A stretch of DNA of 64,000 nucleotides from Neovahlkampfia damariscottae (Eukaryota; Heterolobosea; Selenaionea; Neovahlkampfiida; Neovahlkampfiidae): assembly GCA_016618085.1 (NCBI GenBank), contig JABLTG010000086.1:20319-84318 (forward strand), written 5' to 3'. Positions 1 to 64,000 of the stretch are shown piece after piece (the stretch's first letter is position 1; every line of letters begins with the position of its first letter). Position numbers and translations under genes: made by a program. The notes beneath the pieces are model-generated. The model did no database searches. It was not told the DNA's origin and worked only from the letters and a program-made list of their open reading frames with translations.

Positions 1-122
1 TGAAATTTATCTTTTACATATTTTGTATTTGTTTTATGAGCAATACCCATTTCTTTTTTTAAATGTTCATGGACATTTCTTTTTTGTACTGTTAATATTT
101 TTGGTTGAAAAATTCTTCTCAT
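1..122 (-). CDS. 5' end of an unidentified gene, cut by window edge
   Basis: An open frame starts at an ATG (bases 120-122, minus strand) and runs off the left edge after about 40 codons. The visible N-terminus begins MRRIFQPKILTVQKRNVH and is rich in Arg, Lys and Gln with no acidic residue for the first 18 positions, which resembles a mitochondrial presequence. It is divergent from the ethanolamine-phosphate cytidylyltransferase gene, and an ATTGG at 150-154 and a CCAAT at 171-175 lie between the two starts. The family is not recognisable from this fragment. Confidence 0.45.
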   Translation of the reverse strand, partial: MRRIFQPKILTVQKRNVHEHLKKEMGIAHKTNTKYVKDKF

Positions 123-224
123 TTTTTAAAATAATACGAAAAACAAGTCAATTGGACAAGGGTAAATTAACCAATCAAAAAGAAATCTTAAAGAATTGAA
201 GAAACGGGTAAATACCAAAAAATA

Positions 225-1425
225 ATGTCAACAGAGGGTAAAGTAGTATTATGGGTAGATGGATGTTTTGATATGATGCATTATGGTATCTCAAATAACC
301 ATCCTTTTAACAAATAAATTTTTTCATAGGTCACGCAAATGCTTTGAGACAAGCAAAACAACATGGTGATTATTTAGTAATATACAATTTTTAAAATTGA
401 TTAAATTTCTTTCAAAGATTGTTGGAGTACATTCTGATAAAGAAATTTTGAGAGTAAAAGGACCACCAGTTATGGAAGAAAAAGAAAGATATGAAAGTGT
501 CAGGTTTGTTGATTGATTTCAATTAAAAAAAATACTAAAGAGCTTGTAAATGGGTTGATGAAGTTGTTGAAGATGCTCCTTATACAACATCTTTAGAAAT
601 GATTAAAAAATATAATGTCTCTTGGGTGATTCATGGTGATGATATGGCACTTGATAGTGATGGAAAAGATGCATATGAAGAAATTAAAAAAGCAGGATTG
701 ATGAAGTAATTCTTAATTTTTCATTTAAACATTGAAAAAGAATTGTGAAAAGAACAGTTGGTGTTTCAACAACTGATATTGTCAATAGAATGTTACAATT
801 ATCACCAAAAAGCAAATTTTTTCAATTAAAGGATGAAGAAGGTTTTAATAAAAAATTCCGTGAATATTTACCAACTGCTAGAAAGATCAGTTCATTCACA
901 ACTTCAAAAGAACCAAAATCTGATGATAAAATTGTTTATGTGGATGGAACGTTTGATTTATTTCATGTTGGACATTCAGACTTTCTAAAAGAAGCAAAAA
1001 AGTATGGTGATTATTTGATAGTTGGTCTTCATGATAATCAAACAATTTTGAAAGAAAAAGGTAGAGAACCAATCATGAGTTTACATGAAAGGTAAGAAAA
1101 AATATTTTTATAAAATTTATAAAATCAAAGAGCTATGGGTGTATTATCATGTAGACATGTTGATGATGTTGTGATTGGAGCTCCATTTTTATTGACAAAA
1201 GAAAATATTGATTCATTAAATATTTCAATTGTTATTCATGGATCTGTATTAGATGATCTTCAAATAGATCCATATGAAGTACCAAAAAAATTAAATATGA
1301 TCAAACAAATTGAATCACCAAAAAAATATTTAACAACAACATTTATCATTGAAAGAATTTTGAAAAATTATTCAGCCTATGAAGAACGAAATTTAAAAAA
1401 ATTAGAAAAAAATGATGCAATATAA
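225..1425 (+). CDS. PCYT2: Ethanolamine-phosphate cytidylyltransferase
   Basis: The enzyme makes CDP-ethanolamine from CTP and phosphoethanolamine, the rate-setting step of the Kennedy pathway for phosphatidylethanolamine. Two tandem cytidylyltransferase domains are visible, each with its nucleotide-binding motif: HYGH in the first (split by an intron) and HVGH in the second (near base 965). The conserved KRTxGVSTTD linker stretch follows at about 748. Six exons are joined by five introns of roughly 33-50 nt; the splice at about 708-744 restores the reading frame across an apparent stop. The ATG at 225 was chosen because a CCAAT box sits 50 bp upstream and the first domain begins right after it. 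Both domains look intact. Confidence 0.93.
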
Positions 1426-1429
1426 AAAT

Positions 1430-2866
1430 TTATTCAGTTTTCATTTGATGAATTCCTAATTCTTCATCTTGATCAAATGATCTTTGATATTTTTCAATTT
1501 TCATTTCTGGATCTGGATCAGGAGCATATAGATTTTGAACATAAGAATTTGAGATTGGATCATCAACAACAATTGTAAATGATTCTTTTCCATCCGCATA
1601 ATCATCTAATTTTTGGAAAAATGAATTCAAATTTTCAACTTTTTTCAAATCTGATTCTGCATCTCCTAATTGAAATGAATGTAAAACTTCTAATTTTTCT
1701 CTTAATGTTCTTAATAAACCTTCAATAGTAGTAAATCTACCACCTAATGAACCTGGTGTAATTCTAAAAATCATTAATTTTTTTATCATTTTTTTTTGTT
1801 ACTCTAATTCTAATTCAACAATTTCAATGGATGAACTTTCACTCTTCAAAATATCTCTTGATAAATCTTCAATTGTTTTTACATTTAATGTAATTTTAGT
1901 TCCTTTATCTGAAATTGAACCACCAGGTTTGACTTCAGATGTTCTAAATCCACAATAATCACATGAAAATGCCATTAAAATGATTTCTTTAAAATGTGGA
2001 ATATCACAAACAATCATTTGTAAATCACCTGTTTTTGTGCAATTAAAGCATGCTTCTGGGAAATGTAATATTTCTTTATCTGTTGTAATGCTTGATTGAC
2101 GAAGTTTATCAGCTTCTTCATTTGATATAATTGATTGTTGAACTTCTTCTTTTGTTTTTTTTGTTTCTTTTTTTTCAATCTTTTCTTCTGTATTATCAAC
2201 TTCTTCTTGTGTATATCCTAAACCTAAAAATCTATTTTGTTCTTTTGTTCTTTCATAATACTTTCTTTTAATTTGTGTATCTTCTTTTGATACATTATCA
2301 TATGATTCAATAGCTGAATTTCCACTTGGATCATTGATAATGATTGTAAACTTTTCTGTACCTTTTATTAATCCATTTAAGTCAGAACAAATCTTTTCAA
2401 TTTTTTCATAAACTTCAGGAGTTGTATGTTTTCTAACTGGTTGTTCTTTTTGTAAACCTTCAACAGCTGCAGAAAGGAATCCTTCAATAGTATTAATACA
2501 TCCTTTTTGTGTTTCAGGTGGCATTTCAAAATCTAATTCAGGTATTGTCAATGTACAAAAATCTGATTTGACAATTTGACGATTCAAATCCTACCACGTT
2601 GATTAATTTTTTTTTTTTTTTTTTTTTACTGTTGAATTTAAAACATGTAATTCAACTTGAATTCCTTTTTCTTCAAAAATACCTCCAAATTGTATTTCTT
2701 GATTTCTATCACCACAATGGTCACAATAGAAAGATGAAACAATAACTTCTCTGAAAAATGGAATTTTGGTTAATAATAAATTTGTTGTTCCATTTTCTCC
2801 ACAATTTACACAATAAGATTCAATTTCTGTTGGTCCTTGATAATCTTCCTCTGGTTTTGTCGTCAT
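1430..2866 (-). CDS. ZPR1: ZPR1 zinc-finger protein
   Basis: ZPR1 is a conserved eukaryotic zinc-finger protein that binds eEF1A, helps it fold and moves to the nucleus in proliferating cells. The sequence shows the two-module layout of the family: two C4 zinc fingers (CVNCG...CDHCG near 2790-2700 and CFNCT...CDYCG near 2040-1945), each followed by a beta-rich domain, and the near-invariant ending [14 protein letters not shown]. Three exons are joined by introns at about 2609-2584 and 1801-1762. I prefer the ATG at 2866 to the one at 2929, because the latter would put the likely ATTGG/CCAAT promoter inside the coding region. It ends only 4 bp from the convergent PCYT2 stop. Confidence 0.92.
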
Positions 2867-3471
2867 TCTATTCCGATGAATTCCACCAATAGGAATTAAC
2901 TTAGGATTCAAATTGGAATATGAAACCAACCGAAAATGAAATGAATATTATTCAAAAGTTTCATTGCAATGTATAAATTGTTATAGCACCTTATATACAT
3001 ACAATAGTATCATTCTTACCTGGAAGTACTTTTCCATAAATTTAAATAACTCTTGGTTGGTATTACCAATAAGAATCTGAACCAAATCAGAAGAAATAAA
3101 GATTTTTTAACTAAAAAATTCTTGTTGTGGATGAAGTAGGAATTGTGAACAATTTTTTGGGGTTTCCAACTTCGAAGGAAAAATAAAGTGTCTCAATTTT
3201 TGTGCAGAAATTACGAAATTATATTGGTGGAGTTTTAACAACATGGTTGTTCAAATGAAAAATTAACCCTTGTAGATCTGAAATAGCGAATGTTCATTTT
3301 CCAGGGTTTTGTTTAAGCAGGAAAACTTGTGTGTTTTGAATTTACAAAATCATTATATAGTGTATGATTTAGTGCATAGTATGATTCAAGTTCAATGCAG
3401 TGTTTTCATTTTTATTTTAGTGATGTTTCATTTGTCAAATTCAACCAATTGATCTTGTGAAAACCATTAAG
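2867..3471. other. 605-bp intergenic region between ZPR1 and the PUB-MAPK gene
   Basis: No convincing protein gene is visible. The left half holds several short potential hairpins, for example GGAA/TTCC near 3039-3052 and TCTGA/TCAGA near 3075-3090. On the minus strand there is a consensus splice donor, CAG|GTAAGAAT, near 3037, preceded by a short open frame, so a 5' leader exon for ZPR1 is possible. The right half carries one copy of the dispersed element listed at 3172-3251. A CCAAT at 3445-3449 lies 23 bp before the PUB-MAPK ATG. Confidence 0.6.
3172..3251 (+). repeat. Dispersed conserved non-coding element, copy A
   Basis: About 75 bp here match bases 34009-34082 on the opposite strand with only four substitutions and one single-base gap; a 47-base core is identical. 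A perfect 15-base palindrome, AACAACATGGTTGTT (3237-3251), ends the element. In copy B it reads AATAACCAGGTTATT, a C-G pair replaced by T-A, so pairing is kept. Read on the minus strand the core contains CCACCAATATAATTT, which resembles the promoters of this genome. It may be a structured RNA or a promoter module; the sequence does not decide between them. Confidence 0.6.
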
Positions 3472-5590
3472 ATGGAAAAACCAAACTTGAAATCACTATT
3501 TGGAAATGTGGCAATTGAAGTAACAAAAGAACAAAAACCAAAAAAAGAAGAGTTATCAGAAACACAAAAAGAATACTTAAAAAAACCATTAGAGTATTTA
3601 GAAAAACTTTCTTCAACTAAAAATATTAACACAACGATAATATATCAAACTTTATGTGAGATATTCAATGACCTTCTTGAATTCAAACAAAAATCAAAAT
3701 TCTTAAAAATTTCAATTGAAGATCAAAAATTTCAAAAAAGAGTTCTTCAAACAAGTTCTTCAACAGTTAAATTATTGGAATATATAGGTAGAAAAAATAT
3801 GTATTAAATGACAAAAAGGTTATAATTTTGAAGAAATTATTGATGAAGAAGATAATGTTGAAGGGTTTTTTATTTTATCAAAAATTGATAACGAGAATTT
3901 AGAATTGATTAAAAATGAAATTCAAAATAGAGTTTATTATTATATTATTTTAATTTTAAAAGCTTGATATTTCTTTAGCAGCAAGAAAAAATTGGAAAAA
4001 TGCTATTTCAAGTATTAAAACTGTTCACAGTATGAAAAATTTAATGAGAAAAATATCATCAGATAATTTCAAAAAAGAAGAAAAAAAAGAAGAAAAAACA
4101 GTTGAAATTGATGGAAAAATTCTAAAAAGACCGATTTTAAGAACATTTCATGTCAGTAAAGATGATGCAACTTTTGAAGTTTCTGAAAAATATGAAGTGA
4201 AAAAAGTGTTAGGATTCGGTGAGAGAAATGAAAAATTAAGTTTATAATTAGGTGCTTATGGTGTTGTAGTGTAAGTAGTTTCAAATTTTCAATAATTTTA
4301 GTTTGGCTTATGGTAAGAAATCAATGTTGAAATTTTTTAATTTTTTAAAAGATCATGAACTGAAAAAGAATGTTGCCATCAAGAAAATATTTAATACATT
4401 TCAACAAGATATTGAATATCAAAAAAGAATTTTAAGAGAAATTAAATTGATGATTCATTTCAATGGACATCCAAATATTGTTAACATTTTAGATTTAATT
4501 CCACCAAAAAATTTTGATGAATTTAATGATATTTATATTGTTATGGATTGTATGGATCAAGATTTGGCAAAACTAATCAAAGAAAGAAAACCGTACAATG
4601 AAGAAGTGACTAAGAAATTATTTTATCAAATACTACTTGGTTTGTATACAATTCATAATTCTTTTGTTTTGCATAGAGATATTAAACCAAGTAATATATT
4701 GATTGATACAAAGAATGAAAATCAATGTAGAATTTGTGGTAAATTTAACTCAAATATAATTTTGATTTTTTAGATTTTGGTTTAAGCAGAGGAATGGATG
4801 CCACTGTTGATCCTCATATGAGTACTTTATATGTTGTCACTAGATATTATAGATCACCTGAATTGTGTTGTGATTATGAAAAATCTTATAAACCATTAGA
4901 TATGGTAATTTTTATTCATTAATAAATTAGTGGTCAATGGGATGCGTTTTTGCAGAAATGCTTCAAAAACCAACTAGAAAACCTTTATTTCCAGGTGATT
5001 CAACTTTAAAACAATTAAAATTGATTCTTGATATTTGTGGTAAACAAGATGAAGAAAATGTGAAAGGTGTTGAAAATGCAAAACTATTTGTTAAGGAAAA
5101 TGGAAAAAAAGATAAAGTAGTGTGGGAAAAATATCCAAAATTTAGACATGTCAAAAATGAAGGTAAAATTTTCCAATCAAAATATTCATTCTTTTTTAAA
5201 GATGGTTTGATAATTATTTTTGAAATAATTTCTATTAGCTTATGATCTTTTGGATAAAATGTTAGAATTCAATCCAGAAAAAAGAATGAGTAAGATCGTA
5301 GTTTTTTCACCAATCCATTCTTTTTAGCAATTGAAGATGCATTGAAACATAATTACTTCAAAGATATTTATTCTGAAAGTGATTTGAAGTTATTTGATAA
5401 ATTTGATTATAGATTTGATGATTCTGTGACTTTAGAACAAGATCCAGATTATGTCAAAAGTGAGTCTTATTTCATTCACTGATATTTATTTGTAGAAATG
5501 TTGTATGATTCTATTATGAACTTTAATAAAGAATTGGGTATTGGTGGAGATGCATTAATTAGTGAACTTGATGCAGTTGATGTGGAATAA
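3472..5590 (+). CDS. PUB-domain MAP-kinase-like protein kinase
   Basis: A serine/threonine kinase of the MAPK/CMGC group with an unusual N-terminus. About ten exons are joined by introns of 30-40 nt. Residues about 35-150 match the PUB (PUG) domain of PNGase, UBXD1 and HOIP, which binds the C-terminus of the AAA ATPase p97/VCP: a helical stretch, then LLEYIGY and a hydrophobic FFIL strand. The kinase domain follows after a charged linker: glycine loop GFGAYGVVV, VAIKK lysine, HRDIKPSN catalytic loop, [14 protein letters not shown] and [10 protein letters not shown]. The activation loop has T-L-Y where classical MAPKs have TEY, TGY or TPY. An insertion lies between the glycine loop and the lysine. 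The start is the ATG at 3472, 23 bp after a CCAAT. Kinase assignment is firm; the PUB call is good but should be profile-tested. Confidence 0.85.
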
Positions 5591-5793
5591 AATAAAATTC
5601 CATTTATTCTTCAAATAATTTCATTTTTTCCACAGCATCACGAAACCATAATAATTTTTTTTGGTACTATTTCTCCTATTGATAATTTCAAAAAAGAACG
5701 ATTTTATTATGATGAAAATTTCTGAATTACGAACTCTTGTATGAATATTCATGATTAACCATGAATCCATCCCACTGAATTTTAAAAAAATTT

Positions 5794-8700
5794 TTATTTT
5801 TTGTTGATTAATCTTCTTGTCAAAATACCACTTCTATTCCCAGAATATAAAAATTCTGATTCAAATTGACAAAATGTCATTGATTTTTTATGATTTAAAT
5901 CTTCCAACATTTTAAATGTATTACAATCCCAAATTTTAATATGATTATCATAAGATGCAGAAATGAAATAAGTACTATCAGGTCCAATTTCTAATCCTCT
6001 AATTTTATCTGTATGAGCACGAATCACATTTGATATTTTTCTTTGTCTCATATCAAAGATTGAAATTTCTCCTTTTTTTCCACCAATTAATAAAGTTTGA
6101 TTTCTTGAACAATAACAAATCTTTCTTGGATCTGATTCGACAGTTGTTTCAATGATATTATATTCTTGTTCTGGTAATAGTAAATCCCAAACTCTTAATT
6201 GTTTTGAATGACCAGAAGTACCAACTGTTGCGACAAGTGATCCAGAATCAATAAAACAAAAATCATAACATTTTGATGTATGACTTGGAATACTAACAAA
6301 TGGTCTTAAAGAAGTATGTGATGAATCAAATTTCCATAAATGAGTATGACCTGATTTATCAGAAGCACCAAATTTATATCCTAAAGGTTCAAAATTTAAA
6401 CTTGTAATTCTTGGATGTTTTGGAGTTCTATAAGTTCTAAGTGGTGAAACTTCACCAAATTTCCAAAGATGAACAGAACCATCATGACCACCTGATAAAT
6501 AAACAGGTAAAAAAGGATGTGATTCTAATTCATGTACATTCATATCATGAGTTATTTTCTTTTCATTTGATAAAGAAAATGAAGTTCCAGGTGATGGTGA
6601 AGGATTATGACTATGTGATTTTCTAATTGGTTTTAAATTTGTACTTGAACCAAATCCAATCAATCTTGATTTATCAATTAAAGATGGTGTTTTAGGTGAA
6701 TTAATTTCAATATCTTGTAATTTAATTTGAGTTAAGAAATTATTAAAATCAAAATTTGAACTTGTTGGTGTTCTTGTGACTGAATATTGATAAGAATCTT
6801 GATCATCTGTTAATGAAATTTTATCAAATCTATGTAAAGAATCTTCCCAATTTGACATTTCATCATCTAATAAAATATCTAATGCTTCATTTCTTCTTCT
6901 ATATTTGATACTATGATCAATATTAATTTCTTTGATTCCTTTTTTAGTTGAATAAGCAAGATATTGAGGATTGAGTTTATTAATACAAACTGATCTAATT
7001 TTATCTTTTCCATGAACCATTTCAATTTCTTCTGAAAATTTTGATGTTTCTTCTTCTTCTTCAACTTCAGTTCCAATTGAAAAAAATTCTTCACTACTTT
7101 TTTGTTTGATAATGAAATCCCAAAGTGTTTGACATTTTGTATTTGATTTGAATGTTTCCACTTTTTTAGTAACTTCATTAATATCACTTAAAGTAATAGC
7201 AATGGTTGATTTTGTTTTCAAACCAAGAGATAATTCAGGTATTGCTGAAATAATATCTTTCATATTTTTCTTTTTTGTTTTTTTAACATTATAACCAATA
7301 TTTGATGTTTTTCTTCCACGTTGAGGTGCACTTGAAATAGTTGAAACAATATTTTTAATTTTTTGAGAGCTAAATGTAATATCTCTAAATTTAGGAGCCA
7401 TTTCACCATTTGTATGTGAAACAACTTCAACTTCTTTGAAAGATAATCTTTTATGATGATATTGAAACCATAATCCAACAGAAGTCAATGCAGTTGAAGC
7501 TAACAATGAAAATTCTGTTTTCTTTTGTTGTTTAAATGAAGAATGAATATTTGATAAATCAACTAAACTTGTAGTTTTTCTAATTTTATATCCTTTTTCA
7601 AAAAATTCTTTTACATTTGATCCAAATGTATAAACTATTAATCCATTCAAAATTTCCCAATTATGTTCATCTTTCAATTTCAAAATTGCAGCGTCTGAAA
7701 TTGATCTTGTTTTTTTATGATCACCACCATAGGTTTTAAAATTTTTGTTTTCTTCTTCTAATTGTTGTTGAATTTCAACTTCTTCATTTAATTGTAAATC
7801 TTCTTTTTTATAAGCTTCATAGAATTGTGGAAGATTTTCCAAGACATCAAAAATGATATTAGAATCATCTCTTGGATTTACAATAGATCCACTAACAGTT
7901 AACCTTGCTGATCCTTTTTTCAATATTTTTTCATGTAATGAGAATAGTGAACATAAACCAAGAAAATCTCTTTTTGACCAACCTGAAATAAATAAAGCAA
8001 TATAAAAAGTAGCTTTATAATCAACTAAACTTGATTGATTAAATGAAGGATAAATATCAATAAATCTTGAATAACAAATTAAAAATTGTTGAATAAATTG
8101 ATCTAAAATTTTTGATTCATTTAAAGTTAAAGGTTGTTCAATAACTACTGAAAGAAGTGTTACAACTTGATGTGATTCAAAATCTAAAATTTCTTTCAAA
8201 TCATCATCATCATGTATTAATGCTTGAGATAATAAAAGACCATTCAAACTACAATAATGTTGTAATCCTGAAATAATCAATGATTTGTTCATTTCAAAAA
8301 TAGAACAGAAATGATCAATTTCATCATGAATTCTTTTTTTTTCTTTCTTCCAAATTTCAGGAGTATATTTTTCAATTGTTAAATCATGTAATTGTTGACA
8401 CATAATTGAAAGAATTAAATTTAAAATTGTTGCTTGAAACATTTTTTTTCTTTCTTCAATTGAAACTGATACTTGTCTTTTTTTCTTTTTTGATTCAGAT
8501 TTAGTTGAATCTTTAATAGTTAAATCAGTTTCTCTAAAATTATCAAATCCACCAAATGAACCAAAATCAATTTGTCCTGAAAATAGATTTTCATCTTGTT
8601 TTTTTAATGTTGACATTTTACTTGTTCCTTCATCTTTTTCTTTGATTTTTTTGTAATATTTCATTGCAAACAAGTAAGATCCAATTTGAGAATAAAAATG

Positions 8701-11700
8701 AGCTGTTCTTAAAATTAAACGTTCTCTGTGATCAGTAGCAATTGAAGATCCTTGTAATTTTGGTGATTCTGAAACAAATTTGCAATATGAATAAATTGAT
8801 GGATCAAAAGTGTGAGTATCATTTATACCAACTTCTTCAGTTGAAAACTAAAAATATTTAAATAAAAAAATTGATTTTACGATTAAAGATTCAAGAGATT
8901 CTTCATATTGTTTGAGATTCCATCTAATTACAGATGCAAGCCATTCATCATGTAAATTATTTTTAGCATCTTTTAAAGCATATTTTTCTAATACTTCATG
9001 AGCAATATCACTATGATCACCACTATAAACTCTTGCAATTAAATATGCCAAATGATAATTTTTTAATTTATTAACTAGGATATCTACACAATCTTTGATA
9101 TTATCAGCCAAGAGATAATAAGCAGCAGAATATTCTATCAAATTTAAATTAATATCAAATAAATTAATATTACCATAATCATGTCTTCCTAATAGAACAA
9201 ATGCATTCTTTTCACATGCAACTTTATTCTTTTTAATTGTGAAATCTCTTCCAAAGAAATCAGCAACTTTAAAGTTCTGTTTCGTTTCGAACAATTTCAC
9301 CAATGTTGTTTTTTTATGCAAAGCTAAATAATAAAGAGCAACTGTTGTAGGATCTTTTGTTTGAACAAAAACATCTTTTGCCAATTGTTCAACAATTTTT
9401 TTCTAAAAATGTTAGAATTAACAAAATTTGATCAAACCAAAATGATTGGATTTTGAACCCAATAAATGGCTCCACTGTTCATAACTAAATCCAAAGTATA
9501 AGGTGTTCCTGGAGGAATAGATAATGATAAAAGTGTTTCTTGTGTAGTTGATTGCATTGCCCAAGCAACATGTGAATACTTCAATGTAATTTCTGGATTA
9601 TTTTTTGATTGATTCAAAAAAATACGAAATGAGATTAAATATCTACTTCCAGGTTCATCTAAAGCATCAGGTTGCTCTTGAATTGTATTAAACGCATTGA
9701 TTAAAGCAATAAGATGCATTTGTTCCAATCCATTGATTTCTGGTAACACTACATTCGCTAATTTGGATAAAAGTAATTTATAAGCTTTTGAGAATTCCAT
9801 TAAATTCTTTTCATCGTCATTTGATGTTTTTGTAGCATTCTTTGATATATTTTCTTCATCTGATTCTTCCTCTTCTGATGAATGATCTTCATCTTCATAA
9901 GATATTGTAATTCCAGAAAATTTTGATAAAAGTGTATTTTTGACAGGTAATTTGTTTTGTTTTATTTTTTGTTCTGATGATTCTACCAATTTTAAAAGGG
10001 GATATGTTTGGAATTTAATATCATCTTGATTTAAAATTGTTGCTAAATGAATTAAAATCTTAAAAGAAGTTAATACAATAGGTCTTACTTTTTTCACTTT
10101 TTCATATTCTTGATGCATTAACAGTTCAGTTAAAAATTTTGGATGATATTCAGGTAATCTACGATGAAAAGACAATGATTTTGAAATCAAAGTACCAGAT
10201 TTTTCATCTGAATTATCTTGAGCCCATTTTGTAAAAATATGTAAAGCTCTTCCAGTTGCAGAAATAATTGAGCATTCTCTTGTAATACTCAAAGCGGTAC
10301 AAGCACCACAAACTTCACTAAAAAAATTAATACGACATTCACCAACTAACCTTTGTAATTTTCCAATTCTTTTCCAATATTTTGAGTTTTTCTTTTCTGT
10401 TAAATTTCCTTGTGTATACGCAAATAGTCCTTCATCTGTTGCAACAGTTAAAATATTTTGGCCATTCCCTAAGGAGACCCATCTCACACAGTTCACATTA
10501 TTCACTGGGATAGATTGTTCTAATGAATAAGATGTTGATGATTCTGTTTCCCAGATATTCACATATTTTCCACCTTTTGAATAACTGCATAATCTTGTCA
10601 AACCGATTGGAATTGAAACGATTGCAATTTCTCCATCTTCTGTTTTAAAGGATGTTTGTTCTTCCATTGAAATAATTTGATTTTCTTTTTTCTTTTTAAT
10701 TTTGTTCTTTTTTGCTTTTGGTTTTGGGAGAGACATTAAACTTTTAAAACTAACAGGAGGTTTAACTTCTTCTTCTTCTTCTTCTTCTTCAGACTCCTCT
10801 TCCTCTGAATCTTCTTCGGATTCATCAGAAATTTCTTCTTCTTCTTCTTCAGATTCCATTTCAACAGTTTTATTCTCATCATTATCTGTGATTGTAATTT
10901 TATATGTGGTAACAGATCCATCACTGCATCCAACAACGAATAAAAATGATTTACTGAATTTATCATCTTCCAAATTTGTTTCTTCTTTGTATAAAAATGG
11001 TTTAAAAGGAGTAACATCTGCAGATGTAACTTTAATTGATTTATCAAATTCATGAATAAAAAGTAATTTTGATGAAAAAAGTTTTCCAGATTCATCAATT
11101 GGATATACTCTCCAAATTCCAAATTTCTCACCAGTTTTTGACACAGCCACTAAAATTGTGTTATTGAAGAACTTTGATGAATTTGAAAAATGCATTGGAA
11201 CAACTTGAATAATCATATTTTCTGTAAATTCATTTGAATTATCGAGAATCATATCAGATTTTTTCATACCATAATATGATATCAATGGAGCAAATTCATC
11301 TTCAGAATCATCATTGAAATCATCAACTGGATTTGGAGCTTTGACCAAAAATAATTCAATTCCTGTTTTTGTGGAAATGAATAAACCAGGTTCATAGGTC
11401 ATCCAACACATATCAGTTGCATCAACACCATAATAATCTTGAACATTTGTTAAGATATTAATTGGTGAAAAATAATCTGTGTCTCTTTTATGCCAAACTA
11501 TTAATGTATTTGTTTTTGACTCATAAGATGCTACCAATGGTAAAGTAAAATGGGAAACAATTAATGAAATATTTCCTGTATGACCTGTATAAACATGTTC
11601 AAGTGAAAGATTTTGTTCTGGTTTTCCTTCTTTTTGATGTTTTAAGTTTAAATCATAACTTGTAATAGTTCCATGTTGATTTTGAATCACAAAAGTGATA

Positions 11701-12947
11701 GTTGATGGTAATTCAAATGAATCATCTGATTCTGCATTATACATGGTGAGTAATTTTAATGGTGTTTCAATCCCTTCAAAAGCTCCTTTCATTTCAATCC
11801 AATCTTCTGATTTAGGAGTTCTTCTTGGGAATTCACCCAATGCTCTAATTGTAGAAATATGTAAATCACCATTCTTTTCAATTCTTGCAACCCAATTGAT
11901 AGTTTCTTCTTGTGATTCTTTTAAAGCTCCAAATGTTTGTTCTTCTAAACTTTCTTTTGTTATATCATCATGATCACCTTCAATTCCTTTTGTATAATTC
12001 AATTGTGATTCAATAATTTCAACAGGTCTATTTAAAAAAAGATACAATAAATATTAATAAATTTTACAATAATTCATAAGGTCTTTTTATCCATTGAGCA
12101 ACAAATGATTTTTTAAAAGTTTCTGAATAAGTCACAAAGAAATATAATTCTTCACTTTTAAAAGTTTCTGACCACATTCTTAAAACATTTCCTTTACAAA
12201 TTGTCATCAAAACATTTGGTACAAAACTTGAAAAAATGATTTAATAATTTGATACTTTCCAACTTACTTATTTGATTTTGGAATTGGTCTCCATTCAAAA
12301 GAAGTAACTGCTCTTTGATGTGGTAAGTAAATATATGAGAAATCTTCTTTTTCTTTAACTTTTGTTTGAAACCAAACTTTAACAATTCTATTATTTTTTG
12401 ATGATGTTGCAAATAATCTTTCATCTGGTGAAAAAGAGATCATTGTGCACTGAAAAAAAAAAAAATTAAAACGATTTCAAATATATACTTCTGTTGGATT
12501 TTTGATTTTCCATTTTAAAACCCAATTACCAGATACTAATTCATATAATCTTGTCTCTTGACCAGCTACAAGAAAACGATTTCCATAAGGATTCCATGAA
12601 ACACACTTAATATCAAAATCAGGTATAATTATAGTTTTTTCAATTTTCCATTGCATTTGAATTGATGGAGCACTTTCAGAAAGATTAAAATTTTGTTCCT
12701 CTGGTTGAAAAATAATAATTTTTCCTTTTGAACAGGAAATTAATTTCCCAAGTGAATCGCACCATTCTATACATGTTATATTTTCTTGATGACCTCTTAA
12801 AATTTGTATAAAACTGGTTAAAGAATTTATAATAACATTATTTTCACTAGCATATGCCATGTATTCAGTACCAAGGTACTTTACCCATGAAAGAGAAGAG
12901 TTGTTTAAATTTGCTGAACCTAATATAACTTGATGTGTTTTCAGCAT
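5794..12947 (-). CDS. DMXL/Rav1-like WD40 protein, RAVE complex subunit
   Basis: A giant protein of about 2,300 residues matching Rabconnectin-3/DmX (yeast Rav1), which promotes reassembly of the V1 and V0 halves of the vacuolar proton pump. The N-terminus begins MLKTHQVILGSAN like other family members and carries WD repeats (12947-12270). The middle has the Rav1 conserved region, including HVAWAMQS (near 9565), LGRHDYGNINLF, and DNIKDCVDILVNKL followed by LAYLIARVYSG (near 9100-9030). A second WD propeller closes the protein (SGGHDGSVHLWKF near 6480 and several GH-WD units after it). Seven exons are joined by short introns, for example 9431-9400 and 8880-8850. Acidic and lysine-rich low-complexity tracts lie near 10700-10850. 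The start is the ATG at 12947, 26 bp from a CCAAT. Confidence 0.88.
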
Positions 12948-13015
12948 TGTCTCTAAATTCAACTCTAATCAACCAATCAAAAATATCAACATCAAATAAA
13001 AGATTTTAATTTATT

Positions 13016-13761
13016 TTAAATTGATTTTTCTTGATTTTCTTCTTGATATACGTTTATAAATCTATTATTTAAAAATTGACGTGAAAATAATTCAAATGAA
13101 TTTTCAAAACAATTCCAAGCACTGACAAAAAATAATTGACAAAATCGAAAAAATAAATTTTGATTTTGAAAGAATTTTTGATCTAAAGTCCTTTGTAATT
13201 GATAGGCATCTTCATGTTTTTTGTTAATGTAATAGTATCCAATCACTTTGTTCACATTATCAAATCCATGTCTTTCATAAAATGATAGTGCTGAATTATT
13301 ATCCACTATTTTTTAATACTATTTATTTTTTTATTACCTTTACAATGTAGAGTTAATAGTTTACATTTGAATTTTGATTGTAAAGTGATTTCTGATTCTT
13401 TTAATAATTCTGAAGCGATTCCTCTTCTTCTGTATGGTGGTAATACTCCTAAAGTCATTATATAACCAACATTATAAAATGTTCTTGAACAGCAATGAGT
13501 CATAAATTCTTCATTAATTCTAGTTGAACAAACACCTACTAATTCATTTGTCTTTTTATTAATACAAACAATTGTATAGTTAGAACTTGTATCAAGCAAT
13601 TCTGTATAAAAAGATTTTGTATATTTTACAGGAAAAAGTTTCAGTTGAAGTTGATGTAGTTTTTCAATATCAGTTTTCTCCAATTCTCTATAAATAATTG
13701 AATTCTCAATTGTAGAAATATCAATTGGTTCAATTGTTTCATCAATCTCAAGTAGATTCAT
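13016..13761 (-). CDS. NAA60: N-alpha-acetyltransferase 60-like GNAT
   Basis: A GNAT-fold acetyltransferase best matched to NAA60 (NatF), which acetylates the N-termini of membrane proteins on the cytosolic Golgi face. The acetyl-CoA loop is clear: YIMTLGVLPPYRRRGIASEL near 13470-13410. The C-terminal half has LHCKVDNNSALSFYERHGF followed by the YYY motif typical of NAA60 and NAA50. A 31-nt intron at about 13340-13308 removes an in-frame stop. The ATG at 13761 was chosen over an upstream TTG because a CCAAT lies 32 bp upstream. The C-terminal 60 residues are hydrophobic and basic, in line with peripheral membrane binding in NAA60. Confidence 0.78.
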
Positions 13762-13831
13762 TTCAAATGACCCAAACTCCGTTAAAAATTCCACCAATCA
13801 CATAAAAACACCAAGATCAAATTTAAAAAAT

Positions 13832-14632
13832 TTATTCAGATTGAAAAGTTGTTTTTTTCTTTTTTTTTTCTTCTTCTTCTTTTTTTTCTTTTTCAATTTG
13901 TGAAACAATTGTTTCAATTGTTGTATCATCAAGTTCAATGAGTTTTCCTTTTTTCAATTGAACTACTTCAACATTTTTTGAACCACTCTCAACAACTTCT
14001 AAAAGTGCTCTAACAGCTAATTTAATTGTTTCATCATCATCACCAGAACAAGTATCATAGTTTTTTTCCAAGTATTCTCTTACTGTTTTTGAGTTTCTTC
14101 CACATGAACTTGCTTTCCATTCTGAAAAAGAACCTGAAGGATCAGTTTGATATAATTTAGGTGTTCCATCAACATCAAATCCAGCAATAAGTGTACTAAT
14201 ACCAAATGGACGTACACCACCACTTTGAGTATATTTTTGTTGAACTTGAGCAATATAACGAGTTATGTATTCAACTGAAACTTGGTCCTCAAAAGAAAGA
14301 CGATATGATTGACATTCAACTCTTGCTTTGTCAATAAGAACTCTAGCGTCTGCAGTCAATCCTTTTTTTTTTTTTTTTTAATTTTTTTTTTTTTTTTTTT
14401 TACCTGCAAAAGCTAATGAAATATGATCGTCTAATTTTACAATCTTTTTAACTGTTCTACTTTCTTGTAATTTAGCTGTTGTTTTTCTTTCAACAGCTAA
14501 AATTACGGATTCTTTACCTCTGACTCCAACAGCGGTGCTTCCTTTACGAACAGCTTCTAAAGCGTATTCTACTTGAAATAAATGACCATCTGGTGAAAAA
14601 ACTGTAATAGCACGATCGTATCTCGCTGACAT
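13832..14632 (-). CDS. PSMA7: 20S proteasome subunit alpha-4 (PSMA7-like)
   Basis: A core alpha-ring subunit of the 20S proteasome. The alpha signature [20 protein letters not shown] opens the protein, and [21 protein letters not shown] and LYQTDPSGS follow in the order seen in PSMA7. The length, about 256 residues, is normal. It ends in an [14 protein letters not shown] tail like other alpha-4 subunits. The single intron (about 14361-14403) is, on the coding strand, almost pure A apart from TT in the middle and the GT and AG ends, so it has no pyrimidine tract. The start at 14632 lies 67 bp from the CCAAT shared with the divergent EMC5 gene. Confidence 0.95.
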
Positions 14633-14702
14633 TATTTATTATACTTTTCTTTGTGGTGTTTCGACCTCGGAAAATGGAGTATTTTAAGAAACTTTTCAAC
14701 CA

Positions 14703-15132
14703 ATGAAATTGGTTTATAAAATGAAGTTGATTTTGTGGATTGGTTTTTTAATTATTTTACATGCTGGAATTTCCGCAACTCAATGTTTTATTTTAAAAAT
14801 TAATTTTTTTCAAGATCGTTCTAGAGTTACACAATCACATTCCGCAAAAAATTCATTACCTACAGACGTTAGTTTTAAAATTTTATTGTTAATTAATTAG
14901 ATAATTATTGAATTGATAATAGGTTGTTTTCTTTGTATTTTTGGATTTATAAAAAATAAAACATCAAGTTGGAAACCAATTTTAAAAAAACATTTGTACC
15001 ATGAACAGTAAAATAAAAAAAGTGAAAATTAAAAAAAAAAAAAGGACTTTTGATACTTTGAGCAATAGAAGAAATTTTAATCATTTCAATCACAGAGGAA
15101 GAAAAATTTTCAATGAAGAAAAAAAAGAATAA
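14703..15132 (+). CDS. EMC5: ER membrane protein complex subunit 5 (MMGT1)
   Basis: A small two-span protein of the ER membrane complex, which inserts transmembrane helices. Splicing two introns (about 14872-14903 and 15009-15042) gives a roughly 119-residue protein matching EMC5 along its whole length: a first helix (LILWIGFLIILHAGISATQ), the SLPTDI junction, a second helix (IIIELIIGCFLCIFGFI), and the diagnostic tail TFDTLSNRR...FNHRGRKIF. The match is visible only after splicing, so the gene is easily missed. The ATG at 14703 overlaps a CCAAT box (14700-14704); the in-frame ATG at 14721 is an equally good start. Confidence 0.88.
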
Positions 15133-15168
15133 ATCAACCACTCATATTCTTTATTAAAAATTTAACAT

Positions 15169-15723
15169 TTATTTTTTTGGTTCTTCTTTATTTTCTTCTG
15201 TTTTTTCTTTTTCTTCTTGAAGTTTCTTTTTCATTTGCTCTATTTCTTCTGGTGTATAAGTTACTTGATATCTTCCAGTTGAAGTTGAAAATGACAATTC
15301 TGGATAAACATAATCATCTGGAGTACTATAATCATCACCATTTTCATGGAAAGCTCTTGCAGCATCTGCACTTTCTTGTGTAACAACCCATGGTTCATGT
15401 TCTCTCATTTTTGGAATTACTTGAAGTTCATCTTCAATCATCATTATTAATTCTTCTACTTGTCCACGGTTGATTATTTCTTCAACTTTTTCATAATCCT
15501 CGTTTTCTAAAATAACTTTTTTGAAAAAATTAAAATTGTTTTCAGTTGAAACACGATAAAATGTGTCTTCTGGAATTGTTTTTATTTCTGATAAAACATC
15601 ATCAATAAGTTTTAAAGTCATTTCTCTCCATCTAGGTTGTGGTGGTATTCCTACTAAACCTGTTGTTTCTTTGTATGCTTTTGGAAAAAATAATTTTCTT
15701 GTTGAGCGAAAAACAAAACTCAT
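15169..15723 (-). CDS. NDUFA5: Complex I subunit NDUFA5
   Basis: An accessory subunit of the matrix arm of mitochondrial NADH:ubiquinone oxidoreductase. The family core is clear: KETTGLVGI near the start, then IPEDTFYR, GQVEELIMMIEDEL and MREHEPW. The first 15 residues (MSFVFRSTRKLFFPK) are basic and look like a mitochondrial presequence. The protein has 184 residues with a charged Glu/Lys tail beyond the usual end. No intron is seen. The ATG at 15723 faces the RRP43 gene across 60 bp that hold both an ATTGG and a CCAAT. Its presence implies a conventional respiratory chain. Confidence 0.88.
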   Translation of the reverse strand: MSFVFRSTRKLFFPKAYKETTGLVGIPPQPRWREMTLKLIDDVLSEIKTIPEDTFYRVSTENNFNFFKKVILENEDYEKVEEIINRGQVEELIMMIEDELQVIPKMREHEPWVVTQESADAARAFHENGDDYSTPDDYVYPELSFSTSTGRYQVTYTPEEIEQMKKKLQEEKEKTEENKEEPKK

Positions 15724-15783
15724 TTCTGTTTCAAAAAAGAATAAAATAATTGGTTGAAATTGTTCCACCAATTAAAACATCAG
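15724..15783. promoter_or_regulatory. 60-bp bidirectional promoter with two CCAAT boxes
   Basis: All sequence between the NDUFA5 and RRP43 start codons. It holds an ATTGG (15750-15754) and a CCAAT (15768-15772) about 18 bp apart in opposite orientation, so each gene has one copy facing it. There is no TATA-like box in a sensible position. The arrangement recurs at most divergent pairs in the window. Confidence 0.55.
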
Positions 15784-16663
15784 ATGGAAGCAGAAGTTGT
15801 GAGAAGGATTCATCCTTCACAATTTTTCGAAACATTTTTATCAAAACAAATTCGCCCAGATGGTAGAAAATTAACAGAAACAAGAAAAACAAATTTAAAA
15901 TTAGGTTCCATTTCAACATGCGATGGTTCTTGTTTAATTAAACATGGAAATACTTCAGTTCTTTGCGGAATTAGATGTGAATATGCAGAATCAACTGAAA
16001 ATAAACCAAATGGTGAAATTAATATTAACGTTGAATTAACTTCACTTTCTTCTTCAAAATTCGAATATAGAAGAGAAAAAGAATCACAACAAGCAATTAT
16101 AAAAACCCTTTTAGATAATATAATAGAAAGTAATGATATAATTGATGTTTCAGCTCTTGATATTCAACATGAAAAAAAAAAAGTTGCTGTTTGGGTGTTA
16201 CATGTGGATATATATTGTTTAGAACATGATGGGTCATTAATTGATTCTTGTTTATTATCACTAGTAGGAGCATTACAAAATTGTAAATAAAAAAGAAAAA
16301 TTGACATTTTAACAAAGTGAAAATACCTGCAACTAAATTTGAGAATGATCAATTGGTTCATAATGAAAAAGGAAAATCAAAGAGTTTGAAATTAAATTAT
16401 ATTCCAGTATCATTATCTTTTTCAATTTTAAATGGGTAAATTATATTTAAATTAAATTTTTCAGACATTTGTTGTTTGATCCAACTGTTGAAGAAGAGGA
16501 TTTATCTTCAACAAATTTTTTGACAATTTTTGATGGAGAAGGAAATTTACATAGTTTTAATAAATTGGGAGGTTCAGCTATTTCAGAAAACATTACAGTT
16601 TTAAGTTTGGAATACGGAAAAAAAAGAGCCAATGAAATGATAAAGGATTTTTTTAACCAATAA
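15784..16663 (+). CDS. RRP43: Exosome ring subunit RRP43 (EXOSC8-like)
   Basis: A RNase-PH-fold subunit of the six-membered ring of the RNA exosome, which degrades and trims RNA 3'-5'. The family opening IRPDGRKLTETRKT is followed by GSISTCDGSCLIKHGNTSV, a DxxCLEHDGSLIDSCLLSL region and the PTVEEEDL block of Rrp43/Rrp42/Rrp45. Two introns (about 16285-16318 and 16436-16464) join three exons into a protein of about 270 residues, the usual size. The ring subunits of eukaryotes lack phosphorolytic activity; nothing here suggests otherwise. The last codons (AAC CAA TAA) contain the CCAAT box that serves the next gene, VPS16. Confidence 0.87.
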
Positions 16664-16696
16664 AACTATTTCATTTTTCACACATAAGAATAGACA

Positions 16697-19600
16697 ATGA
16701 CTGAGTCATCTTCTTGGATCAACCTTCATGATAAAAGAAAAAAACCTTTTTTTTATTATAGAAAGTTAGAAGCATACGCAAAGATGAATTGGATGCCAAA
16801 TGAATACAAAGAACTTGATTTTACAATTGATATGAGTCAATTAATTTGTTCAGTTGCTCCTTATGGAGGCCCTATTGCTTTTACTCGTGAAGTTATCTCT
16901 TCAGGTATGTTTTTTATTTTTAAATAAAAAAAAAATAGGTTATATAAATCAACACTTGGACTATGTACAAACTGTTAGAATTTTCACTTCTGCTGGAGAT
17001 AAAATAAGTCGTAGTTGTCATTTTCAAGTTTGTCTTTTTTTAATTTTTAAAAAATTAAATTTAGTGGCATTATACAAAAGAACAAAAAGCAATTATTGAT
17101 TTAGGATGGACAGATGATTTAAAATTAATGGTTTTGACACAAGGAGGACATGTTCATGTATTTGATTGTCATGGAAAAGAAATTCGTGGGCCTTGGAAAA
17201 ACGAAAACAAAAAACAAAAAAATAAAGTTGTGGATTCAGCATATCTACAACTTGAAGGAACTGATAAAATTATAATGTCACAAATGTGGTCACAAGGATG
17301 TGCTGTTTTTACAGAAGAAGGAAGGTTATTTGTAGCAACAGACTTTTTAAAAAATTCATCACCTTGGATTGAATACAAAACAGGTGGAGTTGAAAAGATA
17401 TATTCAATGGAAGTAATACCACCAGAATTTAGTCCAACAAGAAAAGCTCAAGTTTTAATTTCACCAAATCAACTTGAACCAGTTCCTCAAGATGAATATG
17501 AAGTTGATGCTCGTGATAAAGGAATCGAAAGTGGAAAAAGAAGAAGAAGAACAGTTATTGTTTGTCAAGAAAATGATTTTCTTGATTTAGAAGCACGTCA
17601 AGGTCCATTTAGACAAATTTCATTGAGTCCAAATGGACAATACCTTGCTTTATTTTCAGAAGATGGATATGTATGTGTTATACCAAATAATTTCAGCAGT
17701 TTTTATTTAAAATTGAAAACTGGATTAGCAGTCAATAAATTAGGAAATTCTCATGAACTTGTACCAAAACAAATGGTTTGGTGTAATAATTTAGGAGTAC
17801 TTGTTTATTGGGAAAAACCAGATGCTGAAGACTCAGATAATCCAAAATCATTATTACTTCTCGTAGGTTGTTTTGGTGATTTTTATGGATTTGATTATGA
17901 TACTCCAATATTTATAAAACAAGAAGTTGATTGTTGTAGAATTTTTACACCGACATCATGTGAAATTTTAGAACAAGTTAATGATCATGCAGTTGATATT
18001 TTTAGAATTGGATCTTTAGAAAATAGTGCACTCTTATATGATGCATATTTAGATTATAAAAAGAAGAAACCATCAAGTATTAAAACAATTATGGATATTA
18101 GAGGAAAAAGAAATCCAGATGAAGTAAAAGAAGATGGATTAGATGAAGCTGTAATTGAATGCTTAAATGCAGCATGTCATGAATTTACCAATGAAAATTC
18201 AGATGATGATTTACAATCAAAATTATTAAAAGCAGCTGCATATGGAAGATCATTTTCATCTGAACGTTGGGAAAATAAAGATGAATTTTTACAAAAATGT
18301 AAAGAATTGAGAGTTTTAAATTCAATACGTGAAAAAAAAATTGGAATACCAATAACCTATTCACAATATAAAGTACTTACACCACAAGCGTTAGTTGGAA
18401 GATTAGCAGAAATGCATCAACATTATTTGGCTATTAAAATATGTGAATATTTAGATATTGAAAAAAATGAAATATTAATTCATTGGGCATGTACAAAAGC
18501 AACAAAACAATTAAAAAAAGGAATTGATGATCCTGAAAAATTAAAAAGACAACAAGAACAATGGACCAAACAAGTAAAAGAAGAAATTTTAGAAAAATTA
18601 AAAGATGTTTCATTGGCTCATGTTGCTTTAACTGCATTCAATTCAAAAAATAAAATATTAGCAAAAGGATTACTTGGTTATGAAGATAAAATTCAAAAAA
18701 AAGAAAACTCAAAAAAAAATGATTCAGATGATTCAGATGATTTTAATAAAGCACCAGAACAAATTCCATTATACGTAAAAATGGATGAAATTTCATTGGC
18801 TTTAGATCAAGCTGTTTCAAGTGTTGATTCAGATTTACTTTATTTAGTTATTCTTTATATTTTAAAAAAAGGTGACCGTACTTATTTATATGAAGTTGCT
18901 CAATCAAATTCTTATATTAGAAGATTATTCGTTTCTTATTGTAGAGAAGAAGATTATAAAATTTTAAATGAATTTTATGAACTTTTTGGAAAACAAAGAT
19001 CTTTAGGTTATTTAAATATTAGACAAGCATATGAAAATGAAAAATTTTTAAAAGAACGACTTACAAAAGCTATTGATAATTTCAAACAATCAGAAAAATA
19101 TGAAATTGATGCAACTTTAACAAAAGAACAAGTCGCTTTAGTTGATTATCAAGCTAAAATTATTAAAATGATTAAAAAACAAAAACTTGAAGATAAAGAA
19201 CAAGAACAAGATGAAATTCTTCAAGTTATTGGTTCAAGTTTTAATGAAACTATTTATTTCTGTTTATTAAAAGCACCAAAAGATGAAAAATTTAAAGAAA
19301 TTGGTTTGAAAATGAAAAAAGAATTTGATATGCCAAGAAGAAGATATTGGTGGTTGAAAGTTCGTTCTTTAGCTGAACTTAAAGATTGGCGTGAACTTGA
19401 AAAATTTTCAGAAAGAGAAGATGGTAATTCACCAATTGGTTTCGTTCCTTTTGTTGATGCTTGTTTGGCATGGAATAATGAACCTCAAGCATTAAAATAC
19501 ATTCCAAAAGTAAAAAATCCAAAAGTAAAAGTTGATTATTATATTGGTTTATCAAAACCAATGTTTAAAGAGGCAATTCAAGCTGCTGCTGAAGTTCTTG

Positions 19601-19698
19601 ATCTTGAACTGCTCGAATATATCGCTAATAAAACAGAAAATCAAAAAACAAGGGACACCATTCAAACTCTTATGGAAGAAATTATGGCTGCTCAATAA
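16697..19698 (+). CDS. VPS16: VPS16, HOPS/CORVET core subunit
   Basis: A core subunit of the tethering complexes CORVET and HOPS, which drive endosome and vacuole fusion. The N-terminal half forms a degenerate propeller with GPWKNENKKQK and SLSPNGQYLALFS stretches; the C-terminal half is the alpha-solenoid typical of VPS16 (LVGRLAEMHQHYLAIKICEY, then HVALTAF, and RRRYWWLKVRSLAELKDW near 19340). Three exons are joined by introns near 16905-16938 and 17030-17063. The protein has about 980 residues, somewhat longer than the usual 840, mainly through charged loops. The start lies 38 bp after a CCAAT that overlaps the RRP43 stop codon. Confidence 0.87.
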
Positions 19699-19820
19699 AT
19701 ATTTTTATTTGGAAATATGTTTTGGGGGAACGTTAAACCAATGGTAAAAAATGAAATTAAATTTCAGAAAAGGAACAAATTATGAATGTAAAAACATTTT
19801 TTATTATATCAACCTTGGTC

Positions 19821-20132
19821 TTAGCAACAACAGCAACAGCAAGGTAATTTTGTACAGCCAACTTTTGGAGAAGCCACAACTTCATGTGAACTTGTGAAAG
19901 TAATATTTTCTTGGTTCATTTGATGAATAACAATTGATAGGATTTGAGTTGGTAAAGAAACATTGACATACAAATTGAGAGCAGATAAGACAGCATTAAT
20001 GTCAAATTCTCCTTCATGAGTTTTTTGATTGTGAATCTTTGAAAAATCGAAGTTTTGCTTTTGAAGTTTAATGAGTGGATATCCAAAGGCCATATCAAAG
20101 AGAACCAAAACAAGGTACAAACTAGACTTCAT
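19821..20132 (-). CDS. Small secreted protein with a six-cysteine tail
   Basis: A 103-residue open frame with a clear signal peptide (MKSSLYLVLVLFDMAFG) and a soluble middle part with one N-glycosylation sequon (NIT) near residue 77. It ends CTKLPCCCCCC. No family is recognised. The ATG at 20132 has two ATTGG motifs upstream (20169 and 20193), which it shares with the divergent PLP-enzyme gene. The poly-cysteine end comes from a GCA/ACA-rich repeat on the plus strand (19818-19841), so the true C-terminus could differ if an intron removes it. A plus-strand signal-peptide-like frame overlaps the same repeat (19781-19846). Confidence 0.45.
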   Translation of the reverse strand: MKSSLYLVLVLFDMAFGYPLIKLQKQNFDFSKIHNQKTHEGEFDINAVLSALNLYVNVSLPTQILSIVIHQMNQENITFTSSHEVVASPKVGCTKLPCCCCCC

Positions 20133-20226
20133 TTCTGAAAATCGGTTAAACTGGGGTGTTTGTGATTTGATTGGTTGAAAAATCGCGAAATGATTGGTTT
20201 AATATAACTTGTGTGAAAAACTGATT

Positions 20227-21337
20227 ATGCATGCTCTGGCCCTTGAACAAGAAAAATTTAACAAATTGGTTGATGAAAGGTACGAATCAATATCCAAAAT
20301 TGCGCTAAAAACTCCACTCCAAAAATCAATTTATTTCTCATCAAAGCAAACAATTGTTTTTTTGAAACTGGAAAATGTGCAACACACGTAAACTTTTCGA
20401 CTGATTTAAATTAAAAAAGAGGATCTTTTAAACTGAGAGGAGCAACGTCAAAAATTCTGTCTTTACCAGAAAACGTGAAGGAAGTTTATACTGCATCAAC
20501 TGGTAAAAAATTCATTTTTTTGTTAAGAATTACTTTGAAGGAAATCATGGATTAGGTGTTTCATTTGCTTCTAATAAATTGAATATAAAGGCGTCAATTT
20601 ATTGTCCAAAGACGTTAGTTTCAACTAAAAGGTTTGGAATTGAGTCTTTAGGAGGAATTGTTGTTGATAAATTTGATGGCTGTTTAGACGCAGAACTTAA
20701 CGCCAGAAAAGATGCAGAAAATCAAAAAATTCCATATATATCACCTGTTTGAACTATTATTTTTTTTTAACCTTTGAAAGTATAATGATATAGATGTTAT
20801 GATAGGACAAGGAACAATAGGCAAAGAAATAGTTGAGCAAATGGATAATGAAGAATTAGATGCAATATTTGTTTCTGTTGGTGGTATTATTTTGCATAAT
20901 TGTAATTAAGTATTTTAGGTGGTGGGCTGATTGGAGGAATAGCGAGTTATTTGAAAGAAAAGATGAACAAATGCAAAGTCTATGGTGTGCAACCTAAGAA
21001 TTCTCAAGTCATGTACAAAAGTATTGTAGAAGGCAAAATTTTACAAAATGTTGAAGAATTCGAAACAATTTCTGATGGAACTGCGGGAGGTTTAGAAAAT
21101 GATTGTGTAAGTTTTGGTTATTGCCAAAAATTCGTTGATGAATGGATTTTAGTTTCAGAAGATGAAATTAAAAGAGCAATGTACATGATTGCAGAAAAAG
21201 AAAAGTTCATTATTGAAGGAAGTGCTGCGATGGCATTTGCTGGTTATTTAAAGTCAAATCAAAAAGGTAAAGTGGCAGTTGTTCTATGTGGAAAGAATAT
21301 ATCAATTGACAAATTTCAAACTTGCTTTCTAAAATAA
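20227..21337 (+). CDS. PLP-dependent serine/threonine dehydratase or serine racemase
   Basis: A fold-type II pyridoxal-phosphate enzyme. The Schiff-base lysine motif GSFKLRGA sits after the first intron, the phosphate loop GGGLIGGIA near 20925, and the substrate loop STGNHGLGVSFAS is split by the second intron. IEGSAAMAFAGYL near the end is typical of the family. Five exons are joined by introns of 30-45 nt and give about 320 residues, the size of serine racemase and short threonine dehydratases that lack the ACT domain. The sequence does not separate racemase from dehydratase. The ATG at 20227 was preferred to an upstream TTG. Confidence 0.82.
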
Positions 21338-21463
21338 AACAATTTAGTTCTTGGTATAAAACAAAACAAAAAGAAAGGATGAAATGTTCAATTGAAAAAT
21401 AATAACTTTATTCTTGGTTATCCAATCAAATCTTTGTTAACAATTTTTTTACCTTCAACAATC

Positions 21464-21884
21464 ATGGAGAGGATGAAGTTGAGTTACACTTCATTTCTTT
21501 CAATGCTTAAATTGGTTCTACAAACTTTAAAAAGAGCTGGTTTTAGTATCTCCATTGTTTCAGCAGGTTTGGTTTATCAATACATCAAACTGAAACATTT
21601 AACAAGTTTGTCAACAAAACAAATTCTCTCAAGAATGGGTTTGTTTTAAAAAAATTAAAAAATTCAAAGATGTGTTGGAAGGACGTTTAATTAGACATTA
21701 TGATGTAAAAACAGAAGAAATACAGAATTTCGTTTCAAATGAAAATCAAAAATTAAATGATAAGTTTGAAGAAAGGTTTGGTGTTTTACAAAAACAAAAT
21801 TCTGAATTAATTCAAATCGTAAAAAGAAATGAATCAAAGTTACATAAAATAACAGACATTCTGCTTGAAGATGTAAAAAAATAA
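21464..21884 (+). CDS. Membrane-anchored coiled-coil protein, unknown function
   Basis: A 31-nt intron (about 21639-21669) joins two exons into a protein of about 130 residues. The N-terminal third has an amphipathic stretch and one likely transmembrane segment (AGFSISIVSAGLVYQYI). The rest is a charged coiled coil (VLEGRLIRHYDVKTEEIQNF onward, ending ILLEDVKK). The ATG at 21464 lies about 40 bp after a CCAAT (21422-21426). No family is recognised; the layout would suit a mitochondrial or ER membrane tether. Confidence 0.55.
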
Positions 21885-21972
21885 AAATATGGAAATATTA
21901 TTCACTCCTGAGCTTTAGTTTTAAATTTTCCATTTTTCATTGTTCAATTTTTGTCCAATAAAACTAACCTAA

Positions 21973-23090
21973 ATGTTGAAAAGAAGTTTGAAGATTTTGA
22001 CGAAAAAAAATTTTTTGCAGAATTATTCAATTGAATCAATTAATAGTGAACTAACATCATGTTTAAATATTGAAAATCCAACAGAAGCTTCAATAAAAGC
22101 CTTACATACTTTCGCAAAATTAAAAAAAACAAATGAAAAAATAGAAAACTCAACTATTCAAATTTTAATTAAAATTTTTCATGAAACTCATTTTTATGAA
22201 CAAATTTATGAAACATATGAATATATAAGAGCATCAGAATTTGAATTATTTGAAGAGGAAACATTGTAAGAATTTAAAAAAAAAAACGACTTTTTTTTAG
22301 ATGTCAATTGATTGTTGGATGTGCCAAATCAAATAGATTTCAAGAAATTGATGATATTTTAACTAGAATGAAAGAAGAAAATTTTGAATTTAATTTGAAC
22401 ATTTACAACTGTTTATTAAAATGTTACACCAAAAAATATGATATTATAAAATCATTAAAATTTTATAAAGAAATGAAAGAAAAAGATATTGAACCAAATT
22501 CTGAAACACTTGAATACTTATTAGAAACATTCTTAAACAAAAAAGATGGAAGATTTGAAAAGGTTTTTCAAGGATTTTTAAAAGAGAATATTGAATTAAA
22601 TCAAAACTGTTTGAATATTTATTTCAAATGTTTAACTTTACTCACTAATGATGTTGAAAAATCATTCAATTTTGCGAACAAATACAATTTATGGAACAAA
22701 GAGACATACATGTTAATTTTAAAATCATGTGCCATTCAAAAAGATAAACATAAAGCATTATGTATTTTTGATAAAATTATTGAAGAAGAAGAAATTGAAA
22801 TTGATGTTGATATTTTTAATTCATTCATTGAATCATTTTCAAATGATGGTGATTATATGATATTTAAATTATTTCAAAATTTTAATGGAGAACCAGATAT
22901 AAATACATTTAATCTTTTATTAAAACCTACATGTATGAATAATGATTTAAAGAAGGCAAAACAAATTTATGATGAAATTAGATCAAGAGGATTAGAACCA
23001 AATGTTGTAACACATAATATGTTTTTATCTCCATTATTTCATCAAAAATGGAAACCACATATTGAAAGTTTAATGAATAAAGAAAAATAA
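21973..23090 (+). CDS. Pentatricopeptide repeat (PPR) protein
   Basis: A helical-repeat protein likely to bind organellar RNA. At least six 35-residue repeats are visible, for example YNCLLKCYTKKYDIIKSLKF near 22410 and FNLLLKPTCMNNDLKKAKQI near 22910, followed by the diagnostic RSRGLEPNVVTHNMFL. The first 15 residues (MLKRSLKILTKKNFL) are basic and amphipathic, as expected for a mitochondrial presequence. One intron (about 22267-22300) joins two exons; total about 360 residues. A CCAAT lies 17 bp before the ATG. Target RNA cannot be inferred. Confidence 0.82.
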
Positions 23091-23205
23091 AAACAATTTT
23101 TGAAATCGTTTCTTTAAAAGTCTTGTTTCATTTAGTAGTTCATAACTTTACAATGTTCATTGGATAAATTCAAAAAAATGAAGAACAAAATTGTTTATTT
23201 TTTTT

Positions 23206-23694
23206 TTAAGCAAGAATTTCGTATGGTACTGGGTCTACAGTAACCAATTTTTTATGTTTCATTCTTAAAGTGAAACCAGTATCAGGTTGTTTTGGAGATC
23301 TTTTTGGAAGTTTTTTTTTTTCTGTTGGATTTTCTTTGTTGAATTTTCTAACTTCTTGTGATTCTTTCACACGTTTTTTTAAATCTAATTGACAATCTGA
23401 TTTTTGAACATGTTCAACTCTGACGTGAATTTTTTTAGCAATGATTCTATTTCCAACTTGTTTGTTGACAACAACACCTACAGCTCTTGGTGTAACGTTC
23501 CAAATTTTACCAGTTTTTCCATGGTAGAATTTATAAGGCATACCAGCTTGAATTGAACCATTTGCTTTTACGTCAACAAATTCACCAACTTTGAAGCTTT
23601 GTAAGTATTGTGAAAGGTGAACTGGTCCATGTTTTCTAAATGGACGTGAAAAAAGATCTCTTGTTCTTGCTCTTTTACCAAATGAATGAGGCAT
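23206..23694 (-). CDS. RPL21: 60S ribosomal protein eL21
   Basis: A cytosolic large-subunit ribosomal protein. The whole 162-residue chain matches the family: MPHSFGKRARTRDLFSRPFR at the start, then the KGH-like HGPVHLSQYLQSFKVGEFVD block, MPYKFYHGKTGKIWNVTPRA and IAKKIHVRVEHVQKSDC. No intron is present. Codon use is less AT-biased than in neighbours (for example CGT for arginine and GTC/GGC codons), as expected for a highly expressed gene. An ATTGG lies 16 bp upstream of the ATG. Confidence 0.95.
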   Translation of the reverse strand: MPHSFGKRARTRDLFSRPFRKHGPVHLSQYLQSFKVGEFVDVKANGSIQAGMPYKFYHGKTGKIWNVTPRAVGVVVNKQVGNRIIAKKIHVRVEHVQKSDCQLDLKKRVKESQEVRKFNKENPTEKKKLPKRSPKQPDTGFTLRMKHKKLVTVDPVPYEILA

Positions 23695-23867
23695 TGTCTA
23701 CAAAGTTGATTGGGCAAAGTTTCAAATTTTTTTTTCAACCTTTAAAACAAAGAAAAAGTTGAATTTTTTATTTTTCTATTTAAAACAAAAAAAATAATCT
23801 GGAATTCAATTTCCTACCTTCATTTTCATTGGTTGGAAAACCAACCAATAATTTCCATCCAAAATAA

Positions 23868-25793
23868 ATGAGTGGAATTGTTGAGAACATAACCAAAGCA
23901 TCCTATGAATTACAGAGAAGGAAATCTTTGAAGGTATCATCACTACCTTCATTTCAAGAAAAATCAATTGAAGAAGTGAAAGACCCTCTGTTTTTTTTGG
24001 AAGGTATGTCAAAAAAAACAATTTAATTTTCCAACCAAAATAGTTGCATCTGCCAGGAGGTTAGGAAAAACAGTAAATACATATTGTACAATAGTTTTTG
24101 AAGGACAGGATTATATGACAGGAATTTCATTTAATTCGGGTTCACCTTCGTGGAAAGAGAATTTTGTTTTGTATGAAAAAAAAAAACTGATTTTTTTTTT
24201 TTTATTAGTAAAGCAAAAGATATTACGAGTAGTGTAGTTATAACAATTTATTCAAAAAATGTTTTGGTGAAAGATACATTTTTGGTATGATTTTTTTTTT
24301 TTAACTTAAAAATGAATAAAGGGTCAAGTTACACTGGCATTATCAGATTATCACTCTGAAGAAATTGTTTCAAAATGGTTTCAATTAGATTCACGTTTAG
24401 ATCGAAGAGATTCTAGCTTAGGTCAAATTTTGTTAAAATTTCAATTGTTATATTCAGAACGTGGAACAATGTATAAATTAAATGACTATCTTGAAGTTGA
24501 TCATTATGACGCAATGAAAGATGTAAAAAAAAAAAAAATTAAATCTCCGAAAATAGTATTTTATATCTATACCATCGGATATCTTTTGTGCTTTATTTGA
24601 TCATAATAAATTAGTTCCAAATGAATCTGAAATCCAAGCATTGACAACTATATTAATCGATACCGAGATAAAAACAACCAAAGTTTTACAATTCATTATA
24701 AAAGAAGAAGTAAGAAAAAAAAATAAAATTCAAGAAAAAAGGTGAACTCTTGTTTTTCTAGCACTACTTTATTTAGAAGAAATTCATTAGCTAGTAAATT
24801 GATAACAAGCTGTATGAAACGTTTTGGAAATAATTATCTCGAAAAAATTTTGAAAGGAATTATAATTGATATTATAACGAAAAATGAAAATTTAGAAGTT
24901 GATCCAATGAGAGATGAATCTGCAAATATTGAAGAAAATATGGATAAATTAATTAAAATTGTAGATACCATTTTGAATTCCATTTTTGAATCAGTTGAAC
25001 TATTACCTTTGTAAAAAAAAGAAAAAGAAATTTTAAATTTTTTTGTTCAGTGAGATTAGAGAAGTTTCAAATATACTTTCAAGAGAAGTAGAATCAAAAT
25101 TTAGAGATGAACAAATTACTAAATTATCAGTTGGTGGTGTAATTTTTTTAAGATTTTTTTGTCCTGCAATAGCTTCTCCATTGTCAGCTAAATTTGTTGA
25201 TAAAATACCACCAAAAAATGCAAATAGAACATTTGTTCTATTGTCAAAAATTATACAAAATTTAGCAAATGGAATTCAATTTGGACAAAAAGAACCATAC
25301 ATGAAAAATTCAAATGAGTACTTAGGAAAGAAAGAAAAAGAAGTTTCAAAATATTTATATAACGTTGTTGTAAGAAAATTTTTTTTAAAACAATTCAAAG
25401 GATCTATCCAATTGTAAACCATCTTCAACTTTAGATGCTCAAAAAAAAGAAGTTACATTACTTGGTGCTTTTAGAGTTACATTACAAGAATTAAGAACAC
25501 TATTCGCTTTTTATACAATTCATTGTTATTTTAATAGAAACTGGACGACTATTTATCTAAGTTTAGAAAAAGAAAAACCAGATATTTCAGTTCGATTTGT
25601 TGAAAAAGATCCAGAAGATGTAAAAAAATTCATTGATGCTTTTGATAAAATTCTACAAACTTTTAAAGAACCAGTTGAATTAAAAGTAATAGATGAAGCA
25701 AAACATCCAAAAACAAATCATTCAAATTCACCTCAACCTTCATCTGATCACAGTTCAAAAAAAAAATCCTTAATTATGAAAAATAAAAAATAA
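23868..25793 (+). CDS. C2-domain Ras GTPase-activating protein
   Basis: A RasGAP that would speed GTP hydrolysis by Ras-family GTPases. Splicing about eight short introns gives an N-terminal C2 domain (exons at 24050-24520) and then a RasGAP domain. The arginine finger is in LFRRNSLASKLI (about 24768-24803) and the structural signature GGVIFLRFFCPAI at about 25130-25172. The C-terminus is a serine- and lysine-rich tail (SSDHSSKKKSLIMKNKK). The order C2-RasGAP resembles RASAL and plant-absent GAPs; no PH or SEC14 domain follows. The ATG at 23868 is 16 bp downstream of a double CCAAT/ATTGG palindrome (23828-23850). Confidence 0.85.
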
Positions 25794-25809
25794 TTTTTTT
25801 TAACTTTTT

Positions 25810-26079
25810 TTATTTTTTATGAGTTGTTTGATGAGAAACGTATGGTTTTAATTCAAATCCTGACATATCTTTTTCTTTATAATATGGTACTTTTGATTTA
25901 TCTAATGTCAAAAAACCTCTTGTTTTATGTTTTTTAGTTAAATCTCTTGTTTTTAATTCAGGTGTTTTTGGTGGATTAGTTTGAGTTTTTCTTCCTGGCC
26001 TATTAAGACTTTGAATTTTTTTTTGAAATAGTATAGTTGTTCTTTCATAGAAAAATAAAAAATTTGTAACTCTAAACAT
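25810..26079 (-). CDS. MRPL41: Mitochondrial ribosomal protein mL41-like
   Basis: An 89-residue basic protein. The C-terminal part carries the mL41 hallmark: GFLTLDKSKVPYY followed by MSGFELKPYVS. The N-terminus (MFRVTNFLFFYERTTILFQK) suits a mitochondrial presequence. It is shorter than human mL41 because it stops soon after the KPYVS motif, as some protist copies do. No intron. An ATTGG lies about 45 bp upstream. It is convergent with the RasGAP gene, with 16 bp between stops. Confidence 0.72.
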   Translation of the reverse strand: MFRVTNFLFFYERTTILFQKKIQSLNRPGRKTQTNPPKTPELKTRDLTKKHKTRGFLTLDKSKVPYYKEKDMSGFELKPYVSHQTTHKK

Positions 26080-26145
26080 TTTACAATTTTTGGTGTGTCT
26101 GTAGGAAAAAACTGAGAGTTTTGATTGGATAATTTTTATTTAATT

Positions 26146-27398
26146 TTATTCATCTTCCATTTTCATTTTTTTTCTTTCCGGTGATTTATTTTCTTTTTTT
26201 GATTTTTTTTTTGCAACAAAAAAGACATTTCTATAAATTGCTTGAATCATTGATTTTTTATTTGAAGCATAAGTAGATTGTTTCAATGATTCTTCTACAA
26301 TTTCAAAATCTTTTAATTTTATAACCTCTCTTAGTTCATCATAACTTAATTCAATTGAATACTCTCCTGGTATTTCAGCCCAATGATATAATAACGGTCC
26401 AAAATTAATCCAAATTCCATCATCATCTAAAGCATTCCAAATAGTATCAATATATTCAAATATATTTCTTGAAGTATCAATGAAAAAACATGATATAATA
26501 CAATTCCATTCATTTTTTTGTTTTGAATAAATTTCTAAAAAGTCACCTGCTACCATTGAAAAATTTGAATTTTCTGGTAGAATTGAAGGATTGATATCAG
26601 GTATCTTGACACTTCTTTGTTGATCTTTTCTCATTAAATGATTTGATTGAACATGTGTATATGGAAAAATTTCAAATTCTTCAATGAATTTTGTTTGATT
26701 TAAGATAAAATTTGAAGCAATCAGCATGAAATAGGTACATTCATTTCCTTCTGAAGTAAATCCTAAATTTGCTATTTCCCATGATAATCGACCTAAACCA
26801 GCACCTAAATAGTAAAAGATGAAAAAAAAAAAATACAAACCTTAAATTGGTTAAAATGTTGTTTTTAAAATTTACCTGGAGTTAAAACTTTAATATTTGT
26901 GCTTGGAGTTTTAAAATATTTCACTAAAGTATTCAAAATTAAACCATAACAAACAGTTCTTTCTTCTTTTCCTTCAGTACTCCAATCCCTAACGAATTGT
27001 TTCAATGTTGATAAGACTTTATCATAATTTGAAGGATTAGTTTTTATCGTATTCTTTTTAAAATCTTCTTCTGATAAAAAATATTTTCTTCCAAAAATTT
27101 CATCATTTTGTAGTTTTAATTCTTTACCAAGTAAGTGTGGTGAAATCATTTTTAAAAAAAAATCATAATTTTTTTTTATATTGTAATAGTTTTCTGTTGT
27201 TGTTTTTATAATATCTGGGATGAAGTTTAATTCTTTTAAACCACTTAGATTTTGTTTTATTTTATTTTGTTTGACAAAAGATATTCTTTCATAGTCAAGA
27301 AATGAGTTTAATATTTCGGTGAAATGATTTTCTTCTTCTATATCATGAAAACATTCTTCTTCATCTTCATGAAATATTTCTTTTTGTTGTAGTGACAT
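26146..27398 (-). CDS. CARNMT1: Carnosine N-methyltransferase family (N2227-like)
   Basis: An S-adenosylmethionine-dependent methyltransferase of the N2227/CARNMT1 family; the animal enzyme makes anserine from carnosine and methylates a histidine of other targets. The SAM-binding motif VLTPGAGLGRLSWEIA is split by an intron of about 70 nt (26805-26876). GNECTYFMLIASNFILN, a family signature, follows. Later motifs are CFFIDTSRNIFEYI and WINFGPLLYHW. The protein has about 385 residues, the normal size. The C-terminus is a lysine-rich nuclear-signal-like tail (KKKSKKENKSPERKKMKM). The ATG at 27398 is only a few bp from an ATTGG. Confidence 0.88.
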
Positions 27399-27970
27399 TT
27401 TGATTGGTTTAATTTTTCGGAAGAGGTTTTATTAAATAATTATTTCAAAAAAAATATTGTGTATTTTTATTTTGAAACAAAACTTCTTTGGTCACTCCAG
27501 TCCTAATATGGAATAAAAAGATTTCTTTTTCCAGTAAAACTGTTGAACTATTTTTTGTTTTGTAGTTTTGTAGTTTTTTTGAACAATTTTACTGGAGCTT
27601 AAGCCATTTTTTAGTTCGTTCATTTTTTCTGAACCTTAAAGTTGCTCTCGTTGTATTGTTCTCTTTGAACACGTCAGTCTTCTTACACAGCACTCTTTTT
27701 CTTAAAAAAAAATAAAAACTGAAAAAACTTTTTTTTGTCGCAACGGAAAAATTCCTTTGCCTGGTAATTTTGATTGGTTTTTAGTGACCCATTTTTGAAA
27801 CATTAGAACTAGTCGTAATTCTAAATATTTCGACAAAAGAATAAATTTTGGACATATTTGAACAAATTGGGCTAATTTTAGACCAACATATCAAATCCCA
27901 TTGGTCCAACCAAAGTTATAATAGACCAATCAATTCCTTCGACCTCAAAAACTCCTGGATTGAACCGAAT
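27399..27970. other. 572-bp intergenic region with an inverted repeat and CCAAT cluster
   Basis: No protein gene is visible. It holds an imperfect inverted repeat of 17 bp (27531-27547 and 27579-27595; 15 of 17 positions pair) around a T-rich loop, and several CCAAT or ATTGG motifs, with the last ones at about 27901 and 27927 serving the RWP-RK gene. It is the longest presumed promoter in the left half of the window, which fits a regulated transcription-factor gene. Confidence 0.5.
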
Positions 27971-28575
27971 ATGCCACCAGCAAAGAAAAAACCAACACGC
28001 GAAGAAATAGAAGAACTTTATCACTTGCCTATAGCAGAAGCTGCTCAAAGACTTGGTATTTGCAAGACTCTACTCAAACAAGTTTGTCGCAAGCTCAACA
28101 GTAAGCATTACAGAACTTTTTTCATTTAACTGAATTTTAGTTGAAAAATGGCCTTACAAGAAATCAAAATTAAATAAAAAAAAAACTACACCACAAGAAC
28201 AAAGTGAAAACGACGACGGAACTCCAAAAGAAACATTTAGATTTCGAGGTAAGCTTCGTTGCTCTTGAATTAATTTTTTTTCTAGCCTCACCTACATCAC
28301 AATTGTACAAGAAAAGAATAAAACAGTATGAACCAACACAATTTGTACAAAGCCAAGGTGTTCATTTTTCAGTTCCAGTTGTACCAGTGTCTTCAATGCA
28401 ACTTTCAATGTATCAACCACCAATACAACAATCAAGAACACAGCAACTTTATCCACAATTTGAATTGATTGCTAGACCGCAGCCAACTCGTAGCTTTCCA
28501 CCACAAGGTGAAAATCAAACTTCAGAACAAATTTTACCAAGTTTCAGAGAATTAATGGACAGCGTAAAAATGTAA
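27971..28575 (+). CDS. RWP-RK transcription factor
   Basis: A DNA-binding protein of the RWP-RK family, known best from plant nitrogen signalling and germline regulators and also present in some amoebae. The domain starts near residue 10: EELYHLPIAEAAQRLGICKT then LLKQVCRKLN, and after a 38-nt intron (about 28101-28139) IEKWPYKKSK, the counterpart of the name-giving RWPYRK. A second intron (28250-28285) precedes a glutamine- and proline-rich tail with SMYQPPIQQS and QFELIARPQPTRSF. Total about 175 residues. No PB1 or GAF domain is present, so it is closest in layout to the small RKD type. Confidence 0.88.
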
Positions 28576-28701
28576 ATTTCAATAAAAGTTCTTTCATTTT
28601 TTTTCTTTTGTTGAAAAATAAAATTGAAATTCTTGAATCCACATTTGGTGTTTGTCACCGTTTTTGGGCAATTGAATCACCAAAAAAGAAACATTTTTTA
28701 T

Positions 28702-29448
28702 TTATTTGGAAGAACCTTGAGATTTGACACTTTGAATTTTTGCATTAACTTCTTCTTGATTTCCGAGATAATAGTGTTTGATTGGTTTTAAAGTTTCTTC
28801 ATCCAATTCATAAACCAAAGGAACTCCAGTTGGAATATTCAAACTTACAATTTCATCATCAGAAATACCATCTAAATGTTTAACTAAAGCTCTTAACGAA
28901 TTTCCATGAGCAGCAATTAAAACTTTTTCACCTTTTTTAATTGATGGAACAATAACATCATGCCAGTATGGTAAGAAACGTTCGACTGTATCTTTAAGTG
29001 ATTCAGATTTTGGTAAATTATCAATTCCTTTGTATCTTGGTTCATTACCTGGGTATCTTTCATCTGATTCTTCAAGTTGTGGTGGTGGAATATCATAAGA
29101 TCTACGCCAAATTAAAACTTGTTTTTCACCATGTTTTTGAGCAGTTTCAGCTTTGTTTAATCCTTGTAAACCACCATAATGTCTTTCATTTAATTTGTAA
29201 CTTTTAATCACTGGAAGATGCATTAAATCTAATTCTTCCAAGACCAAATTAAGTGTTTTAATTGCTCTTTTTAAAACTGATGTATAACAAAGTGTGAAAT
29301 CAAAACCAGCTTCTTTTAACAATTTTCCACCTGAAATCGCTTCAGATACGCCAGTTTCTGTCAAAGGAACATCAGTCCAACCTGTGAATCTGTTTGATTT
29401 ATTCCATGTACTTTCACCATGTCTTATGAGAACGAGTTTAATCACCAT
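28702..29448 (-). CDS. 2,3-bisphosphoglycerate-dependent phosphoglycerate mutase
   Basis: A glycolytic enzyme interconverting 3- and 2-phosphoglycerate. The phosphohistidine motif [10 protein letters not shown] is at residues 7-16, with [35 protein letters not shown] and the second catalytic [14 protein letters not shown] in the usual order. It has 248 residues, no intron and no targeting peptide, so it should be cytosolic. This is the cofactor-dependent type, not the metal-dependent enzyme. A CCAAT lies about 35 bp upstream. Codon use is slightly more GC-rich than in neighbours, as for other housekeeping genes. Confidence 0.95.
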
Positions 29449-29543
29449 TGTTTTTTTCAGTTAAAAAACTTTAAAGTTAAACTCCAATCAGAATTATTTA
29501 TTTTATTTTCGTCCCAATTTGGAAAATTTCTAAAAATAAATAT

Positions 29544-32500
29544 TCATTTAAAAAGTTTTTTTGAAAACTGGGATTCCATAACAAACAGGAGCACACCCAA
29601 TTAAATATTTCAATTTACATTTTTCTCTTGCCAAAGGAATGCAATCAACCAAAGATTTATCATCTTCATTTTTAAAACATTCAAGTAATTCTAAACTAAA
29701 TCGATCAATATCAACATCAGTTACATCCCATAGATTAGCAATTAAACATGGACTTTTTAAAATATTAAAAAATTTGATGAGATTTTTACCAATTTCCTAA
29801 AATATAATTCAATGCAGTTCCAGTTGGTTCATGTTCTCCATTTTCAATCAAATTTCCACTACTACATCCCATTAGCAACGTTACAGCACATTTATTCAAT
29901 TTTGAAATTTCTGATGGTCTGAAATACTTCTCAGCACCTCCATGTCCCATATAAATGAAAAAATCATTACTTTCTAATGTTGATTTGAATTCATCATTTG
30001 ATGGTTCTTTTGTGGTTCCTGTCCAATTTTCCTTTTCAAAATATTTTTCAAATGTTTTTTGAGTATTCTTCAAATCACCACTTGGATTCAATAAATATGA
30101 TGTTTTTGTTAAATCAATCAATTTTGGTTTGTTTAGTAATTGTTGATATAAGAACAAAATAGATGGCATTCTTGAAATTGATTTCGATCTCAAAGATGGA
30201 ATACTTTCCCAAGGAAATTTTTGTAAATATTTATCCAAGATTAAAACAGTATGAACTCTCTCTGTTGTGGATGTTTTTGTTGGTGATATTTCTTCATCAT
30301 CACTAACAACAACTTTTCTTCTTCTTGTTTTTACTATCGTTTTTGAATTCGAACCACTCTTTTTATAATCTAAATCATGTAAATTCTTGGTAAAATCACC
30401 TAAGATAATGTATTCAAGATATTCAATTAAATTTTTCATTCTTGAGTCTAATTCATATCTCATATTCCACCATGATTTCTTTTTGATATTGATTTGTTTT
30501 CCAGTTTCATCACTTTCTTTTAAAATTGATAATATTTCTGAAAATGCAGAAAATAAACAAGATTCTTCATCATCAGATACTTTTTTTTTCATTTGATATT
30601 TCCAGTATTGATTATTTTCACTGATAGATTCACTGTATTCAAAATCTTCATCCAAATAATTTTCAAGATTATTGTATTCACATAATGATTGAATCATTTC
30701 TTTGCTCTTAATCAATGGAATTAATTCTAAAATTGGTTCATTCTTTTCTGTTATTCTTGTCAAAATCAAATGAGAAAAATCATCTGATATTCCTAATGTA
30801 CAAACAATCATGTTACTTGGAATTGTTTTTTGAAATTTTTTGATGAAATTAATTCCTTCTTCATTTGATTTTTGTAAATTGAATAAATTTGAATCATTAA
30901 TTCCCATGTTTGAAAATGACTCGACAATATCTTGATTTTTAATCATTTTCAATTTTTTCAAACGAAGTGAGACAGCCACTGACATATCTTTAAAAAATAG
31001 TTTTAGAAAAAATTACATCTTTTTTACTTGATAAATAACAGGAAAGATAAGGATTTGCTTGTGATAATTCAGCCAAAGAAGATAAAGATGATCTTGTAAA
31101 CCTTGGAATCATGTAACCTGTCAATCCAAAAATTTTGGAATATAAACTCTTTGCTAGCTCAATTTCTTCTTCTTCTTTGTATTTTTGAGCCATGAATTGA
31201 TGAATTAAAACTTCTTCAGTTGGAATCATTTTTCCATTTGAGTATTCAAGTACTGAAGATTCTTCAAGAATATGATAACTCAAAGAAAGATGTGCTTTCA
31301 ATGATTGAATTTTTGTGCTATCAATTTCATCATTTGTATCTTCAGGATGTTTCCAATTTTTCAATCTCATTGATGCTTCATCTAGTAATCTTTTGGCATC
31401 ATCAAATCTTTGATAAATTCGATAGACATCAGCTAATTGAATTAAATTTGCAACATTTTGAATTCTTGCAATTGACAGTTCTGATAAATTTGTCATTTCA
31501 CATAATTTTTGAGCAGCACTTAAGAAATATTTGCTGTTGATAAATTTATGTTTTCTTTGTTCCATTTCACCAAAACTCATCAAGAATTGCATGACATGAT
31601 GTTGCGAGTAAGTAAGTGTTGCCAACAGTAAGCCTTGATTGTAAAAATAAAATGATTCATTGACGGATCCTCTAGACTCATAAAAGTTTCCAACTTGAAG
31701 TAAGCTTGTGACAATTGGACTATAATCCATTGAATCAATTTCACTGTTGAGAAATTCTTGAGTGATATTTGAAATGGAAAACTTCTTCATACGACTTGAT
31801 AAGCTTGTGAGTGATGTATCAATTGAATCAGGATCATTTTGATAAAAAGAAACTTGTGAAAGATAATATCTACATAGAGAAAGTAATTCTGATTTTCCTT
31901 TGCATGATTTTTGCAATTGAGATAAGGTTTTTTGTGATTTTTCAATTTCTCCTTTTTCCATCAATAAGTATGATTTGATGATATTTCCAAATAACAATAC
32001 ATCCTCTTCCTCCTCATCTTGTTGATTTTCTATTTCCAATAAAATCGATTCTGCTTTATTTACATATCCAAGATCGATATAAATCTTTGCTAATTTGATG
32101 TCAATCGAGGAGTTTGATTCTTCTCTGAAATTATTGAATAATTTTAATAAGTTTAATGAGTTGATTTGTAATTCAGTTTCTCCATAATAATCCAAAATGT
32201 CAACAATAATTTCTACATTGTTGAATGAACGATCCAGATCTTTGATGTATTTCCCAATATTTTGAGGAGAGCATTGTTGAAGTAGTGAACACCATAATTT
32301 GATACTTGATCTGAAATATTTAAAATCAAATCTTGTTTGCATTAATTTGAGAATGTTTTCACACATCTCTTTTGAATTATCATCTTCTTTCCAATCATTC
32401 CAATCAACAACTTTATTCTTCATCATTAAAATATGGTAGTGAATTTTTAACAATTCTTTAAAACAATAAGTTAATGCTAATTCATCATAATTTTTGTTTT

Positions 32501-33788
32501 GGAGTAATTCAATATTTTTGTTGCAAATATTTATGGCATTTTGAATTGAATTTAAATCATAATTCCTTGAGACTAATATTTTCTCTCTGTCCATCATTTT
32601 CATGAGATATTCAGGTGATTGTTTTTCATAAATTTCTGAAAGCATGAAATCTAAAATCAATAGCTGTTCACTTGAAGTTGGTTTTTTATAATTGAGTTCA
32701 AAAATTTGTAGTGCTTTTAATTCTTCATTCAATAATAATTCCATTGTTTCTTTTGATAATTTCTTTGACAATACAGTAAGATTTCTTTTTGAAGTTCCAC
32801 TTTTCATATTTGATTTAACAAATTGATCAATATAATAAGGATACTTTTCTTCTTCAAAATTTGAATAATAAATTGATTCTAAAAAAGCAACTGATGCATC
32901 ATCAAATAATTCTTGAACATAATAAACTTTTCCAAGTAATGCAAAGCATTTTTCGAGTTTTGGTTTAGTTTTAATTTCATCAATAGGTTTCTTTTGAAAT
33001 AATGAACAAGCTTTTTTTAAATATTCAATTGTCTTTGAATAATTTTTTTCATTGAAAAGTTTTACTGAATCATTGAATAATTTAATTCCTGTTTGAACAT
33101 GACCATCATTTATTGTATTTGTGTTTCCACGAAGTTGTGAGATTGTTCCTTTAACTTTTTTTAAATAACTATATGATTCTGTTTCTAAACGTAAAAATTT
33201 TTCTTTTTTTAAAGTTTTGTCCCAAACAAGTCCAAGTTCTAAATAGTGTAAGCAGTATTCTAAGGAAGTCAAAATTTGTTGATTTGAATTGTAATTTTCA
33301 AGATTTTCTCTTATTTTTGAATGCACAATTTCTAAAGATTTCCAAATGAGATAAAGGTATGTATACAGTTCGTTTTTTGGTTTTTTGAACAGTAATTCGA
33401 ATTTTTTTAAATCTAGTTCTAAATTTGTTGCTCCTGACATAAAGTTATAAATTTTTAAAATGTTATAAAATGTATAATCATCAACGTTGCTCTTTGGTTG
33501 GAAATTTTCATAGAATTCGCAAAACTTTTTAATTTCAATATTTTTTTTCGATTTGTATAAAAAATAAAGGTAGTTTTCTGCCCAAAGTAAATGCCTTATT
33601 CCAGCAGAAAATCTTTTAGAACAGTCTTTTTCGTTTTTCGAAATTAAATTTTGAACAACTGCATTGAATTCAATAAAGTCATTTGATTTAAGTCCAGTAG
33701 AAGTTTGATAGGCCATTTCAAATATTTGAGAATAATTTATGTTTCTACCATGGCAAAGAGCATCAATTTTTGTTATGACCTCACTCAT
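29544..33788 (-). CDS. ESP1: Separase
   Basis: The caspase-fold protease that cleaves cohesin at anaphase. Three exons, with introns at about 31014-30975 and 29793-29755, give roughly 1,390 residues. The first 900 form a helical TPR-like solenoid. The C-terminal protease has both catalytic residues: histidine in FFIYMGHGGAEKYF (near 29950) and cysteine in TLLMGCSSGNL (near 29880). NCPCLIANLWDVTDVDIDRF after the last intron is the family ending. The ATG at 33788 has a CCAAT 48 bp upstream. A lysine/arginine-rich stretch (KTRRRKVVVSDDEE) near 30310 may be a nuclear signal or a regulated loop. It is divergent from condensin D2. Confidence 0.93.
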
Positions 33789-34439
33789 CGTTATTTCCCT
33801 CCAAAAAATTCGATAATACTATTGGTCTATTGCATCCAATCAAATAGTTTCACTTCCAACAAAAAAAATGGATGAACTGCTTTCAATATCTTCCATTTGT
33901 TCTCCTATGTATTTCTAAAGAATTAAACTATTAAAAAGAAAAATTCTAAGACATGGTCCAAGATTCAAAAAAAATAAAAAAAGATAATTGCCTTCCCATT
34001 CGCAATAACCAGGTTATTAAAACTCCACCAATATAATTTCGTAATTTCTGCACAAAAATTGAGAGATTTTATTTTCCTTCGACCTTTCTGTACTCAAAGA
34101 ATTTTTTTCAAAACTAATACTTCAAATCAAAAAGTTAAGTTTTAAGACTTGCCATACTTACGATGCGATGTTCAGCAATAAAAATTCTTTGTAAGAAAGA
34201 GGAAATGACTTGGTGTTTCTGTCAGCCAAAAAAGTATTAAAAGTTAAAATGATTTGTAAACAAGTATCAGCCAAAGTACAAATTGTCTCCAACAATAATG
34301 GATTTGTATATGATATTTTCTATGAAGGCAAATTTTGGTTTTGAACAGCCCAAACTTCTTTTCAGAAAAATTTATTTGATCATCTGGCTAAATATGGCAA
34401 TTCCTTTTCATTGGCTAACGTATCCCGCTTAAACAGTTG
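33789..34439. other. 651-bp divergent region between separase and condensin D2
   Basis: No protein gene is visible. A CCAAT at 33837-33841 serves separase and an ATTGG at 34410-34414 lies 26 bp before the condensin ATG. Between them is copy B of the dispersed element (34004-34082). A possible splice donor (CTTT|GTAAGAAAG near 34190) and acceptor (TTTTCAG near 34368) would allow a 5' leader intron on the condensin side. Confidence 0.5.
34004..34082 (-). repeat. Dispersed conserved non-coding element, copy B
   Basis: The counterpart of 3172-3251 on the opposite strand: identical over a 47-base core and about 93 percent identical over 75 bases. Its terminal palindrome AATAACCAGGTTATT (34004-34018) differs from copy A by a paired substitution that keeps six base pairs. 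Flanking DNA is unrelated. It lies about 360 bp before the condensin D2 ATG, reading towards it in the same sense that copy A reads towards ZPR1. Confidence 0.6.
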
Positions 34440-37400
34440 ATGCAAGGAAACGACTTTGTCATACCACTTAACGCCGAAGATCTTCTTAAACGATCACAAA
34501 ATAGCTATTTTGTTGAAGAACTTGTTGATTTAGGTGAACTTTCAACTCCGGAATTAAAATCAAATTTACAAAGTAACATTTTTCTTTTTAAAGGTCACCT
34601 AAAGGCATTGAAAAATCACTTAAAAAAGATTTTTTAGAAATAGTCACTAATTTTGATGCACTTTACAGCTATACAACGTTTTTTTTTTTAAATTAATTTC
34701 CATTTCTAGTTCTTTTGTTGACCTTGATTCTTCGATAAAAAAATTACTTATGAATTCTTTGGTAAACTCAGTTGCTAAATTACCAGATAAAATCGATGAA
34801 ATCTAGTTCGAAATTCCTCCATTTAATATTTTTTAGTGAATCCACTGAAGAATGTAAAAAATATAAAAACGCACTGAAGATGATTGTTTTTCTTCTGAAT
34901 TGGATACTTTCACTCACAGAAAAATCTGTTTGCTTTTAATTCTATTTTAACTTTTTTTTTTTGTTACAGAAACTGAAAGACTCTTGGAAAGACGACATTA
35001 TCAAAAGTTTCATAATTATTATTGAACTTGACTTGGCACGCATTTGGAGATTGGAAAAACCTGAAGTTTCATTCACAAATTTAATTGTTACCTCTGCATT
35101 TTCATTATTAGAAAATCCAGCAAATTTAAAGCTTAAAGGATTGAAAGATAGTTTAATTCAACTTTTAGTAAATGTAGAAAGATGTAGTGAAATACCAGTT
35201 CATTCAGTACTCAATATTCTCATGAAGTTTGATCATTTAACATCAGTTATTGTTGCAATGATTCAAATGATTATAAATGAAAGCAATAGTACTTCAAATT
35301 TTGTCAATGAAATTTTCAGAGAAATTGGAAAAATGGATAATGAAGAATTTTCTGCTGACAACAATGGAGCTAAATTAATTGGTATTTTCATTGAAGAAAT
35401 ATCAGATAAACTTCCAAAAGTTGTAATGAATTACATGAGCTTACTTGTACCACATTTAAATGTAGAATTCTATCCAATTAGAAATGCTATACTCACTTCA
35501 ATTTCAAGAGTTTTGATTCAACTCAAAGATGAAGGAGAAAAGAAAGATCAATTATTTGAAATTTTGCTTGAAAGACTTAAAGATTCGAATGCTTATACAA
35601 GAAGTCGTGATATTCAATGTTTGGGTTATCTTTGTGAACATAAATCAATTCCTCTTTCATTACTCTCACAAGTGGTCAGTGGAATTGTAGAAAGATTACA
35701 AGATAAAAGTGCTCTTGTCAGAAAAAGTGCTGTTCAATTTTTGATCACAATGTTACAATATAATCCATATGGAGATGTTCTTGAAAAAGGTCATTTTGTT
35801 GAACAATTAGAATCAATCAAAAAGAAAATCACAGATGATCCTCAAATGGATCCAGTTGAAATGCAAAAATTAACTTCTCTTGTTGGTTATTATACAAATG
35901 CTTTGGCTTTTATTGAAGAAGTTCATAAAGTTGTACCAACTGCTTGTCGTTTACTTGATAGTAAAACATCTTCTGATGTTCAAGAGTGCGTGAAATTCTT
36001 TTCAGTCATTTATGCATTTAAAATTGAAGTGGCACTTGTTGGAATTAAAGAAATGCTCAAATTGATCTACTCAAAAGAAGAGAATATTAAAGAATCAATC
36101 ATCAAAGCATTCAAAGATATATTTCTTTCTCGTTCATTGAATTCTCCTGAATCTTGTATTGAAGCTACAAAATCAATTGTACAACTTATTATTTCATGTA
36201 ACCTTGCAGAACTATCATTTTTAGAAGCAATTATTTCAGAACTTGTTCAGGATAAGAACAATTCAATTCCTGAAGTTTTAATTTTGGCTTTATGGGAACT
36301 TTATGAACAAGATGATGTTGGAGCAATGATTTTCTTGAGTATGATCGCACAAGGAAGACCAAAAATTGTCAAACAAAAATTGAAAACTTTAATCAAAGGT
36401 TTAGATAAAAAAATTTCCCTCGTATCTAGATACACACTTTCTATCATTGAAAAAATGGATTCAAAAGAAAAAATGGAATCAAATAGTTCTTTGTATCAAT
36501 TAATTGATGACCTTATCGTAGGAGACCATTTCAATATAAATGAATGGATTCCAATTGCTGAAAAATCAATAAACATAATTTATCAGTTCTCAAAAAAACC
36601 ACAAGAAAATTCACATGCAATTATAAAAAAACTCACAAAGAAAACCAATATCAAAGGAAATGAATCAAATAATGTTAGTGTTTCAACAATTGATTTGAGT
36701 AAACTGATGTTCTGTTTGGGTCATTGTGCATTAAAAGAACTTGTCTATTATGAAAATGAATACAAAGAATCAAGAGCAAAGAAGGCTCAACAAGAAGATA
36801 ATCAAAATTCTAAAGAAGATGAAGAATCTGGATTAAGTGCAATTACCAACAAAGAAAATGATCTTGATGAGTGGTTAGAAAATCAAGAATTTGGATTAAT
36901 CTCAAATGAGTCATTATATGGTTCCTTCATTCCATTAATCGTATCTGTTGCATCAAATGAAGATTATAAAGATACTATGGTTAGAAGATGTGCCATTTTA
37001 ACACTTTGTAAATTCATGTGCTTACATTCAACAATTTGTGAAAAATATGTTCAATTGATTTTCACTTTACTTGAAAAAGGATCAAATTCAATGAAAAGTA
37101 ATATTATTGTAAGTCTTGGAGATATGGCTTGTAGATTTCCAAATATCATTGAACCTTGGACAGGTCATTTATACAAAACTCTATCTGATAAAAATGATGC
37201 AGTTCGTAAAAAGACATTAATGGTATTAACACATTTGATTTTGAATGATATGATAAAAACAAAAGCAAATATGACAGATATTGCAAAATTAATCCTTGAC
37301 TCTGATAGTAATATAGTGACACTTACAAAATCATTTTTCAATGAACTTTCAAAAAGAGGAACAAATCCAATTTATAATTTATTACCAGATGTTATAAGTA

Positions 37401-38020
37401 GATTATCATCGGAGGAGAATGAAGAATCCTTCAGATTAGTTTTGAAATTTTTACTTTCATTTATCACAAAAGATCGTCAAATAGATCAATTAGTTGAAAA
37501 ATTATGTCATAGATTTAAATCAACAACAATTGAAAAAGAATGGAGAGATATTGCTTATTGTATTTCAATTTTAACTCATAATGAAAAATCAGTTAAAAAA
37601 TTGATTCAATCCATTAAATTATATTCACATACACTTCAAGATGAAGAAATTTATGAATTATTGACAAGTGTTAAATTAAAAAGTTTAAAGGGAGATGCAA
37701 AACTGTCTTATGAAGAATGGGAAAGTGAAATGAGAAAATTACATCTTGGAGAAGAGAATATTCAAACTGGTGGAAATACTCAATCAGATTCTCAAAAATC
37801 AACAAATCCATCAGAAGAAATAGATACAACTGCACAAGAATCTCAAGATGCTCCAATTGTCAAAAAGAAAAAAACTACAACAAAAAAAAACAAATCCAAA
37901 GCTAAAAAACCAAAAAAAAAAGTTTCATTTGCTGAGATGGATGAGGAGGAAGAAGAAGAAGAAGAAATTGTAGAAGAAGAAGAAATTGTAGAAGATGATG
38001 AAATGTATTGTGAAGAATAA
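34440..38020 (+). CDS. NCAPD2: Condensin complex subunit D2 (CND1)
   Basis: The HEAT-repeat subunit of condensin I, needed to compact mitotic chromosomes. Early exons are short: FVIPLNAEDLLKRS opens the protein, then DFLEIVTNFDALYSY, then NALKMIVFLLNWILSL, joined by introns of about 32-45 nt (34576-34607 and others up to 34969). The long last exon carries the HEAT array, including FYPIRNAILTSISRVLIQL, SNAYTRSRDIQCLGYLC and DKSALVRKSAVQFL, and ends in a basic/acidic low-complexity tail (KKKKTTTKKNKSKAKKPKKK then EEEEEEEIVEEEE). Total about 1,145 residues. The ATG at 34440 follows a TTG codon. Confidence 0.87.
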
Positions 38021-38033
38021 TAAATTTTAATTT

Positions 38034-39108
38034 TCAAATCTTGAAATGTCTTCTCCAAATTTTAATTGTTTTTTGAAATTCATTTGAATTTGAAGTTGAA
38101 AATATCAAAATCAATAAAATTGCAACATAAAATAGAATTAAATAATTTGATTTTTTTTCTCTAACATTTTCTTTTACTTTGTCTTTTACATGTGAATAAA
38201 TAAAGAAATATTTGATTCTTAAATGAGTTGGATTTGGTACAATTACATAGGATGCCTTAATTGGTTTAAATTTTTGAATTTTACTTTTTTTGTTGAATCT
38301 TTACTTACAATTACATCGGGATGTAATGCAACTTCAGACAAACAAACACATCCTATTTTATGTCCTAATAATTTTGATTTTTTCCATCCTGTTCCTGCAA
38401 CACAAAAATCTTTTGCAACTCTTAAATCTTCACATAAATATCTAATCAGATGAATAATGTTTTTAAATTACATTCCATCACCAAATGCAGCACCATTTTG
38501 CATTTTTTTAGTATTCGAATAATTTTGTAGTGAATTATGAAGTATACTGTACCAATTTTCAATTGAACTACCATGAAAAGCATTCATGACACCATATTTA
38601 TTGGCAAATACTTCAAAAGTTTCTTTTTTTTTAATTGGTTTTTTCATTAATAAACTAACCTGTTTCTTTGTATTCAATTTCGAAGATATAATCAGGTTTT
38701 GCATAAGCAGGAACATTTTCCAATAATGGATCAACTTGTTTTTTGTCTACATATTTTAAATTAAATTTTTCTTTTGATTTGATTATCCAACAAATTAACT
38801 TCATTTGTTCTTCAGATAATTCGGAAATTTCTTTCAATGATTTTTCAGATTTGTTACCAAATAATTCTTGAGATGTTGGCATATCATCTTGAAATTAATA
38901 CATGCATTTTGTGTTTACTTATAGTTTTCTCTAAAATATCTTTTTTTGTTTATTTAATATTTGACAAGTTACCGTATCGTTTTTGGTCTGAAAGAATAAA
39001 ATCTTTAGGAAAAGGACTTAAAATTGTATCTTTTCTATAACTCTCACAAGCACTGGAAATAAAAGAAATATAAATTTCGTACACGTGTTTGTTCAAATTA
39101 CCATCCAT
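38034..39108 (-). CDS. PARP16: PARP16-like mono-ADP-ribosyltransferase, tail-anchored
   Basis: In animals PARP16 sits in the ER membrane and modifies stress sensors. Splicing five or six short introns recovers full-length similarity: SACESYRKDTILSPFPKDF near the start, PDYIFEIEY, the catalytic start AFHGSSIENWYSILH, FGDGIYL (split by an intron at about 38457-38487), GWKKSKLLGHKIGCVCLSEV, and YVIVPNPTHLRIKYFFIYS. A hydrophobic helix (YLILFYVAILLILIF) and a short basic tail end the protein, matching the tail anchor of PARP16. HxY-type residues H and Y of the ART triad are seen. The start at 39108 is 8 bp from a CCAAT; convergent with condensin D2, 13 bp apart. Confidence 0.87.
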
Positions 39109-39171
39109 TTTTCCACCAATTAAAAACAAGAATTGAAATCATGATAAAAAAATTGAGATTTAATTTTCATT

Positions 39172-39951
39172 TTATTTCCATAAAAAAAATAAAATAATAA
39201 TACAAATTGCAATAAAAACACCAATAATAATTGCATCTCTTTTTCTTCTTAATGAAATATTACCCAAAACTGAATTAAGAAAAGTGAATCTTGACACCAT
39301 TCCAGTCATAGTTCCTCTTGAATTCTTCATTGCTTTATCTTGTTGACCCATTCTTTCTCTTGCTTCTAATGCATTGTCTAATGTATTTTTTGTTAATCTA
39401 TCAATATTAATGAGATGATCTTTTTCTTTCAATAAATTTGAAGTTCTAGCTGATAATCCTGATGTATTAGTACTTTTATAATTTTTTAATTTTTTTTTAT
39501 TTTTTCATACTCTCCTCCTGATAACAACTGTGCTCTGTTTCGTGAATTTGAAACTGAATTTTTGGTTTTTTTATAAGTTTGAGAATAGTCATGATATATT
39601 TCTCGGTGTCTTTGTAGCAGTATAGAGTTGATATTATAGTCTTTGGAGTCTTGAGATTGATTTAGGATTGAACTTAATTTATCTATTGAATCTTTTAACT
39701 TTAAAAAATGAATAAGTTGTTTTGTTGATTTACTTGAGTTAATTGTTCTTCTATTTCAATTTGCATGGAGTCAAATAATTGTTGACTTGAGTTTAAATTC
39801 TCCATTGAAATTTCTAATCAGAATTATTAAAGTTATGATTAAAGGTACCATCAGAATATGAATTTATGTTTAGTTTTGAAAAATTCAGTAATTTTTTGTC
39901 AATTTCGTTTTCTAAAAAGACAGTTTGTTTTTTACATTCATCCCAACTCAT
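39172..39951 (-). CDS. GOSR1: Golgi SNARE GOSR1 (GS28)
   Basis: A Qb-SNARE for traffic into and within the Golgi. The N-terminus has WDECKKQTVFLENEIDKKLL as in GOSR1, followed by LQRHREIYHDYSQTYKKTK and the SNARE motif starting at KEKDHLINIDRLTKNTLDNA. LNSVLGNISLRRKRDAIIIG and a C-terminal transmembrane helix (VFIAICIIILFFLW) end it. About four introns interrupt the N-terminal half (for example near 39845-39811 and 39512-39480). The ATG at 39951 is inferred from family alignment. It is divergent from mS33. Confidence 0.85.
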
Positions 39952-40098
39952 TTCTTTTTGCTTTGTTGTCTTGTTGATGATGATTGGACAACTTTTTTTG
40001 TTGATATTGAAGGACTTTTTTTTTTTATTATTTGTAAAAAAGGTTTCAATAGTTTTTTAAATCAACCAATTTTTTTTCTTTTTTATCCAATAGGAAAC

Positions 40099-40395
40099 AT
40101 GTCTAACAAATTCAAAAAATGTGTTGATGTGAGCAGAAGTCTGTTCAACCAAGTGAATAACGAAACATATCACAATTTTAGATATGGTACTTCAGTCACT
40201 AAAAAAAAAATAATAGGAATAAACGCAATCAAAGATAACTTTGCTAAAGAAATTAAACCATATGACAGAACTGGATTTTATTTACCAAAAGAAATGCAAA
40301 TTAAACAGGCAAAAGTGCAATATTTAAAAGAAACAGGAAGAGGAGGACCAAAGAAAGGAGAAGGAAAGAAATCCAAAGTCAGATCCAGAAAATAA
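40099..40395 (+). CDS. MRPS33: Mitochondrial ribosomal protein mS33-like
   Basis: A 98-residue basic protein. The C-terminus TGRGGPKKGEGKKSKVRSRK matches the GKGxPKKGEGKR ending of mS33 (MRP-S27/S33 family), and RSLFNQVNNETY near residue 14 corresponds to the xxIFGE stretch. No intron. The ATG lies 7 bp after a CCAAT at 40087-40091. The assignment rests mostly on the C-terminal motif and size. Confidence 0.65.
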   Translation: MSNKFKKCVDVSRSLFNQVNNETYHNFRYGTSVTKKKIIGINAIKDNFAKEIKPYDRTGFYLPKEMQIKQAKVQYLKETGRGGPKKGEGKKSKVRSRK

Positions 40396-40527
40396 AAGAA
40401 ACAAAGAGATAATAAATTTTTTGAAAAAAACACTCACATCCAAAAAAAAATAAAAAAAAAAAAAAATAATTCTTTTTTCATCCAATCAGATTGTTAAACG
40501 TTTTTCAACATCAACGACACCAAAACG

Positions 40528-43500
40528 ATGTTGAAGAAGTTGTTTTTTGTACTGTTATTTATTTACACTATCATGGGGCAAAACCCAACATGGTGCTCAG
40601 ATGCTACAACTGAACAAAACGCCAACACGTTTACACTGTGCAGTAATCCTGGTAAAATAGTTGACCGAAAAGAATTATCGTCTTGGTAAAAAAGAAAAAA
40701 AAATTAATATAATAAATAGGTGTCACAAAAGAAATCATTACTCAGAAATGACTATAACCTTAAAAGACCATCAATTCAATAATAATTGCACTTTACCGCA
40801 TTCTCATTGTGTTGAAGCGCCAACTGACTCAAGATTTATGAAAGCAAATTGTTTCAAAGAAGTATTACCTGATGATGTTACTTTTTCAGATGGAACTAAA
40901 ACATTCGCAAATTCATGTCGTGGTAAACCTCTATTGATTTTTTTCTGAATTTTAAAGTTGCTAATTTTGTTCAACCATTTGAAATATTACACAGCGTTTT
41001 AAAGGTTAAAAAAGAATTACTTTATATTTCAACACAAACTGGATTTACTTTTATTGATTTTAACTTGGAAAAACCTGCAGAAGGAGACAGTACAAAAATT
41101 GAAGAAAAAGCAAGTTTTGATCATTCAGAGATTGTCAGTGACACATTTGAAAAAGTATACATTGTTGGTGTAAAAGGCAATAAAATCTATTCCTGGTCAT
41201 TAGAATGGTCAAATAATGGTTTAGTTACAACCTTCGTAGGTGAAGGTTCATTCATTGGTACATTTAGTTCACTTACAGCTTTTTATGATACACAATCAAA
41301 ACAGTATTGGGCTGCTATTTCATTCACTGATAAAATAGAATTTTATCAAATTGATAAAAATACAATAACAGCGACTCAAAAATGGAGTCTTAATGTTCCT
41401 GTTCATGCTGGTTATGTTAAAATTTCAAATACAAAATTTGCTCAAAGAGACAAGACAGCATTTGAAGCATCAAAATCAATTCAATGTCTTCCAACTGTAG
41501 CTGGAACAGATAGAACTTTAATCATGATTTATACAAAAAAGAGTGTTTATGTTTTAGGTTTTGTTTCAACACAAACTGGAAATCATCCTATTGATTTGAC
41601 AGAAGAAAATGCAATTGGAAAATACTTATATTATGAAGCTCCAACTGGAAAATTCATTTCAGCTGCTCATATTTATAAAGATTGTCTTGGTGATTCAAAA
41701 GGTCAACAAGTCTGGTTGGCTGTAGCTTATTATATCAATGGTCAAGACTCTTTTAAATTACAAATGGTTTCTTTATCAGAATTTTCACAAGTTGATTTTA
41801 CTTGCATTGGTGATGGTTCAACATGGTGGAAAAATCCTTCAGCTTCTAGAAAGTATTATTATAATTTTTTAATTTTTTTTTTTTAGAGATGGAGGTACAT
41901 GTGAAGTTATTAAAACAGCTTGTACTGTATCTACTGATTTTAGAGAATGGGATACTACTAAAAATACATTTGAATGTAAAACAAGACCTACTATTTTAGA
42001 AAAGTCATTATCAGAAAAAGTGCACACAATTCGATCAGCTCTTTCAACTGATATTAAAGCAATAACAGCTGCAACAGATTTACAACATGCTTTTATGAGA
42101 GTCTTATTTTTAGCTGGAATTCATCATATTGATGTTATTGGTGTTCAAGAAAAAGCTGTAATTTGTTTTAGTTTTTTAATTTGTTTTTAAAGTGTGAAAT
42201 ACAAGCTGTACCAACAGTTTCAACATTGACAACTATTCCAGCATCTAGAAATGTTCATAATATTGCTGTTTCACATAACGCTCAACATTTATTTTCTTCA
42301 TTAAGTGCTAGAGATTGGGAACTTTTGACACATGCAAGATTAGCTGAAATTTGTCAAAAATTGAAAGCAGATCCAACAAATTCATATCTTTCTAAATTCT
42401 CAGAGAAGTGTAAAGTACCTACAACAGAACTTTCAATTTTTGATTTCATGGCTTATCATAGTCAATGTCATGGAGGTTGGTACTGTCCATTATTTGGAAG
42501 TGTTAATCAAAATACACATCAAAACAGAGTTGAAGCAACCATTTCATCAGGTAAACATGTAATCAGACCAACAAAAACTGTAAGTCTTTCTTTTGAATTT
42601 TTTTTTTTAATAAATAGTATACATGTGAACCTGGATTTTATTGTTCTGGTGATTTTACAGCACAAAGAAAAAAATGTCCAATTGGTTTCAAATGTCCACA
42701 ATCTGGAATGAAATATCCAATTAGATGCGAAACAGGTCAAAATTTTGATAAAGCATGTTTAATAGAAGGTCTGTCAACAGAAACAACTTGTCCATCTGGT
42801 TTAATTTGTAAAACAGCAAGAGTTGCTTTAGATTCACCACCTGGTTATTTTGTTGATGGAAACAATAGAAGGTTATTCTATCAATGTAGAGAAGGTTCTT
42901 TTTGTCCTTTAAGAAATTCAAAAACATCCAATGCTACACTTTGTCCTGCTGGTTTTCAATGTTCAGAACCTTCTGTTGCAGTTCCTGAGAAATGTATATC
43001 AACAACAAATACTTCATCTTCACATTTTTGTCCTTCTGGTACTATTAGTGATTCACTTTGTCCAGCAGGTTATGAATGTCCAACTTCAACTTCCAAAAAA
43101 CTTTGTGAAGTTGGTCAATATTGTCCAAATGGTACAATGAAAGCTACAGCTTGTCCTGCAGGTTATTATTGTCCAACACCTCTTCATAGTGTTATGTGTC
43201 CAAGAGGTTTTTATTGTACAAGTGGCTCAGCAAGACCAATTCGTAAGAAGAAATTTAGTTTTAAAAAATAGGTTGTCAATATCTAGTTTGGTGGTGTGCA
43301 GAAGGAACAACAGAAAAACAAACTTTTCCACTTGGTTTAATTTTAGTTTTTGTTCTTGTCGCAGTTGTAGCATTTTCTATTTGGTTATTTAAATGGTGTT
43401 GTACAAAGATTAAAAAAAGAGCAAAAAAAAAAAGTCTCAAATCAAGAAGAACTCAATTAATGAATAGACCTTTTAATTTAAGTTTAGGTTATGTACCGCA

Positions 43501-45487
43501 TCCAATTGATTTACAATTTGAAGATTTACAATTTATCAAAAAAAAAACAAATGGAATTGCACTTGATGGAATTACAGCTAATTTTCCAAATGGTAGTTTA
43601 ATAGGAGTATTAAGTGAAGAACTTGATGATGGTAAAGCATTAGCTGATATCATTGCAGGAAGATCATATTATGGATTCATTAATGGAACTATAAAAGCTA
43701 ATGGTGTTAAAATCAACTCATTAGATTCTTATTCTCATTTAGTTGGTTATGTACCTGAAAAAGATGAATACAGACATAAATTTTCAATCATTGATGAAAT
43801 CAAATGGACAGCATATCCAAAAATGAATAATATATTTCAAATTTCCAAAACAAACAAAAAAATTCAAAAATATCTTGACATTTTAGATATCAAATATCTT
43901 CAAAAAAAATTATGTGGTAAAAGAGAAGATCCTTTAGGATTGAGTAATGGACAATATAAAAAAATAGCAATTGTAACAGAATTAGTTCATGATCCTTCAA
44001 TTTTAGTTTTAGTGAATCCATTTGATAATGTTGATCTTCATGAAAGAGAAGAATTAATGGAAATATTTAGAAAATTAAATGAAACAAATTTAACAATCAT
44101 TATTATTCTTGATCAACCACGTTATGAAATATTTGTTGAATTTGATCAAGTATTATTATTGGGTAAACAAGGTCAAACTGTATATTCAGGACCTTCAAGA
44201 AATTGTATGCAATATTTTATTGAACTTGGATTTAAATGCTCAAAACATGGAAATCCAGCTGATTTGATAATGGACATAATTTCAGGTTCAGTTGAAAGAA
44301 ATGGAGATACAGATTATTCACAAGAAAAACTTGGTTATTTATGGCAAATTAAACAAAAAGAAAATAATAAACCATGGTATTTAGAAGATAAAAAAGAGTT
44401 AGATGATGAAGAATATGAAAGACATTCATTAACATTAAAAAAAGCAAAAAAAAATAAGAGAATGGGATGTTTAGGTCAATATATCATATTTACAATTAGA
44501 TCATTTATTGAATTATTGAGTCATTTAAAAGGTACAATTTATGAATTATTATTTGTTTTTATTGCTGCTTCTTTGATTGGTTCACTTTATACAAATATGG
44601 AATTTGTAGGTCCAATTTCAACTACATTACAAAAATTATGTCCTTCATTTGCTAATTGTGAACTTCCAGTTTCTGATCAAATTCCAACTATTGGTATTGT
44701 TACTATTTCTGCAATTGCATTTTTATCAATTCAAGGAAGTGAAAAATTATTTGTTTTTGATAAACATTTATATAAAAGAGAAGTTCAATCTGGTATAAGT
44801 AGAATTGCATATTATATGGGTAAATTAACTGCACATCTTCCAAATAATATTTTAATTCCCGCTCTATTTTTAGGAATTTGGGAAATATTTGTTGCACCTC
44901 GTCAACTTGTTTTTGCTTATTATGGTATTTATTTATTAGTAAATTGGTGTTGGTCTGGATTTGGTTATTTGAATACTTTATTATTTAAAAGAAGTTCTGG
45001 TTTATTTTATGCATCAATGGTTGTCATTTGGAGTTCAATTTTATCTGGATTTATTCCAAGTTTACATGTTTTAAACAAAATATTCTTCACACAAATTTTA
45101 TCTTATTTAAGTCCAAACAGATTTGCTTTGGAATTATTTTATATTAGTGAACTTGAAACTTACAAAAGAGAAGGTATTAATGTTCAAACTGCACTAAATA
45201 GTTATGGTTATTCATTTGATTTTTTTTGGATTAATATCTTGGCTTTATTAGCTTTTGGTCTTTTATTTAGAATTCTTGGATTTTTTGTTTTATTTTATTT
45301 AGATCCAAAAGTTCAAACAACAATCAAATTTTTATACAGAGGTGTTTATAGAAAATGTTGTGGAAAAAAAAAGAAAAAAAAAGAATTAACTTTAGAAGAA
45401 TCAATTTCTCAAAGAGCTCAAGAAGATGTTGAAGATGAATATGCAAGTGATAAATCATCAGGTCCTGATGATGATGATGAAGATTAA
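40528..45487 (+). CDS. Giant ABCG-like membrane protein with degenerate ATPase
   Basis: About 1,560 residues from eight exons. A signal peptide (MLKKLFFVLFIYTIMG) is followed by a large ectodomain of about 550 residues with a possible propeller, then a cysteine-rich region with repeated CPxGxxC/CPAGYYCPT units of the GCC2/GCC3 type (42640-43240). Next come a transmembrane helix (near 43335), a nucleotide-binding domain (43500-44200) and an ABC2-type membrane domain with about six helices. The ATPase motifs are damaged: the Walker A region reads SEELDDGKAL with no Ser/Thr after Lys, Walker B reads LVLVNPFDNVD with no Asp-Glu pair, and the H-loop histidine is Asp. LSNGQ keeps the signature. The layout matches plant ABCG24/28 and protist relatives, but catalysis looks lost. 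A CCAAT lies about 45 bp before the ATG. Confidence 0.85.
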
Positions 45488-45509
45488 AAAATTTTTTAAC
45501 ACACTTTTT

Positions 45510-46720
45510 TTATTTTTTTGATTTTGGACTTTCATCAATTTCTGTTTTTCTTTTTAATGAATATTCACCACAATCTGTGATTTTAATTGTTTTTTTTGTA
45601 TCTCCACTTTCTGTTCCCATTTTTTCAATTTGTTTAATAACTTCAACTCCTTTGATTACTTCACCAAAAACTACATGTTTTCCATCTAACCATGAAGTTT
45701 TTGCTGTTGTGATGAAAACTAAATTAAAAAATGTTTAATTTGAAATGTTAAATTTACATTGAGATCCATTTGTATTTTTTCCTGCATTTGCCATAGATAA
45801 TAAATATGGTTTTGTATGTTTCAACTTGAAATTTTCATCTTTGAACTTTTGCAAGTTGGAAATTAGTTAATTTTGAACTTACTGTTTCACCATAAATTGA
45901 TTCTCCACCTGTTCCATCTCCACGTGTGAAATCACCACCTTGGCACATGAAACCTGGAATAACTCTATGAAAGATACTATTTTTAAAGTGTAAAGGTTTG
46001 TTTGATTTTTTTGTTTTTCCTTTTTCTCCAGTGCACAACGCTCTGAAGTTTTCGGCTGTTTTTGGAACAACATCATAATAAAGTTTCATTACAATTTTAC
46101 CTGCATCTTTACCACCAATTGAAACATCAAAAAAAACTTGTGAATTTTTTTCAGTTGAAGTTTCATCAGTCACATTTTCAAGTTTTGAAGATGACTTAAT
46201 TTCTCCTGAATTTTCAATTTTAACAAAACCTCTTGGTTCTCCAGATTTTGTACCTGTTTTGTGCATTTTATCAACAACTTCAAATCCTTTTGTGACCTTT
46301 CCAAAAACGCAGTGTTTTCCATCTAACCAAGTTGTCTTTTCAAAAGTAATAAAAACTTGATTTTTTTAATTTTTTTTCAAACTTACATTGTGATCCGTTT
46401 GTATTTGGTCCTGAATTTGCCATTGAAAGTAAATATGGTTTTGTGTGTTTAAGTTTGAAATTTTCATCAGCAAATTTATTTCCATAAATACTTTTACCAC
46501 CTGTTCCATTTCCTTTAGTCATATCTCCACCTTGTGCCATGAAATTTTTGATAATTCTATGAAATTTTGAACCTTTGTAACCAAAACCTTTTTCTCCAGT
46601 GCATAATGCTCTAAAGTTTTCAGCTGTTTTTGGAACAACATCTGCAAATAATTCCATTTCAATTCTTCCTTGTGGAATTTTATCGATTGAGATATCAAAA
46701 TAAACAACTGGATTAACCAT
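45510..46720 (-). CDS. Two-domain cyclophilin (tandem peptidyl-prolyl isomerase)
   Basis: Two complete cyclophilin domains in one reading frame. The first (46720-46200) has [53 protein letters not shown] and [12 protein letters not shown]. After a Ser/Glu/Thr linker of about 25 residues the second (46150-45560) repeats [51 protein letters not shown] and [12 protein letters not shown]. The active-site Arg, Phe, Gln and Trp positions are present in both, so both may be active. Introns lie near 46386-46357, 45886-45850 and 45757-45722. It ends in an acidic-basic tail. Single-domain cyclophilins are the norm, so this is a tandem duplication within a gene. Confidence 0.9.
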
Positions 46721-46952
46721 TCTATGTGAAATCTCTTCAAAAAAGTTTTGAGCAAAAAAAGAATGTCATTGGCTGAAAATATAGGAAATTGAAGATGAAT
46801 TTTTTTTTCTTTTATCTTGACATAGTTTTCAAATAAATGTTCACTTATTTTGAAGTTCAAAGGAAAGTTTTATTTTTCCCATAATTAGCCTATGAGAACA
46901 GAAAAAAAAAAAAAGATAAAGAAAGAATAATCGCATGTAAAAAAATGTATAT

Positions 46953-47290
46953 TTAATCAGTTTTTCTTCTAAAAGAACATCCTTCTGTCAAACGAGCTTT
47001 TCCTCCTGTTGGATGACATAAAACAGTTGAACAAGATCCACATACAACAACGGTCTTTGCATGACTGAAAACAGTAGTACTAAAAAAAAATGAATTAATT
47101 TTTCAAAGTTGCACAATTACATTTTATAACATCCTGGACATTTTACATCCATAAAATATGAATTTGGAGTTGGAACGAGTCTTTTAAGTTTATGTTTTCT
47201 TTGTTCTTTTTCTTGTGAAGGATGGAGTAAATCTTCTTCTAAAAATCCCTGGTAAATATTTATTAGTTGTTGTGTTACGTGTCTTACCAT
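46953..47290 (-). CDS. RPS27: 40S ribosomal protein eS27
   Basis: A zinc-finger ribosomal protein. After splicing, the coding sequence begins ATG, then an intron of about 39 nt (47287-47249), then [20 protein letters not shown]. The C4 zinc finger is CPGC (before the second intron, about 47121-47081) and CGSC, within the family blocks [15 protein letters not shown] and [17 protein letters not shown]. About 84 residues, the standard size. The first exon codes for only the initiator methionine. Several CCAAT/ATTGG motifs lie at 47321-47360. Confidence 0.92.
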
Positions 47291-47516
47291 TTTTTTAACT
47301 CTTTTCAAAGACGAGATACTATTGGATTAGACCAATTATATTTAAGCACAATAACCAATCAATTGGTTGGAATTTTTTTTAGAAACTTTTTTGTTTTTTT
47401 TTTGTATTTTTTAAAAAATTTAATGGTAAATAATTATTTTCTGTCAATTTTCATTCAGTTTAATTTTTCCACCAATAAAATTTTTTTTTGTTCAATTCAT
47501 CATTTTTCTCATCAGA
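47291..47516. promoter_or_regulatory. CCAAT/ATTGG cluster upstream of eS27
   Basis: Within 50 bp (about 47321-47361) there are five CCAAT or ATTGG motifs, including the self-complementary CCAATCAATTGG. This is the densest cluster in the window and sits upstream of a ribosomal protein gene, so a dose effect on promoter strength is plausible. The remainder is T-rich and holds the 3' end of the XRN-like gene's downstream region. Confidence 0.5.
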
Positions 47517-48807
47517 TCACTTCAATTTTGATTTCAAAACAGATTCTTCTAATTTCATTATCCCATCTAAAGTTATATTTTCTTGATCAAATTCCATATT
47601 TCTTAATCGAAATGGCAAAAACTCAATTCCACTTTCTGGCATCACCTAAAAATTAAAATATGAATAATTCTCTTACAGCTCTACTGATTGTTAGAGGATT
47701 CAAATTATTCAATTTATTTCTTGGTGGTTGAATTTCTTCCATAAAATTTTCATTATTTTTGTATTCATTGAAGAGCAGTTGAGGAAGAATATTTTCTGCA
47801 AGTTCAGGCATGAATTGATAGTCCATACATTCACCATGTAAGTACATATCTAAATTCCAAAGCAGTAATCTTAAATAATTAATCACAGCTTCTCTATCAT
47901 AAAACATTTGACAATGCATTTTCAATGATTCACCATTGAAATTCATTAATTTTAACAGAAATGGGATGTTTAAATTGTATTTACCATCCTTTTCTATTGT
48001 TATGATATGATGGTTGATTGAAATTTCATCAAATTTTATGTAATTTTCCAATGCAATTTTTAAATCAAATTGATACAATTTTGTTAAGTAATCATTTCCT
48101 TGTAGTAAACACAATAATGTCAAATCTAATTTAATATTTGAAAGATCATCAGTGTTAAACATTAATTTCAAATGGTTATTCAATTCTTCAAAATTAAATA
48201 GTTCAGATGGACGTGTAAAATTCCTAAACAAAAAATCAACTTTTTTATCAACTGAAAGACAAATTGGAATAAAATCAGAATCACAACCGATAATAAGTGT
48301 ATCAGAATCTATTCTTTCATTTTTCATTTTGTTCAAAATTTTAATTTCTCCTTCACCTGATTCACAAGAACCGGAAATTGAAAATTCAACACCTCTGTCT
48401 CTACATTTTTTTGAATAATTTTCAGAAATCATCATTTTAATATCCTTTAAAAAATCAGTTTCAGGTGTAATTTGTAATTGATTTATATTCTTATTTTTCC
48501 TTCTACTTCGATACATTTTCGGTATTTTTAAAATTGGTGGAGACCCATCAAGATAAACTGAAAATGATTTTTGAATTTGAAAATAATTCAGCATTGAATC
48601 AAATTCTTGATAAATAGAGTCTAAAAGTAATTCTTTTGACATACAAGGTACTTGATATTTTCTTGAAAAAAAATAAATTAAAAAGTTTAAGTCCAGAAAT
48701 AAGTGATTATAGACTTTTTGGAATTTTAAATCTCTTTTTATTTGAGTATGGCTAACCATTGATGGAAATTTATTAATGAAAATATTCTTTAATTTTGGTA
48801 TACCCAT
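47517..48807 (-). CDS. Compact XRN-like 5'-3' exoribonuclease
   Basis: A small member of the XRN family, about 415 residues against 900 to 1,700 for XRN2 and XRN1. It starts MGIPKLKNIF, as XRNs do. Catalytic-type acidic motifs are in order: LFLDLNFLIY, VYLDGSPP followed by YRSRRK, SGEGEIKIL (XRNs have PGEGEHKI), IIGCDSDFIPICL and LLQGNDYL. One intron (about 47680-47650) joins the last exon, SGIEFLPFRLRN. The C-terminal stabilising domains of XRN1/2 are absent. Similar short forms exist in some protists and large DNA viruses; the origin here is unclear. ATG at 48807, CCAAT 34 bp upstream. Confidence 0.72.
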
Positions 48808-48885
48808 CAATTTGTTTGAATTGTCTTCAATTTTATTTGACCAATCAGTTGATGGTTTTGTTCTTTTTTAACATTTTACATTTTT

Positions 48886-49483
48886 ATGAGTGAAGAACAA
48901 ATTGAAATTACTGAAGATAACATCACAAAAGATATAAAAAAGAATAAATATGCAAAAAAAACAGAGAAACTGAATTGGAAATCTTTTTATTGTGCGAAAA
49001 AGAAAATCCCAAAATATGTACAGTTCGTAGTTGCTTAGAATCTTGTTATAGTTATGAAACAGCAGTTGAATATTTAAAAAACATTCAATTGATATCACCT
49101 GTTTATATTACTGTTTGTGGTGTGAAAAAAGATGAAGGATGCTTGATTACAAGAAATCCAACAAAATCTGAAAATTTCATTTCATTGAGTAATTTTCAAA
49201 GTGATGAAGATTCAAAATTAGTTTATCCAGCAAAGGAGTTGGGTTTTATTCTTCAAACAAATTGTGATTGGTGGTTGGCAATGTAAACGATGATGATACT
49301 GTTATGAACAGTCGAAGTAGAATCGAATCAGCAATCAAACAATTTAAAAAATTGAAATCAATAGATGAAGAAGAAATAGCAAATACATTATTTCATCAAA
49401 AACCAATCATCAACAAATTAACTATTTATGTGACAGCAATGTGCCCAAAGAATGGATATATTTCTGCAAGATTAGCAGTTTAA
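48886..49483 (+). pseudogene. Truncated acid ceramidase/NAAA-like remnant
   Basis: Bases 48975-49483 encode the C-terminal part of an acid ceramidase or NAAA-type amidase: SYETAVEYLKNIQLISPVY, VCGVKKDEGCLITRN, LGFILQTNCDWW, and in another frame NDDDTVMNSRSRIESAIKQF then LTIYVTAMCP. The N-terminal part with the catalytic cysteine is missing. The frame changes once near 48980, where the only ATG-led frame (from 48886) does not continue, and again near 49280 inside the conserved block. A 41-nt intron at 49278-49318 could rescue the second break but would delete conserved residues. I read it as a decayed gene under an intact CCAAT promoter (48841). Confidence 0.6.
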
Positions 49484-49492
49484 CAATTTTAT

Positions 49493-51288
49493 TTATAAAT
49501 TTTCAAAAACTCTAATTTCACCTTTAAAATCACCTGTAAATATTAAATAATCAGTTGCATCTAATAGTTTCTTTTCATTCAATTTTTTATTTCCTTTTTT
49601 TGAATATTTATCAAAAGGTGGGAATTGAGCATTTGTAACAATACTTGAATGATCTGAAAATGATTCAAATGATATATTTTTATCTTTTTGAACTTTTGAA
49701 AATAAAGAAGTTGAAAAATACTCATTATCTGTATTCCAAATATAAACAGAATTATCTTCTGATCCAGAGATAATAAATTTACCATCATGTGAAAAACTAC
49801 CAGAAATTTGACTTTCTTGATTGCTCAAACCAGCATATTTACAACTAATTGAATAATCATATAATGAATATAATCTAATTCTTGAATCATTGGTGGATAT
49901 TAAAACTTGATCTTTATCTTTTGTTAATTCAATTCCTGTCACTTTTCTTCCTTTATTTTGTCCTCTTCTTGATCTAACATCTAATAATGTTATCTTTTTA
50001 AATCCTTCTGTCAAATCACAATTATAAAATAAACATTTTCCATCAAATGTTCCTGCCATTGCTATTTTACCATCTCCACTAAAACCAACACATGTAATCA
50101 TATATTTGGTATCAATAAAATGAATTAATTCACGTTCTCTTAAATTAAATAATCTTAATTTTTCATCAAAACTTCCTGTAATAAATAAACTTTCATTCTA
50201 AAAAAAAAAAATTAACATGATCATTTTCTGTACTGTTGGATGGAATTTTACAGATGTAACAATATCAGAATGTGGAAAAACACCAAGACATTCATCTCTT
50301 GAAATATGAAAAACTCGAACTTTTTTGTCCATTGTTGAAACAACCAAAAAGTTATTCTTAAAAAAATGTTAATCATTTAACAATATTTTACTGATGACCA
50401 ATCTAAATCTAAAATATCACCATATTTTCCATTTAAAAATTTCTTATGAGGTTCTTCTTCAATCCAAAATTCACAATTTTTTTCTTCTTCTTGTTCCTCC
50501 TCTTGTTCATTTTTTAAATTTATTTTCCAAATGATTAAGTATCCATCTTGACCACCTGTTGCTAAATAACTCCCATCTGTTGAAAATTTCATTGTCCAAA
50601 TGGCTCCTTTTAAAGAATTAACATTTTCTTTTTTTTTCTTCTCACCTGCATGTGCTTCAATTTTTTGGTTTAATTTTAGATTTGAGAATTGTTTTATAGA
50701 TTTTTGATTTGATTTATGTTTGTATTTATTTTCTGTTTCTTTTTCTTTTATCGGTGTTTTTTTTTTTATGACTTTATTGATTACGTTATTCCAACCTTTT
50801 CCAATTTTTGCTAAACTTTCATCTCCTTGATTTGGACTTAAAGGAGCAGTTACTTGAACATTTGGTTGATTTTCATCATAATCTTTGACGACTCCAACTA
50901 AATGTTCATAAATTGGATTTCTAGCTTGTTCTGTAACTTCAAGTAAATTTGACACTGTATTATTATCTAAATCCTTTACTACAAAAGCTTCTAACATTTT
51001 CTTTTCTTCTTCTTCTGTCAGTTCTGGTAGTTCAATTTTTTTTTTTTTTTCTTCAGGTTTTTTTTCGGAATTGTCTTTGATATCATCTTCTTCAATAGCT
51101 TCAGTTATCATATTTTCATTTGTTATATTATGATTTTCTATATTTTCTCTATCTTTTTGAAAAGAGTTTTTTGGAGTTATTTTCAAGTCAGAATTGACGT
51201 CTTCGTATTTTTCATCATCTGTAGCATCTTCATCAGTGAATACAACATCACCACTAAGACCATCTGCAGCAGAAGAAATAGTTGACAT
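49493..51288 (-). CDS. WDR44: WDR44-like WD40 protein
   Basis: In animals WDR44 binds Rab11 and tethers endosomal tubules. The N-terminal 200 residues are acidic and disordered (VVFTDEDATDDEKYEDV, runs of Glu and Lys). A seven-blade propeller follows: WTMKFSTDGSYLATGGQDGY near 50600, then DILDLDWSS, and after three introns (for example near 50386-50357) ITCVGFSGDGKIAMAGTFDG, the family signature DVRSRRGQNKGRKVTGIEL, TNDSRIRLYSLYD and SFSHDGKFIISGSEDNSVY. The RGQNK/GRKVTGIE block separates it from other WD proteins. About 580 residues. The start is 30 bp from a CCAAT. Confidence 0.85.
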
Positions 51289-51425
51289 GATCTCCTTATA
51301 AATTAAAAAAAATAAGCCTTGTCCAATGAGATATTAATTTCCAAAAAGGTTTAACAAATTAGTTAGAAAGTTCTTCCGAGAAATTGAAATTTTTTTGAAA
51401 AGAAAAAAAATAAACTTTAATTATA

Positions 51426-51755
51426 TTATGACTTAAAACCCTGCCGTTTTTTATCATAGAACATGTCTGTCCTTGCTTGACCTAAATTAATTATTTTTGG
51501 ACAACCGTCTCTATCTTTTTCTTGTAAAACACATTCACGACAATAATAAGCATCAGAGTATCCTTTTCCACCACAAATTAAACATTTTCCTTGCAGACCA
51601 CCATAATTGCATTCATCACATATTCTTACAATTGTATCAGGTCTTGTATGAGAATCACAAATGATACATCTACCATCACATCTTTCACAAAGTTTTCCTA
51701 TAACTATTCCAGGTTGTTTTCTGCACATAATCAAATCTGGATGATGTTTTGCCAT
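51426..51755 (-). CDS. PHF5A: Splicing factor SF3b subunit PHF5A
   Basis: The small knotted zinc protein of the SF3b complex of U2 snRNP, beside the branch-point pocket. The 109-residue chain is full length and keeps all the cysteines of the family: [47 protein letters not shown] and [18 protein letters not shown]. No intron. It is one of the most conserved proteins in eukaryotes, so the call is certain. With BCAS2 and HTATSF1 it is the third U2/Prp19-related splicing gene within 10 kb. Confidence 0.97.
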
Positions 51756-51818
51756 TTTGTTTGATCAAGTGTGTTGAAGAAAAATAAAATTTGATTGGAT
51801 TAAAAAATGAGTGTTTTT

Positions 51819-52572
51819 TTATTTAAAAAATACTAAAAGACAAACAAGAAATATAATAATCATGACATATTGTAAATTTCCATAAACATATGTTGCTTGT
51901 TTTTCTTGTAAATCATGATACTTTTCAGTCAATTCTTTGTATTTGTTTGTAATGTCTTCTAATTCAGTTCCTTTTGGTTTTTCTTCAATATTTGAATTTT
52001 CAATTGTAGGTTTTGGTTCTTCATTGATTTTTTTGTCTTCTTCAACTTTTGGTTTTTCTATTTTTTTAGGTGTGACTTCTTTTACACTGACTTTAAATGC
52101 AGGTGATTGAGTTGTTACAGGGCTTGAATCTGAATCTGTCAAAATTTGGAATTGATTCTTGTCAAAATATTTTTGTGTATGGAAATGTTCATATATTTTT
52201 CCTAAACACATCATCATTGTTTTTTTTTCTTTTCCAGCATCTTCAGCATCAACGTATACCTAAACAAATGTTTAAAAAAATGAAAGAATACTTCAACATC
52301 AAGGGTATTCTCTAAAATATCAAAAGCTTTTTTAGTATTTTCAACGCCAGCTGATTTATCTAATGAATCATAATCAAGAAGTTCTGGTTCATACTTTTGA
52401 AAAAATTAAAAATTGAAATAAATACAAAATTGACAATAGCACAAAAAGCGAGTCCATCAAGCCAATCTTTCATGATATTTTTAACTTCAATACCCTTTGG
52501 TTTGCAAACTCTATTGGTCCACATTATCAAAGCATCGTTTCCAGTGGTGTTTTTTTTGGCAAATTTTGACAT
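51819..52572 (-). CDS. Single CH-domain protein with C-terminal membrane anchor
   Basis: The N-terminus is a calponin-homology domain, an actin-binding fold: ALIMWTNRVCKPKGIEVKNI, DWLDGLAFCAI, then after an intron (about 52441-52400) YEPELLDYDSL and NTKKAFDILENTL. A second intron lies near 52300-52270. After a Pro/Glu/Lys-rich linker come a coiled coil (KYKELTEKYHDLQEKQ) and a C-terminal hydrophobic helix (YVMIIIFLVCLLVFF) that ends the protein. About 225 residues. A type-IV tail anchor joined to a single CH domain would link actin to an organelle membrane. The ATG has a CCAAT just 1 bp upstream (52574-52578). Confidence 0.8.
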
Positions 52573-52628
52573 GATTGGTCAAGACCAAATACACAAAACA
52601 AGAGAAATTTATATTCTTTTTTACAATT

Positions 52629-52982
52629 TTAATAATCTCTTGAATCAAGATCTAAATCATCATAAACTTGTGAAATCAAATTATCAACTTCGTTTTCGGA
52701 AACATTTTGATGTTTCTTTATATCTTTAAAAATAGAATTGAAATCTAAATCAGTCTCTTGATTTTCTTCTGTATTTAATAAATTTACATCTTTTTCAAGT
52801 GATATTTCATCAAGTACTTCACTCAATAAATCTTCAACTTCATCTCCAGTCTTTTTTTTGGTTTCTGTTTTATTTCCTTTTAATTTTTCGTATCTCACTA
52901 TCAAATCATCTTCATTAAGATGGTTAGAAGTTATTGTACTTTTTTCTTTCAACTTTTTTAACCTCTCCTCCAATTCATTCAT
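52629..52982 (-). CDS. Charged coiled-coil protein, unknown function
   Basis: A 117-residue acidic protein without intron. It begins MNELEERLKKLKEKS and has ELLSEVLDEISLEKD-like acidic helices and a final SENEVDNLISQVYDDLD. The short leucine-based helices recall ESCRT-III-interacting (MIM-type) segments of the ANCHR/ZFYVE19 group, but no FYVE finger is present and the match is weak. It shares a 35-bp bidirectional promoter with guanylate kinase. Confidence 0.6.
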   Translation of the reverse strand: MNELEERLKKLKEKSTITSNHLNEDDLIVRYEKLKGNKTETKKKTGDEVEDLLSEVLDEISLEKDVNLLNTEENQETDLDFNSIFKDIKKHQNVSENEVDNLISQVYDDLDLDSRDY

Positions 52983-53017
52983 CGTTAATTTTATTGGACC
53001 ATTTCACACACATCAAA
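52983..53017. promoter_or_regulatory. 35-bp bidirectional promoter, single ATTGG
   Basis: The entire interval between two divergent start codons (52982 and 53018). It contains one ATTGG (52993-52997) near its middle and nothing else recognisable. Both transcripts must start within it or inside each other's coding sequence. Confidence 0.6.
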
Positions 53018-53783
53018 ATGTCTTCTGTAAACTCAAACGAACTTTTTTTTTACTCACTTGTTGGAGCTGTACATGCTATTAAAGCATATCAATATTTCAC
53101 ACAACCAAAAGAAGAAATTAGACAAATAGTTCTTTGTGGACCGTAAAAACAAATTAACATTCATTTTTTTGAAGTTCTGGAGTAGGAAAAGGTACAATTA
53201 TCAAAAAACTTCAAGATAAATACCAAGGTAAATTCACCTTATCAGTTTCATACACAACAAGAAAACCAAGACCAGGTATGGACAACCTATTGGTTTTATT
53301 CATTTTTTTTAGGTGAAGAAGACGGTGTTCATTATAATTTCACAACTCATGAAGTAATGGAAGAAGAAATTAAAAAAGGAAATTTTATTGAACATGCTCA
53401 TGTCCATGGTAATTATTATGGAAGTTCAAAAAAAGTAAAAAAAAAAAGTTTAATTTTCGAAGGCGGTCACAGATGCAAAAGGAAAATGTTGCATTTTCGA
53501 CATTGATATTCAAGGTGCTAAACAAGTTAGAGAATATGTTGGTCTTGAACCTGTTTTTATTTTCCTTTATGCAGACATTGAAGAAATTGAAAAAAGATTA
53601 AGAGGAAGAGGGACAGAAAAAGAAGAAGATATCCAAAAAAGATTAAAAAATGGTAGAAAAGAACTCGAAATTGGTCTTGCAAAAGATGGTCTTTTTGATT
53701 ACACTGTAAAAAGTGACACAGTTGAAAGAACACTTGAAGAATTAGAACAAATCATTGAAAAACATATCATGAAATTAAATTAA
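53018..53783 (+). CDS. GUK1: Guanylate kinase
   Basis: The enzyme phosphorylates GMP to GDP. After splicing, the P-loop reads [10 protein letters not shown], with the first intron between GP and SG (about 53143-53174). Then follow [13 protein letters not shown], the GMP-binding [23 protein letters not shown] and the lid [18 protein letters not shown]. Four exons give about 220 residues. An N-terminal extension of about 35 residues (with [18 protein letters not shown]) is not part of the kinase fold and may be a targeting or membrane segment. The stop codon overlaps the stop of the convergent BCAS2 gene. Confidence 0.92.
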
Positions 53784-54392
53784 TGTTTCATTCTCTTTTC
53801 TTTTAATATTTCTTCTAATTTTTCATTCTCTTTGTATAATTCAAGATAAGTTTGAGTTGATAATTTTTCACAATTTTCTACTTGTTCAAATTTTCTTTTT
53901 TTGTTCAAATTTTCAATTTGTTTTTTCAATGATTCCTTTTCAGATTTTAAACTACAATCAGGTTTTAATGTGTTTTTTTTTTTACTTTGTCAGAATTTTT
54001 TCCAGAGACTCGTTTTGTTGTTGAAGAGCATCAGATCCATATTTGGCATATAATTGTAAATTTTGATGTTTGATTGAAATATATTCACCTTTATAAAGAG
54101 TTTCTTCATTCATGGTTTCATCAAATTCCATTTTGTCCATCTGTTGTTTGTTCTTAATTGTTAAGAAAAAAAAAATTACCTCCATTCTTTTCATTTCATT
54201 TTGTAAAGTTGGTGTTAATTGTGTCACAAGTTGAGGGTATTTATCCAAATAATCTGAAACAGAAAACATTTTTTCTTTTTTCATTTTGTTCATTTCTTTT
54301 GCAACTAAATTATCAACTTTCTTTTTCATCAAAGGATTTGAGTATTCTTTATCAACATAAGGTAAAGCATCAATCAAAGTGGAATCATTCAT
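53780..54392 (-). CDS. BCAS2: Pre-mRNA splicing factor SPF27 (BCAS2)
   Basis: A subunit of the Prp19/NineTeen complex that activates the spliceosome. The family N-terminus is clear: LIDALPYVDKEYSNPLMKKK, then VSDYLDKYP, and NLQLYAKYGSDALQQQNESL in the middle. A coiled coil closes the protein (KESLKKQIENLNKKRKFEQV and [14 protein letters not shown]). Introns at about 54181-54142 and 53990-53957 join three exons, about 180 residues. The TAA (53780-53782 on this strand) overlaps the guanylate kinase TAA. Confidence 0.85.
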
Positions 54393-54457
54393 TTTCTTTT
54401 CACTTCAAGTTAATTGAAAAATCAGCAAAATTGATTGGTTAAAAAAAACAGTTTATT

Positions 54458-54824
54458 TTAATCTTCATAAAATAAATTATTTGACAATTCATAAGATTCT
54501 TTAGCACTTTTATATTCTTCTGTTTTTGAAATATACTCATCTGATTCATATTCTTCTAAAATTTTCAATAACTCATCATTTGACTCAACAAGAGATTCTT
54601 TCATTCTTTCAATCATATTTGAAGTTTCATTTAAAACATTTTTCTAATAGAATTAATTTCAAAATTTTTACTTGTTGTTTGATTTTAATTTTATCGTTTT
54701 CATCTTTATTCATTTGAGATAAGGTTTCTTTTTCATTTTTTTCTTCTTTGATATAAGTAATATAGTCTTTGTAATATCTTTTATTAACATCAGTTTTAAG
54801 TTTTATCTCCTTCAACTCAGTCAT
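54458..54824 (-). CDS. TBCA: Tubulin-binding cofactor A
   Basis: A small three-helix chaperone that holds beta-tubulin during folding. It starts MTELKEIKLKTDVNKRYYKD, close to IKIKTGVVKRLxKE in other TBCAs, and ends with an EEYxxAKE-like helix (TEEYKSAKESYELS). The single intron, about 54669-54642, is only 28 nt and is among the shortest in the window. Spliced length about 112 residues, the family norm. An ATTGG lies about 37 bp upstream. Confidence 0.85.
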
Positions 54825-54889
54825 TTTTTTTGATTTTAGTTTTGTTTGGGTTTGAAGATAATTGGACAGAAAAAAAGCAAAAAAAAAAT

Positions 54890-55216
54890 TTATTCTTTCT
54901 CTTTATTTGGTTTTATGAAATCTTTAATTCCATCAAATAATTGTTTTGTTCCTGAATCATCTGAACCAAACTCATATTGTAGTATACCCATGATGGTGCA
55001 ACATGCTACCCAAGCATAAAAGTAACTTCTATCTTTTGGTGCTTCTTTTTCTTGTTTCTCTAATAAATCCGCGTATAAATTTAATTCTTCTTTGGTATAA
55101 TGTCCTTTTGATCTTCTTATTTCATCTTCTGTTTCTTTATTATATTTACGTATGTTTGTAGTTGATAATTTTGATTTATTTAACAATTTTACATTTCGAT
55201 AAACTCTTCTCAACAT
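54890..55216 (-). CDS. Predicted mitochondrial inner-membrane protein
   Basis: A 108-residue protein without intron. The first 25 residues (MLRRVYRNVKLLNKSKLSTT) are basic and lack acidic residues, a good mitochondrial presequence. A helical charged stretch and one transmembrane helix (YFYAWVACCTIMGILQYEF) follow; the C-terminus is short and hydrophilic. The family is not recognised; a small respiratory-chain or assembly subunit is possible. It is divergent from the next gene with 20 bp between start codons. Confidence 0.6.
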   Translation of the reverse strand: MLRRVYRNVKLLNKSKLSTTNIRKYNKETEDEIRRSKGHYTKEELNLYADLLEKQEKEAPKDRSYFYAWVACCTIMGILQYEFGSDDSGTKQLFDGIKDFIKPNKEKE

Positions 55217-55236
55217 TGTTCTTCAATTTTTATCCA
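55217..55236. promoter_or_regulatory. 20-bp divergent start-to-start interval
   Basis: The only DNA between the ATG at 55216 (minus) and the ATG at 55237 (plus). The CCAAT at 55234-55238 overlaps the plus-strand ATG. Either the plus-strand gene begins at a later methionine, or leaders are almost absent in this genome. Confidence 0.5.
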
Positions 55237-55608
55237 ATGATTGACGAGGAAAGTTTTGTCTATTTGTTGAACAATTATGAAAGAGAATTCAAAAATGAAC
55301 AAAAACATGATAAAACAACAAAAAACATTCAAGAAGTAGAAAATAAGAAAGAAGTTGATTTTGAAGAAAGTCGAATGCTTCTTGAAAAATTTTTGTCAAA
55401 TCAAAAACCAAAATTTAAAAAGAAAAATGAAAATAGCAAGAAGAAAAAAGAATTGACTGCACTGGAAGAAATACTTGAAGAAAATCCTGAAATTTTACAA
55501 AATTATGATGAAAGATTAAAATCAAAAATTATTGACAACTTAGAGAACAATTCGGACTTGAGAAAATTGAAAGAATTAATTTATGAAAAATACTCTAATT
55601 TTTATTAA
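55237..55608 (+). CDS. Charged helical protein, unknown function
   Basis: A 123-residue frame without intron, rich in Glu and Lys, with a predicted C-terminal helix bundle (TALEEILEENPEILQNYDER then LRKLKELIYEKYSNFY). No family is recognised. The ATG overlaps a CCAAT box. The next in-frame methionine is at about residue 46, so a shorter product is possible. Confidence 0.5.
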   Translation: MIDEESFVYLLNNYEREFKNEQKHDKTTKNIQEVENKKEVDFEESRMLLEKFLSNQKPKFKKKNENSKKKKELTALEEILEENPEILQNYDERLKSKIIDNLENNSDLRKLKELIYEKYSNFY

Positions 55609-55685
55609 ATTACTCTGAATTTAGTGATGAAAAATTTTCAACAGAATTAATGGTTAAAATTGTTATTTTCCAATTGGTTCTGTTC

Positions 55686-56229
55686 ATGGGTAAAATACCA
55701 AGAAATATCTTTTTTAACTTTGAAAGTTCCAAAAGGAAATCAATTACATATCAGTCACCAAATAAAAGATTTAATAATCTCTTTGATTCCATACTTTCAG
55801 AAAATGAAGTTAAAAATCTCTGTGAATTGGTAAAGAAAACAAATTAAATTTAACCTTTTTTTTTTTTCAGGCAAAACAATATTATTGTGAATGCCAAACG
55901 TACTTTCTGTCAACGGTCCTGTAACTATATGTGGTGATGTCCATGGTCAATTTTATCATTTACTAGAACTCTTCAGAATTGGTGGTGAAATACCAAACAC
56001 CAATTATCTCTTCTTAGGAGATTATGTTGACAGGTAAATAATAATTCAAAAAAATTAACACTTTAAACGAGGATTTCACTCTGTTGAAGCTGTTACATGT
56101 CTTCTTTGTTTAAAATTAAGATATAAAGAAAGAGTAAATTTATTAAGAGGAAATCATGAAAGTAGAAATATAACTCCCATTCAAATTTTTCAGCAACCAG
56201 GAAATCTTGGTGAAACCACTTTACAATAA
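55686..56229 (+). pseudogene. Broken PP2A/PP4/PP6-type protein phosphatase
   Basis: The N-terminal half of a PPP-family phosphatase: LSENEVKNLCELAKQ, then [18 protein letters not shown] (first metal-binding motif GDVHG), [11 protein letters not shown] (GDxVDRG) and [12 protein letters not shown] (GNHE). Three defects are visible. One base is missing near 55890, between CELAKQYYCE and the PNVLSVNGP stretch. The acceptor of the second intron reads ACG instead of an AG at the phase needed (about 56066-56071). Everything after GNHESRNIT, including the other catalytic histidines, is absent; the frame ends in the 3' end of the opposing nuclease gene. Confidence 0.75.
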
Positions 56230-56957
56230 TGTTTTTTACATACACTTTCATCATGTTTCATGCAGTAATCAACACCATCTATCGTTTTGCACAACCAAGA
56301 TGGTATATATAATGCATCAAAAGCACGCAACTGAATTTTTTTTCCAAACCAGCCATAACTTGGATAAGTCACTATTTTCTGACCCAAATAAAGCTTTTTT
56401 ACTTGCATTTCAAATTGATTCCAAACACCTTGATTATGACATTTTAATTGTGGTACTACATTGATGATAGTATTTGAATCTCTTCCAATTGAATTCCATG
56501 GAGTTAAATGTCCTCTCTGGTATTCATTTTGGACTGCTTGATAATCTTTTGAAGTTATTGCCGAAAATTTCTCATCTCTCCAAGGAGTTCTACGACTTGG
56601 AACATTTGATTCCCATGTTTTTTGTGTTGATGATACTGGTATTGAGTACAATGTATCAAAAACCACTTCATATCTTTTGAAAGATTTTGTGACATATCTG
56701 TGGAACACCTGATAATACAATAGAGAAGAAAATATCACAAGAATGATAAAAGAGCATAAAATACATGATCCTGAAGTCACCAAGCATAATATAGAAGTTT
56801 GAGATTTTTTTTCTGGTGGCACCAAAGTCAATTCGTCTTCTTTTTCTTCTTCAATGTCCAACATTAAATCATCAAAGTTGGTTGTGGGATAGTTTTCTTT
56901 TTCTTGTTCCTCTATTTCACTGAACAACAGGTCGATGTGTTCATTTTCTTGAAACAT
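56190..56957 (-). CDS. Membrane-anchored DNA/RNA non-specific endonuclease
   Basis: A betabetaalpha-metal nuclease of the NUC1/EndoG/Serratia type. The catalytic motif is RGHLTPWNS (DRGH in most members, here QRGH) at about 56525-56500, followed by [20 protein letters not shown] with the metal-binding asparagine. An acidic cytosolic stretch of about 70 residues and one transmembrane helix ([20 protein letters not shown]) precede it, so the nuclease domain should face the lumen or outside. Cysteines near the C-terminus (C-C-C-C spacing in [20 protein letters not shown]) may form disulphides there. About 255 residues, no intron. ATG at 56957, ATTGG 10 bp upstream. Confidence 0.75.
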
Positions 56958-56999
56958 GGTCAAATATGATTGGATAATTGTTCAAATTTTAAATTATTT

Positions 57000-59460
57000 A
57001 TCCTTGAAATATTTGATGTTGTCTTAAAATTAAGGTTTAAAATTGAATGTAAAGTTTATTCTTGCTTCGTTTCCTAAATCAAGACAATTGGCTAATTCAA
57101 AGTATCCATAAAAATACTATTTCATTAGTCTACTGCATCTAATATAATGATTGGTCCTTAAATTCTCCTGGTTCATTTCTATAAATTGTTTAACAACTTG
57201 TTAGCAACAGGAATTACAGGACTTATATTACACTTGAAATACTGCACGTATGCTAGCCAATGAGCATCTGCAAATATAGACCAATCATAATAAACCTTTA
57301 CCTTCTAAGTAAGAGTGAGTATGAATACCCCATATTCTCTTTCTCTTTCACAACTCGTCAAATTCCTCCAATTCTCTGAAAATTTTGTAACTTCAGTTTT
57401 TATAACTTTTCAGAGTATTCTAATGAGTTGTCAGAGTTTTATAAATATCCTCTCTCAATCTATATTCTACTGCCATATTTGACTCTTGTAATGTCATAAT
57501 TACATATTTCTGTTCATTGATTTTAGTTTTTCTTTAGTAAAATAATTTTGGATATTTTATATTCTTTAAATGTTTCATGGGAAATTTTCTTTTTAAAATT
57601 ACTCTCTCTTCTTCGATAATATAGTATTCTCTATCTTGTTTAATTATCTTTGCTGGTCCTTCATATTTGATGTTTAATTTATCATAACTTCCTTCTACAT
57701 CTCCAATCCTTTTATAATAAACAATAGTTCTTGGTGGTAATTGATGATTATCATTTAAAATAATCCCACTTCTTACAGATTTATGGACTAAACCGTCATA
57801 AACTTGTTCTCTATCATCATTCTGTTGATTTGTTTTAGCTATTCTTTCTGCAATGAATGGATATACTCTCTTTTGAAATTCAAATATGTTCTTTATATGT
57901 TCTTCTATTTCATCAATTACACTTTTTATTCTTTCATTATAATATCTTGATAATCAATCTCCTGGTTTAGATGTCTTCCGTGAAATAAGAAAAATGAAGT
58001 TGTATTGAAAGTACTAACTGGTCTTATATTTAATATGTATTGGATAAATTCTAATAGTTGTTCTACATTTAAATTCAATTGTTATTATCTTTTTAAATAA
58101 TTCCTTCACTGATTGAACTTTTCTTTCTGCTAATTTATTTGGTGAATATGAAGTTGTTAAATAATGTTTTACTAAAAATCGTTGTTTAATTTCTTTAAGT
58201 ATTTTTGTATTGAATTTTCTATTTGTAGCTATTGCCTTTGGGAATCCATATTCAAACAATTGAAATAAAAATGCATCTGCAATTCCTTCAGATGTTTTAT
58301 TAACTATCCTTGTTAAAATCACATATCTTGTAAATGTATCTACTGTTAATAATACCGAAAAATCATAGTTTTTAAAACTTAATAAGTCCATTGCCCATAT
58401 CTGATTTGGTTCATTTGCAGTATAGTGTTTGGTGTTGTTCATCATTTGAAAATCATCTTTTACTCTATTCAACTTCACACATGTTTTGCATTCTTTCATT
58501 TGATTTATAATTAACTTAATTATATCTCCTTTTCTTAATGGTACATCATCTTCCTCCAAATCTTCAATATCTCTTTTGAAATTCGTTTTAAAATGATGAT
58601 ATTGTTGATTGACTACCATGTATCGTGTTTGTGAGCAGTTTTGATTGCTTGCATCACTGCTTCAGACACAATGTTAATTTCGACTGTTTGATTTAAACGT
58701 GAGAGAATATCTGGGAACAAATTTCTAATTCCAGCCGCATGTATCACTTGCATCTTACCTAAAAATTCCGCAATAACATCAAAATATGATGCTATGTGTA
58801 TATTTTCATTATGCTGTTTGGTATTATTCAATAATGTTAAAAGAGCTGAATAGTCAGTATAGCACTTGAATCTTTTGTGTAGTAACAAATTTCTCTCTTT
58901 TTTTAATATGTAAGTTCTGGCCATGAATCTTTTGTTGAACATTTTGCTTTAAATCTTGAAGCTCTAATCGTGTTGGGATCTATTTGATTAACCAATTTGG
59001 TTTTCAAGTTTTCTGGCAGAAGTTCTTTTAATTCATTATACCATTCATCTTTCAAAATTTGATCATTCATATAGCTATTAAAATCTAAAAAGAATGTTCT
59101 AAATTTAAAAATGTCACCATCAAATCTTTGAACTTTTCCTTTTCTGCTTGCTTGTGATTTGATTGCTAATTCTTTTGCTCTTAATAAAATTTTTTCATTT
59201 GTCTCTTGTAACTTTTCATTATAAATTCTTTTTCTTTCAATTTCTTCTAAATATGTTTTATAATGTTTTAACTCTTCTTTATCTTCCATAGTCATACTCT
59301 TCTTAGCTTTTTCAATCTTATTGACTGGTACTGTTTTCATTTCCTCTACTAATGTTAAAAACAATTCTGATCTAGGAAATTCACATCCTTCATCACTTAA
59401 CTCCAATGTTTCTCTTATTTTTTCATTTGTGAATTCTTGAACTTGTTCTTTATACTTCAA
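57000..59460 (-). mobile_element. Decayed Ty3/gypsy-like LTR retroelement lacking reverse transcriptase
   Basis: Reading on the minus strand: a gag-like frame without an ATG (59460-58903; RFDGDIFKFRTFFLDF), then directly RNase H (58942-58613; KCYTDYSALLTLLNN, ending GIRNLFPDILSRL), then integrase. Integrase has the zinc-binding region (HH...CKTC), a core with WAMDLLSF (first Asp), TNRKF where TDxG is expected, and LAERKVQS (Glu), and after a break near 57960 a GPY/F-type C-terminus (KYEGPAKIIKQDREYYII). Protease and reverse transcriptase are missing, and frames break at least three times. A purine-rich tract (57327-57349 on this strand) could be the priming tract, and DNA down to about 57000 could be the 3' LTR; no second LTR is in the window. 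Confidence 0.75.
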
Positions 59461-59490
59461 GATTATCCAATCACATCACGATTTGTTTCA

Positions 59491-60960
59491 ATGAAAGAGC
59501 AACACAACAAAGTGAAAACTCAGAATTATTTTTATTTAGAAAAAGATGAAAAAGTAAACCAAAAATTAATATTAAACAGTAATTCAATACAGTTAGGTCC
59601 ATTCACAGGAGATGATCTGATGGATTTATATGAAGCAGGAAAAATCAACGAAAACACACAAATCTCAGAACAAAGTGAGGACAAATGGCAAAAAGTATCT
59701 CAAAATAAACAACTTCATGATTACTTTCGTACCATGTTAAATGAAGATGAATACAATGAAGAAGAAAGTAACTTTCAAACAGATGAAGTTAGTTCATTAA
59801 TTCAAGAATTGAATCAACTTGAAAATGAAACAGAAGAAATTGAAGAATCACCAGAGGAAGAAAAAAAACAAGAAAAACCAAAAGAGAGTTTAAAGAGAAA
59901 AGAAATTCCAAAAAATAAAATTCAACCTCAACTTCCACCTAATGTGCCAAAAGAAACAATCATTGAATATAATGAACAAACAGGAAACTTCTTTTATCGA
60001 GAACAAGATGGTTTAGTTTTAGAATATGACTCACAAAGAAATGGATGGTTTCCAAAATTAGATTCATCAATTTTCAATAAACAATCTGAAATTTATGGAC
60101 CTACAATTGAACCAGAATTAGGTGAAGATGGTGAACCTTTGAAAAAAAAGAAAAAAAAAGAAAAAAAAAAAAAAGAAAATTCAGAGCCAAATCAATGGAG
60201 TGAACAAGGAAAAAATACAAATCTGTATGTCACTGGATTACCAAAAGATATAACTCTCAAAGAATTTAAAGAATATTTTTCACATTTTGGAGTTTTTAAA
60301 AAGGATTTGGAAACAGGTGAAGATCGTGCTAAATTATATGCAGATGAAAAAGGTATGTTGAAAGGAGATGGTTTAGTTTATTTTATGAAAGAAGAATCAG
60401 TTCAAAATGCAATTAATTTATTGGATAATACAGAAATTAAACCTGGTTTTCCAATTAAACTTCAAGTTGCAACATTTAAAAAAAAAGATAATTTTCAACC
60501 AAAGGAAAAAAAATACTCAAAAAAAGATTATCAAAAACAATTCAAGCAATTAGAATGGGGTATTGATAAGGGAAGAGTTGAAGAAGTCAAAGGTCCAAAA
60601 ATTGTTATTTTGAAACATATGTTTACATTGGATGAATTTTCGACAGATCCTCTTTTTGAACAAAATTTGAAATTTGAAATTAGACAAGAATGTCAAAGAT
60701 TTGGTCAAGTTGAGAAGATTAAAGTGTTTAAAAATCATCCTGATGGCGTTGTTGAAATCAAATTTGTTCTTTCAACTTCTGCCGAAATGTGTATTAAAAC
60801 ATTTGATGGCAGATTTTTTGATGGAAGAAAAATATCAGCTGAATTTTGGGATTTTAAAACAAAATATAATCAAGTTGCAAGTCAAGATTTGGATGATGAT
60901 GAGGAAGATGAATTGAGATGGGAAGAATTTGGAAAATCATTGGACGAAAAGAAACAATAA
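59491..60960 (+). CDS. HTATSF1: HTATSF1/Cus2-like U2 snRNP splicing factor
   Basis: A U2 snRNP assembly factor. Domains in order: an N-terminal GYF_2-like segment (QLGPFTGDDLMDLYEAGKI), an acidic linker, a WW-like FFYREQDGLVLEYDSQ / NGWFPKLD stretch typical of HTATSF1, a first RRM (TNLYVTGLPKDITLKEF) and a C-terminal UHM domain (VEIKFVLSTSAEMCIKTFDG, with the RxF-like GRFFDG loop) near 60760-60860. The gene is one exon, 489 residues. A GYF_2 domain in front of HTATSF1 is not usual in animals or fungi. The CCAAT (59467-59471) lies within 7 bp of the retroelement's edge. Confidence 0.85.
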   Translation: MKEQHNKVKTQNYFYLEKDEKVNQKLILNSNSIQLGPFTGDDLMDLYEAGKINENTQISEQSEDKWQKVSQNKQLHDYFRTMLNEDEYNEEESNFQTDEVSSLIQELNQLENETEEIEESPEEEKKQEKPKESLKRKEIPKNKIQPQLPPNVPKETIIEYNEQTGNFFYREQDGLVLEYDSQRNGWFPKLDSSIFNKQSEIYGPTIEPELGEDGEPLKKKKKKEKKKKENSEPNQWSEQGKNTNLYVTGLPKDITLKEFKEYFSHFGVFKKDLETGEDRAKLYADEKGMLKGDGLVYFMKEESVQNAINLLDNTEIKPGFPIKLQVATFKKKDNFQPKEKKYSKKDYQKQFKQLEWGIDKGRVEEVKGPKIVILKHMFTLDEFSTDPLFEQNLKFEIRQECQRFGQVEKIKVFKNHPDGVVEIKFVLSTSAEMCIKTFDGRFFDGRKISAEFWDFKTKYNQVASQDLDDDEEDELRWEEFGKSLDEKKQ

Positions 60961-61903
60961 ATTCTTTTGATAAAACTCATCAACCAAGTTGTTCTAAATT
61001 CACTTATCAATCATTAGAAGACATAAATCAAAGTGCGATAAACAGGAAGGATCTTTTTTTTTCTTGGATTTGTGCAACTTGTTTTGCAAAGTGAAAAAGA
61101 TGATCTTTGAATAATCTTCCTTGAGGAGTTCCTGTAAATGAACCATCTTTTGCAAAATTGGAACATGCACAAAATTTTCCTCTTTTATCGATCAATTTTT
61201 TACTCAGGACGTTTTTTTGATGTATTTTAATTTTATAATAAAGAATATTTCAAAAGAGGGAGAAATAAATTTGTCTACAAATTTGTCCAATCATTTGATT
61301 TCGTTTGTACACTTTTTAACATGTGGATGGTTGATGAAGAAATAGATTTATTTGGTTTTTCTTTTTTTCTTTTTTAACTTTTCAGTTGTAGACAACTTTC
61401 TTTTTTTACTCAACAAGTGAACTTTTCCAATTTTTTTCTCTTTAACTTCTTTCACCATTTTATGTGTAGGTTGGCTACAAATTTCATTACTGACCCTACA
61501 ACAGGCAGCACAACACTAAAATTGTTATTTGAATTTAATTGTACCTTTGAAACACAATTTTTGTTGGTTTTTCTTACATTTTTTATTTGAACAATAGATA
61601 ATTTCCTGTTGTTGCACCAATTCAGTTTTTTTAGATTTTATAGCATAAAATGAAGTAACAGAGTTGTTGATGTCAAATAAAAGTGGTATTTGGTAGTAAA
61701 GAGTTGTACTAGGGTAAAAACAATAGGTTTATTCAGGGTTATGTTTCTTTGAAAACTTTGTTGCTTATATAATTGATCCCTGGTCTAATTTTAGATCTTT
61801 TCCGGACTAATTTATGGTAGCACAAAATAATTTATTGGTGCTGATAACCAATCGTATCAAAGAACCAATGAAACTGAAACAATGCATTTAAAGTAAATTT
61901 ACA
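60961..61903. other. 943-bp region with only weak coding signal
   Basis: No recognisable gene. Two weak candidates exist. On the minus strand a frame ending at 61028 reads KRGKFCACSNFAKDGSFTG and looks protein-like but has no ATG. On the plus strand, a CCAAT at 61291 is followed by an ATG at 61321 and splice-like sites that would give about 60 residues. Both may be remnants. The rest is AT-rich and simple. Confidence 0.5.
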
Positions 61904-62410
61904 ATGAACATCTCCTTACCTTCAAATCTTTGCTCATTAATCGATTTAATTCCTCAAATAAGTCAAATTGAATACAATCTTGAGGACAAAGTCATGATTG
62001 GAAGAACAACAAAGAAATGTTCTGCGTCAATTTTTCAAGGAAAAAATATTGGAAGAGTTTACAAAGGAAATAGAAGAGAGTTGAAAGATGATCAAGTTAT
62101 TCCAAAAGTAACCGTTTTAGTTGTACGCATGAACGAAGAAGAAATCAAAAACTCAGATTTTACGCACCTCAGATACTATGACCAAACAAATTACGTACCT
62201 TTTACCAAAACAATATATTACCCTAGACAACAGTTCAACAATGTCAAAATTTTGTTTGTGTACTGGCTTGATCGTAATTACTTGGAAATTCATCAAACAA
62301 ATGGAAAGAATATTCAATCAATTCAAATACATTTTTACTCTTTAACACTATCAAATCATTTACTTGATAAATTTTATGCCAATGTGAAAACTTTGGAGGT
62401 GACTTGGTGA
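61904..62410 (+). CDS. Hypothetical protein, unknown family
   Basis: A 168-residue intronless frame beginning MNISLPSNLCSLIDLI, with IFQGKNIGRVYKGNRRELKD in the middle and an aromatic-rich second half. No domain is recognised. Two CCAAT boxes lie 35-50 bp upstream, which favours a real gene. Its 3' end overlaps a minus-strand frame. Confidence 0.5.
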   Translation: MNISLPSNLCSLIDLIPQISQIEYNLEDKVMIGRTTKKCSASIFQGKNIGRVYKGNRRELKDDQVIPKVTVLVVRMNEEEIKNSDFTHLRYYDQTNYVPFTKTIYYPRQQFNNVKILFVYWLDRNYLEIHQTNGKNIQSIQIHFYSLTLSNHLLDKFYANVKTLEVTW

Positions 62411-62836
62411 TTATAAAAGTAATTTGAGTATAGTATTCTCTTTTTTTATCAAATCTTAATTCTTGAAAATTGTCTTTGATTGTGGATCGCATTTCCATAA
62501 ATTTAAGTGCTTGTGATTCATTTTCTTTTTGATTTGTATCTTTCAACAATATAGTTCTACAATCTAGATTTTTAATTTCAAATCGTTTGTCAGAAAAGAT
62601 ATTCAAATTTTAGTAAATTTTTTTTTGAAATAGCAAATATTCTTCAAAAAAAAAATTAGATTTAGAACAAAATAATTTGATATCATCAGTGTTGGTTGTG
62701 TATAATTCAAAAAATAATGTTTGATAATCCCAAAATCTGATTCAATTGTTTGAAAAAATTCATTTGAAAACAATGGACAATACAATTTGTTTGCAACTGA
62801 TAATCTTTTTAAATAACATGTGATATGTTTTTGCAA
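62244..62836 (-). pseudogene. Frameshifted remnant of an unidentified gene
   Basis: Two minus-strand frames (62836-62603 and 62606-62244) look like parts of one protein but are out of frame with each other and with a third short stretch (LFCSKSNFFFEEYLLFQKK) between them. No intron with standard ends joins them. The second half overlaps the opposing hypothetical gene by about 165 bp. No family is recognised. Confidence 0.3.
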
Positions 62837-62844
62837 TAGGAAAA

Positions 62845-63247
62845 TGAAGCCTTTATTTCCCTTCGTAAATTATCTGGTTGGTTCTATGAGATCTCAATTT
62901 TATTGGACAATTGTTTCTTCAGCTTTGGATCCGAAGGAGACTGATCACCTCATCTTTGAGTTCGAATTTAGAAGAAGCTGTTAGGTAAGAAAAAGTACCA
63001 TTTCATCATTGTAGAATCAAAACAGAGAATGATATTCAATTTCATAGGAAGATGGAAATTCGATTGTTGGTAGAGATGTTTGTTACTTCTTCTCAACTGA
63101 ATGACATTGAAGGAGCAACTTGGAATGTACAATTGAAAGAATGCACGTCCGAGAGAGAATGCAAACTTGAAGGTCAAACTGAATCGGAATATTTGATTTT
63201 TCCGTTACAAAGTGACTATTCGGAATCGTTTGTGAACTATATATAGA
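62845..63247 (+). other. Possible small spliced ORF next to the recombinase
   Basis: An intron with good ends (GTAAGAAAA at about 62982, ATTTCATAG at about 63049) joins two frames to a product of about 100 residues ending at 63246. No convincing ATG precedes the first exon in the required frame; the second exon alone could start at 63052 (MEIRLLVEMF). The product is not recognised. GC content and codon use begin to resemble the recombinase rather than the housekeeping genes. Confidence 0.3.
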
Positions 63248-63322
63248 TTTTCTAAATTCCAAAAAATTATAAATGGATGGAAAAATCAGAAAAGACGCCA
63301 AGAAAACAGATAGAGCAAGCTG

Positions 63323-64000
63323 ATGAGCAATAATGATCAATGCAATGAAAAGTATATCACCAGTAAAAAAATCAGAGAACAGTAGGAGTTTGTAATTCAA
63401 CACTCAAACGATGGGCAAATGAAGGAAAAATTAGTAGTATCCGAACAATCGGAAACAAAAGGCTCTATGGATGTGATGACATTAGAAGAGTCTTTGGAGT
63501 TGAAAGTATTGAAAAGAAAAAGAGAAAGTTATGTTATGCCAGAGTTAGTAGTCAAAAACAAAAAGGGGACCTCGAAAGACAAGTGGAAGACCTCCGAAGA
63601 GAATACCCAAATCATGAAATCATCCAAGACATTGGAAGTGGTGTCAACTTCGAAAGGAAAGGATTTAAAACCTTGGTGGACCAAATCATGTCTGGAAATA
63701 TCTCGGAGCTTGTCATCAGTCATCGAGACCGACTTGTTAGATTTGGATACCCACTCCTTGAACAAATATGCCAAAAGTTTGAGTGCAAAATCGTGGTTCA
63801 ACATAAAGATGTCAACTCCGATCCAACCAACGATCTTGCCGAAGACTTATTATCCATCGTTACAGTTTTTACCGCCAAACATCATGGACTTAGAGCAGGA
63901 GAAAAGAAAAGGAAAAGAAAAGAAGCAGAAATCATCGAATGCAACAAAAAAAGTAAAGTTAGAAAAGGAAGTAATAAAGAAGGAACCAGCAGACAAATGC
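63323..64000 (+). CDS. IS607-family serine recombinase (TnpA-like), runs off the edge
   Basis: An N-terminal MerR-like helix-turn-helix (EKYITSKKIREQ, then CNSTLKRWANEGK and IRTIGNKRLY) precedes a resolvase catalytic domain. The active-site serine is in KLCYARVSSQKQKGDLERQ (about 63527-63580), and the supporting arginines are in ELVISHRDRLVRFG. EDLLSIVTVFTAKHHGLRAG near the end is the helix typical of IS607 enzymes. The two parts of the HTH are in different frames: one base seems missing near 63380. About 226 residues are visible with no stop before 64000, so it should end just outside. IS607 elements lack inverted repeats and carry tnpB, or in eukaryotes Fanzor, after tnpA. GC content is clearly higher than in the rest of the window, a sign of transfer. 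Confidence 0.85.

Follow-up and report, generated by a model that had tools for sequence, protein, structure and literature searches.

An IS607-type element at the end of the contig

The window analysed here, a stretch of 64,000 nucleotides from the Neovahlkampfia damariscottae assembly (20.4 Mb in 307 contigs), spans C292:20319-84318, its last base being that of the contig. It contains genes for Vps16, separase, condensin subunit 1 and the proteasome, which indicate a eukaryotic genome, as the first-pass annotation had supposed. Two minus-strand stretches (58014-58661 and 58903-59475) may be a retroelement remnant, with an integrase core just under the Pfam cut-off. Positions 63179-64000, the last part of the window, form the left end of an IS607-type element with the following features:

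63179..63181 (+): left junction, with host C at 63179 and the TG crossover core at 63180-63181
63182..63322 (+): 5' non-coding left end common to the copies, with TATATATA at 63238-63245
63323..64000 (+): tnpA, the gene of an IS607-type serine recombinase with HTH and catalytic domains, which carries a frameshift in the HTH region and is truncated where the contig stops
63535..63552 (+): YARVSS catalytic-serine motif in the tnpA frame, whose Tyr-Ala codons hold ATG 63536 of the Fanzor frame
63536..64000 (+): apparent N-terminal extension of Fanzor2/TnpB in the +1 frame of tnpA, where the frame is open over 63386-64000
63671..63685 (+): PWWTK, first conserved extension motif, a helix in AF2 models of relatives
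63791..63802 (+): SWFN, second conserved extension motif, a strand in AF2 models of relatives
63899..63925 (+): purine-rich stretch encoding basic peptides in both frames (KKRKRK in tnpA, EKRKGKEKK in Fanzor)

The sequence TATATATA is a possible promoter, and the two basic peptides resemble nuclear localization signals and might serve a nuclear role.

The assignment of an IS607-type recombinase to this edge, proposed earlier from the sequence, is borne out by profile comparison. The translation of 63367-63999 matched the NCBIfam model NF033518 (transpos_IS607) best of all models (3.7e-51, 173.3 bits against a cut-off of 110), and this specific match, rather than a tree (the tree described below is of the nuclease), sets the protein apart from other serine recombinases. 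The same translation matched Pfam Resolvase at 4.8e-18, HTH_17 at 0.00044 (below the cut-off for that model) and the solved catalytic domains of IS607/ISC1904 recombinases at best 1.6e-29. The predicted MerR-like HTH and resolvase domains are both recognized, as MerR_1 and Resolvase, in the unbroken gene of a sister copy (L013, in contig C3), and the second of the two motifs initially reported, HRDRLVR, lies at 63721-63741. The open reading frame indeed starts at ATG 63323, but meets a stop after 'KKIREQ' in the HTH region, with the remainder in another frame, so that the window copy looks disabled.

Sister copies, element ends and the nuclease gene

The genome holds more than 20 sister insertions of this element. 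The tnpA region had 28 DNA matches (27 including the 5' part) and the 3' region 24 matches across 23 contigs, and 18 of the 20 element stretches examined lie at a contig end. Targeting of telomeres was considered and rejected: the 5' parts at contig ends face outward and are matched by 3' parts facing inward at the ends of other contigs, and assembly breaks at repeats are therefore the simpler reading.

One complete element was found, in L013, where it comprises 2,111 bases from the TG at 4304 to the TG at 6414 and an unbroken tnpA of 243 open codons. At 19 left junctions the shared sequence begins at (C)TGAA (without the C in L019), the flanking base before TG being C in 18 of 19 and that C being preceded by A in 13 of 19. 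TG is the last shared dinucleotide at all nine right junctions examined, within the terminal sequence GTGGGTG (GTAGGTG in L033). The flanks outside TG differ among copies at these 19 left and nine right junctions, and both ends of a single copy were seen in L013. Judged from these junctions, the crossover core is TG; the same dinucleotide stands at both ends with no target duplication, in keeping with the pattern described for IS607. A search of the assembly for an empty allele found none. Conservation is lower in the 5' non-coding end, with 113 identities, 23 mismatches and additional gaps between L013 and the window, than in the 3' end.

In two insertions, one of them in a SIR2 gene, the left end (window 63180-63247; L012:4175-4241, the copy in contig C303) adds a similar short tail, ESEYLIFPLQSDHSESFVNYI or a close variant, to the interrupted host ORF (open codons: 64 and 252). 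We rejected these as functional in-frame host fusions and attribute them to chance, since 17 of the 19 insertions have fewer than 30 open codons in that frame. A host ORF of 860 residues with a Spore_III_AA-like ATPase domain (L013:6551-9133, minus strand) adjoins the complete insertion.

Downstream of tnpA, L013:5138-6352 contains 404 open codons with Pfam Cas12f1-like TNB, OrfB_IS605 and HTH_OrfB domains. The encoded nuclease displays IASIDPGVRTF, TEEYTSKTCGKC and KADRDLNAARNI, corresponding to a RuvC D-E-D triad, a zinc finger, a DPG motif in RuvC-I and an alternative glutamate before the zinc finger. The combination of DPG with this alternative glutamate has been described as a Fanzor fingerprint (PMC10711439), and its presence in L013 agrees with alignment to relatives. 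The best solved relative of the nuclease is the mimivirus Fanzor2 L79 (PDB 9b0l). By these sequence features, L013 represents a Fanzor2 in an IS607-type element of a eukaryote.

The window copy is cut before the nuclease core, which starts at IRLYP just beyond the window end. A second sister copy, C241, is identical to the window at 812 of 820 aligned bases and continues into the start of the Fanzor core, and it is because sister copies continue in this way into Fanzor2 that we assign a Fanzor to the window element. The junction of the Fanzor frame to the core is interrupted by a stop in L013 and open in C241, C250, C303 and C156. The expectation of a Fanzor beyond position 64000 is thus supported: a RuvC/TnpB-like gene adjoins tnpA in sister copies, and the suggested search for a RuvC-type D-E-D protein and a conserved 3' region found both in L013. 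The nuclease gene does more than follow tnpA, however, its frame apparently running through 63536-64000 as well.

Scans with single proteins recovered one relative of tnpA among viral contigs (L053, 41%), no relative of the nuclease there, and no relative among bacterial genome contigs. Scans with alignments recovered 40 loci in viral contigs and 279 relatives in bacterial genome contigs, the best 80 of these 279 being used. A nuclease tree of 114 rows, built by a quick method, places the family outside a starred clade of 65 rows, to which 57 of the 76 bacterial rows belong. It shares an unresolved fork with L79 and a viral-contig locus (L139), and several branches are long. That locus (L139:2198-3649) is a Fanzor2-like gene without tnpA in AT-rich surroundings on a viral contig of 174.8 kb; its four neighboring ORFs had no Pfam match, and so speak neither for nor against a giant-virus identity for the contig.

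The genome also contains a second Fanzor family (L055:3-1157; L056:1192-2196, minus strand; L057; L058), about 40% identical in the core, with at least 43 matches, most of them 93-99% identical, 40 of 131 candidates having been scored. Its members have DPG and a long N-terminal extension with KKRKLEE, and both right ends observed terminate in GATAGCGG; searches for tnpA at these loci gave no match.

Both genes of the element evolved under purifying selection, with dN/dS of about 0.12-0.25 wherever changes are numerous. For the non-overlapping part of tnpA, the window and L013 differ by a dS of 0.258 and a dN of 0.040 (ratio 0.16), and L013 gave ratios of 0.16 against C241 and 0.18 against C250; the value of 1.25 against C303 derives from six changes only, too few to judge. 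For tnpB, the ratios were 0.12-0.13 (L013 against C303, C250 and C156) and 0.17-0.25 in other pairs. These values indicate that both proteins kept working while the subfamilies diverged. The elements are also mosaic: L013 and L012 differ by a dS of 0.009 in tnpA and 0.50 in tnpB, so that copies seem to recombine, exchanging halves.

The copies might nonetheless be dead relics in which neither movement nor cutting occurs today, a reading that we consider possible but doubtful. None of the longer copies examined has both genes intact, each showing a stop or frame break in one of them: a stop where the Fanzor core begins in L013, stops inside the tnpA match of C303, C241, C292 (the window copy, itself frameshifted) and C250, and a frame break in the Fanzor of C156. 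Against this, many copies differ by only 1-3% across the 5' part, and wherever a comparison involves more than a handful of changes, dN/dS lies at 0.12-0.25 in either gene. In addition, no assembled sequence was found for the middle of the commonest subfamily, and intact copies may therefore have escaped notice.

The 3' end of the element is both conserved and structured. The last 210 bases of L013 have a folding z-score of -5.1. In a hairpin that overlaps the 3' end of tnpB (nine copies, eight distinct), four pairs have changed on both sides and kept pairing, all four in one helix and all from L014; shuffles gave a mean of 0.6 such changes, with none of 500 reaching four, and slid versions gave one at most. 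The 62-nucleotide non-coding 3' tail differs from L013 at 0-1 positions in seven of eight copies (five in L014), unlike the 3' part of tnpB, where dS against C263 is about 0.45. The loop AGACC could form three pairs with the terminal GGGU, a contact that does not vary among the copies. An Rfam search returned no family at gathering score. We regard the 3' end as a candidate, and likely, guide RNA.

A second reading frame within tnpA

The tnpB frame contains few stops where it runs through tnpA (two in L013 against 7.8 expected from synonymous shuffles, and one in the window against 5.5). We examined this depletion in 122 loci, of which 120 came from the alignment scans of bacterial genomes and viral contigs and the others were L053 and L054 (one of them phage). 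In 112 of the 122 a tnpA lies upstream on the same strand, and 80 were left after dropping those with identical or broken tnpA. The offset of tnpB relative to tnpA is +1 in 79 of these 80 loci and +2 in one (L088), whose +1 frame is free of stops. The 79 loci, 77 of which encode DPG, comprise 38 from cyanobacteria, 26 from viral contigs, 8 from Poribacteria, 4 from Pseudomonadota, 2 from Synergistota and 1 from a phage.

Across the last 360 nucleotides upstream of the core in these 79 loci, we observed five stops in the tnpB frame where 272 were expected. In successive 120-nucleotide bins upstream of the core the counts were 0, 0, 5, 18 and 70 (expected: 56.3, 116.9, 99.1, 44.2 and 57.1), while those in the other frame were 208, 201, 171, 218 and 123 (expected: 204.6, 205.3, 195.8, 201.9 and 124.1). 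The depletion is thus limited to one frame and ends about 480 nucleotides upstream of the core. With one locus taken per cluster, the last 360 bases contained 4 stops against 182.2 expected (49 loci), 3 against 111.0 (28 loci) and 0 against 34.9 (the 12 most divergent loci).

Other IS607 elements behave differently. Eleven tnpA genes served as controls, drawn from 10 plasmid records (12 taken up of 225 with a tnpA match, leaving aside the Paraclostridium, Campylobacter, Helicobacter and Mycobacterium plasmid matches) and from the second gene pair of L053, a non-DPG pair that is counted both among the 79 loci and among the controls. Over the last 400 bases these 11 genes contain 64 stops in the +1 frame against 68.1 expected, and so exhibit no depletion; their +2 frame contains 79 against 94.9, two of the loci being low individually (p 0.003 and 0.02). 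L053, a non-DPG type among the 79, likewise lacks depletion (11 stops against 12.5 expected). This viral contig carries two adjacent IS607 elements that differ in type (L053:2471-5444). Among the other IS607 elements, eight have a tnpB; the genes overlap by 4-17 nucleotides in seven and are separated by a gap in one, and the tnpB frame is +2 in five and +1 in three.

The +1 frame also retains particular residues. In 71 rows (67 of the 79 loci and four copies from this genome), tryptophan occupies two +1 columns in 70 and 71 rows, where synonymous codon choice would predict 15.1 and 18.1. Serine and leucine occupy two further columns in 71 and 70 of the 71, at positions where tnpA varies among hydrophobic residues, and the residue following SW is F in 68 rows and Y in three.

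An extension profile built from 74 of the 79 loci, applied to a set of about 15 targets, found the copies from this genome (window, 4.2e-39) and the tnpA-less viral locus L139 (4.6e-10). It also found five cyanobacterial loci (L106, L111, L128, L093 and L064) in which tnpA is interrupted by stops and the extension is still open. A 64-row profile aligned through SW[FY] into the mimivirus protein L79 from its residue 77, with the YW motif region outside the alignment; that piece alone scored 16.5 bits, whereas the best of the 497 shuffles reported, out of 500, reached 7.2. An earlier profile of 13 rows did not find L79. A kinship of the second Fanzor family with the overprinted extension was considered and found no support (E 7.3, -1.9 bits).

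AF2 modeling of L139 (64 rows: 63 of 68 picked, plus L139) predicted a helix at the YW motif (pLDDT 85) and a strand at SWF (57-63); that of the cyanobacterial locus L103 (61 rows) gave 74-75 for the helix block and 47-58 for the strand. Both have low-confidence links, and most of the extension is modeled at low confidence.

We believe that the best explanation for these observations, with a probability of roughly 85%, is that the window ends in a eukaryotic IS607/Fanzor2 element in which a Fanzor2 extension of about 120 residues is overprinted, in the +1 frame, on the catalytic domain of tnpA. Within the window this extension appears to occupy 63536-64000, with its expression and activity being predictions from sequence.

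The open +1 frame might instead serve a TnpA-TnpB fusion made by ribosomal frameshifting, with no independently started TnpB. Such a fusion would suit the extent of the frame, which opens close to where the catalytic domain begins and in most loci continues into TnpB uninterrupted, and would suit as well the lack of a start codon universal to the relatives examined: an ATG inside the Tyr-Ala codons of YARVSS is present in 24 of the 65 relatives with that motif, while 14 of the 79 have no match to it. We regard the fusion as unlikely, because the extension is retained in loci where tnpA is dead or missing and nothing is left to fuse.

A more conventional account, and one we find quite improbable, is that this is an ordinary IS607/Fanzor2 element whose Fanzor starts at the core, the open frame being a by-product of shared ancestry, codon usage or constraint on tnpA. 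The related loci are indeed non-independent. The similarity of +1-frame residues exceeds shuffles with a z-score of 50, but a control frame also reaches 20, so that residue similarity is inflated by ancestry; we rely instead on stops, tryptophans and tnpA-less loci. In the family of this genome, +1 residues outside the motifs change freely. Over the overlap, the window and L013 gave a ratio of 0.27 when read in the tnpA frame, as compared with 0.44 for the tnpB frame and 6.6 for the third, and the tnpB-frame ratio across the family is 0.35-0.46; for the +1 frame over tnpA, three comparisons gave 0.70-0.86 and two with few changes gave 0.25 and 2.87, values from which residue-level constraint is not clear. 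Against a by-product speak the restriction of the depletion to a single frame, its end about 480 nucleotides upstream, the 12 most divergent loci (no stops where 34.9 are expected) and the 11 other IS607 tnpA genes, which do not show it. The motifs of the +1 frame, moreover, outlive tnpA.

Finally, the suspicion that the window holds a stray serine recombinase or resolvase unrelated to any Fanzor, prompted by the lack of a visible nuclease core within the window alone, is refuted by the match to an IS607-specific model far above its cut-off and by the sister copies that run on into Fanzor2.

Proposed function and relation to known systems

By analogy with the known families, TnpA would excise and insert the element by exchange at the TG dinucleotide. 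Fanzor2, guided by an RNA that comprises the element's 3' end and adjoining DNA, would cut either the site left vacant or a homologous site lacking the element, next to (A)CTG, a candidate TAM read from 19 left flanks only. Repair of the break from a copy still holding the element would then copy it back. The extension is probably an arm that packs onto the nuclease, and its frame might be translated by leaky scanning or from a second transcript, with ATG 63536 as a candidate start. More broadly, we consider it likely that the extensions of Fanzor2 and of prokaryotic DPG-type proteins were born by overprinting on tnpA, that an arm comprising the YW helix and SWF strand was kept after tnpA was lost, and that eukaryotes express both nested frames. 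Under this origin, recombinase and nuclease would share one stretch of DNA and would form one unit of inheritance.

Fanzor nucleases are under study as genome editors. If the proposed overprinting is correct, construct design, start-site annotation and the account of Fanzor origins would all change, and a TnpB annotated from its IRLYP core would be truncated. Retention of a dual-coded overlap of about 360-400 nucleotides across bacteria, viral contigs and a protist would help to explain the linkage of tnpA to tnpB in this clade. A multi-copy IS607/Fanzor2 family with past purifying selection on both genes would also offer a natural system for studying the role of Fanzor2 in persistence in eukaryotes.

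That eukaryotic and viral IS607 elements carry Fanzor2 is already established (PMC3627910), and IS607 orfs have been stated to 'often overlap' (PMC6188088). The overprinting of an extension on tnpA may be new. In the literature searched, of which coverage was partial, we found no statement that the N-terminal region of Fanzor2 or TnpB overprints tnpA, and the main text of PMC10711439 contains neither 'overlap' nor 'N-terminal'; this silence is weak evidence of novelty.

Compared with other IS607 elements, for example one with a GG core (PMC6188088), the element described here has the same domain order, a dinucleotide core and no duplications. It differs from them in the overlap, which in seven of the eight others with a tnpB amounts to 4-17 nucleotides, with undepleted +1 stops in the 11 tnpA genes. 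A closer counterpart is the cyanobacterial 'pro-Fanzor' IS607 (PMC10711439), in which tnpA is followed by an overlapping tnpB of the DPG/alternative-glutamate type with the same +1 overlap and motifs; that element is prokaryotic, whereas the family in this genome falls, in the quick tree, outside the 65-row clade of most bacterial rows. The mimivirus Fanzor2 L79 (9b0l) is the best fold match of the L139 model, at 24% identity in the fold alignment, and shares with the nuclease described here a RuvC domain with a zinc finger and, in its N-terminal region, SW[FY]. Among protists, NlovFz2 of Naegleria lovaniensis is an RNA-guided Fanzor2 with the TAM CCG, as compared with our candidate (A)CTG (PMC10432273). 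The N-terminal region of NlovFz2 has been described as unique and disordered over 96 residues, and a disordered N-terminal region of 61 residues has been described for MmeFz2 (PMC10432273). We predict that the 96 residues of NlovFz2 are homologous to the overprinted extension.
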